From an uncultured Lachnospiraceae bacterium (GTDB lineage: Bacteria; Bacillota; Clostridia; Lachnospirales; Lachnospiraceae), in contig CAMVGV010000022.1 of NCBI GenBank assembly GCA_947167135.1, forward strand, positions 1 through 41,945: a stretch of DNA of 41,945 nt. The letters run 5' to 3'. Position numbers and translations under genes: made by a program. The notes under the pieces were generated by a model. The model saw only the letters and a list, made by a program, of their open reading frames with translations. It was not told the DNA's origin and ran no database searches. Within the stretch, counting starts at the first letter, position 1. Each line of letters begins with the position of its first letter. Below, piece after piece: positions 1 to 41,945 of this stretch.

Positions 1-55
1 GCGTAGCACGGAACAATCCGTATTTAATCAAAATGTGACTTTTGGCGTCCGAATC
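1..55 (-). repeat. Window-end copy of MITE-like GACGCC element (partial)
   Basis: These 55 bases are an exact reverse complement of 41780-41834. The element reads on the minus strand, starts GATTCGGACGCCAAAAGT, and directly abuts the TAA stop of dctP at 56-58. Only its left part is in the window. The same 18-base start is found at 40037, where a complete copy seems present. Because both window ends lie inside the same repeat, this is probably where an assembly contig stopped. Confidence 0.85.
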
Positions 56-1216
56 TTATGATGTAAAGGCAGCAACATATGCCTCGGCATCTTCTTCGCT
101 CATTCCCTTCTGGGAAACAAGCTGATCAGTATACCAGCCGACAGCACCTGAAGCCGCATTCTTAAAGGATTCGGAGTCGATAGCATCAAGGGTTGTAACC
201 TCCATTGCTCCGTTATCCTTCCACTCGGAAACAAGGGCTTCAACGTTCTCACGGTTTATTGTCTTCTGGTATTCAACAGCCTTTGCAGCATTTGCATCAA
301 TAACAGCCTTCTGCTCATCGGTAAAGCTGTCATAAGCTTTCTGGTTTATGCAGAAGAAGAGGCAGTCATAATATGCATTCCAGAGAGATATGTAATCCTG
401 AACATCCTGAACCGATGCCGAAGCAATGGCGGTCTCGGGATTCTCCTCTCCGTCTACAGTACCCTGCTGAAGAGCTGTGTATGTCTCTGCCCAGTTCATA
501 ACGGATGCATCACAGCCCCACTCCTTATAGACCTCCGCACAGAGATCATTGGAACATATCCGCATCTTGATATCGGAAAGATCGGAAACATTGGTAATGG
601 GCTTCTTTGAATTGGTGATCTGCCTGAATCCGTTCTCTGCAATACCCTCGCACTTTAGTCCGTACTCGGAAAGAACAGCTTTCAGATTGTCTCCGCCCTT
701 TCCTGCCATAACCTTATCCACATCATCATAATTACTGAAGATATATGGAAGTGATACCACGTTGAATCTGGGGTCAAAATTCGCATAGATAAGGTTTGAG
801 TGAAGGGAAACCTGTATCGTATTTCCGTCCATAAGGGACTGTATTCCCGCAACCTGGTCGCCGTTTGTGAGCTGTTCGCCGGCGTATACCGCAACATGCA
901 CCTTTCCGCCCGTAGATTCCTGCATAAGGGCGTTAAAGTAGTATCCCGCCTGAGCCCATGTGGACGTATCTCCCGTTGAACAGTCAAAGTTCCAGGTTGT
1001 TTCGGGCCACTCGTCACTTCCTTCGTATTTCGCGGCTTCGGTTTTTGCAACAAAACGGTCTGATGACTCATAGTCCTGATAATCAACTCCCGAAGAGGCC
1101 GCAGCTGCAGCCGGAGCAGCAGCTTCCTGTCCCGATGCCGCCGGGGCTCCTCCTCCGCAGGCTGTCATAGAAACCGCCACTGCCATTGTAAGCAGTACAG
1201 ACAATGCTTTTTTCAT
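56..1216 (-). CDS. dctP: TRAP transporter substrate-binding lipoprotein, DctP family
   Basis: This is the extracellular solute receptor of a tripartite ATP-independent periplasmic transporter; it would hand an organic acid, typically a carboxylate, to the DctQM membrane complex. The 386 residues begin with a lipoprotein signal (hydrophobic core, then TAC with Cys20, followed by a Gly/Ala-rich linker). The family segment with the ligand-carboxylate Arg is visible (KMRI near residue 220), followed by YTALQQGTVDGEENP, a hallmark of DctP proteins. The start is set by GGGAGGAG six bases upstream. It is the last gene of the operon, 21 bases after dctM; most TRAP operons instead begin with the binding protein. 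The ligand cannot be deduced. Family assignment is firm. Confidence 0.93.
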   Translation of the reverse strand: MKKALSVLLTMAVAVSMTACGGGAPAASGQEAAAPAAAAASSGVDYQDYESSDRFVAKTEAAKYEGSDEWPETTWNFDCSTGDTSTWAQAGYYFNALMQESTGGKVHVAVYAGEQLTNGDQVAGIQSLMDGNTIQVSLHSNLIYANFDPRFNVVSLPYIFSNYDDVDKVMAGKGGDNLKAVLSEYGLKCEGIAENGFRQITNSKKPITNVSDLSDIKMRICSNDLCAEVYKEWGCDASVMNWAETYTALQQGTVDGEENPETAIASASVQDVQDYISLWNAYYDCLFFCINQKAYDSFTDEQKAVIDANAAKAVEYQKTINRENVEALVSEWKDNGAMEVTTLDAIDSESFKNAASGAVGWYTDQLVSQKGMSEEDAEAYVAAFTS

Positions 1217-1237
1217 TAATAGCTCCTCCCTTTCTTA

Positions 1238-2581
1238 CTACACTTGCTTAAATAAAAGGCTTACTCCCGGAACATAGGTTACCAGAAGAAGCACTATCAA
1301 AGATGCGATTATCATAGGTACCACAGCCTTTGATATCATAGGTAGAGTAACTTTATGATAAACCTCGTTTCCTTCTTTCTCAGAGGAAGCCACGTCTTTG
1401 ATCTTAAGACCCATGGCCACGAATAGATTAACGCCCACGGGGGGAGTCACCTGTCCGATAGCCAGATTGACCGTAGCCACTATCCCGAATGCAATGGGAT
1501 CATAGCCAAGCTTCAGCGCAACCGGCAGCATGATCGGGATAAATATATACATGGCCGAATTTGCGTCAATAAAACATCCTGCAATGAGGAAAATAACATT
1601 TACAATGATCAGGAATACAACCTTATTCGCGGATACATTGGTCAAAACCGCCTGTGCCGCCTGGGATATCCCGAAAAGAGTACAGCAGTATGAGAATAGG
1701 GACGCCGAAGCGACGATCAGCATTATCCCTCCCGTAGTCTTTGCTGAATCAACCATAATACCGAAGAGATCCCTAAGCTTTACCTCTTTATAGATAAACA
1801 TTCCTACTATAAGGCCGTAGATCACCGATACCGCAGCAGCCTCAGTGGGAGTGAAGATACCTCCGTAGATACCTCCAAGGATGATAACAGGCATCAGTAG
1901 TCCCCAGAAGGCCTCCTTAAAGCTCCTGAAGCGCTCCTTCCAGCTCCTCTTCCCATGTGCGGGTTTTATCCCCTTTCTTCCGACCTCGATAAGAACCACA
2001 ACAGCAAGGGCAACTCCCATAAGAATCCCCGGGATTATGCCGGCCATAAACATCTCACCCACATTGGTATTTGCTATGGATGCATATACTACAAAGGCAA
2101 TGGAAGGAGGGATGACTATGGCTATAGAACTTGAGGTGGCCATAAGTCCCTCTGAAAACGCAGGGGAAAAGCCCGACTCTATCATCGTAGGCACGAGAAC
2201 GGCTCCGAGAGCCGCAACCGTAGCAGGCCCTGATCCCGAAATAGCACCGAAGAAGCAGGCTACTATGACGCAGACTATTGCCATTCCGCCTCTTACATGC
2301 CCCACGCAGTCATCGATAAAGCTTACCAGCCGGGTTGATATACCGGCTTTTGCCATTATGTTTCCGGAAAGTACGAAAAAGGGTATGGCAAGAAGCAGGA
2401 ATTTCGCGGTACCCGTGTAGGTATTGGTGGCTATGATGCTTAAGTCCAGCATGGAAAACTTCGGATCCGTTGCTGATGCAACGAGAACCGTGAGTGCCGA
2501 ACTCATTCCAAGGCATATGGCTATCGGCACCCCGATTATCAGCATAATGAAGAATGAAACAAAAAGTATAGCTGCTATCAC
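1238..2581 (-). CDS. dctM: TRAP transporter large permease subunit DctM
   Basis: This is the large membrane subunit that forms the Na+-driven translocation path of the TRAP transporter. Its 447 residues are almost wholly hydrophobic with about 12 membrane segments. Family features include an N-terminal MIIGVPIAICLG stretch, a GSGPATVAALGAV segment (about residues 115-127), and PPSIAFVVYA and TPPVGVNLFVA hairpin motifs. The start is GTG at 2579-2581, overlapping the dctQ stop as GTGA, so translation is probably coupled. It is followed by dctP. Length and motifs are normal for the family. Confidence 0.94.
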   Translation of the reverse strand: MIAAILFVSFFIMLIIGVPIAICLGMSSALTVLVASATDPKFSMLDLSIIATNTYTGTAKFLLLAIPFFVLSGNIMAKAGISTRLVSFIDDCVGHVRGGMAIVCVIVACFFGAISGSGPATVAALGAVLVPTMIESGFSPAFSEGLMATSSSIAIVIPPSIAFVVYASIANTNVGEMFMAGIIPGILMGVALAVVVLIEVGRKGIKPAHGKRSWKERFRSFKEAFWGLLMPVIILGGIYGGIFTPTEAAAVSVIYGLIVGMFIYKEVKLRDLFGIMVDSAKTTGGIMLIVASASLFSYCCTLFGISQAAQAVLTNVSANKVVFLIIVNVIFLIAGCFIDANSAMYIFIPIMLPVALKLGYDPIAFGIVATVNLAIGQVTPPVGVNLFVAMGLKIKDVASSEKEGNEVYHKVTLPMISKAVVPMIIASLIVLLLVTYVPGVSLLFKQV

Positions 2582-3072
2582 GCCTTATCCTCCCCTCCGG
2601 CAGATCCGTTTAAGCAGAAATCAATACAGTTCTCAATAAAGTGAAGGGCAAGGGAAATCCCGCCTGCCACCACAAAGGCCCAGAAAATACTCTTGCTTAT
2701 ATGAAGTATGGGGCTGAAGGTATGGTCTGCAGTCATTCTGCCAAACCCCTGCCAGGCAAGGATCAGTGAGTAGATTACGCCGATAACGGTCGAAATGACC
2801 TTCAGTACCTTCTTCGTCCCGGGTCCCACATGATCCGGCACCAGCGCCAGATTTACGAGATCCCCGGTTCCGGCCGCCACTCCCGCAGCAAGAAGGGAAA
2901 TAAGCACGAAGACTGCAACAACGATTTCTTCCGCAAAACCCCAGGAATGGTGGAATACATATCTTGCAACCACGTTTCCGAAGGTGAGACCCAGTACCAG
3001 AATAGAAGCAAGGGCTAATGCCACCTCTTCTATCAATGTAATTATCCCCATTATCTTTTTATAAACCTGCAT
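2578..3072 (-). CDS. dctQ: TRAP transporter small permease subunit DctQ
   Basis: This is the small four-helix subunit of the TRAP transporter. I place the start at ATG 3070-3072, giving 164 residues. The open frame extends upstream to 3165, but that extension would include a TTGACG-N17-TATAAT promoter at 3137-3165, so it is not coding. AGGAG lies just before the chosen ATG with short spacing. Four membrane helices are visible, and the segment SWGFAEEIVVAVFVLISLLAAG is typical of DctQ. It is the first gene of the dctQ-dctM-dctP operon and overlaps dctM by four bases. Confidence 0.88.
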   Translation of the reverse strand: MQVYKKIMGIITLIEEVALALASILVLGLTFGNVVARYVFHHSWGFAEEIVVAVFVLISLLAAGVAAGTGDLVNLALVPDHVGPGTKKVLKVISTVIGVIYSLILAWQGFGRMTADHTFSPILHISKSIFWAFVVAGGISLALHFIENCIDFCLNGSAGGEDKA

Positions 3073-3136
3073 AGCTCCTGTCACTTTCCCAAAGTAAAAT
3101 GGTAACGCGCTGAAATCAAAACGCCATAATTCAAAT

Positions 3137-3165
3137 ATTATACGGGGATTGTCATTAAGCGTCAA
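3137..3165 (-). promoter_or_regulatory. Sigma-A promoter of the TRAP operon
   Basis: On the minus strand: TTGACG (3160-3165), 17-base spacer, TATAAT (3137-3142). The predicted start near 3130 gives a leader of about 58 bases to the dctQ ATG at 3072. It lies immediately after the lysE stop codon (3172), so the TRAP operon is likely a separate transcription unit. Confidence 0.75.
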
Positions 3166-3171
3166 GAGAAT

Positions 3172-3765
3172 CTACAATAACATCCTGACAGCACAGTATA
3201 CAAGGAGTGCGGACATTATTATATTTATTACCCGGTAGCATCTGTCATAGAATGGATTGATGACACTGCCGAAAAGAGCCCAGAGTAGATTGCCGGCACC
3301 ACAGCAAACGGTCATTGTCACCGCAAAAAGGAGTATGCTCCCGATACCGCTTCCGTATGGAAGGAAATATCCGGGAAAGGCAGCAAGCCCCAGCAGGATA
3401 ACCTTCACATTAAGGAACTGAAGGATAAAGCCATCCCTGAATTTCAGGGCTGTATTATTCTCCCCCTCATTCTCAAAAAGAGGTTTTCTCCTGAGTGTAA
3501 GGAAGGCAAGATAAAGAATATATGCCGCTCCCGCATATTTAAGGTACGGCGCGGCTGACGGAACCACTCTGCTTAACAAGGTGCAGAAGGCACCTGCAAT
3601 AATCATAACCGTAATAAGCCCGGACCATATACCGAGAAGAAGGGGGATGCACTTTTTTAACCCCCTCTGCCCCGCCGCGGAAAGCATCAGTATATTATTC
3701 GGTCCGGGCATAAAGGTCACTGCACAGACATATAGAATGAATGAAATGTAATCAGGCTGCATCAT
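3172..3765 (-). CDS. LysE/RhtB-family amino-acid exporter
   Basis: This is a membrane exporter of the LysE/RhtB superfamily, which expels amino acids or related small metabolites. About 198 residues hold six membrane helices. The N-terminal signature TFMPGPNNILMLSAAGQRG (about residues 18-36) is characteristic. Tandem start codons (TTG-ATG-ATG at 3768-3760) make the exact start uncertain; I use the first ATG. The start overlaps the 3' end of the HAD-type gene by 14 bases (stop 3752), so translation is likely coupled. The link between a predicted phosphatase and an exporter suggests export of a dephosphorylated product, but this is inference only. Confidence 0.88.
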   Translation of the reverse strand: MMQPDYISFILYVCAVTFMPGPNNILMLSAAGQRGLKKCIPLLLGIWSGLITVMIIAGAFCTLLSRVVPSAAPYLKYAGAAYILYLAFLTLRRKPLFENEGENNTALKFRDGFILQFLNVKVILLGLAAFPGYFLPYGSGIGSILLFAVTMTVCCGAGNLLWALFGSVINPFYDRCYRVINIIMSALLVYCAVRMLL

Positions 3766-4918
3766 CAAGTATTTCTTCCAGCCTGTCCTTTATCTCCTCA
3801 TATTCCTTGTCAAAGGTATCAAGCCCGGCATCGGGATTCTTTTTCACTCCGTCACCGTAGATCGTGGTCCAGTCATTCTTCATTGAAATCGGGATCCAGC
3901 CCTCTTCCTCGCAGAGCTTACGCATCTTTTCGGCCTTTTCCACATTTCCGTACTCCCGCTCGGTATCATCGCAGCAGAGCATAAAGGCGAGACTCTTATA
4001 GGGGTTATTTTTTACCACATATTTCGCCATGCTGGAGTCACCGGTACTGTTCCCGAATGAAAGGACGGGCTGTACGCCGATTTCCCTGGCTATTGCCGAT
4101 ACCTTGTTCATCTTAAGGTTCTTAATGATGAAATCTCCTTTGAGTATAAGCCGGTCCCCATCGGAAAACTGATAAGACAGTCCATCCTCTCCGTTCTGAT
4201 TGGATGCTGCTATCACCTCATCAGATCCGATTATCTGATCCATAGGGAGACCCAGAGTGTTCCTTAGGCCGCCTCTGATTATCAGTCTGTCGGTTCCGCT
4301 CACGATATAGCAGGTAAAATCATTATCAGCGAGATAATCGAGTATCTGAAGCATCGGCTTATATAGTGATTCCGCCCTTGTCATTCCGTCATATCCCGGC
4401 GCAGGCTCTTTCCCGTATTCCTCCACATAGTCCTCGAATTCATCAACCGTCATCCCCGCAAAGGATGAAGCTATTGCCTGCCCGTGCTCCGTATCCATAT
4501 TTTTCGGATACTCTCCGTCCTGAACCCACTGAAGTATCTTTGCAACGGTATCAAGCTCGGAATCAGAGGCCTTATAATCCGGATCCTCCAGCACCCTGTG
4601 GACAAGGAGACTGTGGTCAAAGTATATCGGATTTGTCTCGCTGAAAAGCGTTCCGTCAAGATCGAAAACCGCAATCCGCCTCTCTATGGGAATGAAATCC
4701 GGACTGCCTTCATCCGTTATGCTCTTCATATAATCGGTCAGCTCCTGTTTTGCCGCCGAGTCATCAGTCCACAGGGAAAGTGCCGCTGCACTGTCACCTG
4801 CCTTCCCGCCTTTAGCCGCCCCGGGCTTTGTCACGTATATGATCATCACCAGTATGAATAATGCAAAGGCAACGATCGCAGCAATACGCCAAACTCCGTC
4901 TGAACTGTTTCCCTTCAT
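3752..4918 (-). CDS. Membrane-anchored HAD-superfamily phosphatase-like protein
   Basis: This is a HAD-superfamily hydrolase with one N-terminal membrane anchor (about residues 11-30) and an extracytoplasmic catalytic domain. Visible motifs are DLDGT at Asp86/Asp88 (nucleophile and acid/base), SGT in the middle as motif II, a Lys-rich segment, and GNSTGDSSM near residue 290 as the metal-binding motif IV. That layout resembles the phosphoserine-phosphatase-like HAD group. About 388 residues is longer than simple HAD enzymes because of a helical cap region between motifs I and II. ATG 4916-4918 has GGGAGG eight bases upstream. A TTG in frame at 4924 is less likely. The substrate is unknown. Confidence 0.85.
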   Translation of the reverse strand: MKGNSSDGVWRIAAIVAFALFILVMIIYVTKPGAAKGGKAGDSAAALSLWTDDSAAKQELTDYMKSITDEGSPDFIPIERRIAVFDLDGTLFSETNPIYFDHSLLVHRVLEDPDYKASDSELDTVAKILQWVQDGEYPKNMDTEHGQAIASSFAGMTVDEFEDYVEEYGKEPAPGYDGMTRAESLYKPMLQILDYLADNDFTCYIVSGTDRLIIRGGLRNTLGLPMDQIIGSDEVIAASNQNGEDGLSYQFSDGDRLILKGDFIIKNLKMNKVSAIAREIGVQPVLSFGNSTGDSSMAKYVVKNNPYKSLAFMLCCDDTEREYGNVEKAEKMRKLCEEEGWIPISMKNDWTTIYGDGVKKNPDAGLDTFDKEYEEIKDRLEEILDDAA

Positions 4919-4984
4919 TGTCAATTCCTCCCTTTTTAATTTTAGCTACTAATGAAGAAGCAATCTCGCTCGTTCCAGAGCTTT

Positions 4985-5028
4985 AGTATAACAGATTTTG
5001 GAGTCAAGTAGAACCGTCCCTTTGACTC
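4985..5028 (-). promoter_or_regulatory. Extended -10 promoter with GAGTCAA operator-like repeats
   Basis: On the minus strand an extended -10, TGTTATACT, is centred on 4985-4993, upstream of the HAD-type gene, with only a poor -35. An inverted repeat GAGTCAA/TTGACTC (5022-5028 and 5001-5007, 14-base loop) covers the -35 region. A further direct GAGTCA copy lies slightly upstream (about 5033-5038). There is no T-run after the stem, so an operator is more likely than a terminator. Confidence 0.45.
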
Positions 5029-5048
5029 CCCATTGACTCTTCAAAAGC

Positions 5049-5882
5049 CTACTCCGTTTCCCCGGGTTCCTCTTTGTCAGTACGGAAGATAAGCTCAGGT
5101 ATATGTGAGAGATGAATAATGAAAACGGCAGCAAGGAGAAAGAGGTGCGTATAAAATACACCAACTATGTAATAGTTTCTCTCCAGAAGGTACCCTGCCC
5201 TGAAGCCCGTTAAGCATAGAAGGGCCGACAGCGTAAGACCTAAGAGCAGTAAAGGGGAGTTCATAAATACATTTTTGATCGCACTAAGAAAGTCCCCGAA
5301 GGACGCATCGAAATACACGAATCTTCCTACCATCAGGCCGAGATAATACATCATAACCGGACTGTACTCGCTCTGATCCCCGTATACATTCAGGCAGAGA
5401 AGGACGATTATCGCATAAAACATGGCAAGCATTCGTATCGCTGCGCGTTTCTCTTTGTCAAGCCGTTTCAAGGGAATAAGGATACTGTCCAGGATGGTAT
5501 TTAATATGCAGGAAAGCAGTATCAGAAGAAGGAGGATGAAATCCTTCCAGCTCTCCCAGATATTGGCAAATACACTGAAATATCCGTAAGCTCCGGCACC
5601 CGCCGTTACAAGTGAATAGATATGGTTAAGAATTACGTAAGCACAGGCAAAGGACATTACGGAGGTTGCGGATATTATCATCTCATAAAACATCTGGACC
5701 GCCTCAAGGATCTTTTCGTTTTTCAGGGACTTATTCCCTCTGTCCTTTGAAAAAATAAATAAAAATCCGGTCCCAAAGGAGATAAGGATATTACAGATAA
5801 TGATACCCCCAAGGGATAACAAAAAGAATATGATCTTATCCGTAGTATCGAAATCAGGATTCAGATATGCATCGACCGACAT
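5049..5882 (-). CDS. Polytopic membrane protein of unknown function
   Basis: I do not recognise this 277-residue protein. It has about seven hydrophobic segments, for example around residues 15-45, 65-90, 112-138 and 148-170, and three near the C terminus. The short charged tail ends FRTDKEEPGETE. There is no obvious catalytic motif. It follows the GGDEF gene by 33 bases with an AAAGGAT ribosome binding site before ATG, so it is probably the last gene of the EAL-GGDEF operon. That context suggests a role in a c-di-GMP-controlled membrane process, but nothing in the sequence proves it. Confidence 0.7.
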   Translation of the reverse strand: MSVDAYLNPDFDTTDKIIFFLLSLGGIIICNILISFGTGFLFIFSKDRGNKSLKNEKILEAVQMFYEMIISATSVMSFACAYVILNHIYSLVTAGAGAYGYFSVFANIWESWKDFILLLLILLSCILNTILDSILIPLKRLDKEKRAAIRMLAMFYAIIVLLCLNVYGDQSEYSPVMMYYLGLMVGRFVYFDASFGDFLSAIKNVFMNSPLLLLGLTLSALLCLTGFRAGYLLERNYYIVGVFYTHLFLLAAVFIIHLSHIPELIFRTDKEEPGETE

Positions 5883-5915
5883 TTTTTATCCTTTCTGTAA
5901 GGGTGGATTAAATCC

Positions 5916-7958
5916 TTATTTTTCCCCCTGTACCCGGCTTAAGGGGGATCCTCCTATTTTCAGGAACTGCTTATCCTCATACATTTCCCTGTCTGCCCGG
6001 TCAAATATATCCGATACCAGGCTGTCCGTCTCGGGAATATATTCCGAGACCCCGGCAGCAAGCACCGGCCCTGACCCGTTCTTCATATTCTCTCTCACCG
6101 TATTATGAAGCTTCTCCATTAGCTCCTGCCTCGCCAGATAGTCATTCCCCCGCAGAAATACCACAAATTCATCCCCTCCGACTCTGAAAACGGGACTATG
6201 GACGAAAATGTCACAGAGAATCTTTGCCGATGCCTTGATATATTCATCTCCTGCCACATGCCCCTCACTGTCATTTATCTTTTTAAGGTCATTGGTATCA
6301 CAGACAATAATGGCAAAGGGCAGATAATCCATGTCCTTATCCATATTGGCCTGTACTGCCTGCTCCAGCTCCCGGTATGCAGTCTTATTCTTTACACCTG
6401 TAAGCTCATCCCGTCTTGCCAGCTTTTTCTCTGTATTAAGTGCCTTAAGGACCTCCTTCTCCTTTCTCACCTCGGCATCAACATTCTCTATTCCGATAAT
6501 GAAATGTGTCCTGTCGCTGCTGTAGCGGACTGTCAGTCTGACATAATGATTCCTGCCGTCTACTGCAATACGGTATACTATACTGTCTCTTTTCCGTCCC
6601 TCCATTGCGGAGATCATATTATCCCTGCTGACAAACTCCGTCAGCATATCCCGGTCGTTCCTATGGATCACCTTGGGAATATTGCTGATCGACTCACCGA
6701 AGAAATCATCGCCGGTATGCCTTATTTCCAGCTGTCCGTACATATCATTCGACCCGTAGCCCACATAAGCCCCGTTTTCCACATCCACATAGTAGATCTC
6801 ATCATAGTTTGAAGCCAGGCTTTCCGCGATCTGGCTGAAGGTGATATTCTGCTTCTGATGCTCCATAAGTATGGACTCCGCAGTAATCTCATCATTTATA
6901 TCCTTACCGTAGAGGATTAGATGCTTATCATCATTTGAACGCATTACCGTGAAACGGTAATACCTTGCCTCATCACCCACCATTATCCTGTATTTATACT
7001 CAAAGGATTTCCTTCCCTCAAGGTTCCTTCGCATGACATCGCTGTAATACAGGCTCTCAGCGAACTCCCTGTCCTCCGGATGTACATATTTCTGGATATT
7101 TTCTCTTGTCTCGGAATAAAAATCCCTGTACTCAGTCGGAACATTCAGGGCATCATATTCGGGGCTCTTCGAGAATTCACGGTATCTCCCTGTATCTATC
7201 TCAATATAGTATATGGCCTCGTAGACCTCTGCTAGGCTCCTTGCGATATTGTCATATATTTCCTTTTCCTGTTTTTCACCCTCCTCCACAAAGGAATGGA
7301 CCAGACTGGTTCCTATGATAAGACCCATGGAATATATCGGCAGCAGAGGATAAAGGAGCTGTATCACCTGGAAGAGGAGCATTACGAGAGTGGTCAGTCC
7401 CACTGCGGTAAAACGCACTCTTTCTGTCCCCTCCGTACCCCGGGCTATATACAAAAGATATATAGACGTGATCAGATACAGGATGATCTGCAGCAGAAAT
7501 GCTATATATCTTCCGGGTTCAGCTATATATTCGTTATTTTCGTTAAATGAAAAGATAAAATGATGGAAGCGGTTTACCATCAGATAGATAAGACTCAAGG
7601 TAAAAAGAGTCCATACCGCATAGAGAATGGCTCTGCTGGGGCGTTCCCTCTTATCCAGATAGGCAACCACGAAATGTATCCAGGTCAGCATGGTCAGGAA
7701 CCTGAAAATGAAATAGAATACCGTATCCAAATAGATTATCGGAAAGAGAGCCGGGATCCCATGATATTCATACAGTATCCCCCAGGCTATATCAGTGACA
7801 TAGTACAGGGTCAGTGAAATCAGAAAATACCTGTAACGCTTCGCCTCCTTAAGCCAGGCCTTTTCGACCCCCGGCCGCTCCTCTATCCTCTTTAATACGT
7901 CACGGTTGATTATGAAATGAAGTATAAGTGCTACTATGCCAATGGCCGAATAATACAT
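5916..7958 (-). CDS. Membrane PAS-GGDEF diguanylate cyclase
   Basis: Predicted to make cyclic di-GMP from two GTP. With start ATG 7956-7958 (GGGAG six bases upstream) it has 680 residues. The N-terminal 230 residues contain about seven membrane helices. Two PAS-like sensory repeats follow; both contain the IYYxxIDxG/IYYVDVENG type of motif, near residues 245 and 390. The C-terminal GGDEF domain opens with RDELTGVKNKTAYRE and has an intact FRVGGDEF active site near residue 630. The RxxD inhibitory I-site normally five residues before GGDEF is absent (the local sequence is FVHSPVF), so product feedback is probably weak. The open frame continues upstream to 8027 but overlaps the EAL gene. Adjacent to the EAL gene with a 31-base gap. 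Confidence 0.9.
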   Translation of the reverse strand: MYYSAIGIVALILHFIINRDVLKRIEERPGVEKAWLKEAKRYRYFLISLTLYYVTDIAWGILYEYHGIPALFPIIYLDTVFYFIFRFLTMLTWIHFVVAYLDKRERPSRAILYAVWTLFTLSLIYLMVNRFHHFIFSFNENNEYIAEPGRYIAFLLQIILYLITSIYLLYIARGTEGTERVRFTAVGLTTLVMLLFQVIQLLYPLLPIYSMGLIIGTSLVHSFVEEGEKQEKEIYDNIARSLAEVYEAIYYIEIDTGRYREFSKSPEYDALNVPTEYRDFYSETRENIQKYVHPEDREFAESLYYSDVMRRNLEGRKSFEYKYRIMVGDEARYYRFTVMRSNDDKHLILYGKDINDEITAESILMEHQKQNITFSQIAESLASNYDEIYYVDVENGAYVGYGSNDMYGQLEIRHTGDDFFGESISNIPKVIHRNDRDMLTEFVSRDNMISAMEGRKRDSIVYRIAVDGRNHYVRLTVRYSSDRTHFIIGIENVDAEVRKEKEVLKALNTEKKLARRDELTGVKNKTAYRELEQAVQANMDKDMDYLPFAIIVCDTNDLKKINDSEGHVAGDEYIKASAKILCDIFVHSPVFRVGGDEFVVFLRGNDYLARQELMEKLHNTVRENMKNGSGPVLAAGVSEYIPETDSLVSDIFDRADREMYEDKQFLKIGGSPLSRVQGEK

Positions 7959-7989
7959 TAACCTCTCCCGGTGTAAAAAATGACCGTTG

Positions 7990-9849
7990 CTATGACACCC
8001 TCTCAAAATACTCCGTAAGCCCCTCAATGGGAATGGGCTTTGAATACTTGTAGCCCTGCAGATATCGCCCGCACATCCTTATACACATCTGCTCATCATC
8101 CTTATTCTCTATGCCCTCGTAAAGCACAGAATAATGCATATCGCTGAACATATGGGCAAGGTATGAAACCATGGTTTCCGACTTTGTATCCGAGTTGCTG
8201 GCGACCACAAGGGAACGGTCAAATTTGATTATATCAAAGGGAAGCTCTATTATCCTGTCAAAATTCGAATATCCGGTTCCGAAGTCATCGAGATAGAATT
8301 TGATACCGCTATCCTTCAATTCGTTTATCTTATCCCTGACAATTATAAAGTCCTGCTCACTCTGGCTTTCCGTAAGCTCTATGGCAAGCTTTTCATAAGG
8401 TATCCCGTTACTTTCTATTATCTTTAGCACCTTTTCGCTGAAATCACTTTCCCTCACATCGATCATGGAGAAATTCACCGAAATACGTTTCAGGTAATAA
8501 CCCTCGCTTATTAGCCTCCTTATGGCGAGACAGGTCTTATTTAAGATGATCAGACTGAGTATCTTGATATAGCCGTATTTTTCCGCAATCGGAATAAAGC
8601 TATCAGGATAGACGATACCCATTTTTTCAAGCTTAAGCCTCATCAGAGCCTCTGCGGTATCGTATTTTCCGCTTCGCGCATTCAAAACCGGCTGGCAGTA
8701 AACCTTCACACGGCTGTCATTTAAATCTCCCTTCCTGAATATGTCCTCCAGCTCATGTACTATGTATTTATGCTCCCTGTATGCTTCTATATCCTTTTTA
8801 TCCACATACTTTACCTCCCGGTCGCCCATAAGGCTTTCAAGGTACCTTATGAGATCCAGGTAATCATTTGTTTTGCCGATCTCATCGATCGTGGTAAGGA
8901 AGATGATCTTGTGATCAAGCCTGAACCTTTCGTGCTGTGTATAAAAGTCCTTAAGCATACTGTCAAGCCGTTCACGGTAATCGGGATTTTTCGCGGTTTC
9001 GGCAACCAGCACTATACGTCCCCCGGAAAGCCTGAACAGCAGGGCTCTCTTAAAGAAATGATGATTATAATGCCTTATAAGATCCTGCAGCTCCTTCGGG
9101 AACTTCCGGTCCTTCACATCAAACTCCTGGAGAAAGAGGCTCATTATCAGAAGCTCGTTTTTATGGGCATAGCTATAAGCCGTCAGATCCTCAAAGGCTG
9201 AGATATTTACGGCACCTATCTCGGGATCATAAGGGTTGGAATGCATAAAATACAGGATCGCATACATCGGAAACAGAAAAACAGCGGCAGTAAAGGAAGA
9301 CTGCCTGTGCATACCCTGTATCAGCATGACACATATGGAAAGCAGCGTGGTCACGACTATTCCGATATAGATCTGCTTATAGATCCTGCTTTTATGTAAT
9401 ATCAGCATAAGTAAGATAATTACGGCATAGAAGAAAAAGAAAAGGGGGAATAAACTCGGTCCCTGAATTATATTATTCTCTTCATCAATATAAAACACTG
9501 TACCGGTCACTGTGGTAACGATCTCATACAGGGCAATGAGCGCATACGCGGTCACAGCCGCATAGATATACTTATCGTCGGACTTCAGCTCCATATGAAG
9601 GGTTTCCTTCGCATAGAACACAAAATGAAGAAGGATGGCGAAAAGGGACAGATGAAAGGTGATACGGACCGCATAAACCACTTCATGTGGAACCGTATCA
9701 AGGGAATTCAGGAGCATGTGGTAAACAATATCCGATACCGCGGCAAGGATAAGCAGAAAGATACAGTTCCTGAATATTCTAAAGCTTTTGGTATGGTTAA
9801 TATATGCGGTGAAAATAAGCACAAGAAAAGCCAGGCAGGAGGCAAGCAC
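7990..9849 (-). CDS. Membrane EAL-domain c-di-GMP phosphodiesterase with degenerate GGDEF
   Basis: Predicted to hydrolyse c-di-GMP. I choose the GTG at 9847-9849 because GGGAG lies eight bases before it; the upstream GTG at 9864 has no such site. That gives 619 residues. About seven membrane helices span the first 200 residues. A degenerate GGDEF-like domain follows, where FRLSGGRIVLVA takes the place of the active site. The C-terminal EAL domain is complete: EALMRL, SVNFS, AIELTES, DDFGTGYS, IKFDRS, YEGIE and the QGYKYSKPI end. All metal and catalytic positions I can name are present, so activity is expected. It is co-directional with the GGDEF cyclase downstream, pairing opposite activities. 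Confidence 0.9.
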   Translation of the reverse strand: MLASCLAFLVLIFTAYINHTKSFRIFRNCIFLLILAAVSDIVYHMLLNSLDTVPHEVVYAVRITFHLSLFAILLHFVFYAKETLHMELKSDDKYIYAAVTAYALIALYEIVTTVTGTVFYIDEENNIIQGPSLFPLFFFFYAVIILLMLILHKSRIYKQIYIGIVVTTLLSICVMLIQGMHRQSSFTAAVFLFPMYAILYFMHSNPYDPEIGAVNISAFEDLTAYSYAHKNELLIMSLFLQEFDVKDRKFPKELQDLIRHYNHHFFKRALLFRLSGGRIVLVAETAKNPDYRERLDSMLKDFYTQHERFRLDHKIIFLTTIDEIGKTNDYLDLIRYLESLMGDREVKYVDKKDIEAYREHKYIVHELEDIFRKGDLNDSRVKVYCQPVLNARSGKYDTAEALMRLKLEKMGIVYPDSFIPIAEKYGYIKILSLIILNKTCLAIRRLISEGYYLKRISVNFSMIDVRESDFSEKVLKIIESNGIPYEKLAIELTESQSEQDFIIVRDKINELKDSGIKFYLDDFGTGYSNFDRIIELPFDIIKFDRSLVVASNSDTKSETMVSYLAHMFSDMHYSVLYEGIENKDDEQMCIRMCGRYLQGYKYSKPIPIEGLTEYFERVS

Positions 9850-9927
9850 AATGATGTCTCCCACCGGGCTGTAATTTCCGTAATAGGTTATAGCTGTACT
9901 GCTGATAGCTTAAACCTCCAATTCTCC

Positions 9928-10041
9928 TTATACTCTGAAGAAGCTCAGTTCGTCCTCCAGCTGCTTTGCTATTCCGCTAAGGTTCGAAGCACTTCCTGCA
10001 AGAATATTGACCGTTGCATTAAGTTCCTGCATAGATGCCTA
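9928..10041 (-). pseudogene. Stranded 3' end of the chemoreceptor gene after the amber codon
   Basis: Downstream of TAG 10039-10041 the frame reads ASMQELNATVNILAGSAS and continues to DELSFFRV before TAA at 9928-9930. That is the usual ending of a Clostridia methyl-accepting chemotaxis protein. No second frame change is present, so the mutation is either recent, a sequencing error, or suppressed. The gap from this TAA to the EAL gene is only about 80 bases, which fits an original chemoreceptor-EAL-GGDEF operon. Confidence 0.8.
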
Positions 10042-11592
10042 GGTTTCCTCGGTTGAAGCAGCATTCTCTTCGGAAATGGCGGACAGTGAACTCATGGCAT
10101 CCACTATCTGATCCTTATTGGCGTTACATTCCTCCGTAAGACCTGAGATCGTATTCACTCCGTCCACGGTACCTGATACATTATCAATAAGACCCTGGAT
10201 TATCTCCACTGTCTCACCGAGTACCGATATAACCTCATCGCCTATTGCAGTCACTTCATCCGTCTTGTCCGTTGCATCATTGGCATGGATAAGAAGCTGG
10301 CTCATCTCATCACGGATCTCACCTGCTATGTCTCCGCTCTCTGCAGCAAGCTTTCCGATCTCCTCAGCCACAACCGCAAAGCCCCTGCCCTGTTCTCCGG
10401 CTCTTGCAGCCTCGATAGAAGCATTAAGGGCTAAGAGGTTTGTCTGTGAAGCAATGCCTGTTATGCCGTCAACCTTTTCATTGACCTTATTGACAGCTGC
10501 ATTGGTTTCCTTCATGGTGTCGGAGATAACCTTAACGGACTCGCCCATCTTGTTCATATTATCCTGAAGCTTCTTCAATGCGGTTGCTGACTGCTGTGAA
10601 GCATCATTCATGTAAGCTGCGTTGCCTGCAAGGTTTTCAGCATTATCCGAAACATTCTGTATGGCATCCGAAAGCATCCCGATATTCTCTGTAGACTTCT
10701 GAACGGAATCTGCCTGATCGGTGGCTCCCTTTGCCATTTCCTGTACGGCCTCGGAAACACCGTCGGCGGTACCGCTTATCTGCTGTGCGGTATCGGAGAG
10801 ACTTGCCGCTTCATTAAGAGTGGTCGACGCAGCTTCCTTTGCTGACGTAATAACCTCGTTCAATTTATCCGAAAGCAGGGAAACATTTCCGCTTATCTCA
10901 TCGATCTCCTTTATTGCCGAGCTCATGTCATGGTTACTCGTCAGATCTCCCCCTGCAAGACTCTCAATCGTGTCAACCACTGCGTTTATGGAATCCACGA
11001 CTCTCTTCGAAATGATAAAGATTATGACGGCAAAGATCACAAGGCTTATGACAACCGTGATCACAAGGGAGATTATGATCGCATTTATGCTGCCCCTTAC
11101 ATCATCCACCGGCTCTCCTGCCCAGGCCGCTCCTACGACCTTTCCGTCAGCCGATTTTATAGGTACATAACACACGAAATATTTCTTGTTTCCGACGGGC
11201 ACATTATCCGCCTGAACCACCTCACCGTTCTGTACACGGCTCCAAATGGCGGCATCCATCTTCGTTCCTTCATTTCGTGAGCCGTCTTCCTTCAACGTGG
11301 ATGTGATATAACGGGTATCACCGACAAATACGGTCATATCGATATCCTCGCTCTTAAGCATATCCACATAATCATGCTCATAGGGAATGTCATTTCCCGC
11401 ATTGATATCATACTGGTAATATTTCCACAGGCTCTCCGTTGTAGCATACAGCTTTTCGTAAACACCCTTAGAAAGCTGATCCGTTACCCTGTTGGTCGTG
11501 ATCAGAATGATGATGATACCGGACAATATGAGCGGTATAAAACCGATCATAAGTAATACTGCAGTAAATGGTAACTTCTTTTTGTTCTTCAT
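10039..11592 (-). CDS. Methyl-accepting chemotaxis protein, truncated by in-frame amber codon
   Basis: A transmembrane chemoreceptor: N-terminal helix (about residues 12-32), extracellular Cache-like sensor (35-165), second helix (170-195), HAMP domain, and cytoplasmic signalling coiled coil. The kinase-control tip is intact ([18 protein letters not shown] near residue 390). ATG 11592 has AAAGGTGGAG upstream. The frame stops after STEET at a TAG (10039-10041), giving 517 residues. Beyond it the same frame continues for 36 codons with a perfect receptor C terminus (see 9928-10041). The family normally has Ser here (STEETSASMQEL), so TCG to TAG is the simplest change. The truncated protein may still reach CheA, but it lacks the last part of the coiled coil. 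Confidence 0.85.
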
Positions 11593-11798
11593 AATACTCC
11601 ACCTTTCTTAAAACATCTTCATTAACACTGCTCCGTTACACAACAAATAACCCTGCTGACCGGGCATCATTATAGTTATGAAGCTTATTAATGATAAGAA
11701 CGGATGTGAGCATTGAACGCATCTCCCCTGTATTCCCTGACTCACAACCCCTTTGCCGGAGGCATTACAATTACTGTAAAACCTTGCCCGGCAATAAC
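11593..11798 (-). promoter_or_regulatory. Structured 5' leader of the chemoreceptor gene, class unknown
   Basis: About 206 bases lie between the predicted distal start site and the chemoreceptor ATG. The 5' part folds into a hairpin with arms GCCGG.GCA and TGC..CCGGC (11755-11792) and an inner TTAC/GTAA pair. After it come TTGTGAGTCAGGGAATAC and a GATG(C/T)G-type stem (about 11704-11724). The promoter-proximal position and GC-rich folding look like a riboswitch or other leader RNA. I could not match it to a known class. A second, proximal promoter (11669-11697) would bypass it. Confidence 0.4.
11669..11697 (-). promoter_or_regulatory. Proximal promoter candidate of the chemoreceptor gene
   Basis: On the minus strand: TTATCA (11692-11697), 17-base spacer, TATAAT (11669-11674). 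The -10 is perfect and the -35 weak. It would give a 70-base leader without the structured element upstream. Confidence 0.5.
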
Positions 11799-11804
11799 AC
11801 CTTA

Positions 11805-11833
11805 ATAATACCCCCCTCGCGCTGGAACGTCAA
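11805..11833 (-). promoter_or_regulatory. Distal promoter of the chemoreceptor gene
   Basis: On the minus strand: TTGACG (11828-11833), 17-base spacer, TATTAT (11805-11810). The start is expected near 11798, at the base of the structured leader. The -35 sits directly after the namZ-remnant terminator hairpin. Confidence 0.6.
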
Positions 11834-11834
11834 G

Positions 11835-11873
11835 AAAGGCCTGTACTACTCTTCGTACAGAAGATAAGCCTTT
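11835..11873 (-). terminator. Intrinsic terminator overlapping the end of the namZ remnant
   Basis: A two-part stem on the minus strand: AAAGGC pairs with GCCTTT (11868-11873 / 11835-11840) and CTGTAC with GTACAG (11855-11860 / 11841-11846), with a 7-base bulge and an 8-base loop, followed by CTT. It contains the TAG stop of the namZ remnant. Confidence 0.55.
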
Positions 11874-12286
11874 CTCTGCTTCTTAAAGCTTTCTATATCC
11901 GCTTTCCAGGAGGATTTAATCTCCTCTGCCGTTTCCCCTGCCATTATGCGCTTCCGCAGATCGTCCGACCCGCTCAGAAGATCCAGCCAGTACCTGCCCT
12001 TCTGATCCGGGGTGCCGAAGAAATCCGAGTCCGGAGAGGTATCCATATAGGCATGATAGGCATCAAGTATATACTCCGGATTAATACCGGCTTCCCATAT
12101 ATCTGTGATCGGAATATCCCTTAGATCCTTTCCCCGGCAGAGCTGTCCCTCAAAAGGAGGTGTCACGGCTCCGTCCATGCTGCGGGGTGTAAAGGAAAAG
12201 TCAAAGCTCTCACTATCCTTCAGGGAAGGACAGCCGTATACCTCAAAGGGAAAGACCGTTCCCCTTCCTCCGTGTTTTTCGGAACG
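11846..12286 (-). pseudogene. 3' remnant of a NamZ/DUF1343-type exo-N-acetylmuramidase gene
   Basis: Reading this frame N to C gives GGRGTVFPFEVYGCPSL, then FSFTPRSMDGAVTPPFEGQLC, and ends WKADIESFKKQRKAYLLYEE. These are the C-terminal landmarks of DUF1343/NamZ proteins, which trim N-acetylmuramic acid from peptidoglycan fragments. Full proteins have about 390-420 residues; only about 147 remain. Homology stops right where the upstream membrane gene ends (12288), and that frame reaches a TAG at 12320-12322 without a plausible start. The first ATG (12178) has no ribosome binding site. I call it a 5'-deleted gene. A 9-bp inverted repeat (12254-12289) lies at the break. Confidence 0.75.
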
Positions 12287-12289
12287 GTC
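12254..12289 (-). terminator. GACCGTTCC/GGAACGGTC hairpin at a gene junction
   Basis: A perfect 9-bp stem (12281-12289 with 12254-12262) and 18-base loop, starting inside the stop codon of the membrane protein gene and followed by TTTCCCTTTG. It may terminate that gene. One arm is also coding sequence of the namZ remnant, so it may have been made by the deletion joining the two. Confidence 0.45.
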
Positions 12290-13163
12290 ACTCCTTTGGT
12301 CTGATAATAAGGCTGTCTGCTATTTTAGATGACTTTGAAAACTTAAGTGTGGAATAGCCGATAAAGGAAAAAACCACAGCACCCGCAAGATTCACCAGAA
12401 GATCCTTCATGGTGTCAATGATCCCTATATCCAGATAGCCCCCTTCTACTTTGTAGGTTTCCCCGGAGGCCGTATGTATTATGGTATCCGTAATTCCCGC
12501 AACGTCTATGGGGGTTCCCATATTGGCGGGATCAAGGGTTACCGATCCGAATTCCCGGACAATGAAATCCTTCTGCATATCCAGAAAGAAGAGCTGATCC
12601 ATTGTAAACTCAAAAAACTCCCATACCACTCCCACGGTCATTGAAAAGCAGAAGGCCACAAGGGTCAGATAGAAGGGTGACAGATTCACATTTTTACTGC
12701 CCCTGTTTAAGAGATATACAAGGGAAAACCCGATCGCTGCGCATAAGAATCCGTTCATTGTATGGAGCATGGTGTCCCAGCCGTGGATCCTCACGTAGTA
12801 ATGGTTTACCTCTCCCAGTATCTCTGCCGCGAAGATAAAGCCGAATATAATGACCTGGAATACCGGCGGTATCACGACCTTCATCTTATCCTGTATGATG
12901 GCGGGAATAAAGAAGAGAATCAAGGACAGGATACAGAGCATGGCACTCTGATAGTTCCCTGTGATTATACATCTTATAAGGGTAAGGATCACCAGTATCC
13001 TTAAAACCGTATAGAAGATAAAGGTCTTCCGGTTCCCTTTGTATGAGTCTATAAGCTGCTTTCTGTAATTTCCGATATTCATGATGCTTAGATAGATCTC
13101 CTTTCTTAATCCATAAACCCGCCGTGGTTTTTTGCGCTGTATTTCCTTAATCTGACCGGTCAT
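12288..13163 (-). CDS. Polytopic membrane protein, DUF2238/YjdF-like
   Basis: A 291-residue integral membrane protein with a basic N terminus, about seven hydrophobic segments, and the pattern HGWDTMLHTMNGFLCAAIGF (about residues 127-146). This pattern, plus a GVVWEFFEFTMDQLFF helix and a late DTMKDLLVNLAGAV helix, resembles the YjdF/DUF2238 membrane family; I recall the likeness and did not search it. The start ATG 13163 has GGGAG seven bases upstream and an extended -10 promoter about 27 bases upstream. MNIG at 13082 is an alternative start preceded by AAGGAG, but with long spacing. It is divergent from the rhodanese-TtcA gene. Function unknown. Confidence 0.7.
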   Translation of the reverse strand: MTGQIKEIQRKKPRRVYGLRKEIYLSIMNIGNYRKQLIDSYKGNRKTFIFYTVLRILVILTLIRCIITGNYQSAMLCILSLILFFIPAIIQDKMKVVIPPVFQVIIFGFIFAAEILGEVNHYYVRIHGWDTMLHTMNGFLCAAIGFSLVYLLNRGSKNVNLSPFYLTLVAFCFSMTVGVVWEFFEFTMDQLFFLDMQKDFIVREFGSVTLDPANMGTPIDVAGITDTIIHTASGETYKVEGGYLDIGIIDTMKDLLVNLAGAVVFSFIGYSTLKFSKSSKIADSLIIRPKE

Positions 13164-13189
13164 ACCCTGTCTCCCGGCTACACCTTGTC

Positions 13190-13198
13190 ATTATAACA
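13190..13198 (-). promoter_or_regulatory. Extended -10 promoter for the DUF2238-like gene
   Basis: TGTTATAAT on the minus strand (TATAAT at 13190-13195). The start near 13183 gives a 20-base leader containing GGGAG before ATG 13163. No good -35 is visible, as expected for the extended -10 type. Confidence 0.55.
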
Positions 13199-13237
13199 CG
13201 TCAAACTATGAAAGACCCCAAAAATAAAGCTTATAAG

Positions 13238-13266
13238 TTGCATTTTCTAAGGTATTAATATATAAA
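13238..13266 (+). promoter_or_regulatory. Promoter of the rhodanese-TtcA gene
   Basis: TTGCAT (13238-13243), 17-base spacer, TATAAA (13261-13266). The start is expected near 13273. It is back to back with the promoter of the membrane protein gene. Confidence 0.6.
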
Positions 13267-13320
13267 AGGTTTGGACGCCAGAAGTCTCTTAGAATGATAG
13301 CCGGAGGTTATGATAAGAAA

Positions 13321-14466
13321 ATGCGCTATTCCAGAAGGATCGAAGATATGCTCTCTGACACCAGAGATAAGATGATAATAGATATACGTAGCGAAGAGGA
13401 TTTTATGAAGGGCTCATATCCGGGAGCGATGAATTTCCCGGAGGATAAATTTGATTCCCACATTACCGATCTTAGAAAAGATATTCCCATATATCTGATC
13501 TGCTATTCGGGAAAGCGCTCTCTTGAGATCTGCAGTGAGCTTAATCCCAGAGGTTACGAGATATACAGTATCCACGGAGGGATCCACGGCTGTTACCTCC
13601 ATTTCAATAAAGAGAGATCCCGGGATCCTGAGGCCGCAGCACTCAGGCGGAGAAATATAGAAAGAAGCATAATAAAAACCTACAGGAGCGAATTATGGAG
13701 CCGCTTCACCAGAGCCATCAAAAATTATGAGCTTATTAAGGACGGTGACAGGATCGCCGTATGCATTTCCGGAGGAAAGGATTCCATGCTGATGGCAAAG
13801 CTCTTTCAGGAGCTTGAAAGGCATGGGAAAAAGAATTTCGAAGCCGTATATCTGGTAATGGATCCGGGATACAACAGTATCAACCTTGAAACCATTATGA
13901 GTAATGCCGCTCTTATGCAGGTACCGGTCCAGGTATTCGAATCCCGGATCTTTGACGTTGTAGATGCTGCAGCTGATTCACCCTGCTATCTCTGCGCAAG
14001 GATGCGCAGGGGTGCACTCTACAGCAGGGCAAGGGAATTAAACTGTAATAAGATCGCGCTTGGGCACCACTATGATGATGTTATTGAGACTATTCTGATG
14101 GGAATGCTGTACGGAGGACAGATACAGGGCATGATGCCGAAGCTCCACAGCACTAATTTTGAAGGAATGGAGCTTATCCGCCCCCTCTACCTTATCCGTG
14201 AGAACGATATAAAAAGGTGGCGGGACCATAATAAGCTGAACTTCATAAACTGCGCCTGCAGGCTTACAGAAAGCTGCTCGAGCTGCGGCGGAACCGAAAA
14301 AGGCAGCAAACGAGCGGAAATAAAGGCGCTCATCAGGGATCTGAAGGATAAAAACCCGTACATCGAAGCAAACATTTTTAAGAGCGTTGAAAATGTTCAC
14401 CTGGGCACCGTTATAGGCTACAAGACCCCCGATGGCGAAAAACACTGTTTTCTGGATGACTATTGA
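13321..14466 (+). CDS. Rhodanese-TtcA fusion: tRNA 2-thiocytidine synthase-like protein
   Basis: Two parts are fused. Residues about 1-95 form a rhodanese domain (IDIRSEEDFMKGSYPG) with a sulfur-carrying Cys61 in CYSGKRS. Residues about 120-381 form a TtcA-type PP-loop ATPase with SGGKDS at 150-155, GHHYDDVIET, and cysteines suited to an iron-sulfur cluster (CYLC at 222-225, CAC at 311-313, CSSC at 319-322). TtcA thiolates cytidine 32 of tRNA; the rhodanese domain could deliver persulfide directly. I prefer ATG 13321, 13 bases after GGAGG; ATG 13294 is in frame but lacks a binding site. It converges with the second chemoreceptor gene with no intergenic base. Confidence 0.85.
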   Translation: MRYSRRIEDMLSDTRDKMIIDIRSEEDFMKGSYPGAMNFPEDKFDSHITDLRKDIPIYLICYSGKRSLEICSELNPRGYEIYSIHGGIHGCYLHFNKERSRDPEAAALRRRNIERSIIKTYRSELWSRFTRAIKNYELIKDGDRIAVCISGGKDSMLMAKLFQELERHGKKNFEAVYLVMDPGYNSINLETIMSNAALMQVPVQVFESRIFDVVDAAADSPCYLCARMRRGALYSRARELNCNKIALGHHYDDVIETILMGMLYGGQIQGMMPKLHSTNFEGMELIRPLYLIRENDIKRWRDHNKLNFINCACRLTESCSSCGGTEKGSKRAEIKALIRDLKDKNPYIEANIFKSVENVHLGTVIGYKTPDGEKHCFLDDY

Positions 14467-16554
14467 TCACCTCCAGTTGAATCTGTCGGTAATCTCTCCA
14501 AGCTCCCTTACTGCCTCTCTTGCTTCCAAAAGCTTCCGGTAGCCCTTGTCATTTGATACTCTCATCTCATCGGATCTTCCGGCGATATCGTCTATACGGT
14601 TCGATGAGTTCTCGGTCATATTATTTATATCCCCGGCAGCAGAAACGATCTCTTCAATATGCATCTCAAGTGAGGCGGTACCTGAACGCACCTCTGCCAT
14701 CTTTGCTATAAAGTAGTCAGCATCCTCCCTGTAACGGGCCCCGGAATCCTTAAACATCCCGTAATCCGTAAGAACGGTTTCCTCAAGGAAGCTCATAAGC
14801 TCCGTTATGCAATCATTAAGATTCGCCATTGCATCGCTTACTTCATCCACTATACCGCTGATATTATCAACGGTTTTAAGTGTCTCCGCAGCAAGTGATC
14901 CGATCTCGTCTGCAACAACTGCAAAGCCCCGTCCCGCATCTCCCGCACGGGCCGCCTCAATACTGGCATTTAAGGCCAGAAGGTTTGTCTGAGAGGAAAT
15001 ACTCTTGATGTCGTCGGTAAGCTCATTTATGCGCTTAACGGCCTTGGATTTCTCAATAGCCTCATCGCTCTTTACCTTCATAACATCATACATCTCATGG
15101 GTCTTTTCGCTGGAAAGGGTACTCCTTTGTTCCATCTCTCCGGCCCTTGCCTGTATTTCCCTGGAATCCTCCTCACTCTTCACGGCAAGGGAATTTATCT
15201 CCCTGGTCTGGTTCTTCGCTCTTTCCACGGTCTCGACGATCTGAGAGGTATTGTCCGCAGCCTTCTTCATCCCCTCGGCAAGATGCCCTGTCTCTTCACT
15301 GTTATTATCGGCACGGTCATTGTTTTCCCTCATTATGGCGTCAAGCTCATCTATACTTTCATTTATCGTCTTTTCCACACTTCTGAAGGAGCTGACCATT
15401 TCACGGAAGGAGGAACGCATATCATACACGCCGTTTGCCATCTGTCCGATCTCGTCCTTATGCTTCATCAGCTCGTGCCCGCTCTCCGAAGAGGTAAGAT
15501 CCAGCTTTGCGGTCTTTCCTATTATCTCCGTAAGGGTGTGTATAGGCTTTGAAAGACCATTCCCCACCAGAAGTCCCACAACAGAGCTTACGACTATGGC
15601 AAGAAGTATGGCTCCGAGGATTATAAAGAGAAGTGAATAAGCTTCGGCAAAGATCTCCTTCTTCGGAGCCGTAAGCACAAGTATCATCCCGTTTTTAAGC
15701 GGAGTTGAGACCAAAAGCTTTTCAACACCGTTATATTTGTATTCATAGGCCGTATTATTGGATGTGGCCTGGATATAAGAGCCCACTCCCGAAAGAGAGC
15801 CGTCAAGGGATGACAGAGCCTGTCCTACCTCTGCACTCTTATGGTAAACGATATTACCGTCCTTATTCGTAAGGAAGCCGTAGCCCGTATCAAAAAGCGA
15901 AATTCCGTCTATCATATCCGTAAGGGCCGTAAAAGCGATATCCATTCCCACTATGCCTATGGAAGTACCGTCCTCCGCATAGATCGGAACCACGTAGGAT
16001 ATCATGTAAACATTGATATTGCTGTTCAGATAGGGATCCATCCATATCGGGCCGCCGTTATTAACGGGGATGTAGTACCAGCCCACATGCTCAAGATCTG
16101 AAGGGTCATACATAGAGAAATCCGTAGGCTCGACAGCGTTAAAGGGTTCGCTGAGACTGTTCCTGGTAAGGAAGCATCCGGAGGTTGGATTTGAGTATTC
16201 GGGATTATAACGGATATAGCTGGTTATCGCTCCGTCAGTATGCTCGGAGAAGCGGAAGACCTGCTCCAGTACCTCATTGGTGAATGCATCCGCATAATTC
16301 ACATCCGAGAAGAAACGACGCTCACTTATCCTGCTCTTAACGATATCTGCAAGGATATTGACCGACTGTTCTACCCTGAGCACAGTAGAGTCCATTTCAT
16401 TTGCAACGGCCGCGGTCTGATTCACCATATTCTCCCTGGAATCAGCCTCGGAGATCTGCATGGTGCTTCTTATGGATAGTACGCCCACTATAACAGCCGT
16501 GAGCAAAGAACATAATAAAATACCTACGACAAGCTTGAAACGAATAGTCTTCAT
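14467..16554 (-). CDS. Methyl-accepting chemotaxis protein with dCache sensor
   Basis: A 695-residue chemoreceptor. A membrane helix (about residues 8-28) leads into a large extracellular double-Cache domain (about 35-290, including GWYYIPVNNGGPIWMDPYLN and a GIVGMDIAF strand). A second helix (about 310-332), a HAMP domain with the GLSKPIHTLTEI pattern, and a cytoplasmic coiled coil follow. The signalling tip is [18 protein letters not shown] near residue 530. dCache domains often bind amino acids or organic acids. GAGAGGAG precedes the ATG. The C terminus ends ITDRFNWR and lacks a CheR-docking pentapeptide. The TGA directly abuts the stop of the rhodanese-TtcA gene. Confidence 0.92.
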   Translation of the reverse strand: MKTIRFKLVVGILLCSLLTAVIVGVLSIRSTMQISEADSRENMVNQTAAVANEMDSTVLRVEQSVNILADIVKSRISERRFFSDVNYADAFTNEVLEQVFRFSEHTDGAITSYIRYNPEYSNPTSGCFLTRNSLSEPFNAVEPTDFSMYDPSDLEHVGWYYIPVNNGGPIWMDPYLNSNINVYMISYVVPIYAEDGTSIGIVGMDIAFTALTDMIDGISLFDTGYGFLTNKDGNIVYHKSAEVGQALSSLDGSLSGVGSYIQATSNNTAYEYKYNGVEKLLVSTPLKNGMILVLTAPKKEIFAEAYSLLFIILGAILLAIVVSSVVGLLVGNGLSKPIHTLTEIIGKTAKLDLTSSESGHELMKHKDEIGQMANGVYDMRSSFREMVSSFRSVEKTINESIDELDAIMRENNDRADNNSEETGHLAEGMKKAADNTSQIVETVERAKNQTREINSLAVKSEEDSREIQARAGEMEQRSTLSSEKTHEMYDVMKVKSDEAIEKSKAVKRINELTDDIKSISSQTNLLALNASIEAARAGDAGRGFAVVADEIGSLAAETLKTVDNISGIVDEVSDAMANLNDCITELMSFLEETVLTDYGMFKDSGARYREDADYFIAKMAEVRSGTASLEMHIEEIVSAAGDINNMTENSSNRIDDIAGRSDEMRVSNDKGYRKLLEAREAVRELGEITDRFNWR

Positions 16555-16670
16555 ATTGTCAAGTCTCCTCTCGTTCTTCTCCCCTCTTTATTATTCTATC
16601 TTAGCATCTTAAAAAATTTCCCACAAGAGAAAATATGATGATACAAACACCGGTTGACGGATCCTTTGTA

Positions 16671-16700
16671 AGATTCTTCGGGCTGCGCCCTCAGAATGAC
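16671..16700. repeat. Dispersed GTCATTCTGAG palindrome, single copy
   Basis: A near-perfect hairpin: ATTCT, a TC/TC mismatch, GGGC, loop TGC, then GCCC and AGAAT, flanked by GAC. It matches the copy at 37977-38005 in reverse orientation and the ATCCT/AGGAT versions elsewhere. It lies between the divergent chemoreceptor and CDF genes, just upstream of the CDF promoter. Confidence 0.7.
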
Positions 16701-16713
16701 ATAATGCAAGAAC

Positions 16714-16742
16714 TTGGCAGAAGCCGAGATAAAGTGTATAAT
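16714..16742 (+). promoter_or_regulatory. Promoter of the CDF-like gene
   Basis: TTGGCA (16714-16719), 17-base spacer, TATAAT (16737-16742). The predicted start (16749-16750) coincides with the ATG at 16750, so the transcript may be leaderless. No Shine-Dalgarno sequence precedes that ATG. Confidence 0.65.
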
Positions 16743-16749
16743 TCCGGTA

Positions 16750-17637
16750 ATGAGCAAAAGATCGGATGCATTAAATGAACAGTACAAAGTGGCAGTTTTA
16801 CTCGTGGTATGGAAGATACCCGTCTTCTTCACCTCTTTTATTGCTGCGGTCGCCAGCCACTCTTTAGTGCTCTGGCTTGAATTCATCGAGAATGCAAGCA
16901 TACTGATCCCCGGTGTTGTCCTCCTCATTCTTTCAAGGAAGCTGAACCGGAATCTGAAATTCAGGTATAATTACGGTACGGAAAAGGTTGAGGCTATAAC
17001 TGCCCTATGCTGTGAAATGTTCGACCTTGCCGGTCTTTTCTGTATCCTCCTCTTCTCGGTTAGAAGACTGATAAACGGAGGATCCGAGGAGGAGGGTCAT
17101 CTCCTCTTCGCACTTATAGTAAGTATTGTTGGTCTCCTTATTGACTTTCTGATATACAGAAAAGAAAAAAAGCTTGCCGAGAATAATCACAGCAAGATGC
17201 TTCACACCGCCTATGTGAGCTCCCAGAAGGAGTTTGTGTTTGACTTTGTCTCCATAATAACGCTGATAGTGGGTATCATTTTCAGCGGAAGATCCTGGAT
17301 CCACTACTTTGCGCCCGTTGTCAGCATACTGCTTGTTATCTCTTTTTCCGTACTTGTGCTAAAAAATCTGAAGAGATCACTTATTGACCTTACTGACCTT
17401 ACCCTGGATGAAGAAAACCAGCTCATCATTCTGAAGATCCTCTCAGAATTCTATGAGGAATATGAGGCTCTTGGTGAGGTAAAAAGCCGTATGACAGGCG
17501 CAAATATCTATGTCGACATAGAGCTCTCGTTTTCAGACGACAGGTGCTATAAGGACATCAGGAAAACCGTGAAAGCCATGAAGGAAAGAGTCGCCGAGGA
17601 GCTTGGAAAGTGCACGGTTAATGTGATCATAATCTAA
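16750..17637 (+). CDS. Divergent cation diffusion facilitator (CDF)-like transporter
   Basis: A 295-residue membrane protein resembling the CDF family, which exchange divalent metals for protons. It has about six helices and a cytoplasmic C-terminal domain (about residues 220-295). The FRYNYGTEKVEAITAL segment matches the YPYGYGRAE region after helix 2. The usual metal-site pattern is altered: helix 2 reads EFIENAS where zinc transporters have DxxxD, and helix 5 reads SSQKEFVFDFVS instead of HxxxD. Zinc transport should not be assumed. The start ATG 16750 is judged from the promoter; upstream TTG at 16714 is inside the -35. Seven bases separate its stop from that of the convergent cyclophilin gene. 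Confidence 0.7.
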   Translation: MSKRSDALNEQYKVAVLLVVWKIPVFFTSFIAAVASHSLVLWLEFIENASILIPGVVLLILSRKLNRNLKFRYNYGTEKVEAITALCCEMFDLAGLFCILLFSVRRLINGGSEEEGHLLFALIVSIVGLLIDFLIYRKEKKLAENNHSKMLHTAYVSSQKEFVFDFVSIITLIVGIIFSGRSWIHYFAPVVSILLVISFSVLVLKNLKRSLIDLTDLTLDEENQLIILKILSEFYEEYEALGEVKSRMTGANIYVDIELSFSDDRCYKDIRKTVKAMKERVAEELGKCTVNVIII

Positions 17638-17644
17638 AAGTATC

Positions 17645-18175
17645 TCAGATCTTTTCCGGCTCGGGATATTCCTCCCCGAAGGTGTCAACCGTGACCTTCG
17701 CCATTCTCTGGGTCTCATAAGGTCTGTCGTCCGGCGCGGTTGCCGTATCAGCGATCTTATCTACGATCTCTATCCCCTCCGTTATCCTTCCGAAGGCCGC
17801 ATATTCCCCGTCAAGATGCGGCGAATCCTTATGCATGATAAAGAACTGGCTCCCTGCCGAATCAGGGATCATAGTCCTCGCCATGGAAAGAACCCCTCGT
17901 TCATGCTTTAATTCATTGGAAAAGCCGTTACCCGTAAACTCTCCCCTGATAGAATATCCGGGACCGCCCATACCTGTGCCCTTCGGATCTCCTCCCTGAA
18001 GCATAAAGCCGCTTATAACCCTGTGGAAGATCACACCGTCATAGAAGCCCTTTTTGATAAGAGAGATAAAATTATTGACCGTATTCGGTGCAATATCGGG
18101 ATACAGCTCCGCTTTCATAATATCTCCGTTTTCCATTTCAATGGTCACAACCGGGTTTTTTCTCTTTTCAGACAT
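17645..18175 (-). CDS. Cyclophilin-type peptidyl-prolyl cis-trans isomerase
   Basis: A cytoplasmic proline isomerase of 176 residues with no signal peptide. The cyclophilin core is clear: PNTVNNFISL, FYDGVIFHRVISGFMLQGGD with the catalytic Arg, GSQFFIM, and HLDGEYAAFGRI. Length is normal for short bacterial cyclophilins. AGGAGG precedes the ATG. It follows polC by 39 bases and is probably the last gene of the kinase-to-polC transcription unit. There is no terminator before the convergent CDF gene. Confidence 0.93.
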   Translation of the reverse strand: MSEKRKNPVVTIEMENGDIMKAELYPDIAPNTVNNFISLIKKGFYDGVIFHRVISGFMLQGGDPKGTGMGGPGYSIRGEFTGNGFSNELKHERGVLSMARTMIPDSAGSQFFIMHKDSPHLDGEYAAFGRITEGIEIVDKIADTATAPDDRPYETQRMAKVTVDTFGEEYPEPEKI

Positions 18176-18214
18176 TTTTTCCTCCTTTTAATGATTGATC
18201 CGGATGCTAAGTAG

Positions 18215-21200
18215 TCACACTCCGATATAGTCAAAAAGTGAAAGCTGGTTACTCTCCGGTATATTACTTAATATTCCCAGTTCCTTCAGCTTATCTGCCT
18301 TTAATTTTGAGCAGCCTGTGCGGCTCATAAAATCCTCGATCGATAAGAAATCCCCCTTGTCCTTCGTATTCTTAAGAGCTGCAGAAAGATCATCCGCATC
18401 CTTTTCACCGAAGCCTGCTATAGAAGAGATCGGCGGCATAATGGATTTTTCATCAACCTGCCGGAAATGCTTCGGATCTGATAGGAAGAGGTCTATGGGT
18501 CTGAAGCTGAAGCCCCTTGCGTACATTTCCTGAACCAGCTGCATATCCTTCATGGCATCAAGCTCTGTCTGTGACATCTTTCTCTTACCTACAGAATCAA
18601 GCTTCTCCTTTAATACCTTATACGCCTCCTTAAGCTTTTCAGGACCTAAGCACATGCTCTCATAATCAATGTCCGCCCTTATGGAGAAAAAAGCGGAATA
18701 ATATGCAAGAGGCCTGTTTATCTTGAACCAGGCAACGCGCCATGCCATCATAACATAGGCCACGGCATGGGCTTTGGGGAACATATATTTGATCTTCAGG
18801 CAGGAATCAATATACCAGTCAGGCACGTTGTTTTCAAGCATCCCGGCCTTCATCTCGTCCTTTAAGCCCTTGCCCTTTCTTACCGACTCCATGGTCTTGA
18901 AGGAAAGAGAGGGATCCATGCCCTTATTCATAAGGTAAAGCATGATATCATCACGGCAGCAGATACATTCTGACAATGTCATTCCCTTATCCTTTATAAG
19001 AAGCTCAGCATTCCCAAGCCAGACATCCGTTCCGTGAGAAAGACCGGAAATACGCACAAGATCCGTGAAGCATCTGGGATGGGTGTCCACAAGCATCTGT
19101 ATAACAAAATCGGTGCCGTATTCCGGGATGCCGAGAGACCCTGTCTTACAGCCTCCTATATCCTCAGGCTTCACTCCGAGAATCCCGGGGCTGTTAAAAA
19201 GACTCATAACCTCCTTATCATCAAAGGATATATCATTGATATCAACACCTGTGGCATCCACCAGGAACTTTATCATGGTGGGATCGTCGTGCCCCAGTAT
19301 ATCAAGCTTTAAGAGGTTATGATCTATGGAATGATAATCAAAATGGGTTGTCACCGGCTTCTTCTGGTCATTGGCAGGATGCTGCCTCGGAGTAAAGGAG
19401 TCGATCTCCTCACCTCTCGGAAGCACTATGATCCCTCCGGGATGCTGTCCGGTGGTACTTAATACACCTTCACATCCCTTTGCAAGCCTGTCGAGCTCCG
19501 GCTGTCTCTTATGCTCATTATGAAGAGGATCCTCAAAATACTTTTTTGTGTAGCCGTAGGCTGTTTTGTCCTTTACCGCCGTGGTAGTTCCGGCTCTGAA
19601 GGTCTGTCCGGCCCCGAATATGACCTCGGTATACTTATGGGCCTTACTCTGGTATTCCCCTGAGAAGTTTAAGTCAATGTCAGGCTCCTTGTCTCCCTTG
19701 AAGCCAAGAAAGGTCTCAAAGGGTATATCAAAGCCCATCTTCTGAAGCTTCTCCCCGCATTCCGGACATACGGCATCCGGAAGATCACAGCCGCATAAGC
19801 CTTCATTTTTTGCCTTTTTCACGGCCTCGGATTCAAAATCGGAATAGTGACATTTGGGACAGAGATAGTGGGGCGGCAGGGAATTCACCTCGGTTATTCC
19901 CGACATAAATGCCGCAAAGGAGGAGCCCACAGACCCCCGGCTGCCAACGAGATAGCCGTCCTCATTGCTCTTCCACACAAGCTTCTGAGCTATAACATAC
20001 ATAACCGCATAGCCGTTTCCTATGATGGATTTAAGCTCTCTTTCCAGCCTTTCCGTCACCTGCACCGGAGGAACCTCCCCGTAAAGCTCCTTTGCCCTGT
20101 TATAGCAAATATCCCTCAATATCTTATCCGAATTTTCGATGACGGGGGGTGCCTTATCAGGACGGACGGGGGAAATGACATCTATCATATCCGCTATCAT
20201 ATTGGGATTCTCTATTACGACCTCCTCTGCCTTCCTGTCTCCTAAATATGCGAATTCATCAAGCATCTCTTCGGTGGTTCTTAAGTAAAGCGGTGCCTGC
20301 TCATCAGCATCCTTAAAGCCCTTGCTGAACATTATTATCCGCCGGAAGATCTCATCCTCAGGGTTCAGGAAATGAACGTCACAGGTAGCGCAGACAGGCT
20401 TATTGAACCTGCTGCCGAGCCGCACTATCTCTTTATTTATATCCTGAAGATCCTCCCTTGTCTTTACGTACTTCCCTTCTCTTACAAGGAATTCATTATT
20501 CTCTATGGGCTGTATTTCAAGATAGTCATAAAAGCTGACTATCTCTGCGATCCTTTCCTTCGGCTCATGTCTTTCTATAGCCCTGTAGAGCTCTCCGGCT
20601 TCACAGGCGCTGCCGAGGATAAGACCGTCGCGGTGCTCCGATAAAAGTGAACGTGGGATCCTGGGTCTCCTCTGGAAATAGCTTAAGTTTGACTCCGAGA
20701 CAAGCTTATAGAGGTTCAGCCTTCCGGTCTCATTCTTTGCAAGGATTATGATGTGGAAGTAGGGAAGCTTCTTTATCGTATTTGCTCCTACACGGTCATA
20801 CTGTTTCAGATCGTAAAGAACCTCGACCTTATCCGCATACTCATCCTTAAGCTTTTCAAGAAGCCTTAAAAGGATACCTCCGGTGGCTGCCGCATCATCA
20901 ACTGCCCTGTGATGGTTTTCGAGAGACACATTAAGTGCTTCACACAGTGTATCCAGCTTGTGGTTTGTAAGCTCGGGAAAAAGCATCCTGCCGAGACCCA
21001 GGGTATCAAGAATGGTCTTATCAAAGCTAAAACCGTTATCCCGGGCCTTCTCACGGATAAAGCCGGTATCAAAGGCTGCGTTATGTGCGACGATAACCGC
21101 ATTTTCCGCAAAAGAGAGGAAGCGTGGAAGCACCTTGTCAATGGTATCCGCAGAATTTACCATGGAATCATTTATCCCGGTCAGCTTCTCTATTTCTGCC

Positions 21201-22726
21201 GGAATCGGGATTTCGGGATTCACAAATTCCCCGAAGGATGCCGCAACCTGCCCCTTCTCTATACGCACGGCGCCGATCTCTATTATCCTGTCACTGACCG
21301 GTGAGAAGCCGGTAGTCTCTATGTCAAATACCACATAATCCTGGTCAAAGCCTGCGTATTCCCTTCTGTCGCCCTCTCCCTCAGACCAGACTATCCGGTT
21401 TGCATCATCCACAAGATAGCCTTCACAGCCGTAAATGATCTTGAAATCGGGATTACTAAGTTTTTCCTTTTCATGATTTGCAGTGGGAAAAGCCAGAACA
21501 TTACCATGATCGGTTATGGCAATACTCTTCCATCCCCATGAATCCGCTGTTTTCATAATGGATTCCACACTGCTCACACCATCCATTTCAGAATAGTTTG
21601 TGTGGCAGTGAAGCTCTGTTCTCTTTACCGGAGAAAGATCCCGCCTTTCCTTTATGAAAGAACCCGTCTTTCTGATACCCCTTATCGAGGTAATGATCAC
21701 GTCATGCTCAAAGGTGTCGATCTCGGCAAGACCCTTAAGCTTGACAAAAATTCCCTTCTTACCCTTTTCAAGATCTGCTGCCCCGAGCTTCTCCCTGATC
21801 TCCGGAAGCTCTTCATTACTTACAAAAAGCTTGAACGAAATGGAATCCGTGAAATCCGTGATGCTTAAGATAAGAACCGCCTTTTCGTTCTTTATGGGGA
21901 GTTCCCTATAGGAGAAGAGCTGCCCTCTTATTACGACCTCTCCTATCGGACCCACGATATCCTTAATTGGTATCGGATCCTCCTTTACATCAGACCTGTA
22001 GAGAACATCAGGGTCGGAGGTCTGTCTCCTTGCGGGTCTTCTCGTAAAGCCTGCCTTTACGGATGAAGGCTCCTGTGCCGCGGCTTTTTTCTGTGCTTTC
22101 TCTGCCCCGGCTGCTTTTTCCGTCTTTACAGAGCCGCTCCTCCTGTCGATAAGATCCCGGAATTCCCTTTTCAATTCCTCCTCGACCATCCGTCTCTCAA
22201 GGGATATCTCACCCTTACTGTAGGATAAACGTATCTCTGTCTTTATACCGAATCTCAGATTAAAGACATTGGAAAAATACTCGGAAAGCTCATAGGCATA
22301 TCTTTCCGCTTCTTTTCCGAAGATCATATCCTCGGGTACGTTTAGGAAAATGGTGTTCCCGCTGCAGCTTATCCCGGAATTCCTGTAGAGCTGGTTTATT
22401 ATGGGATACTCCTCCCTGAGTTCCAGCTCCATTGACTCCCTGTAGCTCTCAAAAACGCCCTCTGTACTGAAATCTCCGTTCAGGCTGAACGATTCATGGA
22501 TCTTCGGCGTAACTCCCGTGTTTTTGAATATCTGTCTGTTCAGTTCCCTCTGGACACGGAAAACCGTCTCCTTGTCAATAACCGAATTGCTTAACGCATA
22601 TATATGGAATTCTTTTCTGTCCCTGCTTCTTAGGATCTTTTTTATCCTTATAGCATTAAAAAGCCCCTGCATTTCTGACGGGAGCTTTAATGTGGGAAAT
22701 ACTTCAAAGAATGCTTTACTTTCCAT
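18215..22726 (-). CDS. polC: DNA polymerase III alpha subunit, PolC type
   Basis: The replicative polymerase of low-GC Gram-positive bacteria, 1503 residues, near the usual 1430-1500. Order: N-terminal domain (1-210), basic linker, OB fold (about 250-350), first PHP half starting TELHCHTNYSEMDG (about 370), an inserted proofreading exonuclease with VVFDIETTGF (about 460) and HNAAFDTGFI, second PHP half, then the polymerase with four Cys-rich zinc ligands (CPKCHYS to CPECGEK, about 955-990) and the PDIDLNFSGEYQ catalytic Asp pair (about 1015). The C-terminal helix-hairpin-helix and tail end in LSLFDYIGV. The ATG overlaps the end of ispG by 11 bases, so the two are co-translated. Confidence 0.97.
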   Translation of the reverse strand: MESKAFFEVFPTLKLPSEMQGLFNAIRIKKILRSRDRKEFHIYALSNSVIDKETVFRVQRELNRQIFKNTGVTPKIHESFSLNGDFSTEGVFESYRESMELELREEYPIINQLYRNSGISCSGNTIFLNVPEDMIFGKEAERYAYELSEYFSNVFNLRFGIKTEIRLSYSKGEISLERRMVEEELKREFRDLIDRRSGSVKTEKAAGAEKAQKKAAAQEPSSVKAGFTRRPARRQTSDPDVLYRSDVKEDPIPIKDIVGPIGEVVIRGQLFSYRELPIKNEKAVLILSITDFTDSISFKLFVSNEELPEIREKLGAADLEKGKKGIFVKLKGLAEIDTFEHDVIITSIRGIRKTGSFIKERRDLSPVKRTELHCHTNYSEMDGVSSVESIMKTADSWGWKSIAITDHGNVLAFPTANHEKEKLSNPDFKIIYGCEGYLVDDANRIVWSEGEGDRREYAGFDQDYVVFDIETTGFSPVSDRIIEIGAVRIEKGQVAASFGEFVNPEIPIPAEIEKLTGINDSMVNSADTIDKVLPRFLSFAENAVIVAHNAAFDTGFIREKARDNGFSFDKTILDTLGLGRMLFPELTNHKLDTLCEALNVSLENHHRAVDDAAATGGILLRLLEKLKDEYADKVEVLYDLKQYDRVGANTIKKLPYFHIIILAKNETGRLNLYKLVSESNLSYFQRRPRIPRSLLSEHRDGLILGSACEAGELYRAIERHEPKERIAEIVSFYDYLEIQPIENNEFLVREGKYVKTREDLQDINKEIVRLGSRFNKPVCATCDVHFLNPEDEIFRRIIMFSKGFKDADEQAPLYLRTTEEMLDEFAYLGDRKAEEVVIENPNMIADMIDVISPVRPDKAPPVIENSDKILRDICYNRAKELYGEVPPVQVTERLERELKSIIGNGYAVMYVIAQKLVWKSNEDGYLVGSRGSVGSSFAAFMSGITEVNSLPPHYLCPKCHYSDFESEAVKKAKNEGLCGCDLPDAVCPECGEKLQKMGFDIPFETFLGFKGDKEPDIDLNFSGEYQSKAHKYTEVIFGAGQTFRAGTTTAVKDKTAYGYTKKYFEDPLHNEHKRQPELDRLAKGCEGVLSTTGQHPGGIIVLPRGEEIDSFTPRQHPANDQKKPVTTHFDYHSIDHNLLKLDILGHDDPTMIKFLVDATGVDINDISFDDKEVMSLFNSPGILGVKPEDIGGCKTGSLGIPEYGTDFVIQMLVDTHPRCFTDLVRISGLSHGTDVWLGNAELLIKDKGMTLSECICCRDDIMLYLMNKGMDPSLSFKTMESVRKGKGLKDEMKAGMLENNVPDWYIDSCLKIKYMFPKAHAVAYVMMAWRVAWFKINRPLAYYSAFFSIRADIDYESMCLGPEKLKEAYKVLKEKLDSVGKRKMSQTELDAMKDMQLVQEMYARGFSFRPIDLFLSDPKHFRQVDEKSIMPPISSIAGFGEKDADDLSAALKNTKDKGDFLSIEDFMSRTGCSKLKADKLKELGILSNIPESNQLSLFDYIGV

Positions 22727-23792
22727 AGCTTTCGAGTTCTGCCTTCAGGGCGTTTAGAAGCTCGTCTTCCTTAAGCTTTTTTATGATCTCCCCCTTCCGG
22801 AAAAGAAGACCCTCACCGTCTCCTCCGGCAATACCAATATCTGCTTCCTTTGCTTCACCGGGTCCGTTTACGGCACAGCCCATGACCGCCACCTTTATAT
22901 CGAGGTCATAATTCATCACCATCTTTTCAACCCGGTTTGCAAGACCAATAAGGTCTATCCTTGTCCTTCCGCAGGTAGGGCAGGAAACCACCTCCACGCC
23001 CCCTTTTCTCAGTCCCAGGGTACGTAAAATGATCTTTGCGCTTCTTACCTCCTCAACAGGATCACCTGTAAGGGAGACCCTTACGGTATCTCCTATCCCA
23101 CGGCTAAGTATCAGTCCCAGACCAATGGAGGACTTGATATTCCCGCTTACAACAGTCCCGGCTTCCGTTATCCCGACATGAAGCGGATACGCGCTCCTGT
23201 CCGCGATCAGACTGTATGCGTCTACACATAACAGAACATTACTCGATTTAATGCTGATAACTATATTATCGTAACCGTTTTCCTCAATAAGACGGGTCTT
23301 TTCCAGGGCACTCTCCACAAGTCCCTCCGGTGTGACGGCTCCGTATTTTTCCAGGTACTTTTTTTCCAAGGAACCGGAATTAACCCCCACCCTGATCGGT
23401 ATTTCCCTTTCCTTACAGGCAGCTACCACCTTCTTCAGGTTTTCCTCTCCTCCGATGTTTCCCGGATTTATCCTTATCTTATCTGCCCCGTTTTCAACCG
23501 CAGCAAGAGCCATCCTGTAATCAAAGTGTATGTCCGCTACAAGCGGGATATGTATCCTTTTCTTTATTTCCCTTATAGCTTCGGCTGCCGCCCTGTCGGG
23601 AACGGTACAGCGTATGATCTCACAGCCCGCTTCCTCCAGGGAAAGGATCTGCCGTACGGTTGCCTCAACATCGTCGGTCCGCGTATTGCACATAGACTGG
23701 ATAAGTACGGGAGAGCCTCCCCCGATCACCCTGTCACCGATATGAACTTTTTTTGTGTTGTCTCTGAACATGGGTATTATTATATCATTCAA
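22716..23792 (-). CDS. ispG: 4-hydroxy-3-methylbut-2-enyl diphosphate synthase (flavodoxin)
   Basis: The iron-sulfur enzyme of the methylerythritol phosphate pathway that converts MEcPP to HMBPP. Its 358 residues match the family. The TIM-barrel part has PVLIQSMCNTRTDDVEAT and VADIHFDYRMAL; the C-terminal part has cluster ligands SCPTCGRT and GCAVNGPGEA. It pairs with dxr a few genes upstream. Its start overlaps the last codons of the Ig-like protein gene (stop 23785), and its end overlaps polC. The ribosome binding site is weak, which suggests coupling to the upstream gene. ATG 23792 or the ATG encoding MFRDN are both possible. Confidence 0.96.
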   Translation of the reverse strand: MNDIIIPMFRDNTKKVHIGDRVIGGGSPVLIQSMCNTRTDDVEATVRQILSLEEAGCEIIRCTVPDRAAAEAIREIKKRIHIPLVADIHFDYRMALAAVENGADKIRINPGNIGGEENLKKVVAACKEREIPIRVGVNSGSLEKKYLEKYGAVTPEGLVESALEKTRLIEENGYDNIVISIKSSNVLLCVDAYSLIADRSAYPLHVGITEAGTVVSGNIKSSIGLGLILSRGIGDTVRVSLTGDPVEEVRSAKIILRTLGLRKGGVEVVSCPTCGRTRIDLIGLANRVEKMVMNYDLDIKVAVMGCAVNGPGEAKEADIGIAGGDGEGLLFRKGEIIKKLKEDELLNALKAELESYGK

Positions 23793-25989
23793 TCCCGTTT
23801 CTTTCCATTACAGGATTTATGACTAAGATCAGCATTCCGACAACAAGGAGAAATAACGCCGCAGAAAGTATTAACGGAATGACTGCCGCCTCTCTTCTGT
23901 AAATTGTCTTCTCCCTTCCGCTTTTTGACGGACCCGCACGGTTTTCACTTATTGAATTTTCCGATGTTTTTTCCTTTATGAAATAAATATCCCTGCTATT
24001 TAACTCTTCTCCTTTCCTTTTTTTCTTTTTTAGCGTATGCCCTCCCTTATTGTCCGAGATACTGTCTTCAGGCAGAAAATCACGTGAAACACTTGATTTT
24101 TCCTGCATATTTCCGGACAGCGTTTTCTTTTTGCTGCCGTTATTATCTATCAGAAATTCCGCACTTTCCTCCGTACTGTGTCCAAGCTCGTCGGTTGCGC
24201 TTATTTTAAGGATATATTTCCCGTTCTCCCTTATTTCGTGACCGTCATATTCCCGTCCGGAAAGAGTCATCCTGCCATTTACATAGGTGTAATCCTCGAT
24301 AGAGTTCAGCGGATCGGAATCAACGGAGAAAGAGCTGAAGGTCTTTCTGTCTATATCTTTAAGACTCCCCACCACCGGAGATGAACGGTCAATAGTGAAA
24401 TATCCGTATTCCTCATAGATATTTCCCCTGTCCTCTATCTCATAGTGAACCACATAATTTCCCTCGTCTGTGATCTCGATCTCCCCGGGCTCCGACTCAT
24501 ACACATCGGAAAGCTCCCCGTTTTTGTCATGTCTTTCGATAAAGACCCTGCCCTCATCCGGAAAGCTGTTCCCGACTCCCGCTTCTATCCTCACATTTCC
24601 TTCTGTTTTCTGGAAATTCTCAAAGCCTCTTAAGTACATTTCGGGAATCTCATCATATTCCATATCCCTGTCAGTATCTCTATTTCTTTCATCCTCCAGT
24701 TCAATATTGAAATCATAGGACGCCTTATTCTTAAGTATATCCTCTGCTTCAAGCCTCAGGCTGTTTTCTCCTTCCTTCAGCTTTTCAGCCTTGACACTGC
24801 TTTCCATACTTCCCTTTCTGTCCCCGTTAAACTCTGCTTCTCCTATATTTTTCCCGTTTAGGAAAAGTGAAAGCTTTCTTAATCCGGAAAGACCGTCCTC
24901 TGCATCAAAGCTAAGCATTAATCCGGTTTTTCCCTTTTTCTCTGCCTTAAACACCCTGTTCTTTAATACCGGAGCCCTGTTGTCTATCAATATCACCGGG
25001 GTTACCACCTCTCCCGAAATATTTCCGGCTCTGTCAATCGAGCGCACCGATACTATCCCGTTAAAGCAGGGAGAAAGCCTCAGACTGTCGCCGTATGCCT
25101 CATATTCGCTCCTTTTTATGGAATTCACCACATGGAAGATATAGTGATCGATTCCGGCAAGATTGTCCTCTGCTTCGGGGCTTATCAATACAGATCCCAC
25201 AGACATAAAGCTATCCCCCTCCTTAAGGCTCTTTTCTCCGGAAGCTTTGACAGATACATTTTTGATAACCGGACAGCTCTTATCGTATATGAAGTGTTCC
25301 GTATCCAGAGGCACCTCTGTTTCGATACCCCAGCCGTCCACTGCCCTTAGTGACAGGTTGTATTCTCCCTCATCAAAAACAAATTCCTGTATCTCCCCTT
25401 CTATTTCGGTTCTCTGCTCCTCTCCGTTTTTTTCCACATACAGATATGAACGTATCTCCGGAGGGGAAGTGATCTTTAGTACCGGGGCGCTGCCGCTTAA
25501 TATGATCTCCTCTTCCCCGTTTATTTTTTCATAACTGAACTCTGCCGAAGGTAGAAACTCCTCTTTTCCTCTGTACAGTACAGTAAAGCTCTCCGGCAGG
25601 CTCTTATCTTTTACGGTTTCTCCGCTTATCCTGTCCAGCCATACAAAGTACAGCTCCTTATCCTCCTTTATGTCAAGTCTGTAGCTTTCGTGAACCGGAG
25701 TATATATCTCCCTGCCGTCACAGTGTTCCGCTTCGCAGAAGATCCAGCTTGAGTCACCGTTCCTTACAGCCTCCGGCTCCCTGATATCAAAAAACCTGAA
25801 AATAATATCCGAGGTGGCGAGATACCTTCCCTTTTCGTCTGTTTTTACGGCATTACCTGCTATATCGGTTACGCTGTAGCAGTCCTCCGAAAATGCGGTG
25901 GCCGCAAACAGGATATTCAGTATGAACAGTATAAAGACCGTAAGGGTAAACTTAATCCACCTTCTTATCAATGTTTTTCCTGCTTTCAT
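23785..25989 (-). CDS. Exported, membrane-anchored protein with Ig-like repeats
   Basis: A 734-residue surface protein I cannot name. It has an N-terminal signal/anchor (hydrophobic about 12-33), then a run of beta-rich Ig-like modules. Module borders repeat the pattern YDKSCPVI, IDNRAPVL, IDRSSPVV and the strand DRAGNISG or DELGHSTE, typical of bacterial Ig-like folds. A charged, low-complexity segment (about 620-700, KKKKRKGEE) precedes one C-terminal membrane helix (about 702-724) and a short tail, so the bulk is outside. It starts 33 bases after the Ser/Thr kinase gene and overlaps ispG, so it probably shares the kinase's transcript. Plausible as a receptor, partner or substrate for the kinase; this is inference. 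Confidence 0.75.
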   Translation of the reverse strand: MKAGKTLIRRWIKFTLTVFILFILNILFAATAFSEDCYSVTDIAGNAVKTDEKGRYLATSDIIFRFFDIREPEAVRNGDSSWIFCEAEHCDGREIYTPVHESYRLDIKEDKELYFVWLDRISGETVKDKSLPESFTVLYRGKEEFLPSAEFSYEKINGEEEIILSGSAPVLKITSPPEIRSYLYVEKNGEEQRTEIEGEIQEFVFDEGEYNLSLRAVDGWGIETEVPLDTEHFIYDKSCPVIKNVSVKASGEKSLKEGDSFMSVGSVLISPEAEDNLAGIDHYIFHVVNSIKRSEYEAYGDSLRLSPCFNGIVSVRSIDRAGNISGEVVTPVILIDNRAPVLKNRVFKAEKKGKTGLMLSFDAEDGLSGLRKLSLFLNGKNIGEAEFNGDRKGSMESSVKAEKLKEGENSLRLEAEDILKNKASYDFNIELEDERNRDTDRDMEYDEIPEMYLRGFENFQKTEGNVRIEAGVGNSFPDEGRVFIERHDKNGELSDVYESEPGEIEITDEGNYVVHYEIEDRGNIYEEYGYFTIDRSSPVVGSLKDIDRKTFSSFSVDSDPLNSIEDYTYVNGRMTLSGREYDGHEIRENGKYILKISATDELGHSTEESAEFLIDNNGSKKKTLSGNMQEKSSVSRDFLPEDSISDNKGGHTLKKKKRKGEELNSRDIYFIKEKTSENSISENRAGPSKSGREKTIYRREAAVIPLILSAALFLLVVGMLILVINPVMERNGIE

Positions 25990-26022
25990 AATTTGTCTGT
26001 ACCTCTCCTTTCCCAGCTTCCT

Positions 26023-27861
26023 TTATCCCTTCAAAAGCTCCATATTTTCCATATTCTTCGTAAGCTTCTGGAATTCCTTTGTTTCCTGTATCCCGTCCAC
26101 GCTTAAGGAATCCTTATATACCTTTAAGAGCTCCCCGTATCTTTTCTTTGATTCCAGATATTTCATGTGCTCCGTATAAGCATTTGCCCCCTCACCGCAG
26201 CTTTCCGCCTTTTTGTAGAATAAGCAGGCGTTCCTGTCATCACCTATACCCTGATACAGCTTTGCCATAGCAGTGTACCTCCCGGGCTCGCATTCCCCCT
26301 CCTCAAGGAGCTCCGCCATATCCATATATGAAAGGGCTTCCTTAAAGTATTCCCGCCTCTTTTCCGGATATTTCTCTCCGAGAAGCCTGCAAATGGCAGA
26401 CATCATATTTAATGACTGTCTCTCATATTCCTCCCCGTATATTTTGTCTTCCAGTAATTTCATCAATTCCTTCCCCTGACAGTAGCCCTCTGTCAGAACA
26501 GCAGAGACCTCCTTATTACTGTCTCCGTCTCTTTTCCTTCCTGCCTCCTCCGAAAGGATCAGACACATATCCGTGAATATCAGCTTACTTTTGATCCTTC
26601 TCTCCGTTTCCGCCACTCTGTCCGTATAATCCCGGAAGTCTCTCATATTTCTAAGGTAAAATAACGGTTCTTTGTCGAATGACGAAAGATAATCAGAAAT
26701 GTTCAGTAGATATTCTGTTTCCGGGTATTCCTTCCTGTCTGTCCCGGAAAAATAGGAGGCTGCTTTCTTAAAATTCCTTAGATCCTCAAAAGCCGTGAGA
26801 CCGCATTCAAACAGGAGATCATTCATTTTGTCCGTATCTCCGTAGCCGGAGCCTATGTACCCGTCCATCCTGTCAAGCCCATCCAGAGGTACACCCGCCT
26901 TTCTGTACAGCTTAAGGAGCCTCAGGTAGGCTTCATGCTCATAGCCGTTTATCTCTACTATTGCCCGGGTATAATACTTTTCCGCAAGACTCAGATCTCC
27001 GTCATACATTGCTTCATTTCCGGCTTCCACAGTTCTCCTGTATGCATCCGCCACGAGTACGTTTTTCTGTTTCTGCAGATAGCCGTAGTATAGGGCCGAA
27101 GCTACTATAAGGAGGCAGACCGTAACCACTGAGAAAGCAAGAAGCTTCCTTCCGAATCCCATACGCCTCTTTAGATCCTTTTCCATACTGTCCACGGTCT
27201 GGTATCTTTTACCGGGTTCCGGATTTACGGCCTTTTTAATCACTGCCCTGAGTGCCCTGTCCCTGCCGTCACCGGCCATTCTCTCCATTGTTTTCCCCAG
27301 TGAAAAGATATCCGATCTTACATCCGTTATTCCCTTGAGCTGTTCCGGAGCCGCATAACGTCTCGTTCCGAGTGACACGGAATCCTCTCCGCCCTTTTCA
27401 TATTTCTTTGATGTTCCGAAATCAATGAGGCAGACTGTGAGATCCGGTCTCACCATTATGTTTTCCGGCTTCATATCCCTGTATATCACCGGATTCTTTC
27501 TTTCGTGCAGTGCCTTCAGCGCTCTCATAAGCTGCAGGGAAAAATCGCAGGCATTTCTTTCAGCCAGCTCCGGATTAGCACGTATAAGGTCAGATAGATT
27601 CTTTCCCTCCACATACTCCATTACCAGGCAGGCCTTATCCTCCCACTTAAAGATGTCGGTTATACGGACGAGATTCGGATGCTTAATACTCCGGAGAACA
27701 TTCGCTTCCGATATCACTGCATCCGTAAGATAGGGCTCATCACAGCTTATGACCTTTATTGCCCATTTCATATGCAGTCTCAGATCCTCTGCCAGATAGA
27801 CTGTACTCATCCCTCCTTTTTTCAGCGGACGGATCAATCTGTACTTTTCACCGATAATCAA
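26023..27861 (-). CDS. Transmembrane Hanks-type serine/threonine kinase with TPR-like extracellular region
   Basis: A eukaryotic-type protein kinase of 612 residues. The kinase domain (about 1-215) has a glycine loop KKGGMSTVYLAE, Lys36 in AIKVI, YRDMKPENIM (a Y in place of H in HRD), IDFGTSK, and the activation-segment end GTRRYAAPEQL. One helix (about 240-262) separates it from about 345 residues of helical, TPR-like repeats such as EKYYTRAIVEINGY. PASTA repeats are absent, so it is not a PrkC ortholog by its sensor. Start is TTG at 27859-27861 with GGAGAG upstream. No phosphatase gene is adjacent. It has a separate promoter and a structured leader (27862-28072). Confidence 0.88.
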   Translation of the reverse strand: MIIGEKYRLIRPLKKGGMSTVYLAEDLRLHMKWAIKVISCDEPYLTDAVISEANVLRSIKHPNLVRITDIFKWEDKACLVMEYVEGKNLSDLIRANPELAERNACDFSLQLMRALKALHERKNPVIYRDMKPENIMVRPDLTVCLIDFGTSKKYEKGGEDSVSLGTRRYAAPEQLKGITDVRSDIFSLGKTMERMAGDGRDRALRAVIKKAVNPEPGKRYQTVDSMEKDLKRRMGFGRKLLAFSVVTVCLLIVASALYYGYLQKQKNVLVADAYRRTVEAGNEAMYDGDLSLAEKYYTRAIVEINGYEHEAYLRLLKLYRKAGVPLDGLDRMDGYIGSGYGDTDKMNDLLFECGLTAFEDLRNFKKAASYFSGTDRKEYPETEYLLNISDYLSSFDKEPLFYLRNMRDFRDYTDRVAETERRIKSKLIFTDMCLILSEEAGRKRDGDSNKEVSAVLTEGYCQGKELMKLLEDKIYGEEYERQSLNMMSAICRLLGEKYPEKRREYFKEALSYMDMAELLEEGECEPGRYTAMAKLYQGIGDDRNACLFYKKAESCGEGANAYTEHMKYLESKKRYGELLKVYKDSLSVDGIQETKEFQKLTKNMENMELLKG

Positions 27862-28037
27862 AGCACACTCTCCTTATGCAAAAATAAAAGCTTCCGTATC
27901 GTAAGCCTTTGAACGCCTGTCCTGCGTCAAACTGTAAAATTATTTATGAACAGCTCCTTATTTCATCGAAAATACAACGGGTTTTTACGGGCGAACGCCC
28001 ATAGAAACATCAGATCAATAATCAGAAAAACGTTGTG
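27862..28037 (-). promoter_or_regulatory. Structured leader of the kinase operon, with possible antiterminator
   Basis: About 176 bases from the predicted start site to the TTG. It contains a long stem with ACAACG/CGTTGT arms plus T5/A5 pairs, capped by GGGC/GCCC. A second stem follows, TTGA.CGC with GCG.TCAA (about 27907-27932). The terminator-like hairpin at 27877-27910 comes last. The second stem and the terminator share two bases, so they could compete. No known leader family recognised. Confidence 0.45.
27877..27910 (-). terminator. Terminator-like hairpin inside the kinase leader
   Basis: On the minus strand AAAGGCTT (27903-27910) pairs with AAGCTTTT (27886-27893), with one G-U pair and a 9-base loop, then ATTTTTG. 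It lies after the promoter at 28044-28072 and only 15-20 bases before the kinase start codon, so it can act as an attenuator, or end a short RNA. Confidence 0.6.
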
Positions 28038-28043
28038 AGTGAA

Positions 28044-28072
28044 ATGATAAAACGCCCCCGGATTTTTGTCAA
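28044..28072 (-). promoter_or_regulatory. Promoter of the kinase-Ig-ispG-polC unit
   Basis: On the minus strand: TTGACA (28067-28072), 17-base spacer, TATCAT (28044-28049). A perfect -35. The start is expected near 28037. Confidence 0.7.
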
Positions 28073-28086
28073 GAGCTTTCAGCATC

Positions 28087-28159
28087 TTTTTTCCCGGCTT
28101 TTTTTCCGGGCTTTTTTCCGATTTTTCCCCGGCTTTTTTCGGACTTTTTCCCGGCTTTT
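28087..28159. repeat. Seven phased A-tracts (GCCGGGAAAAA-type units)
   Basis: On the minus strand, runs of 4-7 A separated by GCCGGG-like blocks. On the plus strand the T-runs start at 28087, 28099, 28112, 28122, 28134, 28145 and 28156, that is every 10-13 bases. This is the spacing of intrinsically curved DNA, and it sits directly upstream of the kinase promoter and downstream of the rseP stop. Confidence 0.6.
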
Positions 28160-28189
28160 CCCCGGCAGAGCGGCGGACTTTCCCGGGGT

Positions 28190-29227
28190 TTATTTTCCGA
28201 AAATACGAGAAATGTCGTTATACATAACGCACATCATAAGTATAAGAAGACAGCACATTCCGAAAAAGTGGAAGCCTGCCTCTATCTTTTTATTTACGCC
28301 CTTTCCGGTCAGGGCTTCGATCAGCAGAAATACCAGTCTTCCACCGTCCAGAGCCGGGAACGGAAGGAGATTCATAACCCCCAGATCCGCACTTAAAAGA
28401 ATGGTAAGCTGAAGCATATTAAGCCATACGACGAAAAGCCCCTCCGGCTTTGATTCCTCGTACACATCGCCGACAACTCCGGCGACTCCCACCGGTCCTG
28501 CCAGATCGTCAAGCTCTGCACCTTTCTTAAATACACCGGCAATACTATAGACTGTCATTTCGATCCAGTATCTGACCTCTGAAAGACTGTAGCGGACGGT
28601 TAAAAGGGCATTCCCCTTCTGTCTTTCCCCGCCGAAGATACCGAGGAGATATCGTCCGGAACCGCTGTCATAACGGGGAATAATGACAGTTTCATATAAA
28701 AGCCCGTCCCGTTTGTAACGGACATTCATATTCTCTCCCTCGTGGAAAAGAATATACATGCTGATATCACGGTAAATGACCATTTTCCTGCCGTTTATCG
28801 AGACTATCTCGTCCCCCTCCATAAGTCCTGCATCCTGAGCGGGAAAGCCCTCCATAACATCGGAAACCACCGGTCTGTCATAGCCTATGCTTCCGATGAC
28901 AAAAAGTGAAAGAAAAAATGCCAGAACAAAATTCATAAAGGGTCCCGCAGCAACGGTTGAAAGCCTCGCCCATACCGGGGAATTGATAAATGATGTGGGG
29001 CTGTCCGATTCCTCTCCGTCAAAGCCCTCAAAAACGCAATTCCCCCCTAAGGGCAGTAGCCTCAGACTGTATTTCGTTTTGTTGTGTATACGGCTGAATA
29101 TCACAGGGCCGAAGCCGATATTGAATTCCTCTACACCGATGCCGCTCTTTTTCCCGATAATGAAGTGTCCGCCTTCGTGGACAAAGATCAGCACCGCAAT
29201 GATAATGAAAAACAGGATAAACCGCAT
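28190..29227 (-). CDS. rseP: RIP/site-2 intramembrane zinc metalloprotease
   Basis: A membrane protease that cuts transmembrane regulators, such as anti-sigma factors or signal-peptide remnants. Its 345 residues have the zinc motif FVHEGGHFIIG in the first helix (HExxH, about residues 16-20), a PDZ-like domain (about 115-195, SDVMEGFPAQDAGLMEGDEI), and the second-site motif PALDGGRLVF near residue 295. Length and layout match RseP/RasP/SpoIVFB-like proteins. It follows dxr by five bases. It is the conserved neighbour of dxr and cdsA in Firmicutes. In some genomes this locus is named rasP. Confidence 0.94.
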   Translation of the reverse strand: MRFILFFIIIAVLIFVHEGGHFIIGKKSGIGVEEFNIGFGPVIFSRIHNKTKYSLRLLPLGGNCVFEGFDGEESDSPTSFINSPVWARLSTVAAGPFMNFVLAFFLSLFVIGSIGYDRPVVSDVMEGFPAQDAGLMEGDEIVSINGRKMVIYRDISMYILFHEGENMNVRYKRDGLLYETVIIPRYDSGSGRYLLGIFGGERQKGNALLTVRYSLSEVRYWIEMTVYSIAGVFKKGAELDDLAGPVGVAGVVGDVYEESKPEGLFVVWLNMLQLTILLSADLGVMNLLPFPALDGGRLVFLLIEALTGKGVNKKIEAGFHFFGMCCLLILMMCVMYNDISRIFGK

Positions 29228-29232
29228 TTGAT

Positions 29233-30366
29233 CTACAAAAACCTCTCTCTTGTTTCCTTTTCACATTCAAAAATCCTGTCAAGGCCGGGATCCGGAATGC
29301 TTATGTGCCTCTCCATAGCCTGTTCTATCTTTTCCGCTATTTCCGGATACTTTATCTCGCCCTTAAGGAAGAGCTTCACTGCTTCCTCATTTGCAGCATT
29401 GAAAACCGTAGGCATGGTTCCGCCTGCTCTTGCAGCCTTCAGAGCCAGCTCAAGCCCCCTGAAGGTCTTCATGTCCGGTCTTTCAAAGGTCAGGCTTCCT
29501 ATCCTGAAAAGATCCAGCCTCTCCATTTTCAGGCTCATTCTCTCAGGGTAAAACAGGGCATACTGGATAGGCAGATGCATATCCGGGATCCCAAGCTCCG
29601 CTATAACCGCTCCGTCCTTAAACTGAACCCCGGAGTGGACTATGCTCTGGGGGTGGATCAGGACCTCGATATTATCATAATCCACATCAAACAGCCAGTG
29701 GGCCTCCATAACCTCAAGTCCCTTATTAACAAGAGTTGAAGAGTCAATGGTAACCTTCGGTCCCATGTCCCAGTTCGGATGCTTCAGAGCCTTTTCGGCG
29801 GTCATAGCTTCAAGCTCATCCGGACTCTTTCCCCGGAAGGGGCCGCCGCTTGCTGTCAGAAGAATCTTTTCCACAGCAGAATGCTTTTCTCCGTTCAGGG
29901 ACTGGAATATGGCAGAATGCTCCGAATCCACCGGAAGGAGCCTGACTCCGTTTTCATTAGCCTCCCTTGTAATGATATGTCCGGCTGTAACAAGAGTCTC
30001 CTTATTTGCCAGGGCAATATCGTGACCGGCTCTTATAGCCGCAAGTGTGGGCCTTATCCCTATCATTCCCACCATTGCTCCCACAGTGATATCGGAGTCG
30101 GCGGAGGCTGCCTCCATGATGCCGTCCATACCGGAAAGCACCTTTACCGGGGTATCGGCGGTCTTTATTTTCAGCTCCTCTGCAGCCTTTTCGTCATAGA
30201 GCGCGGCTATATCGGGCTTATACTTTCTTATCTGTTCCTCCATAAGAAAGACATTTTTCCCTGCAGCGATGGAAACCACAGAAAGTAAGGATGGATGTTC
30301 ATCAACTATATCCAGTGTCTGGGTTCCGATAGAACCTGTTGACCCGAGTATGCTTAGTTTTTTCAA
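29233..30366 (-). CDS. dxr: 1-deoxy-D-xylulose 5-phosphate reductoisomerase
   Basis: Catalyses the NADPH-dependent conversion of DXP to MEP, the committed step of the non-mevalonate isoprenoid pathway. The 377 residues begin LKKLSILGSTGSIGTQTLD, containing the nucleotide-binding GSTGSIG. Active-site landmarks are PVDSEHSAIFQ, LTASGGPFRG and TIDSSTLVNKGLEVMEAHWLF. I set the start at TTG 30364-30366 with AGGAGG six bases upstream. The open frame extends to 30468, but that part reads through a repeat (CHPERQRRIF) and is not coding. It follows cdsA, separated by a repeat array. Confidence 0.95.
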   Translation of the reverse strand: MKKLSILGSTGSIGTQTLDIVDEHPSLLSVVSIAAGKNVFLMEEQIRKYKPDIAALYDEKAAEELKIKTADTPVKVLSGMDGIMEAASADSDITVGAMVGMIGIRPTLAAIRAGHDIALANKETLVTAGHIITREANENGVRLLPVDSEHSAIFQSLNGEKHSAVEKILLTASGGPFRGKSPDELEAMTAEKALKHPNWDMGPKVTIDSSTLVNKGLEVMEAHWLFDVDYDNIEVLIHPQSIVHSGVQFKDGAVIAELGIPDMHLPIQYALFYPERMSLKMERLDLFRIGSLTFERPDMKTFRGLELALKAARAGGTMPTVFNAANEEAVKLFLKGEIKYPEIAEKIEQAMERHISIPDPGLDRIFECEKETRERFL

Positions 30367-30405
30367 ATTAGGCCTCCTGATTAATGTGTTATTCTGAGCG
30401 GGAAA

Positions 30406-30597
30406 GATCCTTCGCTGACGCTCAGGATGACAGAATGGCGCCCTTGTCATCCTTCGCGCCCCTGCCATCCTGAGGAGCGTTCGCGACGAAGGATCTTATC
30501 CTTCGCGCCCCTGTCATCCTGAGGAGCGTTCGCGACGAAGGATCTTATCCTTCGCGCCCCTGTCATCCTGAGGAGCGTTCGCGACGAAGGATCTTAT
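30406..30597. repeat. Palindrome plus three 49-bp tandem repeats between cdsA and dxr
   Basis: A single palindrome at 30406-30431 (GATCCTTCGC, loop TGAC, GCTCAGGATGAC) is followed by three 49-bp units at 30451-30499, 30500-30548 and 30549-30597. The second and third are identical; the first differs by one base. Each holds GTCATCCTGAG, a GCG-TT-CGC centre, then GAAGGATC. The last unit overlaps the cdsA TAA stop. The array sits inside the conserved operon; no terminator T-run is seen. Confidence 0.85.
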
Positions 30598-31445
30598 CGG
30601 TTCATAGTGCAGCAGAGTATGTAGATCACCGGTGCGGTTATTATGATAGAGTCAAAGCGGTCAAGAATCCCGCCATGACCCGGTATCACTTTTCCGTAAT
30701 CCTTTATTCCCTGATCCCTCTTTATACCCGAGGCAAAGAGATCACCGAACTGTGAAACCACAGCACCGGCTCCTGCCACCACAGCGAAGACAGCTATATT
30801 TCCATGGGTAATAAGTGCAAGTATCCCGCCGAACAGAGCAGCAAACATGGTGCCGCCGACAGCTCCCTCCACGGATTTTTTCGGTGAAAGCACCGGTGCC
30901 AGCTTATGCTTACCAAAAGCCCTGCCGGTAAAATACGCAAAGGTATCACAGATCCAGGAGGATATTACAACCAGTAAAACCTCTGTTAATCCGTTCTCCC
31001 GAAGCCTCAAAAGATAAAGAAAGGACAGCATAAAGGGAATATAAAGAAAGCCGAAGAAATCCCTTATTATCCGTACATTGTCATATTCGGGATAACGGGC
31101 AACAAAGCATATCATAAAAACCACAACCGAAATAACGATCGTGTATAGCATATATTCGTATCTTCTGCTTAAAAGGATAACCACATAGTACCCTACCGTG
31201 CATAAATACCCGGCTATTTCCGGCAGGGCTGTCTCATACAAAGGCTCTTTCCCGGAAAATTGCGGAGAAGAAAGAGCAGCAGGGTCTTTCCCTGCAGGAA
31301 TCCGCCTCACGGCCCTTAAGAATTCGCTGTAGCCTGTAATGGAAATAAAAAGAAGAAGGACCCACCACAGGAGTCCCCCGTAATACAGCCCTGCACCGAG
31401 TATCACTACAAGCACTACGGCGCTGAATACCCTTGTTCTCAGCAT
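30594..31445 (-). CDS. cdsA: Phosphatidate cytidylyltransferase
   Basis: A membrane enzyme that makes CDP-diacylglycerol from phosphatidate and CTP, feeding phospholipid synthesis. The 283 residues contain about eight helices. The CdsA signature is near the end: KDYGKVIPGHGGILDRFDSI. The LSPKKSVEGAVGG segment is also typical. It starts four bases after uppS. Its stop codon TAA (30594-30596) lies inside the last 49-bp repeat unit. Confidence 0.95.
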   Translation of the reverse strand: MLRTRVFSAVVLVVILGAGLYYGGLLWWVLLLFISITGYSEFLRAVRRIPAGKDPAALSSPQFSGKEPLYETALPEIAGYLCTVGYYVVILLSRRYEYMLYTIVISVVVFMICFVARYPEYDNVRIIRDFFGFLYIPFMLSFLYLLRLRENGLTEVLLVVISSWICDTFAYFTGRAFGKHKLAPVLSPKKSVEGAVGGTMFAALFGGILALITHGNIAVFAVVAGAGAVVSQFGDLFASGIKRDQGIKDYGKVIPGHGGILDRFDSIIITAPVIYILCCTMNR

Positions 31446-31449
31446 TTAC

Positions 31450-32166
31450 TCATTCCACCTGTTCTCCGGTCTTTCCGAAGCGCCTCTGCCTCGAAGAATA
31501 ATGTTCCAGAGCCTTTACCAACTCCTCTTCCGTAAAAGCAGGCCAGTGTACGTCCGTAAAATAGAACTCGGTGTAGGCACACTGCCAGAGAAGATAATTT
31601 GACAGCCTCATTTCTCCGCTAGTTCTGATGAGGAGGTCAGGATCGGGAATTCCCGCAGTATCAAGATGCGAGCTTATCATTTCCTCCGTCACAATCCCGT
31701 CCCCGGGAAGAATCCCTTTTTCCTTTTCTTTAAGGATCAGATTCACCGCCCTCACTATCTCATCACGGCTTCCGTAATTCAGGGCGATCTGAAAATTTAG
31801 CCCGTCAAAATCCCTGCTGAACTCCTCCAGCTCCCGGATACTTTTCTGAATATCCTCTGCGAGACCGGTCTTGTCTCCGATTATCCTTACCCGCATATGA
31901 TTCTTTTCCGCAGTATTCTTACAGGTCTTCAGATATGAACGTAAAAGATCCATAATAGCATTTACTTCATCCCCCGGTCTGGACCAGTTCTCCGTGGAAA
32001 AAGCATATACAGTGAGATATTTTATCCCCTTGTTCCAGGCGATACGACAGATGTTCTCCACATTTTTCGCGCCCTGGGTATGGCCGAAGGTTCTTGGCAT
32101 CCCTTTGGACTTCGCCCATCTGCCGTTACCATCAAGGATAATTGCCACATGCTGCGGTACGTTCAA
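31450..32166 (-). CDS. uppS: Undecaprenyl diphosphate synthase
   Basis: A cytoplasmic cis-prenyltransferase that elongates farnesyl diphosphate to the C55 carrier lipid for peptidoglycan. 238 residues. Motifs: ILDGNGRWAKSKGMPRTFGH at the N terminus with the catalytic Asp, YAFSTENWSRP, and the C-terminal LIRTSGEMRLSNYLLWQ. The start is TTG 32164-32166, overlapping the frr stop, with AAAGGAG upstream. It pairs with dxr/ispG in the same block. Confidence 0.96.
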   Translation of the reverse strand: MNVPQHVAIILDGNGRWAKSKGMPRTFGHTQGAKNVENICRIAWNKGIKYLTVYAFSTENWSRPGDEVNAIMDLLRSYLKTCKNTAEKNHMRVRIIGDKTGLAEDIQKSIRELEEFSRDFDGLNFQIALNYGSRDEIVRAVNLILKEKEKGILPGDGIVTEEMISSHLDTAGIPDPDLLIRTSGEMRLSNYLLWQCAYTEFYFTDVHWPAFTEEELVKALEHYSSRQRRFGKTGEQVE

Positions 32167-32720
32167 ACCGTCATGATCTCCTTTTCTTTCTCAGCTCCGG
32201 CTTCATCGATCTTTTTAATGAACTTATCCGTAACCTTCTGAAGCTCATCCTGAAGATCCTTTATAACATCCTCGGAAATATCCTCCGATTTTCCGAGCTT
32301 CTTCAAATGGTCAACACCGTCACGCCTGATATTTCTGACGGCAACCTTGCACTCCTCGCCCCTCTTCTTTACATCCTTGCAGAGCTCTTTTCTCCTGTCC
32401 TCTGTAAGCTCGGGAAAAACAAGACGGATAGCGGTACCGTCATTATTGGGATTGATCCCGATATCAGATGCCTGAAGTGCCTTTTCGATATCCTTTAACA
32501 GGCTCTTGTCATAGGGCTTTATCATGATCACCCTGGCTTCCGGAACGGAAACATTGCCTACCTGCTGCAAAGCAGTGGGAGTTCCGTAGTAATCCACCTT
32601 GATCTTGTCGAGTATATGTGGATTTGCCCTTCCTGCCCTTATGGAAGCAAGCTCTCCCTGAAGGTTCTCAAGGGATTTCTGCATCTTGTCCTCGTATTTA
32701 GCGATCCTTTCGTCTGACAT
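32163..32720 (-). CDS. frr: Ribosome recycling factor
   Basis: Splits post-termination ribosomes together with EF-G. 185 residues, the standard length. The conserved parts are SIRAGRANPHILDKI near the N terminus and ALQASDIGINPNNDGTAIRL in the middle. It lies between pyrH and uppS as in most Firmicutes. The AAGGAG ribosome binding site is about 15 bases from the ATG, longer than usual, with no nearer in-frame start. Confidence 0.97.
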   Translation of the reverse strand: MSDERIAKYEDKMQKSLENLQGELASIRAGRANPHILDKIKVDYYGTPTALQQVGNVSVPEARVIMIKPYDKSLLKDIEKALQASDIGINPNNDGTAIRLVFPELTEDRRKELCKDVKKRGEECKVAVRNIRRDGVDHLKKLGKSEDISEDVIKDLQDELQKVTDKFIKKIDEAGAEKEKEIMTV

Positions 32721-32744
32721 AGGCTTTTGCTCACGCTCCTTTCA

Positions 32745-33440
32745 TTAAACGGTAACCTCTGTACCGTCGAAATCTCCCGAAACAGCCTTTACAATGCTGT
32801 GTTCACCGTTTAACAGGAATACCCTCATCGGCATCCTGTTCTCCATAGCCATTATTGATGCGGTGAGATCCACCACCTGAAGCTTCTTTTCTATTACCTC
32901 CTCTATAGTGAGGCTTTTATATTTCCTGGCATCCGGATTGCTCTTGGGATCGCTGTCATAGACTCCGTCAACAGCCTTTGCAAGGAGTATCATATCCGCG
33001 TCTACTTCTATAGCGCGCAAAACCACTCCGGTGTCGGTGGAAAAGTAGGGATGACCGGTGCCCCCTGCGAAGAAAACGACCTGCCCCTTCGAGAAGTATT
33101 TATTTGCCCTGTCCTTTGAAAACAGCTTTGTAAAGCCCTCTATACCAAAGGGGGTAAGTATGGAGGTCATCATTCCCTCTGAACGGAATATCTCAGATAC
33201 GTAGATACAGTTCATAACCGTAGCCAGCATCCCTATCTGATCGGCCTTTGTCCTGTCGATACTTTCGCTGGTCCTGCCTCTCCAGAAATTGCCCCCGCCG
33301 ATAACTATTCCCACTTCCATGCCCTGCTTTACCAGAGCGGATACATCCTTTGCAACGGTACGGACAGTATCCTCATCAAAACCGGTCTTTTTCTCTCCCG
33401 AGAGAGCTTCTCCGGAGAGCTTCAGCATTACTCTTTTCAT
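32745..33440 (-). CDS. pyrH: UMP kinase
   Basis: Phosphorylates UMP to UDP. 231 residues of the amino-acid-kinase fold: KLSGEALSGEKK at the N terminus, GGGNFWRGRTSE for phosphate binding, and GTGHPYFSTDTGV for the nucleotide. In other Firmicutes rpsB and tsf precede it; here a bactofilin gene does, 17 bases away. The start is ATG with GGGGGTGG upstream. Confidence 0.96.
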   Translation of the reverse strand: MKRVMLKLSGEALSGEKKTGFDEDTVRTVAKDVSALVKQGMEVGIVIGGGNFWRGRTSESIDRTKADQIGMLATVMNCIYVSEIFRSEGMMTSILTPFGIEGFTKLFSKDRANKYFSKGQVVFFAGGTGHPYFSTDTGVVLRAIEVDADMILLAKAVDGVYDSDPKSNPDARKYKSLTIEEVIEKKLQVVDLTASIMAMENRMPMRVFLLNGEHSIVKAVSGDFDGTEVTV

Positions 33441-33457
33441 GCCACCCCCATATTCCG

Positions 33458-34951
33458 TCAGCCCTTGACGGAATTTTTCAGATCATCAAAAAATGATGTG
33501 GGACTAACTTCTGCGTAGCACTGCGAGCAGTGTCCCTCAACTACGGCTCCGTTATTTATCTGAACGGATTTTGACTTGATGTCGCCCATTACTATTGCTG
33601 AGGTATCAAGTATCACAGGTCCCCGTACATCAATGTCACCCTTTACCGCACCTGCGATAACTGCGCTGGTTGCAGTGATATTTCCGATGATAACAGACTC
33701 CTGTCCCACCTTAACTGCGCCCTTGCTTATTACCTCGCCTGTGATCTTTGCGGAATCGGCAAATACCTCGGAAGCCTTGGAATTTCCGGTGATCGATCCC
33801 GAAACATTGAGCTTTCCTCTCACGTTGATATTGCCCTTTACAGCACCTATCACCTCAAGAGATCCCTCGGATGTGACATCACCGTTAATAGTCATTCCTG
33901 CTGTAACACAGCCGCTTTCATCCGCCTCGGGTCCGTCCTCCAGAACGGGGAGCGTTACTTCTGCATTGTTCTCTACACTCATCTTTTCTGTCTCCTTATC
34001 ATCATCAGTTTCTGTATCTGTAATAAGATCATCCTCTTCCGGAAGTATGGCTTCCTCCGCTTCTCCCGAAATAAGCCCCTCTACCGCAGCCATCACGCTT
34101 TCTTCCACGGGAGCGGGTTCTGTGTCCGCAGCCGGTTCGGGTAACGGTTCCGCCTTGAACCCGGGATCTGCTCCAGACTCAGTCTCTATAGCTGCTTCGG
34201 GTTCGGGCTCTGCCTCAGGCTCAGGCTCTATAGCCGCTTCGGGTTCGGGCTTCAGGGCTTCCGGCCAAGGTTCTGATGCGGCTTCCGGCATAATATCCGG
34301 CTCCGCTGCAGGCTCTTCAGCTACAGGCTCAGTCATTATTTCCGGCTCAGCTGCAGGCTCAGTCATTATTTCCGGCTCAGCTGCAGGCTCTTCAGCTGCA
34401 GCCTCAGTCATTATTTCCGGCTCCGCTGCAGGCTCTTCAGCTGCAGCCTCAGTCGTAAATTCCAGCTCCGCTGCAGGCTCTTCAGCTGCAGCCTCAGTCA
34501 TAAATTCCGGCTCCGCTGCAGGCTCTTCAACTGCAGCCTCAGCCATTATTTCCGGCTCCACTGCAGGCTCGCTCATTGTTTCAGGCTCAATAGCAGCCTC
34601 CGGCATGATTGCGGTCTCCGCTTCCCCGGTTGCCGGCTCACCGGTTTGCAGATCCGTATCCGGAAGGAAAGGATCCTGAAGAACATTGCTGCCTGAAAAG
34701 CTGAGATCAGGAGTCAATCTGGGATCAGACTGCAGATCTCCCGGATCCGGCTTCGGCTCTGTATCAAAATCAAAAACAGGCTCCGGGATTTTATCTATCA
34801 TTTCAGAAAGATTCAGGCTCTCCTGTACACCCTCCTCGACGGTTTCCGGGATCAGGGTGTCAGCCGAATCCCCTTCTTCTTTTGTTCCGGCTGCATTCAG
34901 CTCTCCAACAGCCTGGGACAGGTCTTCCTTAAATTCATCAAAAAAACCCAT
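33458..34951 (-). CDS. Bactofilin with long acidic repeat region
   Basis: A polymer-forming cytoskeletal protein. The C-terminal 150 residues are the bactofilin (DUF583) right-handed beta helix: GMTINGDVTSEGSLEVIGAV, then repeated GxIxxxxxV rungs through SKSVQINNGAVVEGHCSQC. The first 340 residues are acidic and Pro/Ala/Glu-rich, with a 15-residue repeat of the type EIMTEAAAEEPAAEP (see 34300-34580). Bactofilins usually have under 200 residues, so the N-terminal part is unusual. Two Cys in the last rung (CSQC) are notable. AAGGAGG sits before the ATG. It lies between a deacetylase gene and pyrH, which suggests a link to cell-wall shaping. Confidence 0.85.
   Translation of the reverse strand: MGFFDEFKEDLSQAVGELNAAGTKEEGDSADTLIPETVEEGVQESLNLSEMIDKIPEPVFDFDTEPKPDPGDLQSDPRLTPDLSFSGSNVLQDPFLPDTDLQTGEPATGEAETAIMPEAAIEPETMSEPAVEPEIMAEAAVEEPAAEPEFMTEAAAEEPAAELEFTTEAAAEEPAAEPEIMTEAAAEEPAAEPEIMTEPAAEPEIMTEPVAEEPAAEPDIMPEAASEPWPEALKPEPEAAIEPEPEAEPEPEAAIETESGADPGFKAEPLPEPAADTEPAPVEESVMAAVEGLISGEAEEAILPEEDDLITDTETDDDKETEKMSVENNAEVTLPVLEDGPEADESGCVTAGMTINGDVTSEGSLEVIGAVKGNINVRGKLNVSGSITGNSKASEVFADSAKITGEVISKGAVKVGQESVIIGNITATSAVIAGAVKGDIDVRGPVILDTSAIVMGDIKSKSVQINNGAVVEGHCSQCYAEVSPTSFFDDLKNSVKG
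34300..34580 (-). repeat. In-frame 45-bp tandem repeat within the bactofilin gene
   Basis: About six imperfect 45-bp units (GCTGCAGGCTCTTCAGC-type) encode 15-residue acidic repeats. All copies are in frame. Copy number could vary between strains without breaking the protein. Confidence 0.8.
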
Positions 34952-34965
34952 CTAAATATCCTCCT

Positions 34966-35979
34966 TCAGTTTTTATCCAAATACTGATGCAGCGGCGGTG
35001 TATCATCATCTATGGCTCTGATATCTGCCCCTCTTTCCTTCAGACCCTCAAGGATCCCGGGAAGCGCATCCACCGTATTCTTCCTGCTTCCGGTATCGTG
35101 AAGCAGAATAACAGCAGTTTTTCGCCTGTCAACCCCGTCAAGAGTGTTTTTTATGATATTTTCAGCCGAGAGCCTGTTTCCCGAAGAATCCCCGCCGTAG
35201 ACATTCCAGTCATAGTACTCCATTCCCTGACTGTAAAGCACAGATATGTACTGCTCCATGGGAAGAGAAGCAATGGTATTTCCGCTGCCTCCGGGAAAAC
35301 GATAGTATTTCGGCACCACACCCGTCTCATTATAGATTAGATTCCGTATTTTATCAAGGTCGTACTGGAACATATCCAGATCCCCGTAAACCCTTGAATA
35401 CACGTGGGAATACGAGTGCATGCCGATGGTGTGTCCCTCGTCAACTATCCTTTTATAAACAGGGCGGAGGCTTTCATCATTGTCCCCTGTCCCGCATACA
35501 AAGAATGTGGCTTTAACATCATATTCCTTCAGAATATCAAGTATTTCATTTGTGAAGACCGAGGGTCCATCATCAAAGGTAATGTATACCTTCTCATCCT
35601 CCCCCTTCATGGGAATATCACTGTTCACCAGGGAATTCTCATCCTGAAGGGAATCATCGTCGATCTTCTCCGGCATATCAGGCACGGAATCTGCACTCAG
35701 GGAAGTATCGGTTTTTTCCGGAGCATTATTCTCCGGCATTCCTTTCTTTCCGTTTTCCGGCTTATCCTTCTTTGGCGTAAAAGGAACATCCTTTTCTCCG
35801 GACGCTTCCGGAGCTTCTGCAGCAGTTTCGGTAAGTTCCGCGTTATAGACCTTTTCACTGCCTCTCTTAATAAGAAAAAGCAAGGAAATAATAAGCAGCA
35901 CAAGAACCGCGACACATGAAACACATGCCGCGGCGAGTAAGTACAGCTTTCTTCTTCTTTCTCTTTTAATTCGAACCAT
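34966..35979 (-). CDS. Membrane-anchored NodB-type polysaccharide deacetylase
   Basis: Predicted to remove acetyl groups from peptidoglycan or another surface glycan. 337 residues with a basic N terminus and a single helix (about 11-37), a low-complexity linker, then the catalytic domain (about 128-330). Motifs: ITFDDGPSVFT with metal Asp, HSYSH with metal His pair, RFPGGSGN, and LLHDTGSR near the C terminus. All five motifs look intact. The Shine-Dalgarno sequence AAGGA lies inside a 35-bp palindromic repeat unit eight bases before the ATG. It is followed 14 bases later by the bactofilin gene. Confidence 0.9.
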   Translation of the reverse strand: MVRIKRERRRKLYLLAAACVSCVAVLVLLIISLLFLIKRGSEKVYNAELTETAAEAPEASGEKDVPFTPKKDKPENGKKGMPENNAPEKTDTSLSADSVPDMPEKIDDDSLQDENSLVNSDIPMKGEDEKVYITFDDGPSVFTNEILDILKEYDVKATFFVCGTGDNDESLRPVYKRIVDEGHTIGMHSYSHVYSRVYGDLDMFQYDLDKIRNLIYNETGVVPKYYRFPGGSGNTIASLPMEQYISVLYSQGMEYYDWNVYGGDSSGNRLSAENIIKNTLDGVDRRKTAVILLHDTGSRKNTVDALPGILEGLKERGADIRAIDDDTPPLHQYLDKN

Positions 35980-35985
35980 TATAAA

Positions 35986-36165
35986 GATCCTTCGCTGGCG
36001 CTCAGGATGACAAAATGGAGGATCCTTCGCTGGCGCTCAGGATGACAAAATGCAGGATCCTTCGCTGGCGCTCAGGATGACAAAAACGGTACTCATTATG
36101 ACAAAACGGTACTCTTTATGACAAAACGGTACTCGTTATGACAAAACGGTACCCGGGATACAGGG
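35986..36165. repeat. 35-bp x3 and 20-bp x4 tandem repeats
   Basis: Three 35-bp units begin at 35986, 36021 and 36056, each with GATCCTTCGCTGGCGCTCAG then GATGACAAAA. Immediately after, four 20-bp units (ACGGTACTCnTTATGACAAA) begin at 36086, 36106, 36126 and 36146. Read on the minus strand, the 35-bp units contain GTCATCCTGAG and the 20-bp units GTCATAATGAG or close variants. They fill the region between the deacetylase start and the end of the upstream lipoprotein gene. Confidence 0.9.
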
Positions 36166-36167
36166 TC

Positions 36168-37694
36168 TCAGAAGAAGATATTCTTCCCTGTCTCGAAATA
36201 GTAATTATTTGAGGGTATGATCTCCGATCCCTTTATTTCAAACACCTCCCATACCACTCCGGAGTGGCCGACAGGCACCTGGAAGGAGCCCACAAGGCCG
36301 TTTTTATTATAAAGCTTAACCTGTGCCCCGGAAAGAGACATATCATTAGTCAGATTATTCCCGGATTTCCCGTTTACCTGATCCGTTACAAAATACTTGT
36401 AATCCGTCCCACTGTCAACCGTTATCACCTGTGAATCATCATTATCGTATTTCCCGGAATTCAGATCAAGAGTAAATGGCTTAAGGCCTGCTATTTTTTC
36501 ATTGTCGTAGGTAAGAACGGCCTCATACTGGTTTTCCTTTAATTTATCCGGCGACTGCTTCGTTACATCAAGAAGATAGACATCGGTATCATGTTTATTC
36601 GCGCCACTGGGTGCCAGATAGGTGACTCCCGCAGGATATTCTATTGTGCGGGGTCTTATATAGATGTCGTTCAACTTTGAAGGCGCAAAATCACCGTATT
36701 CGAACAGCAGATTATACCAGTCTGCGGTATTTACGGGAACAATAAACTCATAATACCCGTCCCCGTTACTGGTAACGGTATCTGTGTACCCATTCGCTTC
36801 ACTTGTAATTGTTACCGAGGTATTCGCAAGCGTTCCTCCCTGTTCATCAGCCACATATCCGTATATCTTCGCTATGGAGGGGATGTCCTTAAGAACATTA
36901 TAATTAATATATGCTCTGTTTATAAGCTCTGCCTCCATCTCATCATATTCCTTCTGAATATCCGGATTCAGATCCTTATACGCGGCTGCATTAACCGACT
37001 CATTATTGTCTCCGTAGGTCGCATAGCATTCCGACAGGAAATCATTGATAAAATAGCACCTCTGTCCGCCGCTTTTCCTGGCATCATCCGCATTGATCCC
37101 GTACAGATCGTCAAGATATCTGTACGTATAGAGAAGAACCCCGTTCTTGTAATAAAAGCCGGTAACCTCGCGTCCCTCACTGCCATACTCCGTGGAAACG
37201 ATCTTGTCGATCAGTCCGTCCTCAGGATCTGTGTATACAGTAAAATCAATGGTCGCCCCGTTTCCGCTTCTTATAAGTCGTATGGTCTTTACCTTATCAT
37301 CCTTCAGCCCCTCTTCGATCTCTTTCGGAGCCTTTTTGTTTATCGCGAGATCTCCGTCACGCTCTGCCGGCTTGTATTTCACGGTTTCATAATCGATTTT
37401 GGGAAGAACGCCACCGGTTTTTTTAATAAAAGCCACAGCCTCATCAAAGCTGTCCGAAACGGCGCGGTCCTCATCATTTACCGCGGCATCCTTCTCTTCC
37501 TCTGTTTCCTCCTCGATATCCTCTACCGATGGAATGGAGATATCGGAGGCTTCTTCGGTTGAAGGAGCCTCGGCTTCATCCTTATTCGTGACTATTTCTT
37601 CTGTTTTCCTTCCGCAGCCGGTAAGGCTTAAGCCCGTCAGACATACTGTTAAAACGATGGGCAAAACTGCTGTTTTTATTCTGAAATGATACAT
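36168..37694 (-). CDS. Lipoprotein with carboxypeptidase regulatory-like domain
   Basis: A 508-residue lipoprotein with a signal ending LTGC (Cys27), then an acidic linker (about 40-75). A central region contains IYGYVADEQGGTLANTSVTI and GDGYYEFIVPV, the carboxypeptidase regulatory-like/CNA-B-type beta sandwich. The C-terminal part seems beta-rich (SGVVWEVFEIKGSEIIPSNN). No catalytic motif is visible. CGGAGAT lies six bases before the ATG. It is upstream of the deacetylase gene in the same direction, but a repeat array lies between them. A role as a surface carrier or adhesin is inferred only. Confidence 0.75.
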   Translation of the reverse strand: MYHFRIKTAVLPIVLTVCLTGLSLTGCGRKTEEIVTNKDEAEAPSTEEASDISIPSVEDIEEETEEEKDAAVNDEDRAVSDSFDEAVAFIKKTGGVLPKIDYETVKYKPAERDGDLAINKKAPKEIEEGLKDDKVKTIRLIRSGNGATIDFTVYTDPEDGLIDKIVSTEYGSEGREVTGFYYKNGVLLYTYRYLDDLYGINADDARKSGGQRCYFINDFLSECYATYGDNNESVNAAAYKDLNPDIQKEYDEMEAELINRAYINYNVLKDIPSIAKIYGYVADEQGGTLANTSVTITSEANGYTDTVTSNGDGYYEFIVPVNTADWYNLLFEYGDFAPSKLNDIYIRPRTIEYPAGVTYLAPSGANKHDTDVYLLDVTKQSPDKLKENQYEAVLTYDNEKIAGLKPFTLDLNSGKYDNDDSQVITVDSGTDYKYFVTDQVNGKSGNNLTNDMSLSGAQVKLYNKNGLVGSFQVPVGHSGVVWEVFEIKGSEIIPSNNYYFETGKNIFF

Positions 37695-37720
37695 ATTCTT
37701 ATCTCCGGATCACATTATTA

Positions 37721-37785
37721 AGTCGCCAAAAGTACTGAATCACTGTTTTGAAAAAACGACTTGATCCGTTTCTTTCAGCAACTCT
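37721..37785 (+). repeat. Fragment of the MITE-like element
   Basis: 62 bases (37724-37785) align without gaps to 40045-40106 with five mismatches. It starts CGCCAAAAGTACTGAATCAC and ends TTTCAGCAACTCT, where the 25-bp array begins. The rest of the element is missing. Confidence 0.8.
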
Positions 37786-37987
37786 ACGGTCTCCCGCCGC
37801 TCTCATTCCGAGGCTCTCCCGCCGCTGTCATTCTGACGGTCTCCCGCCGCTCTCATTCTGACGGTCTCCCTCTACTGTCATTCTGACGGTCTCCCGCTAC
37901 TGTCATTCTGACGGTCTCCCGCTACTGTCATTCTGAGAGTCTCCATCTACTGTCATTCTGAGAGTCTCCATCTACTGTCATTCTGAG
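37786..37987. repeat. 25-bp tandem array, eight units
   Basis: Period exactly 25: CTCCN cores at 37791, 37816, 37841, 37866, 37891, 37916, 37941 and 37966. A typical unit is GTCATTCTGACGG, then TCTCCCGCTACT. The last units change to GAGAGTCTCCAT and run directly into a full palindrome (37977-38005). No unique spacers occur, so it is not a CRISPR array. Confidence 0.9.
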
Positions 37988-38186
37988 GGCGAAGCCCGAA
38001 GAATCTTTCCCCACGGATGAGAAGATCCTTCGCTGACGCTCAGGATGGAAAAACGTCCTGTGGGTCTCCGCTTCGCTGCGGTCCGTCCTAAACGCACGTC
38101 CACCGGACGTGCAGGACCGTTTTTCGGGTACGTTTTGACGCGCTTTGCGCGGCAGTGCCCCGGATCCTTCGCCTACGCTCAGGATC
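37977..38186. repeat. Cluster of palindromic hairpins
   Basis: Six hairpins within 210 bases. The first is ATTCT.GGGC/GCCC.AGAAT (37977-38005). Then come GATCCTTCGC/GCTCAGGAT (38024-38048), CCGC/GCGG (38068-38081), and a perfect 8-bp GCACGTCC/GGACGTGC stem (38094-38112) enclosed by GTCCT/AGGAC. The last two are CGCGC/GCGCG (38139-38151) and GATCCT/AGGATC (38163-38186). With the MITE fragment and the 25-bp array, this fills the 557-base gap between the two lipoprotein genes; no gene is evident there. Confidence 0.75.
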
Positions 38187-38251
38187 ACACAAATGATACC
38201 ACATTATTTTATTAAAATACGGAGATTAAGATAATCATAAGGAAATATTCA

Positions 38252-39952
38252 TCATCCTGCCCAAAACAGCTCTTCAAAGCAGTCCTCTATATTGACCCCG
38301 TCGATCATCCGGTTGTAATCCTTATCGGTTTCCTGTATCAGGCGGTACACATTGTGTTTCCCGTCCTCCTCGACAACACAGTCCACATAGGATTCATTAT
38401 CGGTCCGCCATAGCCTGAATCCGGTTTTTGCAGGGAGCTCCGTAACATGCTCATCCTCGCCCCCGACCTCCGGCGCATCAACGCTTAAATCCTCTGTTTC
38501 ACCCATATATCTGACTCTTAAGGGTCTTACAGACTTTATTACGGTTTCAGAGGTAATCGTAAAGTAGTTTGTATAGGGCTCCGGATTACCGTCCTTTCCG
38601 GTGCGGTAATAACAGGTGGATGATACTGTGCTCAGCATATCCGCCCTGTGCTGCAGCTCAAACTTTTCCTGATTGAAAACCGCCGGATGCCAAAAAACTT
38701 CATCATCAGGTACAGAGGATACATAGAAGCTTCCGTTTGTTTCCTTAAGTTTTTTTACGCCATCAGCCGAGAGCTCGTAGGCGATAACGGAATGCCAGTC
38801 GTTATCCTGATAACAGTCAATATATACGTAGTTTCTGCCGTCCCCGGTGTGGACAACATACATATCGTGCTCATATGCATAAGCTACGGGGCTGTCTTCA
38901 TCCTTAAGCTCATGCCCGTCATAGTAAAGAGTTAAAGCTTTTACCGGATAATCTCCCGGAGAGCCGTAGCTGTCATAGTCAAAGTCCGCGTCAATATTAA
39001 GCTTCTTCTCCCTGCCATCCCCATCAAAAACACTCACTTCATCATAAAGATCAAAGGCGCTGACATATTGACCGTCATTCCCCTTTATCTTCCCGGTGAA
39101 AAGCCCGGGAACCTCATCATAGGGAATGGTCACTATCTGTCTTCCGTAAGCGTATGCGGCAATTTCATAAGGATTAAAGAAGAAGGTGATACCCTGATTC
39201 TCCAGAACCCAGTTATACGTGTAATCGCTGCCTTCCTTACCGTATTTCGAAAAGGTTTCCTTCAGGTCCTCAAACCATTCAATGTCCGGATATTTGAGCT
39301 TAAGCTTGTCGGAAAGTACGTCATTTAAGAGATCATTATCCTTTATAACATCACTTAAGGGTATTTCCTCTCCGGTTTCCGGATAATAATTATATCCGAC
39401 CATTCCGTTCATCCCGTGGGCTCCTCCGAGGAAATCCTCAAACTCCACAACAAAGCTGAAGGTATCCTTATCCGCCCTTTTCACGAACGTACGGCTCACT
39501 GTATAAAACGGAGCCTCCTCATTCATTTCCTTCTGCCATTCCTTCGCCTCACTTCCGCGCTCATCGGCATCCGTTTCTTTTTCTTTCTTTATCTCATCAT
39601 TCCTTGAGGATAATGTTTTTTCAAGCTCAGGATAATCATCGCTGTATTTCCCGAGGCTTAAAAGATCATATTTTGAATAGTAAAGCCTGTTAGCGCCCTC
39701 ATAACGGTCAATATACTGATGGCTGACAAGGGGGATTATGAGGTCATCGGCTTCTGCTTCTGCGGCTTCTGATGCAGCAGCCTTGTCTTCGGTTTCACTG
39801 CCCTCCCCGGTAGCTGCTTCAGTGGATTCTTCTGCCGGAGCAGCCTTGTCTCCGGCTTCACTGCCGCTTCCTGCCACGCTGTCTCCACAGCCGCAGAGCA
39901 CAAGTGACAGCAGTATTATCAAAGCCAGTCCCTTTTTAATCGCTCTCTTCAT
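38252..39952 (-). CDS. Lipoprotein with DUF4163/DUF3298 (RsiV/PdaC-like) domains
   Basis: A 566-residue lipoprotein with a signal ending LCGC and an acidic, Ala-rich linker (about 25-75). Residues about 75-270 have the DUF4163-DUF3298 pattern: YTVSRTFVKRADKDTFSF, FLGGAHGMNGMVGYNYYPET, IPLSDVI, and FFFNPYEIAAYAYGRQIVTI. These domains are found in the anti-sigma factor RsiV and in PdaC, where DUF3298 accompanies a peptidoglycan deacetylase; here a separate deacetylase gene is near. The C-terminal half (about 290-566) is unrecognised and beta-rich. GAGGAAAAGG precedes the ATG. Cell-wall binding is a reasonable inference. Confidence 0.75.
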   Translation of the reverse strand: MKRAIKKGLALIILLSLVLCGCGDSVAGSGSEAGDKAAPAEESTEAATGEGSETEDKAAASEAAEAEADDLIIPLVSHQYIDRYEGANRLYYSKYDLLSLGKYSDDYPELEKTLSSRNDEIKKEKETDADERGSEAKEWQKEMNEEAPFYTVSRTFVKRADKDTFSFVVEFEDFLGGAHGMNGMVGYNYYPETGEEIPLSDVIKDNDLLNDVLSDKLKLKYPDIEWFEDLKETFSKYGKEGSDYTYNWVLENQGITFFFNPYEIAAYAYGRQIVTIPYDEVPGLFTGKIKGNDGQYVSAFDLYDEVSVFDGDGREKKLNIDADFDYDSYGSPGDYPVKALTLYYDGHELKDEDSPVAYAYEHDMYVVHTGDGRNYVYIDCYQDNDWHSVIAYELSADGVKKLKETNGSFYVSSVPDDEVFWHPAVFNQEKFELQHRADMLSTVSSTCYYRTGKDGNPEPYTNYFTITSETVIKSVRPLRVRYMGETEDLSVDAPEVGGEDEHVTELPAKTGFRLWRTDNESYVDCVVEEDGKHNVYRLIQETDKDYNRMIDGVNIEDCFEELFWAG

Positions 39953-40036
39953 CCTTTTCCTCCTCTAATACAGGGTTCCATTTATTAAAAATACTTTCCG
40001 GCCGGTGCCGGTGTGAACAGTAATGCCGTATCAAAT

Positions 40037-40237
40037 GATTCGGACGCCAAAAGTACTGAATCACTGTTTTGATACAACGAATTGCTCCGTTGCTTTCAGC
40101 AACTCTCGCAATTCTACAACACTCGCAATCCGCTAATTTACTACGTAAATTGCTACTTGCTCGTGTTGTTTGACGCCCAAAGTCAAATGGCTTTTTGAAC
40201 AAGTTCAAACGCCATTTAGACTTTTGGCGTTTGTATC
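40037..40237 (+). mobile_element. Complete 201-bp MITE-like element
   Basis: Imperfect terminal inverted repeats match at 15 of 18 bases: GATTCGGACGCCAAAAGT at the left and GATACAAACGCCAAAAGT (reverse complement) at the right. A 7-bp direct repeat, ATCAAAT, flanks it (40030-40036, 40238-40244). Inside are an AATTTAC/GTAAATT stem and, in the right quarter, an internal GACGCC copy that forms a long hairpin with the right end (40173-40230, including AAATGGC/GCCATTT and TTTGAAC/GTTCAAA). It encodes no protein. It lies between a lipoprotein start and the ATPase stop codon. Confidence 0.75.
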
Positions 40238-40238
40238 A

Positions 40239-41483
40239 TCAAATATACTCCGGAGGTATCGATACGGTATGCTCATTCAGCCACAGAGCCTTTGGATACC
40301 TGCATATTATCACTCCTGTTCCGCGTTTCTTCCCGGGAATTCTGTCAATAATATCAAAGGTATTTGTCATTGAAAGCTTTGGATTGGCTGAAAGCTTGAC
40401 TTCTATGGGATATATCGTTCCGTCTGATTCGATCATAAGATCTATCTCCGATTCCTTTGATCTGTCAGCGCCTGATTTGTCCTTTCCCCTATAGTATGTC
40501 ACATACATTCTATAGTCCATCCCGCAGTTTGAAAAGCTTTTAAGGATCTCCGATACAACAAAGGTTTCAAACAGTGCTCCGGACATGGCGCCGTTTGCAG
40601 CAGTTGCGGCTGTCTGATGCCTTGTAAGATAACATACAAGTCCAGTATCCCTAAAATAAAGCTTAGGTGTTTTAATCGCTCTTTTCAAGACAGAATTTGA
40701 GTATGGCTGCAATAAATAAACAATACCTGAAGCTTCCAAAAGCGATACCCACTCCTTCGCAGTGGCCACACTTATTTCCGCCTGTTCGGCAATAGAACTG
40801 AAATTCAGCATGCTTCCCGTTCTGGCAGCAGCAGCTGTCAAAAATACGCTGAACTTCAATTTATCCTTTATCCTTGTCAGATCATTTATATCCCTGTCTA
40901 TATATGTGCTGACATACGAACCATAAAACATCTCCCAGTCCGTATCCTCGTCCAGAAGGGCGGGATAACTTCCCCTATGGATAATATCCCACAAATCCCT
41001 CTTCTTTGAAAAAACCGGTTTTCTGTCAAGAATAAAATCTCTTCTCGGAATGAAAGGAAGATGAAGACTGTCATTATTCAACTCTCTCAATGACAAACCT
41101 GACAGCTCCAATATCCCAATCCTTCCCGCAAGAGATTCCGACACATTTTTCATCAATCGAAAGTGCTGGGAGCCTGTCAAATGAATGATACCTTTTTCAG
41201 CGGAATTATCACATTCGATTTTTATATACGGGAAAAGCTCTGTAATATACTGTATCTCATCAAGTATCAACGGAGGCCTGTTATTAATGAAAAAAAGACC
41301 CGGTTCACGCTTTGTTTCTCTCAACAGAACAGGATCATCAAATGTACGGTAAGGTATATCACTATAGATATGTTTAAGCAGGGTCGACTTTCCGGTCTGC
41401 CTTGCTCCGGTAACAAGAATAGCCTTAAAGCTCCTATCCCCCTTTTTTATGGCATCTTCAATATGCCTGTCTATATACTTCAT
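40239..41483 (-). CDS. AAA+ ATPase with DUF4143 domain
   Basis: A 414-residue ATPase of a family that is scattered in bacteria and archaea and of unclear role. Walker A is VTGARQTGKSTLL (about residues 24-36); Walker B is PLILDEIQY (about 69-77). A winged-helix segment follows (FSSIAEQAEISVATAKEW), then the DUF4143 end with YFRDTGLVCYL and a PD-(D/E)XK-like pattern, EIDLMI with PIEVKLS. Length is typical. The promoter TTGACA-N18-TATACT and a CGGAG site support the ATG at 41483. Its TGA stop abuts the MITE-like element. The family is often mobile; no partner gene is seen. Confidence 0.88.
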   Translation of the reverse strand: MKYIDRHIEDAIKKGDRSFKAILVTGARQTGKSTLLKHIYSDIPYRTFDDPVLLRETKREPGLFFINNRPPLILDEIQYITELFPYIKIECDNSAEKGIIHLTGSQHFRLMKNVSESLAGRIGILELSGLSLRELNNDSLHLPFIPRRDFILDRKPVFSKKRDLWDIIHRGSYPALLDEDTDWEMFYGSYVSTYIDRDINDLTRIKDKLKFSVFLTAAAARTGSMLNFSSIAEQAEISVATAKEWVSLLEASGIVYLLQPYSNSVLKRAIKTPKLYFRDTGLVCYLTRHQTAATAANGAMSGALFETFVVSEILKSFSNCGMDYRMYVTYYRGKDKSGADRSKESEIDLMIESDGTIYPIEVKLSANPKLSMTNTFDIIDRIPGKKRGTGVIICRYPKALWLNEHTVSIPPEYI

Positions 41484-41514
41484 AATAGCAAATCTCCGAC
41501 TATTTTATATCCAA

Positions 41515-41544
41515 AGTATAAATTAGTCGCAGGAAGCTTGTCAA
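41515..41544 (-). promoter_or_regulatory. Promoter of the AAA+ ATPase gene
   Basis: On the minus strand: TTGACA (41539-41544), 18-base spacer, TATACT (41515-41520). The start is near 41508, giving a leader of about 25 bases. Confidence 0.65.
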
Positions 41545-41601
41545 GTAGCGGAAGCTGAAATCATCAATTACGCTGTCATCCCGCCAAATATCTATGACTT
41601 T

Positions 41602-41716
41602 TTGCGGACGAAATCGGTAATTGTCCGCAGGAATCCGGCTTCGCCGGACACGCCGACCGGCAAGCCGCTCGGCTGGTCAATTACGATTCTTGTTTTTCCG
41701 ATGAAAAACAAGAATC
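41602..41716. repeat. Four hairpins upstream of the ATPase gene
   Basis: TGCGGAC/GTCCGCA (41603-41609, 41623-41629), TCCGGC/GCCGGA with a 3-base loop (41634-41648), a bulged GACC..AGCCG/CGGCT.GGTC stem (about 41655-41678), and a perfect 13-bp GATTCTTGTTTTT stem with a 6-base loop (41685-41716). The 462-base stretch 41484-41945 holds the ATPase promoter, these hairpins and the terminal repeat. A 60-codon frame here lacks gene-like composition. Possible terminator or remnant of a mobile element. Confidence 0.6.
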
Positions 41717-41779
41717 TATGTATCCCTGTCCGACACTCCCATATGTGTGTATAAGAATACTGTGTTTCTTTCATATTAT

Positions 41780-41945
41780 GATTCGGACGCCAAAAGTCAC
41801 ATTTTGATTAAATACGGATTGTTCCGTGCTACGCACTCCCACAATCCTACCCCACACTCGCATTTCGCGGGGCCCCTTCCCCACTTCATGCGTAACAGTC
41901 AAATCATCCGCTATCGGATAAATGCAGCGCCATTTTTCAATGGCG
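41780..41945 (+). repeat. Window-end copy of MITE-like element (right part missing)
   Basis: Starts GATTCGGACGCCAAAAGT like the copy at 40037. The first 55 bases are the exact reverse complement of 1-55. The middle differs from the copy at 40037 but keeps the CACACTCGC and GTCAAAT landmarks. It ends in an ATCCG/CGGAT stem and a CGCCATT/AATGGCG hairpin whose last base is the last base of the window. Confidence 0.75.

What the first reader, a model, noticed from the sequence alone, without database searches (positions are those of the whole stretch)
30406..38186. Four tandem arrays of different period share one GTCATnnTGAG seed
Four arrays lie within 8 kb: 49 bp x3 (30451), 35 bp x3 (35986), 20 bp x4 (36086) and 25 bp x8 (37786). 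In one orientation each unit carries GTCATCCTGAG, GTCATTCTGA(C/G) or GTCATAATGAG, with a few one- or two-base variants, followed by unrelated sequence. The seed is half of a dispersed palindrome. The pattern suggests a sequence-specific process that repeatedly copies DNA next to this seed, like REP elements and their RAYT nucleases, rather than ordinary slippage. All four arrays are intergenic.
Basis: partly seen in the sequence, partly recalled or inferred. Interest (0 to 1): 0.72.

Follow-up and report, generated by a model that had tools for sequence, protein, structure and literature searches.

The report
Half-palindrome repeat arrays ending in hairpins
Short palindromic DNA elements in this bacterium multiply their front half into small tandem arrays that nearly always end in one complete hairpin, and the same one-sided pattern turns up in bacteria of many phyla, but the enzyme or copying fault behind it is not known.

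Summary
In detail: all four arrays sit where stated, and the seed occurs 1033 times genome-wide against 15 for the reversed control. The seed is the 5' half of a REP-type palindrome, T|GTCAT(T/C)CTGAG-loop-GAAG(A/G)ATCTT, whose tip has the GNA/GNNA loop of extra-stable DNA mini-hairpins in 81 of 90 copies.

Most units are 5' heads cut near the hairpin tip plus a short pyrimidine-rich spacer ending in T; the last copy is a complete palindrome in 90 of 95 clusters. Mirror-image arrays are rare: 63 head versus 5 tail arrays genome-wide. Array heads show no clear replication-strand bias. Arrays turn over between related species and occur in many phyla.

RAYT is not supported as the agent: Y1 genes neither track the elements nor lie beside them. 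Best guess: the strand-specific hairpin provokes local re-copying at its tip, then slippage expands the units. Against it, only 11 of 93 arrays with a clean flank have their spacer in that flank.

The parts
30404..30432 (-). Full REP (TGTC head to CTT tail), beside array 1 in opposite direction
30449..30598 (+). Array 1: 49-bp unit x3.1, each unit with a whole REP; ATCCTTCGCGCCCCT precedes the first copy too, as in a plain tandem duplication that includes the upstream flank
   Evidence: TRF; sequence
35986..36085 (-). Array 2: 35-bp unit x2.9, whole REPs; its 3' end on the minus strand is the intact REP
   Evidence: TRF
35984..36012 (-). Terminal full REP of the compound array 2/3
36077..36152 (-). 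Array 3: 20-bp unit x3.8, decayed truncated heads (GTCATAANGAG + TACCGTTTT), upstream of array 2 on the minus strand
   Evidence: TRF
37786..37986 (+). Array 4: 25-bp unit x8.0, truncated heads with pyrimidine-rich spacer
   Evidence: TRF
37976..38007 (+). Terminal full REP of array 4
38022..38049 (-). Inverted partner REP (head changed to TCCATCC), REPIN-like pair with 37976-38007
38161..38189 (-). Degenerate REP-like palindrome (TGTGATCC... GGATCCG)
16670..16701 (-). Solitary full REP elsewhere in the window

Best explanation
The arrays are local, one-sided amplification products of a TGTC-tagged REP element. Shown: the GTC strand can form a hairpin with a GNA/GNNA tip; truncated units are copies of its 5' arm up to about the tip plus a short spacer; the last copy is nearly always an intact REP; heads, not tails, are multiplied. 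Inferred: when the GTC strand is being synthesised its 3' end folds at the tip, leaves the template and re-pairs some 17-28 nt upstream or on another template, so the head is copied again before synthesis passes through the whole REP. Once two heads exist, ordinary slippage and unequal recombination expand, shrink and homogenise the units. No dedicated transposase is needed for this step; how REPs reach new sites is not addressed.
For: Last copy full in 44/46, 25/26 and 21/23 clusters of G000, G003, G037; earlier copies truncated in 94/105, 37/47, 31/34. Truncation 0 of 76 times beyond tip centre +5, 34.7 expected if uniform. 63 head versus 5 tail arrays in the whole genome with mirrored patterns. 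No clear strand bias to the fork: array heads 17 on the G-rich, 21 on the C-rich strand, so the polarity belongs to the element. Tip loops GNA/GNNA in 81 of 90, the loops reported for extraordinarily stable DNA mini-hairpins (PMC4686876, passages); these loops exist on one strand only. 6 of 45 home and 5 of 48 non-Lachnospiraceae clean arrays carry the spacer in the flank, 0.4 and 0.3 expected. Copy number differs between related species. Many array-bearing genomes show no Y1 hit.
Against: 82 of 93 clean arrays do not have their spacer in the flank, which a plain slippage start would require. Spacers are pyrimidine-rich (67% home, 77% far) while clean flanks are not (52%, 51%). In the 12 flank-derived cases half have no microhomology at the joint. 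Spacers were not found before other heads above chance in sum (15 against 15.5; G000 alone 12 against 7.5). Many cuts lie just before the loop, when the mini-hairpin would not yet be complete. The computed energy gap between the strands is small (mean -3.99 against -3.50 kcal/mol).
Confidence: 0.42

Rival explanations
1. A REP-specific single-strand nuclease, an HUH/Y1 enzyme other than a linked RAYT or an unrelated enzyme, cuts at T|GTC and re-primes or joins strands there, placing a head copy plus filler directly in front of an existing REP.
For: Most clean arrays begin sharply at T|GTC with a spacer foreign to the flank. T precedes 94 of 94 strict full REPs and CT or CC follows. Polarity follows the element, not the fork. 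TnpA-REP recognises one strand of a REP, needs its 5' tag and stem mismatches, and cuts at CT 5' or 3' of it (PMC8266576, passages); this element also has a 5' tag, GA/GA mismatches and a 3' CT.
Against: No Y1 gene examined (3 of 3 in G000, 2 of 4 in G003, 1 of 1 in G032) has a REP beside it. G037 has no Y1 hit and 7 of 15 array-bearing genomes none (completeness of these unknown). No other nuclease family was searched for.
Confidence: 0.27
2. Truncated heads are remnants of REPs that were inserted one after another in front of older REPs and then lost their 3' arms by hairpin-promoted deletion, later copied in tandem.
For: Some arrays repeat whole REPs (arrays 1 and 2; 6, 3 and 3 all-full clusters). 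Inverted and clustered REPs are common. A few scan loci look like a REP inserted into the tip of another (CCTTCG in the spacer, 6 of 82).
Against: In home arrays the last truncated unit shares the following full copy up to the tip, including its own loop variant in many cases, pointing to local copying. Deletion of the same arm would have to happen in almost every unit but the last.
Confidence: 0.18
3. The heads are kept because a protein binds GTCATYCTGAG as duplex DNA, like iterons, and arrays are selected for binding.
For: The head is the shared part of all arrays; 67 of 76 last truncated units are 17-28 bp long.
Against: Arrays at the same site differ or vanish between species at 95% and 86% identity; 43 of 48 genomes of the genus lack the enrichment; array 3 has decayed heads and kept spacers.
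Confidence: 0.06

Closest known systems
CGTC-tagged REP super-family (Di Nocera et al. 2013, PMC3733652; sections 6 and 16 read)
   Same: Unpaired TGTC tag at one end (a reported variant of CGTC), stem starting with AT pairs, intergenic, high copy, pairs with tags outward, no linked transposase, presence in several phyla.
   Different: Tail here is CTT, not CCA; loops here are mostly 3-4 nt GNA/GNNA with a GA/GA mismatch in the stem. Grouped elements are said to be rare there except in Neisseriae and Wolbachia; half-palindrome head arrays are not described in the parts I saw (the figures are not held).
GTAG REPs and REPINs with RAYT (TnpA-REP); PMC3116915 and PMC8266576, passages
   Same: Imperfect hairpin with 5' tag and stem mismatches, strand-specific, inverted doublets, tandem clusters known.
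   Different: Tag is GTC, not GTAG; no linked RAYT found; the reported tandem clusters repeat whole REPINs or REPs with flanks, not truncated heads.
Wolbachia VNTR-105/141 (PMC3287509, passages) and Neisseria dRS3 clusters (named in PMC3733652)
   Same: Tandem repeats that hold CGTC-type hairpins and vary between strains; hairpin-triggered slippage proposed for Wolbachia.
   Different: Periods of 105 and 141 bp with whole hairpins; no one-sided truncated heads reported in the passages seen.
d(GCGAAGC) type mini-hairpins (PMC4686876, passages)
   Same: The commonest REP tip is exactly GCGAAGC (GAA loop in 40 of 90).
   Different: Studied there as synthetic oligonucleotides; a link to REPs was not searched for.

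Membership tests
REP element (general) | 20-40 bp palindrome, high copy, intergenic | tested here: met
   24-31 bp from GTC to the end of the 3' arm, 94 strict copies in 406 kb; 1033 seeds genome-wide; mostly outside ORFs
CGTC-tagged REP super-family | Unpaired CGTC or TGTC tag at one end | tested here: met
   TGTC in 94 of 94 strict copies (GTC was part of the search pattern, the T was not)
CGTC-tagged REP super-family | Stem of 8-9 bp beginning with AT residues, loop of 4-5 | tested here: inconclusive
   Begins with AT pairs; 5 bp + GA/GA mismatch + 2 or more bp; loop 3-4 nt. The count depends on how mismatches are treated
CGTC-tagged REP super-family | Unpaired tail, mostly CCA | tested here: not met
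   Tail CTT; +1 C 94/94, +2 T 91/94, +3 T 93/94
RAYT-mobilised REP/REPIN | GTAG tag | tested here: not met
   Tag is GTC
RAYT-mobilised REP/REPIN | RAYT gene flanked by the REPs | tested here: not met
   The RAYT-like gene of G000 and two in G003 have no seed within about 1.5 kb of what was read; contig ends cut the view for the second G003 gene
RAYT-mobilised REP/REPIN | RAYT present wherever the REPs are abundant | tested here: not met
   G032 one IS200-type hit, G037 none (90% complete)
RAYT-mobilised REP/REPIN | Inverted doublets with tags outward | tested here: met
   28 of 94 strict copies have such a partner (counted from both sides), 24 at 18-21 nt
RAYT-mobilised REP/REPIN | Cleavage of the REP strand by the enzyme | not testable with these tools
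   Needs biochemistry
IS200/IS605 element ends | Hairpins flanking tnpA | tested here: not met
   No seeds in the 6-20 kb stretches around the three IS200-type genes looked at
CRISPR | Constant repeats with unique spacers of near-constant length | tested here: not met
   Repeats truncated except the last, spacers short and mostly alike within an array

The most novel reading that the evidence does not exclude
A widespread, RAYT-independent, strand-specific copying process acts at TGTC-tagged REP hairpins across bacterial phyla: it adds, at T|GTC, a copy of the hairpin's 5' arm plus a short pyrimidine-rich filler that mostly does not come from the adjoining flank, and so seeds tandem arrays that record its polarity.
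Probability: 0.3. Interest if true: 0.85.

Novelty: new variant of a known kind. Interest (0 to 1): 0.6.

Why it matters
CGTC/TGTC-type REPs have no known mobiliser, and how short palindromes multiply is an open question. Dozens of polar half-REP arrays per genome, with breakpoints at the hairpin tip and rapid turnover, are a natural record of a copying step and make it testable: any mechanism must give heads rather than tails, stop near the tip, end on a full copy and leave a pyrimidine-rich spacer. The arrays could also serve as fast-evolving markers between close strains.

Tried and rejected
RAYT or IS200 as agent: no association found.

Replication-strand effect: array heads on G-rich/C-rich strand 17/21 in G000, 8/13 in G003, 7/11 in G037; the C-rich strand leads in all three but not significantly (my estimate), and orthologous loci are not independent.

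Spacer copied from nearby DNA: excess only upstream on the same strand (t 1.8 to 3.1 in four comparisons); of 12 downstream or inverted comparisons one reached t 2.5. Spacer copied from in front of another head in the samples: 15 found, 15.5 expected in sum (G000 12/7.5, G003 2/4.9, G037 1/3.1). Nested insertion into the tip of an older REP: suspected for a few scan loci (CTTCG-like spacer in 6 of 82; home 2 of 76), not followed. Arrays moving as cassettes: apart from one 208-bp segmental pair and TATTAT shared by adjacent divergent arrays, no shared spacer stood out by eye; not counted, though one search lists TCTCTCTT before heads at two loci.

Rfam: no match in 30300-38250 at E up to 1. Literature: literal seed and REP strings gave 74 papers; the 40 listed look by title like primer or oligo matches; half-REP arrays were not seen in the listings (titles and abstract starts only).

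Faulty steps: the tail-motif pattern also matched the inverted partners of doublets; by eye it held a few true tail arrays (L025 twice, L027, L028). It was replaced by the mirror patterns. One search stopped with an index error after its first results and was redone. The scan set first called distant holds 18 Lachnospiraceae arrays, at least 8 loci of them from G037 and G032; that use it mix them in, and repeats the main counts without them and without repeated home spacers (12 of 106 became 11 of 93).
Full report
What is there. The four arrays are at the stated places and lie between genes. The seed GTCATNNTGAG is found 11 times in the window (0.33 expected) and 1033 times in the 2.91-Mb genome against 15 for the reversed pattern. 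The window is the whole of contig 22 of a 119-contig assembly. That RUG means rumen genomes is recalled.

Sample. I read 405,945 bp of the genome: 20 stretches plus the window. C1 and C2 were chosen because seeds were listed there, C13, C36 and C44 for their Y1 genes, and the starts of C3-C11 blindly. Stretches of G003, G037, G011, G032 and G036 came, mostly for synteny or known seeds. Counts from samples are therefore enriched for REPs; searches are whole-genome.

The element. Ninety-four strict full copies share GTCAT(T/C)CTGA...GAAG(A/G)AT. T precedes all 94; C follows in 94, then T in 91 and T in 93. The two arms change together (ATTCT/AGAAT or ATCCT/AGGAT; imposed by the pattern, but both forms are common), and a GA/GA mismatch lies in the stem. 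Among the 90 copies with the CTT tail (28 distinct sequences) the tip is GC-GNA-GC or GC-GNNA-GC in 81. Those loops, with at least two G-C pairs, are reported for extraordinarily stable DNA mini-hairpins, GCGAAGC melting at 78 C (PMC4686876, passages). They exist on the GTC strand only. The computed advantage of that strand is small (lower energy in 27 of 28 distinct sequences, mean -3.99 against -3.50 kcal/mol); I do not know whether those parameters hold the special loop bonuses. Twenty-eight of the 94 have an inverted partner with tags outward, 24 of them at 18-21 nt (counted from both sides), as in REPINs.

The array rule. Heads 14-60 nt apart in one direction form 46, 26 and 23 clusters in the samples of G000, G003 and G037. 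The last copy is a full palindrome in 44, 25 and 21 of them; earlier copies are truncated in 94 of 105, 37 of 47 and 31 of 34. No clusters were seen in the 40-kb G032 and 74-kb G011 samples. By eye, the two exceptions in G037 end on a head followed by other sequence, like an interrupted REP. Truncation falls from 8 nt before to 5 nt after the centre of the tip; 0 of 76 lie further into the 3' arm, 34.7 expected if uniform (the search itself demands about 9 nt of head, and a unit with an almost whole 3' arm would have been called full). Of the 76 last truncated units 67 are 17-28 nt long and 70 have a spacer of 4-14 nt. Arrays 3 and 4 of the window obey this rule, array 3 with decayed heads; arrays 1 and 2 repeat whole REPs.

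Polarity. With mirror-image patterns the whole genome has 63 head arrays and 5 tail arrays; 397 other genomes of the phylum have 4 and 2. In the samples the same patterns give 12:1, 7:0 and 7:0. Viral contigs gave two contigs with head arrays and none with tail arrays. Array heads lie on the G-rich strand 17 times and the C-rich strand 21 times in G000, 8 and 13 in G003, 7 and 11 in G037, so the direction seems set by the element rather than by the fork.

Spread. Titles include Lachnospiraceae, Bacteroidales, Nitrospinota, Planctomycetes (Brocadia, Pirellulales), Cyanobacteria, Dehalococcoidia, Gemmatimonadetes, Armatimonadetes, Terriglobia, several proteobacterial classes, Bifidobacterium and Poribacteria. 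Most are metagenome bins, in which misbinning is possible. Eighteen of the 80 are Lachnospiraceae, at least eight of them from G037 and G032. Yet within the phylum the strict pattern is found in only 4 of 398 genomes, and within the genus only 4 of 48 genomes are rich in seeds (1033, 604, 653, 532) and one is intermediate (73). So the elements are patchy.

Spacer. In home arrays with distinct spacers the base before GTC is T in 68 of 68 counted; in the 62 counted non-Lachnospiraceae arrays it is T 49, C 10, G 3. Without first and last base the spacer is 67% pyrimidine at home and 77% in the far set, against 52% and 51% in clean flanks. Flank and spacer are alike far above chance over all 77 home arrays (0 of 2000 shuffles), but much of that comes from older decayed units. 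Among arrays whose 40-nt flank has no decayed head, 6 of 45 at home (0.4 expected) and 5 of 48 far (0.3 expected) carry the spacer in the flank; 82 of 93 do not. Spacers resemble nearby DNA mainly upstream on the same strand and are not found before other heads above chance in sum. Their origin is the main unexplained point.

Turnover. In four syntenic regions 27 seed clusters were compared; orthologous places were found in G037 for 23, G003 for 24 and G011 for 24, and some clusters are single chance seeds in genes. Test-region identity to G000 is 95% for G037 and 86% for G003 and G011. At L027:7979 G000 has an array and the three relatives none. At L027:11137 truncated units number 7 in G000, 0 in G037 and 2 in G003. 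At array 1 of the window G000 has 49-bp units, G037 20-bp units, G036 nothing. At L027:5863 G000 and G037 agree (2 units). At L029:3533 a single REP of G037 is doubled in G000 with its flanks, an ordinary tandem duplication.

Arrays and REPs. In the G000 sample 43 of 56 intergenic tandem arrays carry a head, in G003 20 of 29; the G011 sample and 61 kb of element-poor genomes have no intergenic arrays (small intergenic totals of 4.3 and 2.4 kb).

No RAYT link. Pfam Y1_Tnp finds 3 genes in G000, 4 in G003, 1 in G032, 0 in G037, and up to 17 in genomes without the elements. The RAYT-like gene of G000 scores 79.5 against 80. None of the six Y1 genes examined (of eight in these genomes) has a REP beside it. 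Of 15 genomes with head arrays 8 have a Y1 hit and 7 none (one of the 15 is G032 again, completeness unknown). TnpA-REP biochemistry nevertheless fits the anatomy in kind: one strand recognised, 5' tag, stem mismatches, cut at CT (PMC8266576, passages).

Mechanism. Shown: identity of the element, polarity, truncation near the tip, final full copy, turnover. Inferred: that the GTC-strand hairpin makes the growing 3' end let go near the tip and restart upstream, and that slippage then multiplies units. The missing flank source of most spacers is a real difficulty, and an unknown nuclease remains a serious rival.

Known or new. The element is REP-like and closest to the TGTC variants of the CGTC super-family, which also lack a linked transposase (PMC3733652, sections 6 and 16 read), but tail and loop differ from that description. 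Half-palindrome head arrays were not seen in the listings or passages of my searches; figures and most subscription papers are not held.

Noticed in passing
window 40035-40245, 41590-41719, 41773-41891, 38022-38162, 27910-27960: Other dispersed repeats: these stretches match many places in G037, G003 or G011 at about 80-100% identity (query offset 21,999).
   Followed up: no
L016:3597-3677, L019:19468-19547, L031:5470-5557: A second palindromic family of about 41 bp (CTCGCCGGGG..GGCATCCCACATC..GATGTGGGATAAA), in tandem pairs and lying inside REPs of G003 (L144 and L149).
   Followed up: no
L143:9237, L144:8319 and 13790, L156:8913: Divergent REP pairs at several loci share the centre GACA(A/G)TAAGCCTGTC.
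   Followed up: no
window 34162-34600: In-gene tandem repeats (periods 42, 45, 75, 30) inside ORF 33458-34951, unrelated to the seed.
   Followed up: no
L170, L178, L184, L197, L209, L220: In these non-Firmicute loci the spacer holds CCTTCG (inverted REP tail) and CTCAGG-type sequence follows the full REP in most, as if a REP had inserted into the tip of another.
   Followed up: partly
L017:13444-13893, L024:1626-1717: Intergenic-looking tandem arrays without the head (periods 33, 58, 22), some sharing ACGGATATCC or GGATATCC.
   Followed up: no
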